In this document: positions 1 to 21,336 of the stretch, piece after piece | How positions within the stretch are numbered: position 1 is the first letter of the stretch | Layout: each line of letters begins with the position of its first letter | From: a virus | Direction: 5' to 3' (one strand) | Virus record (IMG/VR): IMGVR_UViG_3300049218_000085 | Location: 1 to 21,336 of that record | Length of the DNA: 21,336 nt | Program-made: the position numbers and the translations under genes | Notes under the pieces: model-generated | Database searches by the model: none | The model's input: the letters and a program-made list of their open reading frames with translations, nothing else | Told to the model about the DNA's origin: nothing

Positions 1-174
1 GGCGGTCGGGGATAGCAAGTGTCTTACCGCCCATCCCCAGTTGAAGGTCGATGCTACAGCTTCACACGCTGCCGGTGTGACCTCGACCGACTCGCCGAAA
101 ATCTCGCGGAACGCGCGGCGCGCATCCTCGCAAGCGCCCTCATCTTCCAGTTGTTTCAGTGTCAAAGTGCTCAT
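1..174 (-). CDS. Partial paralogue of the 11-residue-repeat protein, runs off the left edge
   Basis: The ATG on the minus strand is at 174-172 and the frame stays open to base 1, so only about the first 58 codons are visible. The translation begins MSTLTLKQLEDEGAC and is nearly identical to the N-terminus of the complete gene at 224-826. It continues through the region ending in HLLSP, where the 11-residue repeats start in the other copy. The start overlaps the stop of the preceding 18-codon ORF by ATGA, so it is probably translationally coupled. The sequence just upstream (CGAAACCTCGATTTATT) has lost the AGAGGA ribosome binding site present before the other copy, which fits reliance on coupling. 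The function is unknown; the gene is a tandem duplicate. Confidence 0.7.
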   Translation of the reverse strand, partial: MSTLTLKQLEDEGACEDARRAFREIFGESVEVTPAACEAVASTFNWGWAVRHLLSPTA

Positions 175-182
175 AATAAATC
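1..182. repeat. Direct repeat, left copy (~182 bp)
   Basis: Bases 1-182 match 653-834 at a constant offset of 652 with only a few substitutions. The copy covers the N-terminal coding part of the repeat-protein gene and ends at CATAATAAATC just upstream of the start codon. It marks a tandem gene duplication; the left end lies outside the window. Confidence 0.9.
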
Positions 183-227
183 GAGGTTTCGCAGGAACAG
201 ATCGAACTGGTCTGTTTGTTCGCTCAT
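171..227 (-). CDS. 18-residue linking ORF between the two repeat-protein genes
   Basis: The start is ATG at 227-225 and the stop is TGA at 173-171, giving MSEQTDQFDLFLRNLDLL. Its start overlaps the stop of the upstream repeat gene (TGA 226-224) as ATGA, and its stop overlaps the start of the downstream paralogue (ATG 174-172) as ATGA. A GAGAG stretch lies a few bases upstream of the start. The double ATGA arrangement suggests a translational relay rather than random sequence. Whether the peptide itself has a role cannot be told; it could be a remnant of a degraded gene copy. Confidence 0.45.
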   Translation of the reverse strand: MSEQTDQFDLFLRNLDLL

Positions 228-826
228 GAGTTCTCTCTCACATATAACTCCCCGAAAGCTCGGGCCGTGACGCGCTCGTACTCGGCCCAGGCGGTCGCCG
301 TGACGCGCTCGTACTCGTCCCAGGCGGGCGACGTGACGCGCTCGTACTCGTCCCCGGCGGGCGACGTGACGCGCTCGTACTCGGCCCGGGCGGCCGCCTT
401 GGCGCGCCCGTACTCGGCCAAGGCGGTCACCCTGACGCGCTCGTACTCGTCCCAGGCGGGCGACGTGACGCGCTCGTACTCGTCCCGGGCGGTCGCCCTG
501 ACGCGCTCGTACTCGGCCCGGGCGGGCGACATGACGCGCTCGTACTCGGCCCAGGCGGTCGCCCTGACGCGCTCGTACTCGGCCCAGGCGGTCACCCTGA
601 CGCGCTCGTACTCGTCCCAGGCGGGCGACGTGACGCGCTCGTACTCGGCCCAGGCGGTCGGGGATAGCAAGTGTCTTGCCGCCCATCCCCAGTTGAAGGT
701 CGATGCTACAGCTTCACACACTGCCGGTGTGACCTCGACCGACTCGCCGAAAATCTCGCGGAACGCGCGGCGCGCATCCCCGCAAGCGCCCTTATCTTCC
801 AGTTGTTTCAGTGTCAAAGTGCTCAT
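224..826 (-). CDS. 11-residue tandem repeat protein (A-W-x-E-Y-E-R-V repeats)
   Basis: This 200-residue protein is read on the minus strand. Residues 1-54 form a non-repetitive N-terminal region rich in charged and aromatic residues. Residues 55-186 are twelve consecutive 11-residue units of consensus T-S-P-A-W-A-E-Y-E-R-V, and the last 14 residues are a degenerate unit. The start is supported by AGAGGA seven bases upstream of the ATG and by a promoter-like pair (TTGACT, 16 bp, TACTAT) about 60-80 bp upstream. Conserved Trp, Tyr, Glu and Arg spacing suggests an amphipathic, repetitive fold; no catalytic motif is visible. Overlapping long ORFs on both strands across the array are shadows caused by the 33-bp period. 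I have seen this repeat style in phage hypothetical proteins but know no function for it. Confidence 0.75.
   Translation of the reverse strand: MSTLTLKQLEDKGACGDARRAFREIFGESVEVTPAVCEAVASTFNWGWAARHLLSPTAWAEYERVTSPAWDEYERVRVTAWAEYERVRATAWAEYERVMSPARAEYERVRATARDEYERVTSPAWDEYERVRVTALAEYGRAKAAARAEYERVTSPAGDEYERVTSPAWDEYERVTATAWAEYERVTARAFGELYVRENS
269..664 (-). repeat. 33-bp in-frame coding repeat array, 12 units
   Basis: The plus strand shows a recurring ~33-bp unit containing GACGCGCTCGTACTCG followed by a variable GCC/TCC-CAGGCGG part. Units differ mainly at two or three codons that alternate between T-S-P-A-W-D, R-V-T-A-W-A and R-A-T-A-R types. The unit length is a multiple of three, so copy-number change keeps the protein frame. 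No spacers are present, so this is not a CRISPR. Confidence 0.9.
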
Positions 827-834
827 AATAAATC
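653..834. repeat. Direct repeat, right copy (~182 bp)
   Basis: This is the second copy of the 1-182 sequence. It diverges abruptly after CATAATAAATC: here the flank is CTCTGCGG, giving a good AGAGGA ribosome binding site on the minus strand, whereas the left copy has GAGGTTTC. Confidence 0.9.
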
Positions 835-884
835 CTCTGCGGCCTGTTATTTGTTCGCTCTATGTAATTTGAGACAGCGCGGAC

Positions 885-912
885 ATAGTACCAGTTGTCT
901 CAAAATAGTCAA
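885..912 (-). promoter_or_regulatory. Sigma70-like promoter for the minus-strand repeat genes
   Basis: On the minus strand, TTGACT (912-907) and TACTAT (890-885) are separated by 16 bp. One TTTGAGACAA element sits in the spacer, a second lies just upstream and a third just downstream of the expected start near 878. Such placement is typical of repressor operators. The first gene downstream begins at 826 with a good ribosome binding site. Confidence 0.6.
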
Positions 913-969
913 GTGATAATTGTCTCAAATTGAACTAGGGCGGTGGCTGGCTGATTTGTAGGTAAAAAA

Positions 970-1068
970 GTCTCAACTTGGACCCAAATTTAAGTGACTA
1001 CTTATCCGCCTATATGAAATTCATATACAATACAAAACCTCCACTTTTTTTTGGGTCCAATTTGAGAC
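970..1068. repeat. 19-bp inverted repeat with a palindrome in its loop
   Basis: Arms 970-988 (GTCTCAACTTGGACCCAAA) and 1050-1068 (TTTGGGTCCAATTTGAGAC) are complementary apart from one position. The 61-base interval is AT-rich and holds a perfect 8-bp-arm palindrome TATATGAA-A-TTCATATA at 1011-1027. Both arms end in the GTCTCAA motif of the operator cluster. It could be a regulator site or part of a replication origin. Confidence 0.7.
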
Positions 1069-1147
1069 TTTATCGCTCAGCGTTGCTTCACCGTCTCAAA
1101 CTAAAACTTTCTTCGATCTTCGGCGCCCAGCACCATTCATGCCCGAT

Positions 1148-1165
1148 TCGCTGCCTAAGCAGCGA
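1148..1165. repeat. Hairpin TCGCTGC-CTAA-GCAGCGA, copy 1
   Basis: This is a perfect 7-bp stem with a CTAA loop. The identical 18-mer recurs at 1556-1573. No T-run follows, so it is not an obvious intrinsic terminator. Confidence 0.75.
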
Positions 1166-1180
1166 TTTGTCAACACAATT

Positions 1181-1212
1181 ATGGTAAACAGGTTTACCAT
1201 GTATATATATAC
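1181..1212. promoter_or_regulatory. Operator-like palindromes
   Basis: ATGGTAAAC-AG-GTTTACCAT (1181-1200) has perfect 9-bp arms and is followed at once by the palindrome GTATATATATAC (1201-1212). GGTAAAC-N2-GTTTACC is the kind of dyad bound by small HTH repressors. The adjacent TA tract would melt easily. The binding protein is unknown. Confidence 0.6.
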
Positions 1213-1254
1213 AGTCGTCAACCAGGCCGGTTTACGAGGGTTATTGCAGCGCAC

Positions 1255-1280
1255 AATCACGCCGCGCCCCCGGCGTGATT
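1255..1280. repeat. Perfect 10-bp hairpin
   Basis: Arms AATCACGCCG (1255-1264) and CGGCGTGATT (1271-1280) enclose a 6-base loop. The hairpin is stable and GC-rich but lacks a 3' T-run on either strand, so I label it a structured element and not a terminator. Confidence 0.6.
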
Positions 1281-1290
1281 ACTGGAGCTC

Positions 1291-1417
1291 GCCGGCTGCC
1301 GCATCAAGCGCGCTGCCGCGGCCAACCTGCTCGTCGAGCGCCGCGCGGCCCCCGGCCGGCTGCCGCATCAAGCGCGCTGCCGCGGCCAACCTGCTCGTCG
1401 AGCGCCGCGCGGCCCCC
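1291..1417. repeat. Two-copy 64-bp tandem repeat
   Basis: Bases 1291-1353 and 1355-1417 are identical over 63 bp (offset 64), beginning GCCGGCTGCCGCATCAAG and ending GCGGCCCCC. The unit is not a multiple of three and no convincing gene covers it, so it is probably a non-coding recent duplication. Confidence 0.85.
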
Positions 1418-1554
1418 CTCGTCGTCGGGTCGAAAGGAATCCAAAACCCCCTACGATCCTCAGTTGCAGTAGCCCCCTTGATCGTCGCGCCGGGGTTAAA
1501 AATGTGTTTATTTTCAAACAGTTGGCTGCACCGACCGAGCGCCGGGGTTAAACA

Positions 1555-1574
1555 ATCGCTGCCTAAGCAGCGAT
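1555..1574. repeat. Hairpin TCGCTGC-CTAA-GCAGCGA, copy 2
   Basis: This repeats the 1148-1165 hairpin, extended by one A-T pair. It sits just after the second occurrence of GCGCCGGGGTTAAA (first near 1487, second near 1540), so a longer composite motif may be repeated in this region. Confidence 0.7.
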
Positions 1575-1756
1575 CTTTGAGCCGGCGCGGTTTAGCAGCA
1601 GAACCTAGAGGCGGCGCGGCGCGAGGCCCTAGAAGCTCTTGGGAGCCTCCTAGACGGCCTAAGCCGCCCACAAGAGCCTGTGCCCACCGGGCACACTTGA
1701 CGCGGCGTAGCAGCGTGTGCGACAGTCCCTATAACGTCAACTTGGATGGGTACCAC

Positions 1757-1846
1757 ATGACACGCGCTGTTTGGTTTGCCTTGTACCTCTGTACGGGGTG
1801 CTTCTTGGTGCTGGTTATCGCGGGGCTATTGGGGTATCTGCAATGA
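1757..1846 (+). CDS. 29-residue single-pass membrane peptide
   Basis: The product is MTRAVWFALYLCTGCFLVLV followed by a short hydrophobic end, so essentially the whole peptide is one transmembrane segment. The stop TGA overlaps the next ATG as ATGA (1843-1846), matching the tight junctions of the following genes. No strong ribosome binding site is visible, so the start is uncertain. The function is unknown. Confidence 0.4.
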   Translation: MTRAVWFALYLCTGCFLVLVIAGLLGYLQ

Positions 1847-2010
1847 GCCGCGTAGGCTCGGCCGGCGACGGCCCGGAAACCTCCGATCAGAGCCCGGCCG
1901 CCAAGAAAAAGGCGACCCGTCCCGGCAGCAAGTGGGCGAGCGGCAAGCGCGTCCACCAGAAAGGCTTCCGCGAACGCAAGGGCTTCGCCCGCGGGGCGCG
2001 CGTCAAATGA
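1843..2010 (+). CDS. Small basic hypothetical protein (55 aa)
   Basis: The protein starts MSRVGSAGDGPETSDQSP and then becomes strongly basic, with Lys/Arg runs (AAKKKATRPGSKW, QKGFRERKGFARGARVK). It has no hydrophobic core and is probably disordered or nucleic-acid binding. Both ends use ATGA overlaps with its neighbours, supporting a co-translated series of small genes. I recognise no family. Confidence 0.6.
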   Translation: MSRVGSAGDGPETSDQSPAAKKKATRPGSKWASGKRVHQKGFRERKGFARGARVK

Positions 2011-2414
2011 CCTGGGGGAACCGGCCCCAGGTTCTGGTGTACGACGAGACCGGCATGTTGATTTCGGCACAGCCGCTCATTTACCCTCGGAGAAAGCACT
2101 TGAAAACGATCATCGTCTCAATCGCCGCCGCGGCGTTCCTGCTCGCCGTCGGCGCCAGCTTCCAAGTCGGCCGCGCTGTTCAGTATGCGACCATCCAAGC
2201 GGACACGGCGGCGCACGAGAACGAACCCTTAAGCGCCATTGCCCTGACCATGTGCGGGCGACTCGCAGGCTTCATCGTGGTTGACAAGGCCGGCGTGCCG
2301 CGCGGGCTGCCGCATACCGCGACCGAAGCGGACTTGGAAGCGGCCATGAAAGGCGTGCCGGATTCTCACACCCTGATGGCGGAGGCCCCATGCCAGCACA
2401 GTCCGACCACATGA
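2007..2414 (+). CDS. Hypothetical membrane-anchored protein (135 aa)
   Basis: The start at 2007 overlaps the previous stop as ATGA. Residues 1-30 are soluble and followed by a basic segment (YPRRKHLK). A transmembrane helix of about 20 residues (TIIVSIAAAAFLLAVGASF) follows. The C-terminal ~80 residues form a small domain (LTMCGRLAGFIVVDKAGVPR and onward). The positive-inside rule suggests the N-terminus faces the cytoplasm and the C-terminal domain the periplasm. No family was recognised. An upstream extension of the frame to 1776 is rejected because it overlaps the preceding genes. Confidence 0.6.
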   Translation: MTWGNRPQVLVYDETGMLISAQPLIYPRRKHLKTIIVSIAAAAFLLAVGASFQVGRAVQYATIQADTAAHENEPLSAIALTMCGRLAGFIVVDKAGVPRGLPHTATEADLEAAMKGVPDSHTLMAEAPCQHSPTT

Positions 2415-2572
2415 ATCAGCAAGTGATCCCGCTGGCGCTCGCGATTCAGTACATCCTACGCGCCGGGCAGCCGCGGAAGTGCATCATGTTCGGCTGTCCG
2501 AACCCGGCGGCGCGCGAAGGCGTGTACGGGCCGGTGTGCTTCGATCACATCGAGTACGGTGGGTTGCAATGA
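2390..2572 (+). CDS. Small Cys/His-rich protein (60 aa), putative zinc binder
   Basis: The start at 2390 is preferred because GGAGG lies four bases upstream. An alternative ATG at 2411 overlaps the previous stop as ATGA and would give 53 residues. The C-terminal half has C-x4-C (KCIMFGCPNP) and, about 13 residues later, V-C-F-D-H, a plausible zinc knuckle. The stop overlaps the next start as ATGA. The function is unknown. Confidence 0.6.
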   Translation: MPAQSDHMNQQVIPLALAIQYILRAGQPRKCIMFGCPNPAAREGVYGPVCFDHIEYGGLQ

Positions 2573-2799
2573 AGATTCAGAAATTCGGCACCATCAGCGA
2601 GAACGCGCAAGGTCAGCTCGTCTGCACCGGCTTCAACGTGGACGCCGAAGGTCAGACGATCTACAGCGAGGAACACGCGAACGAATGTCTGCTCGATTTG
2701 ATCACGGAACGTTTCCTAGCGCTGAAAAAGAAGCACGTGAACGCGCGGCAAGTCGCGTGGTTGGAACAGACGCCTATCGAGCATATGCCGCGTGCTTAA
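2569..2799 (+). CDS. Hypothetical protein (76 aa)
   Basis: The start overlaps the upstream stop (ATGA). The sequence begins MKIQKFGTISENAQGQLVC, then has a helical acidic/basic second half (ECLLDLITERFLALKKKH). It is soluble with no recognised domain. It belongs to the co-directional small-gene block and ends just inside the start of the next gene. Confidence 0.6.
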   Translation: MKIQKFGTISENAQGQLVCTGFNVDAEGQTIYSEEHANECLLDLITERFLALKKKHVNARQVAWLEQTPIEHMPRA

Positions 2800-2983
2800 C
2801 GAGTGCCGCGAGGCGATACGGAACATCGAGGCCCGCAAGCAGCTCATCACCGCATGGACCGCGGACCTATCGACGATGCTCCACCGCGAGGGTGCGCAGT
2901 TCGACCCCGAGCTGACGAGCTTGGGCGAGCTGGAGCGGCAGCTAGTGGTGCGCGGCCGGATCACGATACCCGTCACGACATGA
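2792..2983 (+). CDS. Hypothetical helical protein (63 aa), GTG start
   Basis: The frame begins with GTG at 2792, eight bases before the end of the preceding gene. The translation begins MLNECREAIRNIEARKQLI and is predicted to be mostly helical. The stop overlaps the next ATG (ATGA at 2980-2983). No family is recognised, and the ribosome binding site is weak, so translation probably depends on coupling. Confidence 0.5.
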   Translation: MLNECREAIRNIEARKQLITAWTADLSTMLHREGAQFDPELTSLGELERQLVVRGRITIPVTT

Positions 2984-3174
2984 GCGATCCGAAGTTCCCA
3001 CCGTGCCCACAGTGCGGGGCGCGGGGGTTTAGCACGCAGGAGTTTCGCGACAAGCACGTCGCCGGCTGCCGCGTCGGGCCATCACAGTACACGACCATCG
3101 GGGATCGCGCCGGCCAAGACCTGCTCGACCACGCGGAGCTTGTTGACTTCGTTGACTTTCTCAAGCGGGGTTGA
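2980..3174 (+). CDS. Small zinc-finger-like protein (64 aa)
   Basis: The ATGA start overlaps the upstream gene. Residues 9-30 carry C-P-Q-C, then H-V-A-G-C, i.e. a C-x2-C-x12-H-x3-C pattern typical of a classical-type zinc finger. The rest is acidic and helical (LLDHAELVDFVDFLKRG). It may bind nucleic acid or a protein partner. The last codons overlap the -35 box of the promoter at 3171. Confidence 0.65.
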   Translation: MSDPKFPPCPQCGARGFSTQEFRDKHVAGCRVGPSQYTTIGDRAGQDLLDHAELVDFVDFLKRG

Positions 3175-3200
3175 CATAGCACCTGCCATTTACCTATAAT
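3171..3200 (+). promoter_or_regulatory. Consensus sigma70 promoter
   Basis: TTGACA (3171-3176) and TATAAT (3195-3200) are both perfect consensus hexamers separated by 18 bp. Transcription should begin around 3206-3208, which coincides with the ATG at 3207. It therefore either drives a leaderless mRNA or serves mainly the tRNA at 3418 and the genes after it. Confidence 0.85.
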
Positions 3201-3206
3201 GGTTGT

Positions 3207-3413
3207 ATGAAGGTTGACGAAGTGGAGCGCGCACTACGCGCGCTTGAGACGCATCTACCGTTCCTGCGGCGCCATGTCGCCGAGTATGTGGACCGGCCCA
3301 CAGGGGACCATAAGCGGCAAGCGGTTGCCACATTGAACCGGATCGAGGAATCGACCTTCACCGTAGGTACGTTCTTGACGCAGCAAGCCCGGCTTTTCTG
3401 TACAGGCCGATGA
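3207..3413 (+). CDS. Hypothetical helical protein (68 aa), possibly leaderless
   Basis: The translation begins MKVDEVERALRALETHLPFL and is charged and helical, without a recognised domain. No ribosome binding site can exist, because the predicted transcription start falls on or next to the ATG. The gene ends five bases before the tRNA. Either it is translated as a leaderless message, or it is the transcribed leader of the tRNA and is not translated. Its protein-like amphipathic pattern favours a real gene. Confidence 0.5.
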   Translation: MKVDEVERALRALETHLPFLRRHVAEYVDRPTGDHKRQAVATLNRIEESTFTVGTFLTQQARLFCTGR

Positions 3414-3417
3414 TTCC

Positions 3418-3493
3418 TGCGGGGTAGTTCAGTAGGCAGAACCGCGGGTTCATACCCCGCTCGTCGCTGGTTCGATTCCAGCCCCCGCATCCA
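3418..3493 (+). tRNA. tRNA with CAT anticodon (Met / initiator-like)
   Basis: A full cloverleaf is visible. It has acceptor TGCGGGG (3418-3424) with CCCCGCA (3483-3489), D stem GTTC/GAAC with an 8-base loop, anticodon stem GCGGG/CCCGC with loop TTCATAC (anticodon CAT at 3451-3453), a 5-base variable loop, and T stem GCTGG/CCAGC with TTCGATT. The 3' CCA is encoded (3491-3493). The three G-C pairs closing the anticodon stem and the acceptor sequence resemble bacterial initiator tRNA, but position 1 is T and pairs with A72. The discriminator base is T, which is unusual for Met. tRNA-Ile2 with a modified CAT cannot be excluded. Confidence 0.93.
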
Positions 3494-3530
3494 CTTTCTC
3501 GCTTCACGGGCGCTCGTTTAAGTCTAAGAC

Positions 3531-3549
3531 TCCCGCCTTGTCGGCGGGA
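3531..3549. other. Hairpin downstream of the tRNA
   Basis: TCCCGCC (3531-3537) pairs with GGCGGGA (3543-3549) across a 5-base loop. On the plus strand it is followed by A residues rather than T, so it does not look like an intrinsic terminator. It may help 3' processing of the tRNA transcript. Confidence 0.4.
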
Positions 3550-3635
3550 AAATGCAGGGTGTGAGAACCTCGCGCGCCCCATATTTATACTCAAACGTCG
3601 CGCTGTCGCGCGACAAGCCACAGAAGGGCCAGCCA

Positions 3636-3851
3636 ATGCAACTGACACGCGAGCAAGTCGCCGCGAGGTTCGAGTGCTCGTTCACCGAACTCGGCCGACT
3701 TCTGCGGGAACGATTCTCTCCGCTCCCCGTCAAGGTCAACGGCCAAATCTTGTGGCACGCAGATGAAGTCGCACAGGCTGAGCCTGATGTGAAAAAACTA
3801 CTCGCCCGGCGACGCGCGAGCACTCAAAAAAGGCCCACAGTGGCCGCATAA
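3636..3851 (+). CDS. Small helix-turn-helix DNA-binding protein (71 aa)
   Basis: The start at 3636 has AGAAGG about eight bases upstream and is preferred over an upstream ATG at 3552. Residues 3-25 (LTREQVAARFECSFTELGRL) read as a MerR/excisionase-type HTH, followed by a short beta wing (PVKVNGQILWHADEVAQ) and a basic tail. Such proteins act as excisionases, small regulators or terminase-like DNA binders; I cannot tell which. Near its 3' end is a run of six A residues (3826-3831) where the downstream virion-protein frame could be entered by +1 slippage. Confidence 0.6.
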   Translation: MQLTREQVAARFECSFTELGRLLRERFSPLPVKVNGQILWHADEVAQAEPDVKKLLARRRASTQKRPTVAA

Positions 3852-3864
3852 GGAAGCAGCGAAA

Positions 3865-4314
3865 ATTGCCAGCCGTGGTGTATTTGATGATTCGATTTTC
3901 CCCGGCTCCGCGTTCATAGCGGAAGTCCAAACCAACAGCATATCGCAAGCGTCAGGCACGATTCCTGTCGCGTTTTTCTGCGGCGCGACCGAGAACTACA
4001 TTGCGACTTCGGCTGCAACCGCGCTGACGACTCCGACCGCCGCGGCGATCTACGCGCAGCTCGTCGCGTTGCTGCAAGTCAGCCCTGCCCAGGGCGGCCC
4101 CGGCGTCGCGACGCCGCAGACTAACGTGCTCGGCACGACGTTCCGCGTTCGAGTTTTGAACTCGGACGCCTCGACCCTCACGCTGACGGGCGGCACTGGG
4201 GTCACGATCAGCGGTACGGCCACGGTTCTGACGAACTCCTGGCGCGATTACGCTGTGGCGCTCACCAGCCCCACCACGCTCACGCTGACCTCAATCGGCT
4301 CAGGCACGATCTAA
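3865..4314 (+). CDS. Beta-rich virion-type protein with no canonical start codon
   Basis: This frame is open from 3793 to the stop at 4312-4314 and is clearly protein-like. It has an Ala/Thr-rich middle and a C-terminal beta region (TLTGGTGVTISGTATVLTNS, WRDYAVALTSPTT) of a kind I recognise from small phage structural proteins. No ATG or GTG occurs in frame; the first NTG start is TTG at 4069, which would cut the domain. Three explanations fit: an ATT start at 3865 with AAGGA ten bases upstream; a +1 slip on the A6 run at 3826-3831 from the HTH gene; or an indel that destroyed the original start. The coordinates use the ATT option (149 aa). The next gene follows with its own strong ribosome binding site. 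Confidence 0.5.
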   Translation: MASRGVFDDSIFPGSAFIAEVQTNSISQASGTIPVAFFCGATENYIATSAATALTTPTAAAIYAQLVALLQVSPAQGGPGVATPQTNVLGTTFRVRVLNSDASTLTLTGGTGVTISGTATVLTNSWRDYAVALTSPTTLTLTSIGSGTI

Positions 4315-4327
4315 CAGGAGAATTCTC

Positions 4328-4564
4328 ATGGCGATAGTAGAACGCGCGAAAGCGAACGTCGGCAAGGATAAGCCGAAGATGAATGAAATGAACAAGCTAG
4401 CCAGGCAGCCGCAAGGCAGCGCCTTCAAGACAACTGAAGTCGACGCCGAGTACGACTCGGGTTCGACCGACAGCGAACTCAGATCCGCCGCCGGCTCGCT
4501 GTATAGCGACGCCGCCGGCAACCGCGGCGATTCCAAAGGCGATCACGCGATCCAAAACCGCTAG
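4328..4564 (+). CDS. Hypothetical hydrophilic protein (78 aa)
   Basis: The ATG at 4328 is preceded by AGGAG at good spacing. The product starts MAIVERAKANVGKDKPKMNE and is polar, with an acidic/Ser/Gly-rich second half (STDSELRSAAGSLYSDAAGN). It is probably disordered and has no recognised family. Its position among small virion-like genes suggests a minor structural or accessory role. Confidence 0.65.
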   Translation: MAIVERAKANVGKDKPKMNEMNKLARQPQGSAFKTTEVDAEYDSGSTDSELRSAAGSLYSDAAGNRGDSKGDHAIQNR

Positions 4565-4583
4565 TTCTTTAGCGCGGGGACAC

Positions 4584-4763
4584 ATGGCGAAACATAAACG
4601 GCCTCCGGCCAAAACAAACGACGCCGGGGTTTCTCCGGCCGGCGCCAGCGTCACCGTAGAACTGGCGACACCCCACGCCGCGCGGCGCTCGCGCCTCAAC
4701 GATTGGGTAAAGGACACCCGCAAGTCCGCGAAGAAAAAGTTTGCGGCCTCCCGGAGTTCGTAA
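4584..4763 (+). CDS. Small basic hypothetical protein (59 aa)
   Basis: The ATG at 4584 follows CGGGGACAC. The product has basic ends (MAKHKRPPAKTN and WVKDTRKSAKKKFAASRSS) and a short neutral middle. The stop overlaps the next start as TAATG. It is probably nucleic-acid-associated or disordered; the function is unknown. Confidence 0.55.
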   Translation: MAKHKRPPAKTNDAGVSPAGASVTVELATPHAARRSRLNDWVKDTRKSAKKKFAASRSS

Positions 4764-5149
4764 TGTCTGATATAAACGAAAACACATCCGCCTTTCGACC
4801 GGACACCACCGCGACCGTTTCGCTATCCGCGGCAACGACTAGCGCAGGTGTCGGCATTCCCAGCTCGAACATCAACGGCGCCGGCAATCAGGGCGGCCTG
4901 GGGTCCGGTTACAACGCGGTGCAGGTTTACAACTCGGGCGCGGTTGTGGCTTTCGTCAATATCGTTCCGACCTCCCAAGCCAACGGGGCGGCGAAGGTCC
5001 CGAACGGCGCGACGGCGGGGGATTACCCCGTTGCACCCGGCGCGGTCATCGTCATTAGCGTTGCGAATGGCCCCAAGCCTTTCACGGCGTATGCTATCAC
5101 CGCGAGTGGCACCGCCACGGTCTACTTTAGCCCTGGGCATGGAGTTTAA
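4763..5149 (+). CDS. Putative virion decoration-type protein (128 aa)
   Basis: The start at 4763 overlaps the upstream stop (TAATG) and has GGAG eight bases before it. The sequence is Ala/Gly/Thr/Val-rich with alternating hydrophobic strands (AVQVYNSGAVVAFVNIVPTS, PVAPGAVIVISVANGPKPFT, ATVYFSPGHGV). This pattern is typical of small beta-sandwich capsid or tail decoration proteins. I cannot name a family. Confidence 0.65.
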   Translation: MSDINENTSAFRPDTTATVSLSAATTSAGVGIPSSNINGAGNQGGLGSGYNAVQVYNSGAVVAFVNIVPTSQANGAAKVPNGATAGDYPVAPGAVIVISVANGPKPFTAYAITASGTATVYFSPGHGV

Positions 5150-5173
5150 GCGTGCTTTGGGAGCCTCGTCGTA

Positions 5174-5397
5174 ATGCTTAAATCGGCCGGCAGCGGCAGC
5201 GGTGGCAGCGTCGCAAATCTCTACCCGGTTACGACCCAAGAGTCGAATGCCAGTATCACGCCGACGAACGAGACCTATCCGGCGGCATCAACGCCTACGT
5301 TACGTCAGTCAGCAATACGACAATTGCGCTCGCCGCAGTCAGCACGACCAACGGCGGCGTGGTGCCGGTACGCTGGAGCGCACGAGGAATCATCTAA
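5174..5397 (+). pseudogene. Virion/tailspike-type protein with a reading-frame switch
   Basis: The ATG at 5174 opens a frame reading MLKSAGSGSGGSVANLYPVT and on to TNETYP. That opening resembles the N-terminal virion-binding part of phage tailspike or pectin-lyase-like proteins. After about 5280 this frame turns into unlikely sequence (RQSAIRQLRSPQSARP). The -1 frame there reads GGINAYVTSVSNTTIALAAV and NGGVVPVRWSARGII, then stops at 5395-5397 in a TAATG junction with the next gene, like other junctions here. The gene therefore appears to need a -1 shift near 5276-5284. No classical slippery heptamer is visible, so I favour a frameshift mutation, an internal deletion fusing two gene pieces, or a sequence error. 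Confidence 0.55.
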
Positions 5398-5738
5398 TGG
5401 CGAAGAAAAACCCCGTAGGCGGAAACCTACTGTCCGCGCTCGGTAAGACGAACGCAGTGAAGAAGGCCGAGAAAGACCCGGTGAAGAAGCGGGCGAAAAC
5501 CGGCGAAAGCAAAGCGACCGGCGGCCAGCAACACGGCGAGCTACGGAACAACTCCGTACCCACGATGCCGTCGCACGCCGAGCTTACGAAGGACGAAGCC
5601 CGGTACGCGAAGCGCAATGCGACTCGGCAGTGGATCGAAGGAAAACTGTCGAACAAGAAACACGCTGCGGTCCACGAACGCGCGAACCGCGTGTTGACGA
5701 ACAAAGTACCCAAAGTAGCGCTACCGAAAAGCTGGTAG
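5397..5738 (+). CDS. Lysine-rich hypothetical protein (113 aa)
   Basis: The start at 5397 overlaps the preceding stop (TAATG) and has GAGGA eight bases upstream. The protein is strongly basic (NAVKKAEKDPVKKRAKTGES) with a helical C-terminal half (DEARYAKRNATRQWIEGKLS). There is no hydrophobic core and no known domain. It may bind DNA or be an internal virion protein, which is inference from composition only. Confidence 0.65.
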   Translation: MAKKNPVGGNLLSALGKTNAVKKAEKDPVKKRAKTGESKATGGQQHGELRNNSVPTMPSHAELTKDEARYAKRNATRQWIEGKLSNKKHAAVHERANRVLTNKVPKVALPKSW

Positions 5739-5770
5739 CGCGCAAACCTCAAACTCAGGAGAATTTCCAA

Positions 5771-5944
5771 ATGAGCCTCATTTCCCTCGCCGTTGGCGTA
5801 GTCGTTGGCGCGGTTCTCGCCGTCGCTTGCCCGAAGGTTTACGCTTACGTCAAGAGCAAGATCATTACGCCGGCCGTGGCCGACGTTGCTGCCGCAAAGG
5901 GTGATATCACGACCGCAGTCGATGCCGCCGAAAAGAAGCTGTAA
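5771..5944 (+). CDS. Small single-pass membrane protein (57 aa)
   Basis: The ATG at 5771 has GGAG upstream. Residues 2-20 (SLISLAVGVVVGAVLAVAC) form one transmembrane segment, and the rest is an Ala-rich amphipathic tail with charged ends (DITTAVDAAEKKL). Size and topology would suit a holin-like, spanin-like or membrane-associated virion peptide, but no lysin gene is adjacent to support a lysis role. The GH5 gene downstream is a glycosidase of a different type from the usual endolysins. Confidence 0.6.
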   Translation: MSLISLAVGVVVGAVLAVACPKVYAYVKSKIITPAVADVAAAKGDITTAVDAAEKKL

Positions 5945-5986
5945 CCGGGCGCAAGCCGCTTACTGCATCTGTAACGAGGCGCAATC

Positions 5987-6073
5987 GTGATCAACATTCT
6001 GATTCGCACCGGGCGCATCTTCATTCAAATTCGGCCGTTTAGCTACGGCGGATACCCCGGCAGCGGGTACTAG
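5987..6073 (+). CDS. Very small hypothetical protein (28 aa), GTG start
   Basis: GTG at 5987 is preceded by AGG; the product ends in IRPFSYGGYPGSGY. The aromatic/Gly ending and the position directly before the next ribosome binding site (GGGAG at 6074-6078) suggest a real short gene, but the length makes this uncertain. Confidence 0.35.
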   Translation: MINILIRTGRIFIQIRPFSYGGYPGSGY

Positions 6074-6084
6074 GGAGTTTTCCT

Positions 6085-7524
<1,440 letters not shown>

Positions 7525-7527
7525 AAC

Positions 7528-7929
7528 GTGACGATTAACAACCGGGGTCTAGCGGGCCAACCCAGTTTGCCTTTCACGGATAACCGCTCCTATGCTGGAG
7601 CGGATATTTTCTGTGACCTGACCTTCCTCGACCATACGATGACGAACGTAACGCCGTCTAGCTTCCAATGGCAGCTCGATGACATTACCAACGACATTAA
7701 CATGGTGCCGCTGACCACGGTCAACGCGCCCGCTTCGACGGTTCCGTACACGTTGCAAATACCTGGCTCGACCATGGTAATGACGTACCCGTATCAGGGT
7801 TCGCAGCTCTGCCAGCTCACCATCGTCGCGACGATCACGGACAGCGTGACGGGTAATACTTCGACGAGCATCGTCGGGCTTGCGATTCTTGAGCTGGTCG
7901 CGATTCAAACGCCTAGCGGAAACTTCTAA
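7528..7929 (+). CDS. Beta-sandwich hypothetical virion-type protein (133 aa)
   Basis: GTG at 7528 lies just after the glycosidase stop. The sequence alternates hydrophobic beta strands (YAGADIFCDLTFLDHTMTNV, SSFQWQLDDITNDINMVPLT, CQLTIVATITDSVTGNTSTS). It reads like an Ig-like or BppU-type tail accessory domain. The GTG start and lack of a strong ribosome binding site suggest coupling to the gene before it. No precise family is claimed. Confidence 0.55.
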   Translation: MTINNRGLAGQPSLPFTDNRSYAGADIFCDLTFLDHTMTNVTPSSFQWQLDDITNDINMVPLTTVNAPASTVPYTLQIPGSTMVMTYPYQGSQLCQLTIVATITDSVTGNTSTSIVGLAILELVAIQTPSGNF

Positions 7930-8019
7930 GTCTTGCGGTCGATAGCCCAACGAGAGGCACCGGGATACAAACCGGCACAGCGCTAGTTCGACGCTGGCTC
8001 GACCCATTGTGAGGATGCG

Positions 8020-8292
8020 ATGAAATTGCTCGATGACCTTTTGATCGTCCTACCGGACGAACCGAACCTGGCACGGCGCATCGTTTTGCCGAAGTGGTCG
8101 AAGGGCCTCGAAGGGAAAATTCTCGCCGCCGGGCCGGGCTTGTTGCTCAGCAACGGGTCTCGCGTCCCTATGGAAGTTGAAGTCGGCGACCGGGTTTGCT
8201 TCGGCGCGGCGACGGGAATGGAGTCTGTTTTCAAGGGCCAGTCAATCCGCATCATGCGACAGACTGATCTGCTCGGAGTGATCGAAGCATGA
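8020..8292 (+). CDS. GroES-like co-chaperonin (90 aa)
   Basis: The ATG at 8020 has GAGGA four bases upstream. The sequence follows the Cpn10 fold throughout. It has an N-terminal LLDDLLIVLPDEP strand in place of the usual LxDRVxV, then IVLPKWSKGLEGKILAAGPG, the conserved RVPMEVEVGDRVCFG, and the ending IRIMRQTDLLGVIEA, which matches the GroES C-terminus (…IMRExDILGVIE). The length is close to the usual ~95 residues. The mobile-loop region is short and its GroEL-contact tripeptide appears to be IVL. Phage co-chaperonins (T4 gp31 type) replace host GroES to fold large or awkward coat proteins. The gene overlaps a second GroES-like gene by ATGA. Confidence 0.85.
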   Translation: MKLLDDLLIVLPDEPNLARRIVLPKWSKGLEGKILAAGPGLLLSNGSRVPMEVEVGDRVCFGAATGMESVFKGQSIRIMRQTDLLGVIEA

Positions 8293-8762
8293 GCCACATT
8301 TACCCGGCGAGCTACGGCGATCCGAGAGATTGGAAGGTGCTGCGCGACCGAGTGATCGTGCAGCGACTCGAATACAAGCACCCTATTCTGGCCGTGGTCG
8401 GCGTCACCCTGCAAAAAGGTCGCGTAATCAGTGTCGGTTACGGGCGCCGTAAACGCCGTCTGGTGCGTTTTGAGAAAATGCCGGGCATGAGTGCCGGCGC
8501 ACTGTACTTCGAGGACGGTGAAGAAACTGGCGAGCTTACGCCGATGAAAGTAGCGGTCGGGGACATTGTAGAGTTCTCGCCGCGCGACCAGTTCGAGTTC
8601 AATTACGGCGGCCAGGACTATATCGTCATCAAGCAAAATGCGATCTACGGCACGCACAACGACGCAAAAGACGACGAGGCCCTGCTATGGCAGCAGTCCG
8701 CCGGCTTTGACCGAGACGGCCACTTTCTTAGCGGGAAGGAAAACTGGCAACATGTCGGATGA
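8289..8762 (+). CDS. Second, extended GroES-like protein (157 aa)
   Basis: The start overlaps the upstream GroES-like stop as ATGA. Residues 15-125 fit a Cpn10-type barrel: WKVLRDRVIVQRLEYKHPIL, a mobile-loop-like segment with VVGVTL, QKGRVISVGYG, KVAVGDIVEFSPRDQ, and DYIVIKQNAIYG at the position of the GroES C-terminal strand. A ~30-residue insertion (RRKRRLVRFEKMPGMSAGAL and following) and a ~40-residue C-terminal extension make it longer than GroES. It probably co-assembles with, or specialises, the first copy. It overlaps the start of the terminase small subunit by 11 bases. Confidence 0.72.
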   Translation: MSHIYPASYGDPRDWKVLRDRVIVQRLEYKHPILAVVGVTLQKGRVISVGYGRRKRRLVRFEKMPGMSAGALYFEDGEETGELTPMKVAVGDIVEFSPRDQFEFNYGGQDYIVIKQNAIYGTHNDAKDDEALLWQQSAGFDRDGHFLSGKENWQHVG

Positions 8763-9816
8763 ACCGACAGCGAAGAAGCGCGGCCGGCCGAAACTTGTCC
8801 GACCTGTTCAAAATTACGAGCTAATCGACCCCGCCACTATCGCCCCATTGCGCGACGGCATCCCGGACCTGTATAATTATGTACCTTCACGTTTTGTTTC
8901 AGAAGATGAAGCGAATTTTCGTGGCTGGCCTCTTTTCTACGATGGTCGAAAGTGCCGCTATCAACATCAAGCCGCGCGTTACGCTTCAAATCCGAACCAA
9001 TGCACCGATTGCCACCGCCTCAAGCGGGGCAAAGAGCCCGTTTACGGTAAGACCGGCGGCGAGCCCGAGTACAAGCAACGTCCGTATAAGCAGCGCGCTC
9101 CAGCTGATCCCGTGGGAACACTCCCGGCGGTAAAGCCGCTGGAGCCAAACGCTTCTGAGAAGGAATTTCTCGTCGCTTACGCGGAGACGAAAGACTTCCT
9201 CGCCGCGTGCGACCGGGCGAAGTTTAAGCAGGCGCAAATTCACATGCGCCTCTCGGTCTCGAAGGTTTTCAAAGACGCTTGCAACGATCTTGAGACGCGG
9301 CTCGGCATCAAGCAAACGATTCCGTTCGCGGGCGAGTTCGACTGGGACGAAGATAAGAGAACGCGATTGCTCACCGTCTACATCGACACAGGCGATATCG
9401 CCGCCGCGCGCGACTCCATCGGCTGCACGGCGACGCAGTTCTATAAAGAACTCGAAGCCAACGGAGATTTTCAATTGAAGTTGGACGCGGCAAAGCCGCT
9501 GGCCGACAACGCTCTCGAAGAACGCGCGGTTCAGTTCGCGCTCGCCGGCAACGATAAATTGCTGGCCAAGATTCTCTCGGCGAAAAAGCCCGAGTATCGG
9601 GAGCGGATGCAAATGGACCTCAACTTAACTGAGAAGCTCACCGATGACCAGCTCAACAAGCGACTCGCTCAGCTCGTCGCCAGCGCCAAACGACGCGGCG
9701 ACACAACTGTCATCGACGCTATCTTCTCTGAGCCGCCAAGAGAAATTGGCACTGTTGGAAACCCTGGCGGAACGCGAGAAACGACAGAGCCGGAACAGAA
9801 TTGCGACCTACTTTAA
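8752..9816 (+). CDS. terS: Putative terminase small subunit with N-terminal Cys/His motif (354 aa)
   Basis: The start at 8752 has AAGGA upstream. The N-terminus is basic (KKRGRPKL, AT-hook-like). Residues ~65-100 hold a C-x3-H … C-x2-C-H pattern (CRYQHQAARYASNPNQCTDC, then HR) that looks like a small zinc-binding or HNH-associated motif. From about residue 130 the protein is helical with two HTH-like repeats (FLAACDRAKFKQAQIHMRLS and IAAARDSIGCTATQFYKELE), as in DNA-binding terminase small subunits. Position directly before terL supports the call. The last 173 bases overlap the N-terminus of terL in another frame, an unusually long overlap, so part of the C-terminus may be non-conserved. Confidence 0.7.
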   Translation: MSDEPTAKKRGRPKLVRPVQNYELIDPATIAPLRDGIPDLYNYVPSRFVSEDEANFRGWPLFYDGRKCRYQHQAARYASNPNQCTDCHRLKRGKEPVYGKTGGEPEYKQRPYKQRAPADPVGTLPAVKPLEPNASEKEFLVAYAETKDFLAACDRAKFKQAQIHMRLSVSKVFKDACNDLETRLGIKQTIPFAGEFDWDEDKRTRLLTVYIDTGDIAAARDSIGCTATQFYKELEANGDFQLKLDAAKPLADNALEERAVQFALAGNDKLLAKILSAKKPEYRERMQMDLNLTEKLTDDQLNKRLAQLVASAKRRGDTTVIDAIFSEPPREIGTVGNPGGTRETTEPEQNCDLL

Positions 9817-11260
9817 CACGCCGGAAGTCCGCGCGAGTTACCCGAAGCAGATGCAATTTTTCGGATATGGTGCTATACACAACGAGCGGCTACTCGCGGG
9901 GGGCAACAGGTGCCTTACACCATGGACGGTGATCCCCACGGGTCACGGTGAGCGCCAAGTTTGCGAAGTTCTCGACGCGGAAGCGTTCGATGTTCAGGCT
10001 TGGGACGGTGAGACTCTACGAAGTAGGCGATCCGGGAACGTATTTCTAAAGGGCATCGAGCCAGCGTTTCGGATTCATCTGGACAACGGCGAAGTTTTTG
10101 AGTGCTCCCGTAAGCACCGGGTATTGATGCCCGAAGGCCAGTACCATAGTTTCGAGCGGATAATGTCGCGGCCAAGTGTGCTCCATTTGTCGCGTACACT
10201 TCAAGGTTGGAAGGCCAATTGTGCCTCGGGTGATCGTCCTTATGATCGACCACTTCTTGAGGTTCAAGGTAGCGACCTAACTCTACCTCGCAAACTACGC
10301 GGTGCTCCCAGCAGCGCCCAGAGTGATTTGCGTGCGGGTGCAGCGGCATCCAAATTTGCACGTAACCGTGTTTGTCGACCGTTCGACCGCCGCGCCATTG
10401 AGGATGCCCCAAGCCAGCTTTCGGCCCTGAACGGCATTTCAGAATGGGCAGCCCCAGTTGCGCCGCGTAGCGCCTTACCGAAGTTTCCGGCAGCGCAGTT
10501 CGTCGGCAAATCTCCTGAATATATAGCCCGTCTGATAGCAGACTGGCAATTTGAGATTTTGCAATTGCTGGATCAGTGCGAGTCTGTTTACCTAGCATGT
10601 TCTCCGATCCTTTTGCATGGCGGGAACAGCATTGTAGCAGTGGCGGAGATAGGGCCGCAACCGATAGTAGATTTTGAGGTTCCCGGTTTCCATAACTACA
10701 TGGCGGCGGGGGTCGTCCATCACAATAGCGGCAAGAGCGTAGCTGGCTGTTACGAGGACACGCTCCACCTGACCGGGCAATACCCGGATTGGTGGCCGGG
10801 TAAACGATTCGATCATCCGGTGGACGCTTGGATCGCAGGCGACACGGCAAAAACAGTCCGCGACATTTTGCAGACGATGCTCTGCGGGCCGTGGGGCGAC
10901 AAGTCAATGCTCGGCACCGGGATGATTCCCGGCGACTTGATTCTGAACACCACCGTAAAGCACGGCCTCTCCGATGCGTTCGAGGCGGTATTCGTGAAGC
11001 ATGCGCCGACCGGCGGCACGTCGATGTTGCAGTTCAAAAGCTATGATCAGGGTCGCACGTCGTATCAAGGTACGTCGCAGCACTTGATCCACCTGGACGA
11101 AGAACCGCCGCTCGACATTTACACCGAATGCCTGTTACGCACGATGACGGTTGACGGGATTATTTCGCTGACGGCGACCCCGCTTAGCGGGCTCACCGAT
11201 CTGCTCATCCAGTTCTTGCCGGAAATGGCGCCCGCGCCCGAAGTGGCGCAACCGACATGA
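9644..11260 (+). CDS. terL: Terminase large subunit, ATPase part, carrying an intein in the Walker A motif
   Basis: The 538-residue precursor is an N-extein (1-89), an intein (90-361) and a C-extein (362-538). Joined exteins recreate the packaging-ATPase P-loop AGGNR-SGKS. Walker B is LIHLDEEPP and the coupling motif is SLTATPLSG. CYEDTLHLTGQYPDWWPGKR and LQFKSYDQGRTSYQGTSQ are typical of phage TerL of the Terminase_6 type. The 266-residue spliced product ends just after the ATPase domain (FLPEMAPAPEVAQPT). The nuclease domain is in the next ORF, whose ATG overlaps this stop as ATGA. The start at 9644 gives the usual N-terminal helix (ALLETLAEREKRQSRNRIAT) but lies 173 bases inside terS. Function requires intein removal because the P-loop is interrupted. 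Confidence 0.88.
   Translation: MTSSTSDSLSSSPAPNDAATQLSSTLSSLSRQEKLALLETLAEREKRQSRNRIATYFNTPEVRASYPKQMQFFGYGAIHNERLLAGGNRCLTPWTVIPTGHGERQVCEVLDAEAFDVQAWDGETLRSRRSGNVFLKGIEPAFRIHLDNGEVFECSRKHRVLMPEGQYHSFERIMSRPSVLHLSRTLQGWKANCASGDRPYDRPLLEVQGSDLTLPRKLRGAPSSAQSDLRAGAAASKFARNRVCRPFDRRAIEDAPSQLSALNGISEWAAPVAPRSALPKFPAAQFVGKSPEYIARLIADWQFEILQLLDQCESVYLACSPILLHGGNSIVAVAEIGPQPIVDFEVPGFHNYMAAGVVHHNSGKSVAGCYEDTLHLTGQYPDWWPGKRFDHPVDAWIAGDTAKTVRDILQTMLCGPWGDKSMLGTGMIPGDLILNTTVKHGLSDAFEAVFVKHAPTGGTSMLQFKSYDQGRTSYQGTSQHLIHLDEEPPLDIYTECLLRTMTVDGIISLTATPLSGLTDLLIQFLPEMAPAPEVAQPT
9911..10726 (+). mobile_element. Intein (272 aa) in TerL Walker A, without an in-frame endonuclease
   Basis: The intein starts at Cys1 (codon 9911-9913) after AGGNR and ends in His271-Asn272 (10721-10726) before Ser of SGKS, the class 1 splice-junction pattern (Cys1, His-Asn, +1 Ser). 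Block A is CLTPWTVIPTGHGERQVCEV. Block B is NGEVFECSRKHRVLM with His69. Block F is PIVDFEVPGFHNYMAAG with Asp254 and His261, and block G is VVHHN. Residues ~78-240 show neither LAGLIDADG nor HNH motifs in this frame, only low-plausibility sequence. On the opposite strand that stretch encodes an HNH endonuclease. The element is thus a mini-intein-like splicing domain interrupted by an antisense homing gene. Confidence 0.93.
9915..10598 (-). CDS. HTH-HNH homing-endonuclease-like protein encoded antisense within the intein
   Basis: The minus-strand ATG at 10598-10596 is preceded by AAAAGGATCGGAGAAC, a good ribosome binding site, and the stop TAA is at 9917-9915. The 227-residue product has an N-terminal HTH (residues ~14-50, DGLYIQEICRRTALPETSVR). 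Then comes the HNH module: HPQWRGGRTVDKHGYVQIWM, WEHRVV (residues 97-102), VVDHKDDHPRHNWPSNLEVY (residues 116-135, catalytic-type His and Asn residues) and NGAHLAATL. This is the usual arrangement of phage HNH homing nucleases. The core (about 10598-10158) fills the gap between intein blocks B and F. The remaining C-terminal tail runs antisense to block A/B and is probably constrained by it. A weak promoter candidate, TTGCGG-18-TACAAT (10660-10631, minus), also lies inside the intein. The frame extends upstream to 10907, but the ATG at 10598 is the supported start. Confidence 0.87.
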   Translation of the reverse strand: MLGKQTRTDPAIAKSQIASLLSDGLYIQEICRRTALPETSVRRYAAQLGLPILKCRSGPKAGLGHPQWRGGRTVDKHGYVQIWMPLHPHANHSGRCWEHRVVCEVELGRYLEPQEVVDHKDDHPRHNWPSNLEVYATNGAHLAATLSARNYGTGLRASIPGAYGSTQKLRRCPDESETLARCPLEIRSRIAYFVESHRPKPEHRTLPRRELRKLGAHRDPWGSPSMV

Positions 11261-11988
11261 GTAAGATTGCGTTGTTCGTGTCTTGGGAAGATGTTCCGCA
11301 CTTAACGAAGGAACAGAAAGCCTCGATTCTCGCGAGTATTCCGCCGTGGCAACGAGATAGCCGCACGCGTGGAGTTCCTCAGCTTGGTGCCGGCGCTATT
11401 TACCAAGTCGCGGAAAGTGAAGTCGTCGTGCAGCCATTTCCGATACCGGATTTTTGGCCGCGCTGCTTCGCGCTCGACGTGGGGTGGAATCGAACCGCGG
11501 CTATATGGCTGGCGAAGAACCCTGACACCAATCAGGTTTTTGCATACAACGAATACTATCGCGGCCAGGCCGAACCTAGCGTTCATGCCGCGGCGATTAA
11601 GGCCCGCGGGCATTGGATTCCAGGCGTCATTGACCCCGCTGCGCGCGGCCGAAGCCAGATCGACGGCAAAAAGCTGTTCGATATGTACATGGACCTGGGC
11701 CTGGAATTGACGAAAGCCGACAACTCCCGCGAGGCCGGCATCTACCAAGTATGGGAGTTGCTTTCGCAAGGCCAGTTGAAAATTTTCTCGACGTGCGTGA
11801 ATACGCTGAGCGAATACCGCCTTTACAGGCGTGACGAGAAAGGCAACATCGTGAAGAAAAACGACCACTTAATGGATGCTTTGCGATACGGAGTTATGAG
11901 CGGGCTCGCGCTGGCCGTACCTATGCCGTTTAACGCCGCTGGCGGTAAATGGTTTCACTGGTCTCCGCCGAAGGTATGGGCAGGTTAA
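11257..11988 (+). CDS. terL: Terminase large subunit, nuclease part (separate ORF)
   Basis: The ATG at 11257 overlaps the stop of the ATPase ORF (ATGA). No clear ribosome binding site is present, so reinitiation is likely. The 243 residues begin MSKIALFVSWEDVPHLTKEQ, the segment that follows the ATPase domain in intact TerL proteins. The RNase H-like nuclease follows, with acidic residues in FALDVGWN, GVIDPAARGRS and KKNDHLMDALRYGVMSG. This part cuts concatemeric DNA during packaging. ATPase (266 aa after splicing) and nuclease (243 aa) sum to about 510 residues, the normal length of a single TerL. The split therefore lies at the natural domain border, with nothing missing. Confidence 0.85.
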   Translation: MSKIALFVSWEDVPHLTKEQKASILASIPPWQRDSRTRGVPQLGAGAIYQVAESEVVVQPFPIPDFWPRCFALDVGWNRTAAIWLAKNPDTNQVFAYNEYYRGQAEPSVHAAAIKARGHWIPGVIDPAARGRSQIDGKKLFDMYMDLGLELTKADNSREAGIYQVWELLSQGQLKIFSTCVNTLSEYRLYRRDEKGNIVKKNDHLMDALRYGVMSGLALAVPMPFNAAGGKWFHWSPPKVWAG

Positions 11989-12197
11989 TCCCGGCGCACA
12001 TTGATCGCGGCGCGTGGATCGACGCGAAGATTCGCCGCGACGGGTGCATCACATTGGTTCAAGGCTCTCGAATGTATTTTTTCCCTCGCGACAAACTGCA
12101 CCCGGCAATTTACCGCGCGCTTCAAGACGACATGGAACTACGCGAGGACCTTCGACTTTTTCTTCTCAAGGAAACGGTGATACCCCATGGCAATTAA
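11976..12197 (+). CDS. Hypothetical protein between terL and portal (73 aa)
   Basis: The frame opens at 11949 but ATG 11976 gives a more compact overlap with the end of the nuclease ORF. The product starts MGRLIPAHIDRGAWIDAKIR and includes a small beta region (GCITLVQGSRMYFFPRDKL) and a helical acidic end. No family is recognised. It is co-directional and overlapping, so it is probably part of the head operon. Confidence 0.5.
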   Translation: MGRLIPAHIDRGAWIDAKIRRDGCITLVQGSRMYFFPRDKLHPAIYRALQDDMELREDLRLFLLKETVIPHGN

Positions 12198-12414
12198 TAT
12201 CAGTTTTCAGAATCCGAGTTTCACGCAAGCACTCAAGGTGACGGAGCTGCGGCTGCACACGGACGAAAAAACCGGCAAGTCGCATTATAAGCGCGAGAAC
12301 ACGCGCATCGTGCAGCGCAAAGGGCAAAGCGGCTCAAACGGTGTCGATGATCATGTGAATATCTGGCTCGATACAGGCAATGTGAAAATTGAAATCGAGG
12401 CACTACCCGCGTAA
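12187..12414 (+). CDS. Hypothetical protein before the portal gene (75 aa)
   Basis: The ATG at 12187 has AAGGA about 14 bases upstream and overlaps the preceding gene. The sequence is beta-rich (MAINISFQNPSFTQALKVTE, VNIWLDTGNVKIEIEALPA) and polar. Its family is unknown. The portal start lies three bases after its stop, indicating one transcript. Confidence 0.6.
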   Translation: MAINISFQNPSFTQALKVTELRLHTDEKTGKSHYKRENTRIVQRKGQSGSNGVDDHVNIWLDTGNVKIEIEALPA

Positions 12415-12416
12415 GC

Positions 12417-14585
12417 ATGGACGCACTCGGCAGCGACCCGCCAAGCATGTTGACGGGGCGCCCTATAGACGGCGCCGACAAAACACCGAACGATGACAAC
12501 TCCGATTTGATCGGCGAGTTGCCGGGTGTCGTTGACGTGGCCGGGCAGGACAAGCCGAGCGGGTACGAGGACCTCGACGATAAAGCCTCCACGGTGGACC
12601 GGGTACGAAAACGGTACGAGGAAGGCACCGGGGCTTTTGAGGAAAATCGCCGGCTGTTCTCGGAAGATTTGAACTTCATCTATAACGCCGAATCCATGGG
12701 TCAGTGGGACCCGGTTGTGCTGCAAGCCCGACAAGGGAAACCCTGTTACACATTCAACCGTGTCATAGGCCCAGTGAACCTCGTAATCGCCGACATGCGC
12801 CAGACCCGGCCGGCGGGCAAAGTGCGGCCCTCGACGCAGGGTGCGACCGAGGCAACTGCCGAAGTTTTCGGCGGCCTCATGCGCGCCATCGAGCAATCGT
12901 CGCGCGCCGAGACGATCTACAATACGCAGTACAAGAACGCCGTCGCCGGGGGCTATGGGGCCTGGTACTTGATGCCCGAATACGTGTCGGATAAATCGTT
13001 CGACCAGGTTCTGCGCATCAAGGACGTACCGAATCCGCAGACGTGCGTATGGGACCCGGAAGCGAACGACCCATGCTGCGCGGATGCGATGTGGGGAATG
13101 ATCGGGGAACGCATCAGCCTCGACAAGTACCATTCGCTGTATCCTGACGCCGACGCGAGCGGCACTAGTTTCAACTGGTCGCGCGACTCTTATGGCTGGT
13201 TCACAGATAAAGAAGTTCGCGTCGTGGACTACTACGAGCGCGTACCTTTCAAGCAAGAAATCGCGCTGCTTTCCGATGGCTCCGTCGTAACATGGGACGC
13301 GGCAGCGAAGGAAAAAGAAGCGCATTACGCGCTGAACGATCCGACCGGACAAAATGACCAGTACCCGCGGCTGGTGCGCACTCGTGAAATCTTGAAGTGG
13401 CGCGTGATGTGGGTAAAAGTCGATGGCAGCCAGATCCTCGAAGGTCCGCGCTACTACGATTGGAAGCGCATCCCGCTCGTGCGCATACCGGGGCGATACA
13501 TCAACATCGAGGGACGGAAGAAACTTCAATCGTTGATCCGTCACGCGAAGGACGCGCAGCGCTCCTACAATAGTCGCTGCTCCGACATGATCGAGCGTAG
13601 CGCGCTGATTCCGAAAGCGCCGTATCTCGTCACGGAACGCATGGTAAAGGGGTACGAAAATGAATGGGCACAGGCGAATACGGCCTCGCGTCCTTACCTC
13701 CCGTATAATGCGGACCCAAATGCGGAAGGGAGCGGCGGAATGCCTATCCGCACTCCGCCAATCGACTTGCCATCGGGAGCATTGGCTCTTGCGCAAATGG
13801 CACAGGCTGATATCCAAGCAACGACGGGATTTTTCGATCCCGCGCTAGGCAACGCGGATGACATGAATCGCGTGTCGGGTAAAGCGCTCGTGCAGCATAC
13901 GCGGCGCTCGGACCTCGGCAGTTTTGAATTTGTTGACGGTTTTCGCGCGGCGCTCCAGCTCACTTGGGAAATGGGTATCGACATGATACCTACGATTTAC
14001 GATACCGAGCGTGTCGAGCGCATCGTCGGGCACGACGATGTTGAAAAAATGGTCACGATCAACGGCACTAGCGGTGACGTGATACACGACCTTTCGGAAG
14101 GCTCTTACGATGTGACCGTTACCATCGGGCCTTCGTACCAGACGGCCCGACAAGAGACCTTGCAGACGCTCATAGACGCGGCCGAGACGATACCGCAGAT
14201 TGCCCAGCTTTGCCCGGACCTGCTTGCGAAGAACCTCGACTCGCCGGAAGCCGATGAAATGGCGCGGCGCTTGCGAATCGGGCTCATTCAGCAAGGCATC
14301 GTGCAGCCGACCGAACAGGAAAAAACGCAGCTCCCGCCGCCGCCGCAACCGTCACCGGAACAGCAAGCGGAACTCGCGTATAAACAGGCCCGCGCGCACG
14401 CGGAGCAAGGGAAAGCAGCCGTGCAGCAGAATAAGGCGCAGTCGGCGCCACTCGAAGCGCACAAGCAAGCGATAGAGACGGCCGGCAAGCACCTGGACAA
14501 CCTGCTCGCGGCCAAAGAATTAGATCAGCCGATGGCCGCCGCAGAAGCGGAAGCCTCGCAGGGCAGCGCCCCTCAACGCGCCTAG
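12417..14585 (+). CDS. P22-type portal protein (722 aa)
   Basis: The length is close to the 725 residues of P22 gp1. The sequence has the family's features: FSEDLNFIYNAESMGQWDP and RQGKPCYTFNRVIGPVNLVI near residues 80-125, then QTRPAGKVRPS. A core follows with the KNAVAGGYGAWYL segment, DPEANDPCCADAMW, and the DMIERSALIPKAPYLVT / PYNADPNAEGSGGMP stretch. The C-terminal part holds TTGFFDPALGNADDMNRVSG and a Gln/Ala-rich helical end (QQAELAYKQARAHAEQGKAA) matching the long helical barrel of P22 portals. It forms the dodecameric vertex ring through which DNA is packaged. It lies directly downstream of terminase, in P22 order. Confidence 0.92.
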   Translation: MDALGSDPPSMLTGRPIDGADKTPNDDNSDLIGELPGVVDVAGQDKPSGYEDLDDKASTVDRVRKRYEEGTGAFEENRRLFSEDLNFIYNAESMGQWDPVVLQARQGKPCYTFNRVIGPVNLVIADMRQTRPAGKVRPSTQGATEATAEVFGGLMRAIEQSSRAETIYNTQYKNAVAGGYGAWYLMPEYVSDKSFDQVLRIKDVPNPQTCVWDPEANDPCCADAMWGMIGERISLDKYHSLYPDADASGTSFNWSRDSYGWFTDKEVRVVDYYERVPFKQEIALLSDGSVVTWDAAAKEKEAHYALNDPTGQNDQYPRLVRTREILKWRVMWVKVDGSQILEGPRYYDWKRIPLVRIPGRYINIEGRKKLQSLIRHAKDAQRSYNSRCSDMIERSALIPKAPYLVTERMVKGYENEWAQANTASRPYLPYNADPNAEGSGGMPIRTPPIDLPSGALALAQMAQADIQATTGFFDPALGNADDMNRVSGKALVQHTRRSDLGSFEFVDGFRAALQLTWEMGIDMIPTIYDTERVERIVGHDDVEKMVTINGTSGDVIHDLSEGSYDVTVTIGPSYQTARQETLQTLIDAAETIPQIAQLCPDLLAKNLDSPEADEMARRLRIGLIQQGIVQPTEQEKTQLPPPPQPSPEQQAELAYKQARAHAEQGKAAVQQNKAQSAPLEAHKQAIETAGKHLDNLLAAKELDQPMAAAEAEASQGSAPQRA

Positions 14586-14645
14586 TGCCTTTGTCGATAG
14601 GTGATATTCGTTCCGTGACACGCTAATCACGAGTGGAGTTTGAAC

Positions 14646-15767
14646 ATGGCAAAAGTTACACCGTTTACCCGCGACGACCTCAAGGCTTATGAAGCTCAGA
14701 CGGCCGCGCAAACCGATTCGCAAGCTGGCAGCGATAGCGAGCACACTCAGACTTCGACGACTGAGGGTAAAACCACGTCGAACGATTCAGCCGATTCGTC
14801 AACGACTGATGATACGGGCGCCACCGATACTGGCGATGACGGTCTTAATACGGACGGTGCCACAGACTCGTCCACTGTGACAGACGCTGACCAGGATACT
14901 GCCGACAGCGATAGCGAAACCAGCGAGGGGGATAGCACTCGCCGCGGGCGCGCTCGGGAACGTATAGAGGATTTGCTTGCTCAAATCAAGTCGATGCGAG
15001 AATACAACTCGTACCGCGATGGTGCGCTTGAAACTGCGCTGGCGGAATTGAAGGCCCTCAAAGCCGCGTCTCCGAACAGCGAAAGCACCACGCAGAAGGA
15101 TGTACCGCTCGACAAAGATGATCCTATCCCTCAGTTGAAGGACTTCGACTTCGACCCCGTTAAAACCGACGAGGCGCGAGCCAAGTGGATGCAGCGGGAG
15201 GCGAAACGATTAGCCAGGGCCGAACTCAACAATCTAACTGCTCAGCAAGAAGAACAGAAAGTATTGCAAAAGTTCTCCGACCGAGCCGAAACATTGAAAG
15301 CGGTTCACGCCGATTTCGATACGGTTTTGAACAACCCCACGGTGCCCAAGCTGCATCAACGTGCAGCTCGCGCCGTGGTTAAGTCAGACCTCGGCCCGGA
15401 CATTGCATACCATCTGGCGAAGAACGTCGATAAAGCGGCGAAGATTTCGCGAATGGATTCGGAACAGCAGTTGATTGCGATTGGCAAAATCGAATCGCAA
15501 CTGGAAGCAGAGCAAGAGCGCGCAAAAGCGCAAAGTAGCGCCGCTACAGCCTCACAAGGCAAAACCGGCGCCGCCGCAAATTCTCAGAGAAAGACCGTTA
15601 CTAAGGCGCCCCCGCCTCCAAACCCGACACCCGCTGGCGGTTCATCTGGTATTCAAAAAGACCCGATGAAGATGACCATGGACGAGTTCGTGAAGTGGGA
15701 TCGCCAGCAAAAAATCAACGCGCGTCAGTCAAACCTGAAACAACGGCAAGCGATGCGCGGTCGTTAA
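14646..15767 (+). CDS. Capsid scaffolding protein (373 aa)
   Basis: The ATG at 14646 has GGAG seven bases upstream; an in-frame TTG six bases earlier is less likely. Residues ~20-100 are a Ser/Thr/Asp/Glu-rich disordered region. Then comes a coiled coil (RARERIEDLLAQIKSMREYN), a mixed helical middle, a Pro-rich segment (KAPPPPNPTPAGG) and a strongly basic helical C-terminus (MDEFVKWDRQQKINARQSNL, ending in RGR). P22 gp8 similarly binds coat through a basic C-terminal HTH. The position between portal and coat is the normal place for scaffold. No protease motif is evident, so it is expected to be released intact. Confidence 0.82.
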   Translation: MAKVTPFTRDDLKAYEAQTAAQTDSQAGSDSEHTQTSTTEGKTTSNDSADSSTTDDTGATDTGDDGLNTDGATDSSTVTDADQDTADSDSETSEGDSTRRGRARERIEDLLAQIKSMREYNSYRDGALETALAELKALKAASPNSESTTQKDVPLDKDDPIPQLKDFDFDPVKTDEARAKWMQREAKRLARAELNNLTAQQEEQKVLQKFSDRAETLKAVHADFDTVLNNPTVPKLHQRAARAVVKSDLGPDIAYHLAKNVDKAAKISRMDSEQQLIAIGKIESQLEAEQERAKAQSSAATASQGKTGAAANSQRKTVTKAPPPPNPTPAGGSSGIQKDPMKMTMDEFVKWDRQQKINARQSNLKQRQAMRGR

Positions 15768-15785
15768 CAGTAGGAAAAAATTTCA

Positions 15786-17054
15786 ATGGCTGTAGGCAAT
15801 TCCCTAATTACGGCTCAATGGGTCGCGCGTAAAGCGCTCGTCCTGTTGCACGCCAAGTCCAACTTTACGGGTCGCACGAACCGCGACTACCAGAGCTTAC
15901 TGCCTGGCCCGATTGACGGCGTGATCTTGGGCCAAGTTCTGAGCATCCGTTTGCCCTTCCAGTACACCTTGCGTACCGGGCCGACCATGAGCGCACAGGC
16001 TTCTGTGCAGCGCTATGCGCAGCTTTCCGTCAGCAATCAAATCGGCGTCGATGTGAACTTCACTTCGGTCGAGCGCGCGATGTTGTTGAACAACTTCGAG
16101 GAACAGGTTCTCGAACCCGCGATGGCCAAGCAGGCAGCGGGCATGGAAGCGTCCGTCGCCTCCGTCGTGAACTCCGTACCGAAGTTCGTCGGCGCTTACA
16201 ACACCACGGCGACCTACGCCAACGTGCTGCAAGCGGAACGCTTCCTGACGGAAGCACTCGCCCCCGAAGATGATCGTCGTACCTTGACTGCGACCCCGCA
16301 AGCGAGCTACTACTTCGTTCTCGATAACAAGGGCTTGTTCAACCCCGAAGCGTCTGTGTCGGATCAGTGGCTCGACGGCGTTATCGCCGACAAAGCGGCC
16401 GGGTTCGTCGCATTCCGCAATACGAAGTTGCCGACGCACACCATCGGAACCGTAACCGGCGGCACGCCGGTAGTCAACGGCGCCGGTCAAAGCAATCCGG
16501 GCACGAACAACGCTTTCGTTTCGACTTTCACGTTGAACACGAACGGCTGGGCCTCGGGCACCACGACCCTGAATGCAGGAGACGTTTTCACCATCGCAGG
16601 TGTGAACGACGTGGACCCGGAATCGAAGCTGTCTTTGGGCCGCTTGAAGCAGTTCGTGGTTAACACCACGATAAGCGACACGGCGGGCGCCATCGCGGTC
16701 AGCATTTCCCCCGGCATCATAACCGGCGGTGCTTACCAGAACGTGGATAGCGTGCCGGCTTCCGGCGCGGCCATCACCGTGTTCGGCGGCGCTCCGGCGG
16801 CAGTCTCGGGCCAGTTGATCAAACAGTCGATTGGCTGGTATCGCGATGCAGTCGTGTTTGCAAACCCGCCGATGCTCGATCTTTCGCCGCTGGTGAAGAT
16901 GACGGCATCGGAATCGTTCGAGGGCTATAACATTCGCTTTGCCCAGCAGTGGGACCCGCAGAATGACCTTCTGCCGGCGCGTCTGGATTCCATCTACGGC
17001 TTCGTGCTCGCTTACCCCGAGCTGGCGACTCGTTTGATCGAAATCCCGGCCTAA
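15786..17054 (+). CDS. P22-type major capsid (coat) protein (422 aa)
   Basis: The length is close to the 430 residues of P22 gp5. The N-terminus (MAVGNSLITAQWVARKALVL) and the early segment with RDYQSLLPGPIDGVILGQVLS correspond to the HK97-fold N-arm and E-loop. NQIGVDVNFTSVERAMLLNN follows. An inserted beta domain, with TLNAGDVFTIAGVNDVDPES and LGRLKQFVVNTTISDTAGAI, fits the I-domain of this family. The C-terminus (FEGYNIRFAQQWDPQNDLLP, RLDSIYGFVLAYPELATRLI) closes the fold. It assembles the shell with the scaffold. P22-type coats depend on GroEL/ES for folding when mutant, which makes the upstream GroES-like genes interesting neighbours. Confidence 0.93.
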   Translation: MAVGNSLITAQWVARKALVLLHAKSNFTGRTNRDYQSLLPGPIDGVILGQVLSIRLPFQYTLRTGPTMSAQASVQRYAQLSVSNQIGVDVNFTSVERAMLLNNFEEQVLEPAMAKQAAGMEASVASVVNSVPKFVGAYNTTATYANVLQAERFLTEALAPEDDRRTLTATPQASYYFVLDNKGLFNPEASVSDQWLDGVIADKAAGFVAFRNTKLPTHTIGTVTGGTPVVNGAGQSNPGTNNAFVSTFTLNTNGWASGTTTLNAGDVFTIAGVNDVDPESKLSLGRLKQFVVNTTISDTAGAIAVSISPGIITGGAYQNVDSVPASGAAITVFGGAPAAVSGQLIKQSIGWYRDAVVFANPPMLDLSPLVKMTASESFEGYNIRFAQQWDPQNDLLPARLDSIYGFVLAYPELATRLIEIPA

Positions 17055-17062
17055 GCAGTCTA

Positions 17063-17085
17063 GGCGGGGCGCTCGCGGCCCCGCC
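17063..17085 (+). terminator. Strong hairpin after the coat gene
   Basis: GGCGGGGC (17063-17070) and GCCCCGCC (17078-17085) form a perfect 8-bp GC stem with a 7-base loop, nine bases after the coat stop. It is followed by ATCTTCAT, only weakly U-rich, so it may be a partial terminator or an mRNA-stabilising hairpin that keeps coat expression high. Confidence 0.5.
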
Positions 17086-17108
17086 ATCTTCATAAAGGAA
17101 ATTCAAAA

Positions 17109-17531
17109 ATGTCTCAACATGGTTACGGCCCTTACGACGCTGACGGCGTACCGTTCAACCTCGCCGCTGGTGCTAACGGTGTGGTGTCCGGTTCGACGAT
17201 TGCGATGCAAGCGGCTTCTCTCGTCATCAATGCCGGCGGCACAACCGCTGCGCTGACGGTGACACTGCCGACGAACCCACCTGACGGGTGTGTCGCGGAA
17301 ATTTCGTCTCTGTACCAGATCACTTCGTTGACGGTCAACGCCAGCGCCGCGGGTGCCGCGACTGACTCCATTGTGAACGGAACGCTCGGTGCGGTGACGG
17401 AAATCATCCCCGTGGCCACGACCACGGCCGGCAGCTCGACGAACACGATCAAGTACAAGTACAGCTTGAACGGATACATCAACGGCAACGTGCCGGCGCT
17501 GAATCCGCGAACTTGGTTCCGCGTTCAATAA
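17109..17531 (+). CDS. Putative head decoration protein (140 aa)
   Basis: The ATG at 17109 has AAGGA upstream. The sequence is Ala/Thr/Val-rich with regular beta strands (GTTAALTVTLPTNPPDGCVA, EISSLYQITSLTVNASAAGA) and ends in NPRTWFRVQ. It lacks transmembrane or catalytic motifs. A gene straight after the coat gene, between two strong hairpins, is typically an abundant decoration or head-fibre protein. That is a positional inference. Confidence 0.65.
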   Translation: MSQHGYGPYDADGVPFNLAAGANGVVSGSTIAMQAASLVINAGGTTAALTVTLPTNPPDGCVAEISSLYQITSLTVNASAAGAATDSIVNGTLGAVTEIIPVATTTAGSSTNTIKYKYSLNGYINGNVPALNPRTWFRVQ

Positions 17532-17537
17532 GGGTCC

Positions 17538-17641
17538 GCTGCTTCGCCCTCACCCGAAGCAGCTAAACGGTGACAGACCCGTATTAAACCCACGTCGCGA
17601 CGTGCGGACTGTGACTTTTAGCGATTTCAAAGCAAATCGCT
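17538..17641. other. Intergenic region with three perfect hairpins
   Basis: GCTGCTTCG/CGAAGCAGC (17538-17546 with 17555-17563), the palindrome CACGTCGCGACGTG (17591-17604) and AGCGATTT/AAATCGCT (17620-17627 with 17634-17641) follow one another. None has a strong T-run. Together they may insulate the highly expressed coat/decoration segment from the tail genes or act as RNase processing sites. Confidence 0.55.
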
Positions 17642-17660
17642 TCAATACTAGGGGGCTTTC

Positions 17661-18068
17661 GTGGCGTATCAGAATTTGCAACTAATTACGGATGCGTACC
17701 GAATCGTCAATATCATTGACGAGAACGAAGCCCCGACCGCAGCGCAATCTAATCTTGCGCTGGCGGTTTTGAACGACATGCTGGCGAACGAAGCGGCCGA
17801 TGGCTTGCGCCTTGGCTGGTTTCCTCAGACCACGCTGAGCGCGACAGCCCCGCTGCGCGATCAGGATGTGTACGGCGTGAAGCTCATGCTTGCGAAAAAA
17901 CTCGCGCTGCGCTTCGGCATTGATATTACGGACGAGAACATGAAAGTTGAAATGGCGGAGTCTTACCGCCAGCTCGTTAAGCGCGCAATACGCTACACCG
18001 AATCCGACCTCGGCGAGCTGCAACGTCCTCAAGCTGGACCGTGGGGTGGAGCCGGTTACTTTTTGTAG
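17661..18068 (+). CDS. P22 gp4-like tail accessory / head completion protein (135 aa)
   Basis: The GTG at 17661 follows AGGGGGC. The product opens with the helix QLITDAYRIVNIIDENEAPT and continues AQSNLALAVLNDMLANEAAD. It then has GLRLGWFPQTTLSATAPLRD, VYGVKLMLAKKLALRFGIDI and a final helix (RQLVKRAIRYTESDLGELQR). This is the pattern of P22 gp4-type proteins that bind beneath the portal and stabilise packaged DNA. P22 gp4 is 166 residues, so this is a shorter version. The position between coat/decoration and the gp10-like gene agrees. Confidence 0.8.
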   Translation: MAYQNLQLITDAYRIVNIIDENEAPTAAQSNLALAVLNDMLANEAADGLRLGWFPQTTLSATAPLRDQDVYGVKLMLAKKLALRFGIDITDENMKVEMAESYRQLVKRAIRYTESDLGELQRPQAGPWGGAGYFL

Positions 18069-18133
18069 TAGATGGGCAAACTTTCACCACCAGAGGAAGA
18101 TATGATCGACCTGGTACGGAGTGCCGAACCGTA

Positions 18134-20293
18134 ATGACAACCGCGCTTACCCTCCCGACCGGATCGTGGGTAGCAGACGATAAGCGAGCCTCGGGGCGCC
18201 GCCTCGTAAATTGCTTCTCGGAGATTGCTCCGCAGACCGGCGCGCAGGATACGAAATCCACGCTGCCGCCCGCGTACTTGCGGCGCATGTTCGGCATCAG
18301 CCCGTACGCGGATATCGGCTCGTTTCAAGGGTCGAGCCCTCTCGTCAACATCGACGAATTTACCCCGATGAACATTAATGGCCCCGTCAATGGGGTCACG
18401 TTTACCGCGTCGGGCGGCGTCTTGACCGTGGCTGAGCCATACGGTTCTAATTCGGGATACGCCGGCCTAGTCTCTACGTTGTCGGGGCTTCAAACTGACA
18501 ACTGCTTTACCGCGGTTAGGATGACCAGTGTAGGGGATGGCTATAACGGTTACGCTTACATGTTCGCCGGATTCGGGGACGGTACAAATTTTATTGGCTG
18601 GGCTCCGATCATATATGGTAGCGGCAACATTCAACCCGCAATCCGCTATTGCCATTCGAGTTCAGCCGGCGATCTAGCCTACTTTACCGGGTCGGCAACG
18701 TTCAGCATGGCGGGCACTCCGCCTATCTCCATTGCTTGCGCTGTATCAGGGACAATAATCACACCTTACGCATCATATGATGGCGTGACGTGGGAACAGC
18801 TCGGCACGTTATCGTTTGACGCCTCTACGGTAGGTTTCACGGCTGCAAGTCTGCAACAGTGCAGTGCCGCTGTTGGCGGGTACGCAAATTTTATTCGCTC
18901 TTACGCTTCGTCAACTTCCTCAAGCGTGACCTGGGGACCTATCTCCGCGCTTACTGGCGGTTCTGCCCCGACAGCGGGGGCTGCCGCCGTTGGGCAGGTT
19001 CGCGGTATGCGAACGATGGGCGGCATCACCTATGCTGTAATCGGCGAAACACTTTACAAGCTGGTGAACAACGGCACGATGACGAACCCCTCTACGTCTG
19101 CGACGCTCACGCAAGTCGCGACGGGGATCACTGGCAACGGCTTCGTGCGGCTTTGCGACAATACCCAATGTTTGTTCATCCTGTTGCCCGGCACGAACAT
19201 CGGTTACACCTACACCGTTAACAACGGTTTGCAGGAAATGCTCGATGAGACATTCCTGTTCTACGGCGCAAAAGACGTGTGGTTCATCGACAGCTACATG
19301 GTTTTTCTCGCGCTCAATGGTCAAGAGTTTTACAACGACGATGGCCAGACAGCGAGCGGCACCGGCCCGATTACGTTCACGACCGGCGGCGTGTTCCCCC
19401 GCGAGTTCGGTACGGATCAATTCATCGGCATGTGCGTCGATCATCGCACCGTGCATATGTTCGGTGAGCTGACGAGCGAAGGCTACGTTGACGCCGGCAA
19501 CGCGACGGAATCCCCTTTTGCCGCGGCGCCCGACGCTTTTATGCAGATAGGTTGCAATCCGCATTGCGGCTACACAGTGGCCTTGCAAGATCAGTCCGTG
19601 TTTTGGGTCGCGAACGATCTGACGGTGCGCCGCTTGAACGGGCAGACCCCGGTGCGCGTCTCAAACAGCGGCGTCGAGGCGCTGCTAGAGAACAACAAAT
19701 TCAACCTGTACGGCGCCTATGCGCTGACGCCGACTATCGGCGGTCATCCTCTTTGGGTACTCACGCTGCCGTTGGCGAAAAAGACAATCGTCTACGATTG
19801 CCTGACCACGGAATGGTTCGACCTCGAATCGCTGTATAACGATATCGGTTATTGGCGCCCGCTGTGCTGGTACAATGCGCAAGGGTTGCAGCTCGTCGGC
19901 GATAGTCAGTTCGCACAAATCGGTTTTCTCGATGAGAACACCTTTACCGAGTGGGGTCTACCGCAGCGCGCGAAAATTTACACGCAGTCGGTGTACGACA
20001 ACCACAATCGCATCAGCCATCACCGCGTCGAGGCAGTCGTCACCGCGGGGCAGGGCACATCCGCCACGTCTGCGCCGACAATCACCTTGTTCAAGTCGGA
20101 TGACGGAGGGTATACGTGGGTCGCTCGTGAGGGTAAGCAGCTCGGGGTAATGGGCTACGGCTCGCCGCCGGCTCGCGCCGTCTGGTGGCGCCTCGGCCAA
20201 GCTCGCGACCGCAGTTACGAGTTCCAGATCAGCGACCCTACGATATTTTTCATGGTAGCTATCGTGACCGAAGTTTCGGGCGGGAAGTGGTAA
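18134..20293 (+). CDS. P22 gp10-like tail hub / DNA stabilisation protein with a large insertion (719 aa)
   Basis: The start at 18134 has GGAG eleven bases upstream and begins MTTALTLPTGSWVADDKRAS; the frame is open upstream to 18041 but that part overlaps the gp4-like gene. Residues 1-55 (GRRLVNCFSEIAPQ, LRRMFGI) match the N-terminus of gp10-type proteins. The rest of the family match resumes at residue ~289 with VRGMRTMGGITYAVIGETLY. It then runs as beta-propeller-like repeats (DVWFIDSYMVFLALNGQEFY, SVFWVANDLTVRRLNGQTPV, TIVYDCLTTEWFDLESLYND) to the end (WWRLGQARDRSYEFQISDPT). P22 gp10 is 472 residues; the excess is mainly an inserted ~230-residue beta-rich domain. The protein plugs the portal channel after packaging and anchors tail parts. 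Confidence 0.8.
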   Translation: MTTALTLPTGSWVADDKRASGRRLVNCFSEIAPQTGAQDTKSTLPPAYLRRMFGISPYADIGSFQGSSPLVNIDEFTPMNINGPVNGVTFTASGGVLTVAEPYGSNSGYAGLVSTLSGLQTDNCFTAVRMTSVGDGYNGYAYMFAGFGDGTNFIGWAPIIYGSGNIQPAIRYCHSSSAGDLAYFTGSATFSMAGTPPISIACAVSGTIITPYASYDGVTWEQLGTLSFDASTVGFTAASLQQCSAAVGGYANFIRSYASSTSSSVTWGPISALTGGSAPTAGAAAVGQVRGMRTMGGITYAVIGETLYKLVNNGTMTNPSTSATLTQVATGITGNGFVRLCDNTQCLFILLPGTNIGYTYTVNNGLQEMLDETFLFYGAKDVWFIDSYMVFLALNGQEFYNDDGQTASGTGPITFTTGGVFPREFGTDQFIGMCVDHRTVHMFGELTSEGYVDAGNATESPFAAAPDAFMQIGCNPHCGYTVALQDQSVFWVANDLTVRRLNGQTPVRVSNSGVEALLENNKFNLYGAYALTPTIGGHPLWVLTLPLAKKTIVYDCLTTEWFDLESLYNDIGYWRPLCWYNAQGLQLVGDSQFAQIGFLDENTFTEWGLPQRAKIYTQSVYDNHNRISHHRVEAVVTAGQGTSATSAPTITLFKSDDGGYTWVAREGKQLGVMGYGSPPARAVWWRLGQARDRSYEFQISDPTIFFMVAIVTEVSGGKW

Positions 20294-21336
20294 GTGACAA
20301 TCCTCCAGCCCGTTAAGCCGGGTTTAAGCGCGCCGATTGTTACGAGCATCCCGCAGCAGTGGTCCGCCGCGTGGTTCCGCAACTTCATCACGAACTACCT
20401 TCAAAACGCCGACATTCGCAACGCGACCAGCGACGGTGGCGGAATTAGCGTTTCATCGACGAACTTTACGCAGCCGGCGACTATCAGCCTTACACCGATT
20501 GCTGAAAACACGGTTCTCGGTAGCATCGAGCCGGGCCTCAATACCCCGCAAGCGTTGACTCAGACGCAGCTTACGGCGCTCGTGAAGGTTTTCAGCGGCA
20601 CTACTTCCGGCGCGGTGCCGGCAGCCACGATACAGGACCCGACCCTTTACCTAAACGCGACGGGCACCTTCACGAAGCCCCCGGTGCCTACGGTCCAGTC
20701 CTCGACGGGCTCCGCCGTCTGGCTACAAGCGGAGGACGCCGACGATGCCATCCTGATACCCGGCGCCCCTGGCGCGGCCGGCCAGACGGGGCCGACCGGA
20801 CCTCCCGGGTTCGCACTGCCGCAGTTTATCTACCCAGAGGACCCGGACGAGCCCTACCATCCGATTCCTGGGGTTGCCGGGCTTACCGGCACCGCTGGCC
20901 CTGCGGGGCTCACAGGGGCCCCCATACAGGCGTACCCAGACGATCCTGACGACGTTACCCCCATACCAGGGCCAGCCGGCCAGACGGGGTTGCAGGGCCT
21001 TCTCGGTCCTGCTATAGTGACGTATCCTGATGACCCAGACGACCCGCCCATAACCCCAGGGCCGGGCGCCGTCGGGGCGAACCCTTCCGGCAGCATCGGG
21101 CTTTCAGCCGTCAATGGCACGGCCACGACGTTCATGCGCAGTGACGGCACCCACGCACTGTCCCAAGCCATTGTCCCGACGTGGACCGGGGCGCACACGT
21201 TTACACCCTCTAGCTCGGTCACGGCCCTGACCATAAACGCCGCATCCGGGGCTTTGGCCGCGCAGATAAACGGAGCCGCGAACCAGTCGACTTTGGGCAT
21301 TCAAGCCTCGTCCACCACGTCACAATCTTTCGGCAT
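20294..21336 (+). CDS. Collagen-like tail fibre/needle-region protein, partial at the right edge
   Basis: The GTG at 20294 directly follows the previous stop (TAAGTG), and the frame is open to the end of the window (347 complete codons). The N-terminus (TILQPVKPGLSAPIVTSIPQ, QWSAAWFRNFITNYLQNADI) is probably the virion-binding part. Residues ~155-265 contain collagen-like Gly-X-Y stretches (PGAPGAAGQTGPTGPPG, GTAGPAGLTGAP). Acidic motifs YPEDPDEP, YPDDPDDV and YPDDPDDP interrupt them three times. Next comes a typical fibre shaft motif (FMRSDGTHALSQAIVPTWTG, AHTFTPSSSVTALTINAASG). It occupies the gene position of the P22 needle but its sequence reads as a fibre. The receptor-binding end lies outside the window. 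Confidence 0.8.
   Translation, partial: MTILQPVKPGLSAPIVTSIPQQWSAAWFRNFITNYLQNADIRNATSDGGGISVSSTNFTQPATISLTPIAENTVLGSIEPGLNTPQALTQTQLTALVKVFSGTTSGAVPAATIQDPTLYLNATGTFTKPPVPTVQSSTGSAVWLQAEDADDAILIPGAPGAAGQTGPTGPPGFALPQFIYPEDPDEPYHPIPGVAGLTGTAGPAGLTGAPIQAYPDDPDDVTPIPGPAGQTGLQGLLGPAIVTYPDDPDDPPITPGPGAVGANPSGSIGLSAVNGTATTFMRSDGTHALSQAIVPTWTGAHTFTPSSSVTALTINAASGALAAQINGAANQSTLGIQASSTTSQSFG

What the first reader, a model, noticed from the sequence alone, without database searches (positions are those of the whole stretch)
8020..8762. Two adjacent GroES-like genes in one phage
Both ORFs keep the Cpn10 strand order and the G-D-x-V-x-F-type core (VGDRVCFG; VGDIVEFSP). The first is near normal size; the second has an insertion and a C-terminal extension. 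Tandem overlapping co-chaperonin paralogues suggest a heteromeric cap for host GroEL, or division of labour for folding different virion proteins, plausibly the P22-type coat.
Basis: partly seen in the sequence, partly recalled or inferred. Interest (0 to 1): 0.7.

Follow-up and report, generated by a model that had tools for sequence, protein, structure and literature searches.

The report
Two-gene phage lid for GroEL
A large group of uncultivated viruses with P22-type capsids carries two different, overlapping genes for GroES-like proteins (the lid of the cell's protein-folding chamber), sometimes fused into one, which suggests that they build their own mixed lid to help fold their virion proteins in the host's chamber.

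Summary
The pair is no oddity of one contig: in 63 distinct loci orf2 follows orf1, 61 in tandem and 2 fused in one frame, as in chloroplast Cpn20; loci without orf1 are cut by contig ends. Both genes are under purifying selection (median dN/dS about 0.09 and 0.07). Carriers have P22 portal and coat genes and no detectable GroEL, so the partner is presumably host GroEL. orf1 keeps the GroEL-anchoring loop but lacks the roof hairpin in one subclade; orf2 has a shortened loop, a lengthened roof hairpin and a conserved tail. A second, unrelated virus lineage also has a conserved overlapping Cpn10 pair. Best reading: a two-component, probably hetero-oligomeric co-chaperonin, resembling chloroplast Cpn10/Cpn20. 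Mixed assembly and the coat as client are inferred, not shown. Two unlinked GroES-like genes per phage were already known in jumbo phages.

The parts
8020..8292 (+). orf1: Cpn10/GroES-like subunit, 90 aa, canonical GroEL-anchoring loop
   Evidence: Pfam Cpn10 43.0 bits; PDB Cpn10 chains E 6e-12; orthologues in 61 tandem + 2 fused loci
8080..8088 (+). I-V-L of the orf1 mobile loop (residues 21-23), aligned with the GroEL-binding IVL of GroES
   Evidence: alignment with E. coli GroES; [IV]-x-[LM] in 60 of 61 orf1
8131..8172 (+). orf1 roof hairpin (about residues 38-51); absent in about 10 of 61 relatives
8289..8762 (+). orf2: divergent Cpn10-fold subunit, 157 aa
   Evidence: Pfam Cpn10 30.4 bits; AlphaFold2 model, Z 11.3 to 1p3h; dN/dS about 0.07
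8370..8414 (+). shortened mobile-loop region of orf2 (residues 28-42, EYKHPILAVVGVTLQ), motif Y-x-HP-x-L
   Evidence: about 6 residues shorter than in GroES, motif nearly invariant
8448..8537 (+). lengthened roof hairpin of orf2 (residues 54-83)
   Evidence: strands 54-62 and 71-83 in the model; always present, longer still in many relatives
8661..8759 (+). C-terminal tail of orf2 with the conserved motif LLWQQSAG-[YF]-D-R-x-G-x-[FW]
   Evidence: conserved in 22-sequence alignment; low confidence in the model
8752..9816 (+). context: terminase small-subunit-like gene
   Evidence: weak PHROG 4044 hit, position before the large terminase
12417..14585 (+). context: P22-type portal
   Evidence: PF16510 516 bits
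15786..17054 (+). context: P22-type coat, proposed client
   Evidence: PF11651 95.5 bits

Best explanation
orf1 and orf2 encode two different, probably co-translated co-chaperonin subunits of the Cpn10 family that work with the host's GroEL (about 0.85 for this much). The most likely mechanism is that they assemble into one mixed, seven-domain lid. orf1 subunits supply the canonical hydrophobic mobile-loop anchor ([IV]-x-[LM]) that docks on GroEL. orf2 subunits, whose loop is shortened and carries another motif, supply an enlarged roof and a conserved tail that reshape the dome of the folding cage for virion proteins, most plausibly the P22-type coat. Shown: both are Cpn10-family, always linked, both under selection, fused in frame in two contigs, no phage GroEL found. 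Inferred: binding to GroEL, the mixed ring, the role of roof and tail, the client.
For: Cpn10 membership of both and barrel fold of orf2. Linkage without exception where DNA allows it: 61 tandem + 2 fused, and again from the orf1 side. In-frame fusions with diverged linkers. dN/dS 0.09 and 0.07. Complementary features: anchor loop in orf1, lengthened roof and tail in orf2, roof loss in some orf1. No GroEL in 20 virus records. Precedent: chloroplast Cpn10(1) works only as a hetero-oligomer with Cpn20, and there too the Cpn10s lack the roof that Cpn20 has (PMC4242682).
Against: No assembly, GroEL binding or client was tested. Seven-fold symmetry does not allow strict alternation of two subunits. 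Most orf1, including this one, keep a roof. The fused chain's structure could not be predicted. The records may be incomplete, so a phage GroEL could lie outside them.
Confidence: 0.47

Rival explanations
1. Two separate homo-heptameric lids with division of labour: orf1 a general GroES substitute, orf2 a specialised lid with a larger dome for one virion protein.
For: Both keep the barrel. Jumbo phages carry two unlinked GroES-like genes, so two lids per phage occur. orf2 keeps a conserved, if different, loop.
Against: Unbroken adjacency and overlap and in-frame fusions are hard to explain if the two never share a complex. orf2 lacks the canonical anchor.
Confidence: 0.27
2. orf2 is a Cpn10 relative put to another use (an adaptor, a regulator of orf1/GroEL, a cap for another ring such as ClpP, or a morphogenesis factor), and only orf1 is a lid.
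For: Shortened loop without the usual tripeptide, and a conserved tail that looks like a binding peptide. A solved chloroplast ClpP complex contains Cpn20-family chains (7ekq), so Cpn10 domains can cap other rings.
Against: The barrel and the roof hairpin are kept, and the fusion to orf1 places it at the lid.
Confidence: 0.2
3. orf2 is a decaying copy or a mistaken ORF.
For: orf2 matches Cpn10 models weakly and mostly over one half.
Against: Dozens of orthologues, dN/dS about 0.07, many invariant residues.
Confidence: 0.01

Closest known systems
Chloroplast/apicoplast Cpn10 with Cpn20 (two-domain co-chaperonin)
   Same: Two kinds of Cpn10 domain, sometimes fused in one chain (L023, L029); partners differ in roof and loop; unfused and fused forms both exist (PMC4242682, PMC3542282).
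   Different: Viral, in an operon with capsid genes; in the window the domains are separate genes; the roof and loop changes are on other subunits in detail; mixed oligomers not tested.
T4 gp31 and RB49 CocO (phage co-chaperonins for host GroEL)
   Same: Phage-encoded Cpn10-fold lid without a phage GroEL; orf1 lacks the roof in one subclade, as gp31 does (PMC6318259).
   Different: Two subunits instead of one; orf2 has a shorter loop and a longer roof, opposite to gp31 (longer loop, no roof). Fold match of orf2 to gp31 is only Z 7.9.
Two GroES-like genes of jumbo phages (CBB, GAP32 and relatives)
   Same: Two Cpn10-family genes in one phage (PMC5259590).
   Different: Unlinked: 123 kb apart in GAP32; not members of the orf2 family.
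GroES of Xanthomonas phage PBR31
   Same: GroES gene at the start of the terminase/portal/scaffold module.
   Different: Only one Cpn10; the next gene is DUF5681, not Cpn10.

Membership tests
Cpn10/GroES (PF00166), orf1 | Score over Pfam's curated cut-off | tested here: met
   43.0 bits against 21.1
Cpn10/GroES (PF00166), orf1 | Mobile loop with hydrophobic GroEL-binding tripeptide | tested here: met
   IVL at residues 21-23; [IV]-x-[LM] in 60 of 61; binding itself not tested
Cpn10/GroES (PF00166), orf2 | Score over Pfam's curated cut-off | tested here: met
   30.4 bits against 21.1; some relatives fall just below (18.0 bits for L024)
Cpn10/GroES (PF00166), orf2 | Cpn10 beta-barrel fold | tested here: met
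   AlphaFold2 model; Z 11.3 to 1p3h_B, 11.0 to 1wnr_G
Cpn10/GroES (PF00166), orf2 | Canonical mobile loop with I-V-L type tripeptide | tested here: not met
   loop about 6 residues shorter, Y-x-HP-x-L instead; family membership rests on score and fold, the claim 'canonical GroES' is lowered
Cpn10/GroES | Seven-membered ring that caps GroEL | not testable with these tools
   no multimer prediction or experiment available
Cpn20 (two-domain co-chaperonin) | Two Cpn10 domains in one chain | tested here: not met
   in the window they are two genes; met in relatives L023 and L029
Gp31-type phage lid, orf2 | No roof loops, lengthened mobile loop | tested here: not met
   orf2 has a lengthened roof hairpin and a shortened loop; gp31 features from PMC6318259
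Gp31-type phage lid, orf1 | No roof loops | tested here: not met
   window orf1 keeps the roof segment; about 10 of 61 relatives lack it

The most novel reading that the evidence does not exclude
A virus-encoded, obligatorily mixed co-chaperonin ring with tasks split between subunits (one anchors to host GroEL, one shapes the dome), evolved independently of the chloroplast Cpn10/Cpn20 system and arisen at least twice in viruses (the second lineage being L191 and relatives).
Probability: 0.38. Interest if true: 0.77.

Novelty: new variant of a known kind. Interest (0 to 1): 0.6.

Why it matters
Phage lids for GroEL have been treated as single-gene stand-ins for GroES (T4 gp31). A conserved two-subunit version with natural fused forms would give a simple bacterial system for a question so far confined to chloroplasts: how and why mixed co-chaperonin rings are built on a seven-fold chaperonin, and whether loop and roof are divided between subunits to fit a given client. 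It also supplies more than 60 sequence pairs for co-variation analysis of such rings.

Tried and rejected
Chance or decayed ORF: rejected by dN/dS and conservation. Second gene not Cpn10: rejected by the model. Fused chain as a test of domain arrangement: the model failed for the orf1 half (pLDDT under 50), because the aligner would not place orf1 and orf2 rows each on their own half and only two sequences covered that half. Profile comparison of A3 with A4 was trivial, since the fused rows carry orf1. tblastn of two orf2 proteins in INPHARED phages: nothing. Genome contigs: one hit, a 33.9-kb contig binned with a bog Solirubrobacterales MAG, too weak to name a host. Recent in-phage duplication: not supported, orf1 and orf2 do not group together, but deep splits have low support, so the origin is open. 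Papers: nothing found on tandem or fused phage Cpn10; the library is open-access only, and a survey of viral chaperonins (Marine et al. 2017) was not held.

Full report
What is in the window. The window is a whole IMG/VR virus record of 21,336 bases. orf1 (8020-8292, 90 aa) and orf2 (8289-8762, 157 aa) overlap by ATGA. Pfam's Cpn10 model scores 43.0 and 30.4 bits against a cut-off of 21.1, PHROG 3188 'co-chaperonin GroES' matches both, and orf1 matches solved Cpn10 chains at E 6e-12. They are followed by a terminase small-subunit-like gene (weak match), the large terminase, a P22-type portal, a scaffold and a P22-type coat.

Fold of orf2. AlphaFold2 on an alignment of 22 relatives gave mean pLDDT 73 with a confident core; the loop near residues 30-40 and the C-terminal tail are poorly defined. 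Foldseek's best 35 matches are Cpn10, Cpn20-type or gp31 chains. VIA-align gives Z 11.3 to M. tuberculosis Cpn10, 11.0 to T. thermophilus Cpn10 and 7.9 to T4 gp31, with unrelated rows at 6.8 and below. The model shows a long hairpin (strands 54-62 and 71-83) at the place of the GroES roof.

The pair is conserved. A first scan with orf2 gave one relative, which already had the same pair. An alignment query gave 31 loci and a deeper one 93, of which 80 were kept. Among distinct loci orf1 lies before orf2 in 61 and is fused to it in 2. The rest start at contig ends, and for one of these (the contig of L038/L089/L190) the last 22 codons of orf1 were found before an inserted endonuclease gene. A reverse search from orf1 of L036 gave the same picture; its four exceptions are Cpn10s of other lineages. 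Inserted genes or longer spacers separate the pair in a few loci. Median dN/dS over close pairs is 0.089 for orf1 and 0.074 for orf2. In a tree with other phage and bacterial GroES, orf1 and orf2 are each monophyletic (support 99 and 100) but do not form one group, so the split is older than this set of phages and its origin is open.

Fusion. In L023 (264 aa) and L029 (259 aa), from two samples, one reading frame carries both domains, and Pfam finds two Cpn10 stretches in it. The linkers differ in sequence and by 15 nucleotides yet stay in frame, and in L029 the only in-frame start codon near the junction is a GTG at the end of the first domain. This is best explained as one fusion event that is kept. 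It is the layout of Cpn20. The structure of the fused chain could not be predicted well.

Carriers. The P22 portal family is found in 18 of 19 tested records and the P22 coat in 17 of 19; in the two misses the pair lies near a contig end, and in one the portal gene is cut. No GroEL-family gene was found in 20 virus records, several of 50-61 kb. The partner is then presumably host GroEL, unless a phage GroEL lies in unsequenced parts.

How it may work. Against E. coli GroES, orf1 keeps I-V-L in the mobile loop, and 60 of 61 orf1 have [IV]-x-[LM] followed by a conserved P-D-W. In about 10 of 61 orf1 the roof hairpin is gone, as in gp31 (PMC6318259). orf2 has a loop about 6 residues shorter, with Y-x-HP-x-L nearly invariant, a lengthened basic roof, and a conserved tail. 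In A. thaliana the Cpn10 partners lack the roof that Cpn20 has, Cpn10(1) works only in mixed oligomers, and at least four working GroES subunits of seven are said to be needed for GroEL binding (PMC4242682). By analogy I propose a mixed lid: orf1 anchors, orf2 shapes the dome. The coat (422 aa) is of a size that the cage can hold and the portal (722 aa) is not (general knowledge of GroEL), so the coat is the likeliest client; this is inference only.

A second case. The reverse search met L191, a virus of another kind with two adjacent Cpn10 genes (Pfam 5e-15 and 1e-7) that lack the orf2 features. The pair is kept in all 9 loci found, without GroEL or P22 coat in 7 records tested. Overlapping or abutting Cpn10 pairs thus exist in at least two virus lineages.

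Known and new. Two GroES-like genes per phage are described for jumbo phage CBB (PMC5259590), and GAP32 has two that lie 123 kb apart. A linked, co-conserved and sometimes fused pair was found neither in annotated phages nor in the papers searched. I rate it a new variant of a known kind.

Noticed in passing
L191:2459-3069 and relatives L194-L202: Another virus lineage (contigs up to 184 kb) with two adjacent or overlapping Cpn10 genes, kept in all 9 loci, with neither GroEL nor P22 coat found.
   Followed up: partly
9644-11260: The large terminase is interrupted at its Walker A motif (GGNR / SGKS) by what looks like an intein (C-terminal HHN-S; DnaB-intein-like match). An HNH endonuclease ORF lies on the opposite strand inside it (9918-10907 minus, HNH_3 E 4e-6). 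L003's terminase lacks the insert.
   Followed up: partly
11257-11988: The large terminase is split into an ATPase gene and a nuclease gene overlapping by ATGA, at the same point in L022, L026 and L043, while L003 and L019-L021 have one full-length gene.
   Followed up: partly
7528-7929: A 133-aa protein without any family match has a relative directly upstream of orf1 in nearly all related loci.
   Followed up: no
6085-7524: A GH5 cellulase-like protein (Pfam E 1.7e-32) with a long Pro-Ala linker sits next to the morphogenesis genes.
   Followed up: no
171-872: The left end holds a run of short repeats that reads as repetitive protein in several frames.
   Followed up: no
L034:5648-5971 and L038:67-432: Endonuclease VII-like genes are inserted between orf1 and orf2 (Endonuclease_7 E 2.8e-14 for L034), so the pair's junction may be a homing site.
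   Followed up: partly

Follow-up and report, generated by a model that had tools for sequence, protein, structure and literature searches.

A putative mobile mini-intein in the Walker A loop of a phage terminase, with an HTH-HNH nuclease gene on its opposite strand

A 21.3 kb stretch of viral DNA (21,336 nucleotides; hereafter, the window) was found to contain what we interpret, at a probability of roughly 0.83, as a mobile mini-intein in the Walker A loop of the terminase large subunit (TerL) that carries an antisense HTH-HNH homing nuclease gene, an architecture that is apparently undescribed. The linker of this intein, which in canonical mobile inteins is the site of an in-frame endonuclease, carries a complete HTH-HNH gene on the opposite strand. 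It is also highly probable that the element belongs to a widespread class of mobile inteins that are bicoding, with the splicing element on one strand, the homing endonuclease on the other, and the nuclease partly overprinted on the splicing blocks. Since the two-strand arrangement recurs in about ninety distinct copies in diverse phage sequences, it seems to represent a class of mobile inteins not described before, and not a curiosity.

The interrupted terminase gene and its intein

The window is a fragment of a tailed-phage genome, in which terminase, portal, major capsid, and head-closure genes were identified by Pfam and PHROG. The ORF of the TerL ATPase (9644-11260, + strand) is interrupted by the intein, which splits Walker A between GGNR and SGKS (GGNR^SGKS). 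The + strand features of this locus are:

9644..9910, + strand: TerL N-extein, the N-terminal ATPase part through Walker A GGNR, in a single ORF with the intein and C-extein
9911..10726, + strand: intein of 272 aa, Cys1 to His271-Asn272 with +1 Ser; C1, H69, D254, H271, and N272 invariant, with support from fold and profiles
9911..10195, + strand: N-terminal splicing half (blocks A, N2, and B; residues 1-95); confident HINT fold, AlphaFold pLDDT 90-97 over residues 1-90
10115..10117, + strand: block B histidine, His69, invariant in alignments A3 and A5
10205..10393, + strand: linker between blocks B and F (residues 99-161), predicted to be disordered, AlphaFold pLDDT 31-39
10481..10726, + strand: C-terminal splicing half (residues 191-272) with Asp254, His261, His271, and Asn272; pLDDT 89-96, blocks F and G conserved
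10727..11260, + strand: TerL C-extein, the ATPase core from SGKS onward; Terminase_6N E = 4e-11, PHROG 31467 E = 2e-58
11257..11988, + strand: TerL nuclease domain in its own ORF, with an ATGA overlap; Terminase_6C E = 1e-9, PHROG 5653

The insertion is in frame and at a conserved host site, as expected of an intein: the Walker A region of the intein-less TerL relatives reads as an uninterrupted GGNR-[ST]GK, and the contiguous site was found in 123 loci; intein-less terL alleles are common. The nuclease ORF (11257-11988) is host context and lies outside of the mobile unit. In relatives (L004-L047 and others), terL likewise consists of separate ATPase and nuclease ORFs, which lie about 5-80 nt and sometimes 445-1582 nt apart; since the split was found both with and without the intein, it is unrelated to the intein and was rejected as its cause. 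Elsewhere in the window were noted (i) a tandem repeat at 264-660 (12 copies of a 33-bp unit), which is open on both strands and resembles AxYERVxxxAWDEYERV on the minus strand; (ii) a phage-encoded glycosyl hydrolase family 5 (cellulase) protein at 6085-7524 with a long Pro-Ala repeat linker; and (iii) an adjacent pair of ORFs at 8020-8292 and 8289-8762 that both match the chaperonin Cpn10 (GroES-like).

The residues typical of class 1 inteins (N-terminal Cys/Ser, block B His, block F Asp/His, His-Asn, and the +1 residue) were all identified in the + frame of the window, as Cys1, His69, Asp254, His261, His271-Asn272, and Ser+1. The AlphaFold model of the intein displayed a HINT fold that was matched by Foldseek to the DnaB, DnaE, and RecA mini-inteins (E down to 2e-7), and comparison of profiles related the intein family to the solved DnaB inteins (1mi8, E = 2.5e-11). 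The window intein matched Pfam PF14890 (Intein_splicing) weakly and below the cut-off (E = 0.002; 18.3 bits, cut-off 35.8), the cut-off being an aid to recognition and no biological criterion. Matches to this profile at E < 1e-4 were detected in 34 of 55 relatives (best 5e-15), and the profile is therefore weak for this branch of inteins, not absent. Based on its complete catalytic residues and fold, the window intein is predicted to splice and thereby restore TerL. No endonuclease was matched in its sense frame by Pfam or PHROG, and in the linker that frame is open yet poorly conserved, with an identity of 36% compared with 57% for the HNH protein in the same pairs. The canonical bifunctional intein, which has an in-frame endonuclease between its blocks B and F, was thus rejected; in the family, the HNH is solely antisense.

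The antisense HTH-HNH gene

On the minus strand, the following features were identified:

9915..10598, - strand: HTH-HNH gene of 227 aa, nested wholly inside the intein, ATG at 10598-10596 and TAA at 9917-9915 (Pfam, PHROG)
10602..10612, - strand: Shine-Dalgarno-like AAGGA / GGAG upstream of the ATG and within the intein, detected by anti-SD pairing
10458..10571, - strand: N-terminal helix-turn-helix (residues 10-47); AlphaFold helices 10-22, 27-34, and 38-47, weak Pfam HTH match
10155..10403, - strand: HNH core (residues 66-148); HNH_3 over residues 99-134, invariant columns, pLDDT about 93-98 over residues 71-140
9918..10151, - strand: C-terminal extension (residues 150-227), antisense to blocks A-B and dual-coded; flat codon-position substitutions, pLDDT mostly >90

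The stop codon of this gene falls in codons 2-3 of the intein. The first-pass annotation of this DNA had described a complete intein at 9911-10726 with blocks from Cys1 to the +1 Ser, no endonuclease in the intein frame, and a minus-strand HTH-HNH gene at 9915-10598 that has a ribosome binding site, ends at intein codons 2-3, and lies together with that site inside the intein limits. All of these coordinates and residues were confirmed, and the lack of an in-frame endonuclease was found to extend to the plus frame of the homologues.

The HNH protein of the window matched Pfam HNH_3 (E = 2.4e-6; 27.5 bits versus a cut-off of 24.8) and PHROG HNH endonuclease 20891 (E = 6e-21), and the residues His99, His119, Asn127, and Asn131 were invariant in the family alignment; it has, therefore, both the profile match and the motif residues of an HNH endonuclease. 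The probable roles of these four residues are assigned through their likeness to HNH enzymes. The AlphaFold model (mean pLDDT 87) comprises the HTH, the HNH core, and a helical C-terminal part that is antisense to blocks A-B. When this model was used to query Foldseek, no significant match was obtained, and the best matches were to HTH only with none to HNH. Homing endonucleases like I-HmuI pair their HNH motif with an HTH that binds DNA, and the window protein shares both, with no solved homologue of its HNH core detected by sequence in the PDB. The HNH identification rests on the Pfam and PHROG profiles together with the four invariant residues; a homing function of the protein is probable. 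A scan of the window for a sigma-70-like promoter of the antisense gene found none.

Recurrence of the arrangement and selection on both strands

Searches with TerL, the intein, and the HNH were used to collect related loci. The TerL search of viral contigs provided 80 loci with a complete intein in four (L002, L003, L011, and L013), and the antisense HNH was detected in exactly these four; the remainder were without HNH, including one locus with a truncated intein (L043). Related TerL genes with and without the insert were thus both found, and among them the HNH and intein either co-occur or are both missing; the architecture is fixed. Dozens more loci were identified by the intein-profile search, with essentially all of the full-length members carrying the antisense HNH and none an in-frame HNH. 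An independent HNH-profile search led to the same arrangement, as 77 of the best 80 of 454 viral relatives are antisense inside one intein-extein ORF; the exceptions are one contig that is truncated and the loci L220 and L234, where a search around the HNH detected no intein. Homologues, therefore, keep the minus-strand HNH frame and match HNH profiles without a plus-frame endonuclease, and not the reverse pattern (a conserved in-frame endonuclease opposite an unconserved minus-strand frame) by which the first-pass annotation proposed to judge its own reading.

The family sample consisted of 161 loci, or 91 after dereplication, most of which are uncultured viral contigs. Members from cultured phages include the Pectobacterium/Dickeya phages (Ymer, L248; and Setonix) and Pseudoalteromonas phage PHS3 (L252), and seven more Pectobacterium/Dickeya phage records encode an HNH that is 94-100% identical to that of Ymer. 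The insertion sites are mainly GNR^[STC]GK but also GNxxGK^[ST], a few codons further, and the identifiable host proteins are almost all terminase large subunits of the Terminase_6 or Terminase_3 type; the host gene of one locus (L239) matches an unknown family only. A plasmid search provided short partial HNH matches only, and no match was obtained in two single-protein scans of bacterial genome contigs, a type of scan that detects close relatives only. The family also reveals overlooked genes in deposited phage genomes. For PHS3 (KX912252.1, 1044-3167, minus strand), the deposited TerL start is inside the intein, while the true ORF spans the whole intein, and the HNH is annotated opposite this ORF. 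For Ymer, the HNH has no annotated gene and TerL is labelled hypothetical.

The geometry of the two genes was found to be nearly constant. The antisense phase is identical in all 91 elements, with the HNH wobble base opposite the second codon position of the intein; the HNH start codon is ATG in 87 of 91; and this start is 122-131 nt from the 3′ end of the intein in 73 of 91. Anti-SD pairing upstream of the HNH start averaged -5.8 kcal/mol over the 91 elements compared with -1.7 kcal/mol at random intein positions (p ~ 2e-26). Synonymous resampling of the HNH codons was expected to generate 491 stops in the intein frame of these elements, and 0 were seen; likewise, the codon pairings capable of producing such stops do not occur, as in the example of Phe followed by an A-starting codon (0 of 302 cases, though 23% of codons start with A). 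Because a locus entered the element list only if a single ORF held both halves of the intein, the reverse case was checked: wherever the two halves were detected opposite an HNH gene, they shared one ORF (157 loci), with 0 of 157 broken. By comparison, the free-standing HNH relatives have 1-17 stops in the equivalent frame. For the window alone with the HNH protein held fixed, the open intein frame has p ~ 0.05, so the single case is suggestive and the claim rests on the family; over the 91 non-redundant elements, the open intein frame is beyond chance.

Substitutions were counted at sense codon positions 1/2/3 in 26 disjoint pairs. In the linker, the counts (1147/2075/942) peaked at the HNH wobble position (p ~ 1e-114; 25 of 26 pairs). 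The non-overlapped N and C zones of the intein displayed the intein wobble signature; in the C-terminal zone outside of the HNH gene, the counts were 280/221/511 (p ~ 6e-31). Where blocks A-B overlap the HNH C-terminus, the distribution was about flat (247/251/287) with neither wobble free, the pattern expected if both products are constrained, and this overlap is true dual coding. The signal of selection is thus present in both frames by the disjoint pairs as well as by the resampled stops, and in about 90 distinct elements the two frames both remain intact and experience purifying selection. The view of the first-pass annotation, that the same DNA specifies a splicing linker when read from one strand and an endonuclease when read from the other, is right for the HNH core, and understates the dual coding of the C-terminal ~80 residues of the HNH protein, which overlap the conserved blocks A-B with both frames constrained.

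In the tree of HNH cores, the window grouped within a 40-member clade (support 100/99), all members of which reside in inteins. A single origin is likely but not proven, because the deeper order is poorly resolved and the free-standing relatives are placed near the base. Of the 91 elements, about 40 have an HNH gene that extends to within ~25 nt of the 5′ end of the intein, or beyond, and in most others it stops 80-290 nt inside the intein. The simplest reading is that the HNH was inserted antisense into the linker of a mini-intein and then extended by overprinting the splicing blocks; those elements with an HNH C-terminus grown over blocks A-B are truly bicoding there. Related nuclease-free mini-inteins of about 127-144 aa were also observed (L153, 2618-3013; L157, 1256-1687; L162, 3920-4300; L166, 2809-3207; L167, 4001-4399), which are possible ancestors, or derivatives without the HNH.

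Proposed homing cycle, known systems, and rival explanations

We suggest that (i) the intein is translated with TerL from the terL mRNA and splices itself out to restore TerL, as its catalytic residues and fold would allow; (ii) a separate HNH enzyme is produced from an antisense transcript, in keeping with the codon-level selection and Shine-Dalgarno sequence; (iii) in mixed infections, this enzyme may cleave intein-less terL close to its Walker A codons; and (iv) repair of the cut terL would copy the whole intein and HNH unit. Fusion of an endonuclease into the splicing protein is what defines mobile inteins. In the present element, the two functions are on opposite strands of the same DNA, and therefore the nuclease would be a free protein and the splicing linker a by-product of its reverse complement. 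If true, separate nuclease and splicing proteins that are hard to mutate independently could slow the loss of the endonuclease relative to in-frame inteins. The elements present a case of antisense overprinting maintained by selection on both strands across great sequence divergence, a natural test of how overlapping genes affect the gain, loss, and fixation steps of the homing cycle, and a source of new splicing elements and of HNH nucleases likely aimed at the terminase Walker A codons.

The first-pass annotation considered this architecture nonstandard, and the open-access literature, the scope of our search, provided no precedent for an endonuclease antisense within an intein. Dassa et al. 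(2009) reportedly described fractured genes, in which split inteins have a free-standing endonuclease cistron in the intein locus; the separate cistron would be shared with the window, but in that case the host gene and intein are in two genes compared with one ORF here. The DnaB, DnaE, and RecA mini-inteins (PDB 1mi8, 4o1r, 6frg, and 4kl5) share the HINT fold and class 1 catalytic residues, while the window element differs by an extra insertion of ~95 residues with the HNH core on the other strand. The mycobacteriophage TerL inteins TerL1-a/b are in the Walker A P-loop, are spliced, and are in some cases endonuclease-active (PMC5050341). These have the host protein and P-loop region in common with the window intein; however, their activity is tied to their own endonuclease domain, with no mention of antisense or overlapping endonucleases (PMC5050341), whereas the window HNH is antisense. 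Homing endonuclease genes antisense within a self-splicing element are known from group I introns, as for Dsq.L2066, where they are expressed from their own transcript (PMC9548176), but these are His-Cys family enzymes of RNA introns in the rDNA of the eukaryotic nucleus (PMC9548176), and with an RNA intron as host, there is no requirement for the opposite strand to code for protein. The ShiLan domain is a hidden out-of-frame HNH in a phage methylase that likewise overlaps a host-gene frame kept stop-free; it differs in being on the same strand, in the third frame, and without a splicing domain, and the host protein bears a loop (PMC11855218). The HNH of Mycobacterium phage ShiLan (L258) is a distant relative of the family, with 41% identity over 78 aa to the Ymer member.

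Among the rival explanations, an unlikely one is that the HNH is its own homing element that targets the linker of HNH-less inteins, with the intein a safe harbour that is moved passively or secondarily. The existence of HNH-less mini-inteins (L153, L157, L162, and L166/L167) and of free-standing HNH relatives (L220, L234, and in cultured phages) is consistent with this idea, but the single phase of all 91 elements, the near-constant start, and the joint presence or absence of HNH and intein among TerL relatives argue against it; these features fit a single fusion in the distant past, with intein and HNH moving jointly ever since. Considerably less probable is a role of the HNH in DNA packaging with TerL, its location in an intein being incidental. 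HK97-type phages do encode HNH proteins beside their terminases, and the identifiable hosts here are nearly all TerL proteins, yet many close TerL relatives are without both intein and HNH, the HNH gene is antisense to terL and thus not co-transcribed with it, and its location is inside the intein in 77 of 80 cases (best 80 of 454 relatives). Slightly less probable again is that the plus-strand intein is decayed and non-splicing and only the HNH is functional, as a ShiLan-type domain in a tolerated TerL loop. The predicted disorder of the linker would suit this reading; counter to it are the invariant catalytic residues, the signature of intein wobble in those N and C zones that the HNH gene does not overlap, and the insertion in Walker A, where ATPase activity should be lost if the insert stayed unspliced.

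A chance antisense ORF over a real intein would be favoured by GC-rich DNA, and many other long antisense ORFs are indeed present in the window; nonetheless, this possibility is negligible in view of the HNH profile matches, codon-position selection, Shine-Dalgarno sequence, and conserved start, as well as the occurrence of family elements down to 37% GC, and it was ruled out by the stop (491 versus 0; 0 of 157 broken), codon-position, and SD tests. Three known arrangements were also rejected. For a group I intron with an antisense homing endonuclease gene, Rfam gave no match across 9400-11400 (E <= 1). A ShiLan-type hidden HNH was ruled out by the location of the HNH on the opposite strand and by the complete splicing domain, and a split intein or fractured gene by the N- and C-inteins sharing one ORF in the window and in 157 of 157 HNH loci where the two halves were detected.
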